This document shows positions 1-6,107 of a DNA stretch of 6,107 bases, in pieces. The translations under genes and the position numbers were made by a program. Below the pieces are notes generated by a model, which was given only the letters and a program-made list of their open reading frames with translations, was not told the DNA's origin and ran no database searches. Source of the DNA: Spirochaetaceae bacterium. GTDB lineage: Bacteria; Spirochaetota; Spirochaetia; Treponematales; Breznakiellaceae. The stretch is from the NCBI GenBank assembly GCA_031275595.1, contig JAISOO010000061.1, forward strand, positions 1-6,107. Reading direction: 5' to 3'. Position 1 is the first letter of the stretch; every line of letters begins with the position of its first letter.

Positions 1-193
1 CGGGCCGCACCGAGCGGATCTGCAGGCCGATCGCTCGGAGCTTGGCCTGGGCTTCGGGGAGTTTGCCCTCGGCGGCGGGCAGGACGAGGAATTCGGCGGC
101 GGTCAGCGCCGGGGTGGCCAGGTCGGGGTCCTGGGCCAGGGCAGCCAAAGCCGCTATGGCGGCAAAGATAATTGTGTGTTTCATGTTTTTCAT
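1..193 (-). CDS. Secreted protein of unknown function, N-terminal part (runs off left edge)
   Basis: An open frame of 64 codons begins at ATG 193 and leaves the window without a stop. The first 20 residues (MKNMKHTIIFAAIAALAALA) look like a signal peptide: two lysines, an Ala/Ile/Leu core and a probable cleavage site after ALA, before QDPDLA. There is no lipobox cysteine, so a secreted or periplasmic product is more likely than a lipoprotein. The visible mature part is Ala/Leu/Pro rich (e.g. AAEFLVLPAAEGKLPEAQ) and matches no family I recognise. An in-frame ATG at 196 is an alternative start, but 193 is 7 nt from the strong SD at 201-207 and 196 only 4 nt. That SD overlaps the TAA stop of the upstream lipoprotein frame, so the two are probably cotranscribed and translationally linked. 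This stretch is visibly richer in GC than the rest of the window. Confidence 0.7.
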   Translation of the reverse strand, partial: MKNMKHTIIFAAIAALAALAQDPDLATPALTAAEFLVLPAAEGKLPEAQAKLRAIGLQIRSVRP

Positions 194-200
194 CATCACA

Positions 201-207
201 CCTCCTT
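201..207 (-). promoter_or_regulatory. Ribosome binding site overlapping the upstream stop codon
   Basis: Read on the minus strand this is AAGGAGG, a near-perfect SD. Its first two A residues are the end of the TAA stop (208-206) of the lipoprotein frame. It sits 7 nt from ATG 193. The arrangement supports a real gene at the left edge and an operon with the gene upstream. Confidence 0.8.
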
Positions 208-772
208 ATTGATAGGTTACGGTAAAGGTTACGGCCTTGGCGTATTCCACGCCGCCGGTGGTTACGAAGACCGTCAATTCGTGATTCTTAATCGAAAGTT
301 GTTTTGCGGTCCGGGTGAAGGTATTGCCGGTTTCTCCCTGTATAACGTTGTCCAGTTTCCACCGGTACCCGGTAAAGGAACCGCCGACGGATACGGTTAT
401 CGGGGTGTCGGCGGACCAGGACAGATTCTGGGTTCCGTTCAGGATGATGGTCTCGTCCTGGGGCAGGCCGGTAAAGCTGACCGTTACCTGGGCGGTAGGC
501 GCCAGGGGGGTCTTGGAGACAGTTTCCCCGAAGCTCTTGTTGGGGTTCGGGAACGCATTGTCCACTGCCCTAACCGTAAAGGTGTACGCTGTTTTGTTGG
601 TAAGCCCCGTGGCGGTATAGGTCCCCGCGCCTTTGGCAACGGTGCCGCTGCCGTTGCCGGGGGTCCAGGTGATTTCAATGGAGGCCAGATCCGCGTCTGT
701 GGGATCGGTCCAGGTGAGGGTTACGCTTGTATCGCCGGGGGTTCCGGTAAGACCCGTCACTTCGGCAGGGGG
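206..772 (-). pseudogene. C-terminal part of the same lipoprotein, in frame beyond the amber codon
   Basis: Directly after TAG 773-775, and in the same frame, the sequence resumes with PPAEVTGLTGTPG, matching the starts of the earlier FN3 repeats (PPAKVSGLTGSPG and PPAAVAGLTAVPG). It encodes a third FN3 repeat (nt about 772-506, with WTDPTDADLASIEITW and GLTNKTAYTFTVRAVD), then a C-terminal beta domain (nt about 490-209, with SFTGYRWKLDN and LTVFVTTGGVEYAKAVTFTV). That last domain resembles one I recall recurring at the ends of treponemal lipoproteins. It ends at TAA 208-206. The first possible start is GTG 760, but it lies inside the FN3 fold, would omit its first strand, has no SD and no signal peptide. 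I therefore read this as the separated C-terminus of one roughly 612-codon gene. Readthrough or a sequencing error at the TAG cannot be excluded. Confidence 0.75.
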
Positions 773-1351
773 CTAAAGGTCGGAGTTAAGCGAACTGCTT
801 GGGGTTGCCACGGCGGTTTCCCCGGCGTTCAGGTTCCCCGCGGCGTCCTTCGCTTTAACCGTGAAGGTGTACTCGATCCCGTTGGTCAGGCCGGTAATGA
901 TCTTGCTGTTGGCCCGGTCCGCCCTGGTGGATTTGGTGACGGTTTCAGTGCCGCCGCTTCCGGCGGTCCAGGTAATTACGATAGAAGCCAGGTCCGCATC
1001 CGCCGGGTCGGTCCAGGTGAGCCGTACTATCCATTTGCCGGGGACAGCGGTAAGGCCGGCCACGGCGGCGGGGGGCGCGGTGTCCGCCGGGGTATGGGTA
1101 GTTGTTTCCCCCTCGCTCTTGTTCCCCGACGCGTCTACCGCCTTCACGGTAAAGGTGTACTCGGTCCCGTTGGTCAGGCCCGTGGCGGTATAGGTCTCCG
1201 CGCCTTTGTCCACGGTTGCACTGCCGTTACCGGAACTCCAGGTGATTTCAATGGAAGCCAGGTCCGTGTCCGCCGGATCGGTCCAGGAGAGACTTACCTG
1301 CCCGTTGCCGGGGCTTCCGGTCAGGCCGCTTACCTTGGCCGGGGGCGTGGT
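507..1351 (-). repeat. Three tandem FN3-coding repeats, outer two similar at DNA level
   Basis: Repeat 1 covers about 1351-1088, repeat 2 about 1081-803 and repeat 3 about 772-507. Repeats 1 and 3 are close at DNA level: 19 identical bases at 664-682 and 1237-1255, and 17 identical bases at 606-622 and 1179-1195. Both blocks are offset by exactly 573 bp (191 codons). Repeat 2 is more diverged. Homologous exchange between repeats 1 and 3 would be in frame. Confidence 0.75.
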
Positions 1352-2044
1352 GTCCGCGGCCTCCGCCTTTTCGAGGGTCAGGTTTTGGCCCGTCACGTTT
1401 TCGGCGGAAACGGTAACGCTCAGGGTGCCGTTTGCATAGCCTTCAAGAGACGCCTCGATGGTGTAGGTCCCGGCGGGTACGCCGCTGATGGTATACGCTC
1501 CGTCCGCCCCGGCGGTAACCGCCGAGCCCAGGGGCGTGCCGTCCTTTTTAATCGAGACTGAAGCGTCTGCGGCGCCGGCCCCGTCGCTGGTGCTGATGAC
1601 GCCGCTTACGGTGTAGGTAACCGTACCGGTCTTAACCAGGGTCAGGTCCTTGCCCGTTACGTTGCCGGCTACGGCAAAGGCGGCAATCGTGCCGGTGTCG
1701 TAGCCCTCAAGGGTCACCCGGATGCCGTAGAGCCCCTCGGCAACGTTGCTGATGGTATAGGCGCCGTTTGCGCCGGCGCTTGCCGGGGAGCCGCTGGCCG
1801 CGCCGTCCGCGGTAAGCTGAACCGACGCGCCTGCGGCGCTAGCCCCGTCGCTGGTACTGATAGTACCGCTTACGGTGTAGGTGTCCGCCGGGGGATCGGT
1901 GGTCCCATTGCCGCAGGAGGCAGCGAGCAGGACGAGCGCCGCCAGGACCGCCCCAAGGGAACGAGAAAAGGCAAGATTTTTTAAGGGATTACGGGGGGGG
2001 GGGGGGGGGGGTAAATGATACCGTATATTTCGGTATATTGTCAA
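773..2044 (-). CDS. Surface lipoprotein with carboxypeptidase-regulatory-like and FN3 repeats; upstream part, ends at an in-frame amber codon
   Basis: The 423-residue frame starts at TTG 2044. Order of parts: a poly-proline stretch (residues 12-17) encoded by the homopolymer; a signal peptide with basic n-region (LKNLAFSRS), core GAVLAALVLL and lipobox LAASC (lipid-bearing Cys44); two carboxypeptidase-regulatory-like repeats (about 55-138 and 143-226, each opening TYTVSG and containing DGAYTIS or NGAYTIS and LEGY); and two FN3 repeats (about 233-319 and 324-414, with GLT, WTDPAD, DLASI, GLTNG, EYTFTVKA). FN3 and regulatory-like domains are typical of surface-exposed proteins; the ligand is unknown. 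TTG 2044 has no SD. GTG 2057, with a good SD, is one base out of frame because of the 19-base tract, so the natural start is uncertain. The frame stops at TAG 773-775, yet the same frame continues downstream with a third FN3 repeat. It is probably a phase-variable gene, now interrupted, or a decaying one. Confidence 0.82.
   Translation of the reverse strand: MTIYRNIRYHLPPPPPPRNPLKNLAFSRSLGAVLAALVLLAASCGNGTTDPPADTYTVSGTISTSDGASAAGASVQLTADGAASGSPASAGANGAYTISNVAEGLYGIRVTLEGYDTGTIAAFAVAGNVTGKDLTLVKTGTVTYTVSGVISTSDGAGAADASVSIKKDGTPLGSAVTAGADGAYTISGVPAGTYTIEASLEGYANGTLSVTVSAENVTGQNLTLEKAEAADTTPPAKVSGLTGSPGNGQVSLSWTDPADTDLASIEITWSSGNGSATVDKGAETYTATGLTNGTEYTFTVKAVDASGNKSEGETTTHTPADTAPPAAVAGLTAVPGKWIVRLTWTDPADADLASIVITWTAGSGGTETVTKSTRADRANSKIITGLTNGIEYTFTVKAKDAAGNLNAGETAVATPSSSLNSDL
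1367..1882 (-). repeat. Two tandem carboxypeptidase-regulatory-like repeats
   Basis: Two copies of about 84 codons (1882-1631 and 1618-1367) encode beta-sandwich units with the shared pattern TYTVSG-x-IST-SDGA, then GAYTIS, LEGY and NVTG-x-(D/N)LTL. They follow directly after the lipidated N-terminus and probably act as a stalk or spacer presenting the FN3 repeats. Confidence 0.75.
1993..2011. repeat. 19-base G tract (poly-C on the coding strand), probable phase-variation tract
   Basis: Nineteen consecutive G residues on the plus strand lie between the likely start codon and the signal-peptide core of the minus-strand lipoprotein gene. Tracts this long are prone to slipped-strand mispairing, and poly-G/C tracts are established phase-variation elements in Treponema (for example tpr and related outer-membrane genes of T. 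pallidum). Reading from GTG 2057, a tract of 18 or 21 joins the lipoprotein frame; 19 gives a 22-residue peptide ending at TAA just past the tract; 20 gives a 25-residue peptide ending at another TAA. The written length may also be a sequencing estimate. Confidence 0.85.
2015..2044 (-). promoter_or_regulatory. Candidate promoter abutting the homopolymer, with a dyad in the spacer
   Basis: On the minus strand there is a perfect -35 TTGACA (2044-2039), an 18-bp spacer and TATCAT (2020-2015, five of six matches to TATAAT). Transcription would begin within the C tract. A 6-bp inverted repeat, ATACCG (2018-2023) and CGGTAT (2031-2036) on the plus strand, overlaps the spacer and -10 and could be an operator. 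A problem is that no ATG, GTG or TTG in the lipoprotein frame lies between the tract and the lipobox, so a transcript from here would have no ordinary start codon. The match may partly be coincidence inside the translated leader. Confidence 0.45.
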
Positions 2045-2054
2045 GGAAAATTTT

Positions 2055-2071
2055 CACAAAGTTTCTCCTTT
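2055..2071 (-). promoter_or_regulatory. SD and GTG start of the phase-variable lipoprotein leader
   Basis: The minus strand reads AAAGGAG (2071-2065), a 7-nt gap, then GTG (2057-2055), an ideal initiation signal. Translation gives VKIFLDNIPKYTVSFT followed by prolines from the C tract. At 19 C it stops at once at TAA. One base fewer, or two more, would continue into the signal peptide and lipobox. This is the best-supported start, which is why I read the present tract length as an OFF state. Confidence 0.65.
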
Positions 2072-2122
2072 GGGAATCTGTGCAAACTTTTGGTTTGGTA
2101 CAAAATCCCTTCATTTTAACTG

Positions 2123-2137
2123 TCCGCCAACGGCGGA
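2123..2137. promoter_or_regulatory. Short perfect inverted repeat in the divergent intergenic region
   Basis: TCCGCC-AAC-GGCGGA has 6-bp arms and a 3-nt loop, GC-rich within an AT-rich gap. No T run follows on either strand, so it is unlikely to be a terminator. On the minus strand it lies just before a TAAAAT that could be a -10 for the GTG 2057 transcript, so an operator is possible. Otherwise the gap 2072-2236 shows no gene. Confidence 0.35.
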
Positions 2138-2236
2138 TAGAAAATAATACCATGAATAATAAAAAAGTGCAAAATAAAAAGGCAATAATAGCCGGGTACC
2201 GTATTTTTCAGTTTAAAATTACCCCGTTTCTTTTCC

Positions 2237-2265
2237 TTGACCTGAAATACAGAATAGGGTATTTT
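2237..2265 (+). promoter_or_regulatory. Candidate promoter of the membrane-protein/mutT operon
   Basis: TTGACC (2237-2242), a 17-bp spacer and TATTTT (2260-2265) resemble a sigma-70 promoter. The predicted start of transcription near 2272 lies downstream of the ATG at 2267 and upstream of the SD at 2287-2292, which favours ATG 2303 as the start of the first gene. Confidence 0.5.
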
Positions 2266-2302
2266 TATGAGAGATGCCCATTATCTAAAGGAACGGAAAA
2301 AC

Positions 2303-2707
2303 ATGATACAATTCTATTTTTTGTCTATAGTTTTTAACGCCGCCGCGGGATATTGCCTGATTACCGCCGGGGAAGAGGGAACCATGGAACCCAGCCTGCG
2401 GTCTTCCCTGCAGAACGAGACCTTCCATCTTATCCTGGGTATCCTTGCCACGGTAACCGGCTTGTTAAAGCTCCTGTCCGCGGTTCAGGGGGATGTTCCG
2501 GTGCTGGGGGACCTCCTCCCCGCATTGGTCGGATTCGCCACCGGGTTTATCCTGCTTTTTGACTATTACCGCAGCCGGACTACCATAGTATCGGCGCTGT
2601 CCGAAAGACTGGAGGGGCTTTTATCAAAAAATAAAAAGTGGATAGGCTTTCTTTCCCTTGCGGTCGCGGGGCTCCACTTTTTGTTTCCCACGGTACTTTT
2701 CCTCTAA
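2303..2707 (+). CDS. Small four-helix integral membrane protein of unknown function
   Basis: The product is 134 residues from ATG 2303. Four hydrophobic segments are visible: residues 2-21, 42-60, 66-88 and 112-134, the last ending at the C-terminus (HFLFPTVLFL). Polar loops lie at about 22-41 (TAGEEGTMEPS) and 89-111 (YRSRTTIVSALSERLEGLLSKNKK); the second is basic and probably cytoplasmic. I do not recognise the family and see no catalytic motif. An in-frame ATG at 2267 would add 12 polar residues, but it has a poor SD and falls at the -10 of the likely promoter. ATG 2303 has AAAGGA at 2287-2292 upstream, though with a longish 10-nt gap. The stop TAA overlaps the SD of the mutT gene that follows 12 bp later, so the two are almost certainly one operon. 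Any link to the Nudix enzyme is unknown. Confidence 0.75.
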   Translation: MIQFYFLSIVFNAAAGYCLITAGEEGTMEPSLRSSLQNETFHLILGILATVTGLLKLLSAVQGDVPVLGDLLPALVGFATGFILLFDYYRSRTTIVSALSERLEGLLSKNKKWIGFLSLAVAGLHFLFPTVLFL

Positions 2708-2711
2708 GGGG
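2706..2711 (+). promoter_or_regulatory. SD fixing the TTG start of the Nudix gene
   Basis: AAGGGG overlaps the TAA stop of the membrane-protein gene and lies 8 nt before TTG 2720. The first in-frame ATG encodes residue 26, too far inside the Nudix fold, so the TTG start is well supported. Confidence 0.7.
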
Positions 2712-2719
2712 CGGATATT

Positions 2720-3109
2720 TTGCGTAAATCCATTGCCGGCATAGCGGCGGAAGGGGGCAGAATTTTTATTGCCCGGCGGCTTCCCGGCGGTGATATGGGG
2801 GGTAAGTGGGAATTCCCCGGAGGCAAGGTAGAGGAAGGGGAATCCGATGAGGAGGCCCTTATCCGGGAATATGACGAAGAATTCGGGGTTCCCATCAGGA
2901 TCGGCGCCCTTTTAGGAACCGCTTCCTTTGAACATCAGGGCTGTGTCTGTATCTTAAACGCGTACCGGATCTATTTTGCAAGCCGTTCCTTTAACCTTAC
3001 GGAACATACCGAATGGCGATGGGTAAGCCTAAAAGAAATCGAAAAAATCGACTTTGTGGAGTCCGATCGTAAACTTATCCCCGCTTTAAATTTAAAACTG
3101 CACCTTTAA
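2720..3109 (+). CDS. mutT: MutT-type Nudix hydrolase (probable 8-oxo-dGTP or (d)NTP pyrophosphatase)
   Basis: The protein is 129 residues, the usual length of MutT-like enzymes, which hydrolyse oxidised or non-canonical nucleoside triphosphates to the monophosphate and pyrophosphate in the cytoplasm and so limit mutation. The Nudix box is complete: G35-x5-E41-x7-R49-E50-Y51-x-E53-E54-x-G56-V57, with Tyr where a Leu or other aliphatic is usual. REYDEE holds the metal-binding glutamates. The preceding KWEFPGGKVEEGE is typical of the MutT/NudG branch, as is the C-terminal WRWVSLKEI and FVESDRKLIPAL pattern. There is no signal peptide. The start is TTG, set by the SD at 2706-2711. The gene lies 12 bp after a small membrane-protein gene, probably as one operon, and its last 18 bp overlap the opposite-strand protease gene. 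Exact substrate (8-oxo-dGTP, or CTP/5-methyl-dCTP as in NudG) cannot be told from sequence. Confidence 0.92.
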   Translation: MRKSIAGIAAEGGRIFIARRLPGGDMGGKWEFPGGKVEEGESDEEALIREYDEEFGVPIRIGALLGTASFEHQGCVCILNAYRIYFASRSFNLTEHTEWRWVSLKEIEKIDFVESDRKLIPALNLKLHL

Positions 3110-4102
3110 GGAGAGCCCCGTATCCAGAGCCGCATACCCGGCGCCGGCGGAGTCGAATTCAGACCTGGCCTCGGCGCCGCTCTGCCAGATCTCTAATGAT
3201 TCTCCCCGGCTTCCCCTGATACGGCGGTACCCGCAATAGAGGGACAATAAAACCCGTTGGTGGGGGGAAAAGACCACTTCCCCCCGGGGTTCAAGCATAA
3301 TCCCCCCGGATACGTAATCATTGTATTGTACCCCCTTTATTAAATGATCATCCCGGGCCTTACAGAAAATAACGGGACCCATTTGGAAAGAGAAACTCAG
3401 GGTAAAAAAATCAAAAAGGGGAATGTCCAGGGAATAACCCAGCAAGGTAAAGATCAGCCATTCCTGGGAATAGGCGATTGCCGGTCCGTAGACCATCGTT
3501 TTTTCGATTGATTCATCCCAGGGCTCATATATACCGGTACCGGTTCTTTCCGCATATTGATAATACCCATCCTGGGCGGTCCATTTAAAACGCATATAGG
3601 AAAGACCGATAAAACTTTTTAAAAAGGGGCCTGTCTTAAAGGGAAGGGGAAGGGATATGCCGGTGGAAAAATCTATTAAGAGGACCCCCTTGGTATAGTT
3701 GTCATGGGAAGAAAAATGGGTAAGATCATTATTATTAACGATCGACATCCAGTCTCGGTCTTCCATGCTGCCGGTTTGGCGGGGAATCCCGAATTTTACC
3801 AGGAGTTCGCCGAAAAATCCGAGTTTTTCCCCGGGATCCCGCCGGGAAAACGACAGGGCGGAACCCACATAAAAGAGAGGCTTCAAATCCCAGAGTAATT
3901 GGCTTAAATATACATCGCTGTTTTCATATTTATATACGATTTCTTCCCCCTGGCCGTATAAAAAACCGGTAGAAGCGCCCACGGAGAAGGTATAGGGGAA
4001 TTGCCGGGGAACCGGGGCTTCCGTTTCCGCCACGAGGGGGGCTGCCGCAAGGAATACATACAATATGCTGACGAAGAACACAAAAAGGGGTATAGTTCTC
4101 AT
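3092..4102 (-). CDS. Omptin-family outer-membrane aspartyl protease
   Basis: From ATG 4102 the protein has 336 residues: a signal peptide of about 25 (MRTIPLFVFFVSILYVFLAA, cut after PLVA before ETE) and a mature part of about 311, close to the roughly 300 of OmpT and Pla. Omptin landmarks appear in order: an EIVY match to the ERVY around OmpT Glu27 (E54 here), SQLLWDL matching SQLDWKF (67-73), EDRDWM matching VDQDWM with the catalytic Asp pair (D115, D117), SSH at 131-133, and DDH matching DEH with the Asp-His dyad (D251, H253). The C-terminus SLKVQF ends in Phe, as expected for BamA-inserted barrels. Omptins cut host or other polypeptides at the cell surface. The OmpT Asp208 position is Ala (A249), so cleavage preference may differ. 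The frame stays open to 4228; ATG 4129 and TTG 4138 are other possible starts. None has a good SD. Confidence 0.78.
   Translation of the reverse strand: MRTIPLFVFFVSILYVFLAAAPLVAETEAPVPRQFPYTFSVGASTGFLYGQGEEIVYKYENSDVYLSQLLWDLKPLFYVGSALSFSRRDPGEKLGFFGELLVKFGIPRQTGSMEDRDWMSIVNNNDLTHFSSHDNYTKGVLLIDFSTGISLPLPFKTGPFLKSFIGLSYMRFKWTAQDGYYQYAERTGTGIYEPWDESIEKTMVYGPAIAYSQEWLIFTLLGYSLDIPLFDFFTLSFSFQMGPVIFCKARDDHLIKGVQYNDYVSGGIMLEPRGEVVFSPHQRVLLSLYCGYRRIRGSRGESLEIWQSGAEARSEFDSAGAGYAALDTGLSLKVQF
4068..4096 (+). promoter_or_regulatory. Candidate promoter for the SH3 lipoprotein/DUF445 operon
   Basis: CTGACG (4068-4073), a 17-bp spacer and TATAGT (4091-4096, five of six matches) point right from within the start of the protease gene. 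Transcription would start near 4103, only about 3 nt before ATG 4106, implying a leaderless or nearly leaderless message. No good SD precedes this ATG, which fits. The -35 is weak. Confidence 0.35.
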
Positions 4103-4112
4103 TATATGAGAA
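4096..4112. repeat. Perfect inverted repeat holding both divergent start codons
   Basis: TTCTCAT-TAT-ATGAGAA has 7-bp arms around a 3-bp centre. The right arm holds ATG 4106 of the plus-strand lipoprotein; the left arm holds, on the opposite strand, ATG 4102 of the protease. It could be an operator acting on both genes, or a by-product of both genes beginning ATGAGAA. Confidence 0.55.
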
Positions 4113-4501
4113 TAGGTGTATCTTTGCATTATGGTCAAGCGCTGATTATCACGGGCCTTTTCCTGTTTGGCCTGGGGGCCTGCGCCAGGACTTCGGAGGC
4201 CCTTCCGGTGCTTCCCCCCTCCACCCATCCCTTATCCCGTTCCCTTATCGGCTATGGGGTGATCAGCGCTTCCTATACCCATGTGTTTGACGAACCGCTG
4301 GAGAGGGCGGTTTCCCTGGGTTACCTGCGGAGGGGGGCCATAGTGGAGGTTCTGGAACGCCGGTTCGTGAATAGCCGGGAACGGGCGGAGCCCTGGGTGC
4401 TGGTGGGCGGCGATTACCGGGGCTGGATCAGGGAAGGGGCCATACAGATATATGATAACAGGGCCCAGGCTCAAACCGCGGCGGGGACCATGCATCAATG
4501 A
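4106..4501 (+). CDS. Small lipoprotein with SH3-like domain
   Basis: From ATG 4106 the product has 131 residues. Residues 1-25 form a lipoprotein signal peptide (core ALIITGLFLFGLGA) with lipobox LGAC and lipidated Cys26. After a Pro/Ser linker (residues 27-46), residues 48-116 look like a bacterial SH3-type fold: GVISASYTHVFDEP, SLGYLRRGAIVEVLER, then PWVLVGGDYRGWIREGAIQIY, the last matching the common ending of SH3b domains (W-x-V-x2-G-x-GWI). Such domains usually bind cell-wall or protein ligands; the partner here is unknown. The start is uncertain: there is no SD at the right distance, and an in-frame TTG at 4124 is a weaker option that would shorten the n-region. Its stop overlaps the DUF445 start (ATGA at 4498-4501), so the two proteins are probably made together and may both act at the envelope. 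Confidence 0.78.
   Translation: MRIGVSLHYGQALIITGLFLFGLGACARTSEALPVLPPSTHPLSRSLIGYGVISASYTHVFDEPLERAVSLGYLRRGAIVEVLERRFVNSRERAEPWVLVGGDYRGWIREGAIQIYDNRAQAQTAAGTMHQ
4109..4138 (-). promoter_or_regulatory. Candidate promoter for the omptin-like protease gene
   Basis: On the minus strand TTGACC (4138-4133), an 18-bp spacer and TATTCT (4114-4109) would start transcription near 4102, at the likely ATG itself. A TATAAT (4106-4101) also overlaps the ATG. No SD is seen for any candidate start, so a leaderless message is plausible but unproven. Confidence 0.35.
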
Positions 4502-5889
4502 AGCTCCCCCTGGCATGGATCGTCCCCCCGGCCGCGGGGGCCCTTATTGGGTATGTTACCAACATGGTGGCCATTAAGATGCTCTTCCGGCCCCTTAAAG
4601 AGGTACGGTTCCTGGGTATCCGGCTTCCCTTTACGCCGGGCATCCTGCCCCGGCAGCGGCATAAACTGGCGGATAATATCGGCGCCATGGTCGAGCGGGA
4701 ACTCCTTACCCCGGAGATCCTCAAGGCCCGGCTCCGCCGGGAGGAGGTCCGCAGGAGCCTGGAGGATTCCATCTCCCGGTACACGGAAAAAATGACCGCC
4801 GCCCCCCTGGGGCGGTTTTTCTCCCCCTCCGGGGAAGGGGAGGGCTCCGGTATCCCCTTCCTCCGCTTCCTGATTGGAAGCCTTGCCGCTTCCCCGGTCC
4901 TGGGATCGGCCCTGCGGGAGATCCTCATAAGCCTGGCGGGACAGGCCGGGAACTACAGCCTCCGGGATATTCTGGGTGAGGAAGCCCTTGGGGTCCTGGA
5001 AAGGTACCTGCAAAAAAATCTGGGGGAGCGGATCCGCCGGTCCGCTCCGGGGATCTCCGCCCACCTGGTTCCCGCGGCAAAGGCGATCTTCCCCGGTGCG
5101 GCGGCGGCCTTTATTCATTTTCTTGAAAAAAAAGAAACCCATGAGCTTTTGGAGATCCATGGCCGGGTGTTTCTGAGCAACGCCATCCTCCGCCTGAACG
5201 TGTTCCAGCGTTTTTTTATTTCCGCCGGCCAGTATGACAAGACCCTTAACGAGCGGATGCCGGAGATTATCGATGATCTTATCCGGCAGCTTGATACCTT
5301 ACTGGCCGATCCGGAGGTCCGGCGGCGGATTATCGCCCTTATGGATGAAAGGGTCCAGGCCTGTCTGGCCGGGGAGGACAGCTCGGAGCGGCTCGCCCGG
5401 TTCTGTACCGGCCTGGTGACCGCTAATCCGGACCGTCCCCTGGGGGAGTTCATGCAGTCCTTTGTCCGGGGGGATCTATCGGGCCTTTGGCCGCTTCTGG
5501 GGGGCCGTATTTCGGCATGGATGCAAAGAGACGGAGCCCAAAAGTGGGAAGAAACCCTTATCCGCGGGGTAGAACGGTTTCTCGAAAAACACAGGGACTC
5601 CAAGCTGGGGGACCTCCTTTCCATAGATGGTGAAAAAAAGAAAAAGCTGGACGGCCTTTTGTGTGATAAGCTCCTTGCCCTGGTGGATGAGCAGAGTACG
5701 GCGATCCTGGAAACCATCAATATAAGGACCCTGGTCCGTGAACGGATCGATTCCCTGGACATGCTCGTGGTGGAACGGATCGTGCTGGATGTGATGGCCC
5801 ATCAGCTCCAATGGATCAACGTTTTCGGCGCCATCCTGGGGGCCCTGATCGGTATATTCCAGGCGGTCTTTTCCTGGTTTTTACGGTAG
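4498..5889 (+). CDS. DUF445 family (YheB-like) membrane protein
   Basis: The 463-residue protein opens with a hydrophobic segment (residues 4-26) running into the DUF445 signature: GALIGYVTNMVAIKMLFRP (14-32), then PFTPGILPRQR (44-54), ADNIG (58-62) and LLTPE (69-73). The family signature in B. subtilis YheB reads much the same (TNYLAIKMLFRP, PFTPGLIPKRR). The long middle is charged and mostly helical, with DDLIRQLDTLLADPEVRRRI and similar stretches. The last 26 residues (438-463, VFGAILGALIGIFQAVF) form a second membrane anchor, so both ends are in the membrane with a large soluble middle. The molecular function of DUF445 is not established; YheB has been linked to spores, which do not apply here. 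Start ATG 4498 overlaps the stop of the SH3 lipoprotein gene, giving translational coupling. It ends with TAG, so TAG works as a stop in this genome. Confidence 0.92.
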   Translation: MKLPLAWIVPPAAGALIGYVTNMVAIKMLFRPLKEVRFLGIRLPFTPGILPRQRHKLADNIGAMVERELLTPEILKARLRREEVRRSLEDSISRYTEKMTAAPLGRFFSPSGEGEGSGIPFLRFLIGSLAASPVLGSALREILISLAGQAGNYSLRDILGEEALGVLERYLQKNLGERIRRSAPGISAHLVPAAKAIFPGAAAAFIHFLEKKETHELLEIHGRVFLSNAILRLNVFQRFFISAGQYDKTLNERMPEIIDDLIRQLDTLLADPEVRRRIIALMDERVQACLAGEDSSERLARFCTGLVTANPDRPLGEFMQSFVRGDLSGLWPLLGGRISAWMQRDGAQKWEETLIRGVERFLEKHRDSKLGDLLSIDGEKKKKLDGLLCDKLLALVDEQSTAILETINIRTLVRERIDSLDMLVVERIVLDVMAHQLQWINVFGAILGALIGIFQAVFSWFLR

Positions 5890-5962
5890 CGGCTTTAATT
5901 TAAAATTTATATACTATACCGATGGTAATAACCGTATATGTGATCTGAAAGCATTCACTCTG

Positions 5963-6041
5963 CTCTTGACCTTTTCTCCACTCTGATTCATACTGATCCT
6001 GTTTCCCGCTCCATAGGCAATTATGCCTGCTTGGTCAAGAG
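5963..6041. repeat. Spaced perfect 9-bp inverted repeat in the intergenic gap
   Basis: CTCTTGACC (5963-5971) and GGTCAAGAG (6033-6041) are exact reverse complements, 61 bp apart. The left arm contains the -35 of the candidate promoter at 5966-5994, so the arms are more likely protein sites or mirrored -35 boxes than a stem in that transcript. Between them, AGGCA-ATTA-TGCCT (about 6014-6027) can form a small hairpin. The rest of 5890-6056 shows no gene and no clear terminator. Confidence 0.4.
5966..5994 (+). promoter_or_regulatory. Candidate promoter for the small basic protein at the right edge
   Basis: TTGACC (5966-5971), a 17-bp spacer and CATACT (5989-5994) resemble a sigma-70 promoter. 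It would start near 6001 and give a leader of about 70 nt before GTG 6072. Confidence 0.4.
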
Positions 6042-6056
6042 GAGCTATCTTTAGGT

Positions 6057-6063
6057 AAAGGAG
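6057..6063 (+). promoter_or_regulatory. SD deciding the GTG start at 6072
   Basis: AAAGGAG lies 8 nt before GTG 6072 but only 3 nt before ATG 6067, which is in another frame. Spacing therefore favours the GTG. Confidence 0.6.
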
Positions 6064-6071
6064 TCGATGAA

Positions 6072-6107
6072 GTGCCCTGCGGAAGAAAGCGCAAACTTAG
6101 AAAAATT
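6072..6107 (+). CDS. Small basic COX24/AURKAIP1-like (mS38-related) protein, N-terminal 12 codons
   Basis: The 12 visible codons read VPCGRKRKLRKI (initiator GTG is read as Met) and run off the right edge. This closely resembles the start of very short, Lys/Arg-rich bacterial proteins annotated as having an AURKAIP1/COX24 domain, which begin MP(C/S)G(K/R)KRK and are about 30-40 residues long. They are related to the mitochondrial small-subunit protein mS38, so a ribosome-associated role is likely but inferred. Support for the frame comes from the SD at ideal distance and the strongly basic reading. The other frame, from ATG 6067 (MKCPAEESANLEK), has a poor SD distance and no recognisable similarity. 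Only 12 residues are available, so the identification is tentative. Confidence 0.55.
   Translation, partial: MPCGRKRKLRKI

Follow-up and report, generated by a model that had tools for sequence, protein, structure and literature searches.

A poly-C tract within a conserved leader as a candidate translational phase switch of a treponeme lipoprotein gene

The lipoprotein gene and its poly-C tract

The window (i.e., the whole stretch of DNA analyzed here) is a single metagenome contig of 6,107 bases and the longest contig for the window protein (n = 1); all window coordinates below refer to the minus strand. The body of the lipoprotein that it encodes (776 to 1912) matched CarboxypepD_reg (PF13620; E = 3e-23, two stretches) and fn3 (PF00041; E = 2e-18, two stretches). 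It ends at an in-frame stop (773 to 775), past which the same frame goes on to 206 (206 to 772) with additional fn3 (E = 4e-10 in the ORF at 206 to 760). This stop aside, the frame stays open over approximately 600 codons, and its domains have good scores. The Pfam results contained no Tpr-like family; those found were CarboxypepD_reg, fn3, and other Ig-like or beta-sandwich families.

Downstream lies an ORF (199 to 2) that runs off the contig and has AGGAGG ahead of its ATG codons. On the other side are a small ORF to which no Pfam family was assigned and genes for a NUDIX protein, an omptin-family protein, a short protein carrying a lipobox-like stretch, and a DUF445 protein. The omptin-family protein (PF01278; E = 6e-36; 3092 to 4102) is found here on a Treponema-like contig. 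When the DUF445 neighbor was used as bait among genome contigs, one Treponema locus was recovered (37% identity), together with eight further loci titled Desulfobulbaceae, Desulfocapsa, Desulfocapsaceae, or Deltaproteobacteria. No close relative of the window contig was found among 195 genomes of one treponeme family, in which the best full-length identity of DUF445 was 52 to 53% and only short segments were more similar. Judged from its relatives, the contig presumably has a termite-gut source.

Ahead of the body, a Shine-Dalgarno (SD) sequence (AAAGGAG; 2065 to 2071) is followed, after a 7-nt spacer, by a GTG codon (2055 to 2057), the start of a leader of 15 codons (VKIFLDNIPKYTVSF(T); 2012 to 2057). 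Read directly on the minus strand, VKIFLDNIPKYTVSF is followed by A2012 and then by a tract of 19 C (1993 to 2011), which consists of proline codons and is the proposed slippage site. At 19 C, as assembled on this one metagenome contig, the tract exceeds the length of about 8 from which we took a homopolymer to be hypermutable. It is also the sole C/G run of 9 or longer in the window: all 11 overlapping 9-mers lie inside it, compared with a shuffle mean of 1.56, and 11 occurred in 1 of 200 shuffles. Past the tract come the signal peptide RNPLKNLAFSRSLGAVLAALVLLAAS and the lipobox cysteine (codon 1915 to 1913), which together occupy 1913 to 1993 and have no start codon of their own. An n-region, a hydrophobic core, and a lipobox with its Cys (...LGAVLAALVLLAASC) are all present, as in a lipoprotein.

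The three frames past the tract were translated. At 19 C, the leader frame reads ...SFTPPPPPP and meets a stop immediately 3' of the tract; the next frame reads V-I-P and then a stop; and the third is the lipoprotein frame, RNPLKNLAFSRSLGAVLAALVLLAASC. Tract length thus sets the frame that is read past the repeat. The lipobox frame contains no ATG, GTG, or TTG between the tract and the Cys, and a survey of leader tracts likewise found no start codon before the hydrophobic core at this locus (W). The repeat therefore sits between a start codon and the coding body, with no later start, as in a translational phase-variable gene. A TTG (2042 to 2044), from which the lipobox Cys would be residue 44, is joined to the lipobox at 19 C by a frame that stays open across the tract, but this TTG has no SD sequence and was judged coincidental. 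Direct reading and translation thus bear out the first-pass annotation, which had placed an SD sequence at 2071 to 2065 and a start at GTG 2057, had the leader run into 19 C, assigned a stop right after the tract to the 19-C frame, a stop three codons on to the second frame and the lipoprotein to the third, and reported no start codon from the tract to Cys44.

Leader homologues in treponeme genomes

Two loci served with W as the starting set of leaders. L083 was found with a strict promoter-plus-tract pattern and aligns with W from the SD sequence to the tract (MNSFLDKVRSHTVSFT, C17), and L154 was taken from the tract list for three genomes (loci for 30 of 31). Among the upstream regions of 128 distinct tracts, these two were the most W-like (scores of 24 for L083 and 9 for L154), followed by L084 (8), and the maximum of 2,560 shuffles was 6. 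The likeness of L083 is partly built in, given its selection by TTGACA/TATNAT, yet it is also among the six tracts listed unselected for its genome.

A model of these three leaders (R1), which used their sequence only and contained no lipobox, was run on the 195 genomes. Beyond the two training loci it gave seven matches at E < 1e-4 per genome, and a lipoprotein follows in five of the seven; because the lipobox was absent from the model, this constitutes independent support. Three matches are in frame with the lipobox, namely L234 (C7, G141; MKTVLDKLMGNKVSLTP), L235 (C5, G141; MKITLDKLMGNTVPGLP), and L209 (no C run, G094; MKLFLEKPMKHKVSRAV). The lipoprotein lies in another frame in L207 (C9; MQKALDKVRGNTVPPP) and in L206 (C12), where it has its own ATG near the hydrophobic core. 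L210 has a leader and a C21 tract, with no adjoining lipobox seen, and L208 is promoter-like and has no leader. Both training leaders (MNSFLDKVRSHTVSFTP in L083 and MKITLDRLIGNTVSLPP in L154) are out of frame with the lipobox, and in L154 an in-frame stop separates the tract from it. Homologues with runs of C9 to C21 are thus out of frame or have no adjoining lipobox. The N-terminus of L235 is that of a 723-aa database protein of Treponema primitia (P0121; 100% across 60 residues), and this termite-gut species (G141) carries at least three leader copies (L154, L234, and L235).

Nine leaders, including that of W, were aligned. Each of the nine shows an SD-like stretch in roughly the same position (AAGGAG in seven, AAGGGG in L210, and CGGAGG in L206) and a start codon (GTG in W, ATG in eight) equidistant from codons 5 and 6; these two codons are L-D in seven leaders, L-E in L209, and P-D in L206, and codons 11 to 13 read [YHN]-[TK]-V throughout. 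The leader pattern is M-x3-L-[DE]-x4-[YHN]-[TK]-V. This likeness is biased, since the leaders were retrieved by similarity to W, partly with a model containing the start block. Single-base codon differences among the nine numbered 53 synonymous and 137 nonsynonymous, and differences by codon position numbered 159, 145, and 204 (i.e., a mild third-position excess); by themselves, these codon changes would be no proof that the leader is coding. We took the leader to be primarily protein-coding because the SD sequence, start codon, and peptide pattern are kept while L207, L235, L234, and L209 lack the -10-like hexamer or have it in altered form, and to be a translated N-terminal extension of the lipoprotein signal peptide because homologues are in frame with the lipobox. 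As these alignments read, the tract is an expanded proline stretch inside a putatively translated leader. Rfam gave no match at gathering scores.

The homologous leaders that are in frame with lipoboxes without a long tract argue for GTG 2057 as the start and for a genuine N-terminal extension around the tract, both of which had been proposed earlier. The conservation check suggested at that stage also came out in favor of the leader, clearly for L234, L235, and L209 and more weakly for L250. The last of these came from a search with a second model (R2), in which it was a weak match (E = 5.3e-4 per genome; 195 genomes). The R2 search contributed little beyond R1: reading of 15 R2 loci gave 2 that were leader-like (L250 and, at a contig edge, L219) and 4 nitroreductase-like starts judged by eye (L243, L244, L245, and L258), the rest being promoters, ordinary starts, or unclear (L249). 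Both searches scored at most the best 25 to 27 candidates per genome, and weak chance matches were many (R1: 164 of the 195 genomes at E <= 0.5). A DNA search with the leader region returned mostly short chance or promoter matches; its sole match in G141 is not L154, and that in G096 had an E value of 0.57. The contig with L219 (G073:C174, end) stops where the leader (PLDKTREHTVSL) would reach the tract, which suggests that tracts break assemblies.

In the window protein's own family, a C/G run of at least 8 is absent upstream at 23 of 30 homologous loci, and an ordinary ATG stands ahead of the signal peptide at about 20 of the 30 (by eye). Three fn3 relatives have an extension preceding the signal peptide, and none has the full leader pattern: L250 (G113; MKESLDRTETYMPLTP, in frame, C run of at most 6; 38% identity to the fn3 part of the window protein), L218 (G003; MERSVEKKMGALVSFAPP, C9, in frame; R1 E = 0.0024), and L017 (G050; MKATLHGNT..., C8AC10, out of frame). 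Among the 120 protein relatives listed, a simple rule found a lipobox-like Cys within the first 45 residues in 69; 17 of these have 14 or fewer residues ahead of the Cys, and in 16 of those 17 the residues include no K or R (including P0002, P0004 to P0006, and P0010). The predicted starts of such short-n-region relatives look too late, which fits start codons beyond the reach of gene callers.

Tracts, leaders, and the bodies behind them

Tract length was compared among copies with similar flanks. Unequal tracts were present within one genome in L097 and L176 (C12 versus C14; flanks 91% identical), L105 and L190 (C15 versus C14; 86%), and L131 and L137 (C20 versus C17; 82%), and between two genomes in L186 and L195 (C14 versus C16; 82%). 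Equal tracts were present in L179 and L180 (C14; 84%), L176 and L182 (C14; 73%), and L194 and L099 (C15; 73%). At these other loci of the class, tracts thus often seem to outpace their surroundings in change.

Poly-C of 12 or longer occurs in 177 of the 195 family genomes, and the pattern AGGAG-N4-9-ATG-N12-42-C10 occurs in 70, compared with 12 of 195, by our own count, for the reversed control. At least 60 distinct leader tracts (W included) are among the matches listed, 51 of which have at least 240 nt past the tract. In 11 of these 51, which were selected by SD sequence and tract, the leader shares the frame of the longest reading frame past the tract, a proportion not above the one-third expected by chance. 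An export signal without its own start follows the leader tract in, for example, L098, L105, L111, L177, L189, and L195; as assembled, the leaders of L177 and L183 are in frame with an export signal, and so are those of L010 and L085, which were found via other routes. SD-led open leaders were not enriched in unselected tracts (1 of 24, shuffles 0.48; 1 of 26, shuffles 0.64, or 2 of 27 if L083 is counted with its own genome), and the general claim that poly-C tracts follow SD-led leaders was rejected for such tracts on the same 1 of 24 and 1 of 26. Seven further tracts from other loci, a nonrandom set, had an SD-led leader in 3 cases (shuffles 0.10). From these counts, the SD-led leader-tract class is real, yet a minority among all tracts. 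The first-pass annotation had called a tract inside an N-terminal extension unusual, which is too strong, as the order of leader, poly-C, and signal peptide recurs across the family.

Two other kinds of run were seen. Very long C/G runs of 61 (L134), 45 (L136), and 40 (L149) lie on single multi-megabase contigs, and one of 84 (L070) lies at a contig end. A G19 at L069:1501-1519 is placed directly past the lipobox region of a lipoprotein (MKTQRIVTLLGMTALAVLMLLACPTSTDDDTT).

The bodies behind similar leaders differ. In Pfam, L154 encodes a BspA-LRR lipoprotein, L250 fn3 and BspA-LRR, L234 a Flg_new repeat, and L235 Ig-like domains, and no Pfam family was found for the L209 or L083 bodies. The window protein has no significant similarity to that of L083 and shares only a short fn3-like stretch with that of L154. 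This distribution suggests that the leader module moves or is copied from lipoprotein to lipoprotein. We propose tentatively, with slightly more doubt than belief, that a dispersed module (SD sequence, start, and M-x3-L-[DE]-x4-[YHN]-[TK]-V) extends, in this treponeme family, the signal peptides of unrelated surface lipoproteins (CarboxypepD_reg/fn3, BspA-LRR, Flg_new, and Ig-like) and that poly-C expands in its proline codons, by which an export module would become an on/off switch that spreads switchability.

A DNA element like GATAGGTTTACTAGGATATA lies directly 3' of the tracts in L127, L143, L146, L147, L153, L154, L216, and L044, in several genomes, and is read in varying frames (IGLLGYN or DRFTRxY). 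It is possibly part of a copied cassette.

Phase control, alternative readings, and known systems

We consider it probable, as far as sequence comparison can tell, that the lipoprotein gene is under translational phase control via slipped-strand mispairing in the poly-C tract of a conserved leader. Translation would begin at GTG 2057 behind the SD sequence, and the leader would form an extended n-region of the signal peptide. The C tract would be translated into polyproline. For one length class of the three, reading would go on through the signal peptide and lipobox, and the product would then be exported and lipid-anchored, with its CarboxypepD_reg/fn3 modules displayed on the cell surface. 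In the remaining two classes, including 19 C, translation would end within three codons past the tract. We infer slippage at W, as well as expression, surface location, and function of the protein, from these features. GTG 2057 is favored as the start because it is the only one of the two candidate starts with an SD sequence, and the lipobox frame has no post-tract start. Several results weigh against phase control: the lack of enrichment of SD-led leaders in unselected tracts, the 11 of 51 in-frame leaders, the equal tracts of some related pairs, the loci of the protein family that have no upstream C/G run or have an ordinary ATG, the promoter-like sequence over the leader, the in-frame stops here and in L154, and the codon differences among the aligned leaders. 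The earlier proposal of a phase-variable lipoprotein gains from this start, from the leader, and from tract lengths that differ among some paralogues with near-identical flanks; its further statement that the gene is here OFF depends on the homopolymer as assembled.

The leader DNA also resembles a promoter. A TTGACA-N18-TATCAT sequence (2015 to 2044) overlaps the leader, ends 3 nt ahead of the C tract, and was the best site in the window by consensus scan (11 of 12); neither this site nor the in-frame stop at 775 to 773 figured in the first-pass annotation. A weak upstream candidate, TTTGCA-18-TATTAT with TG before the -10 (2144 to 2173; 9 of 12, consensus scan only), would make the leader part of the transcript. 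Elsewhere in the family, genes are preceded by sequences like AAAATTTT(T)C(C)TTGACA-N17/18-TAxxxT, a form that the leader DNA of W fits as well; the window may hold a promoter inside the leader. TTGACA is present in seven of the nine aligned leaders; L207 and L235 lack the -10-like hexamer, and those of L234 and L209 are without its final T. An operator-like inverted repeat (ATACCG-N7-CGGTAT; 2018 to 2036) stands between the -35-like and -10-like hexamers of W, overlaps them in part, and is not evident in L154. At L157:1340-1600, a gene like those for sugar permeases has upstream of it a promoter-like unit in duplicate, in which TTGACA-N17-TATTCT is followed by the operator look-alike GGGAAAACGGTTTCC.

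If TTGACA-N18-TATCAT were the promoter and transcription began in the C tract, tract length would tune transcription and not the reading frame. Besides the match itself and its AT-rich upstream stretch, an 88% identity over 40 nt (2078 to 2039) to a tract-free stretch in L156 (E = 1.9e-6 for one genome), look-alike promoters ahead of genes in L157, L160, L161, L211, and L213 (by eye), the retention of TTGACA, and the poly-G promoter tracts of Treponema pallidum, which act on transcription according to passages of PMC7864442, are all consistent with this explanation. A transcript from such a promoter would, however, contain no start codon for the lipobox frame, and promoters at tracts are rare (strict pattern in 2 of 195 genomes; looser pattern, among unselected tracts, at 0 of 24, shuffles 0.50, and at 3 of 26, shuffles 0.40). 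The peptide pattern, moreover, is kept in the four leaders in which the -10-like hexamer is absent or altered (L207, L209, L234, and L235), which also weakens the idea that the conserved leader is a mere promoter artifact. We regard tuning of transcription as unlikely.

Decay of the gene into a pseudogene, which would make both tract and frame irrelevant, seems distinctly unlikely. The long, otherwise open frame with its well-scoring domains speaks against it; even if it ended at 773, the product would count about 380 residues from the Cys and remain a lipoprotein, and the one stop may have arisen in assembly or in a single clone. The gene may nevertheless be degraded in any phase because of the in-frame stop at 775 to 773, and the same-frame continuation past it, the off-frame state at 19 C, the existence of longer homologues (e.g., P0002; 591 aa), and the stop between tract and lipobox in L154 all accord with decay. 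Translation from TTG 2044, which is in frame at 19 C and would leave the gene ON here, had been named in the first-pass annotation as one case that would speak against a switch. We find it scarcely credible: its frame is open, but it has no SD sequence, and the start conserved across the alignment of nine leaders corresponds to GTG 2057.

Were translational phase control of the window's lipoprotein confirmed, contingency-locus surface variation would extend to a group of treponemes with T. primitia among its members, which apparently lies outside the pathogens usually studied, and one would have to ask what favors variation in such treponemes. A conserved lipoprotein leader would be defined as a slippage site, and the T. 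primitia copies (L154, L234, and L235) would let a named species serve for testing the model. Such starts seem to escape gene callers, and these lipoproteins may be widely misannotated. Among the matches listed from the open-access literature, no paper dealt with poly-C leaders or with phase variation in treponemes of the termite gut.

Extended signal peptide regions with a conserved n-region extension are known from type V secretion proteins. The leader described here is likewise a conserved extension of the n-region, but it is found on lipoproteins, is not known to share their sequence, and contains a candidate slippage site in some copies. Nearest among the published cases that we saw are the in-ORF tracts of Helicobacter pylori and T. 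pallidum and the poly-G promoters of T. pallidum. Like H. pylori pldA and fliP, in which an in-ORF homopolymer sets the frame and thereby determines whether the full protein is made (passages of PMC11768039), and like T. pallidum TP0127, an in-ORF homopolymer case given as unpublished data in the relevant part of PMC3373638, W has a homopolymer within the coding sequence that would decide by frame. Unlike in these genes, as those passages present them, the tract of W lies in a conserved leader ahead of a lipoprotein signal peptide, and leaders of this kind occur on unrelated lipoproteins with or without a tract. The poly-G promoters of T. pallidum (tprE/G/J, tp0126, and tprL), as covered in the same passages of PMC7864442, share with W the genus Treponema and a G/C homopolymer 5' of surface-protein genes, which is variable there; at W, in contrast, we read the tract as translated, and the protein family is, according to Pfam, not Tpr-like.
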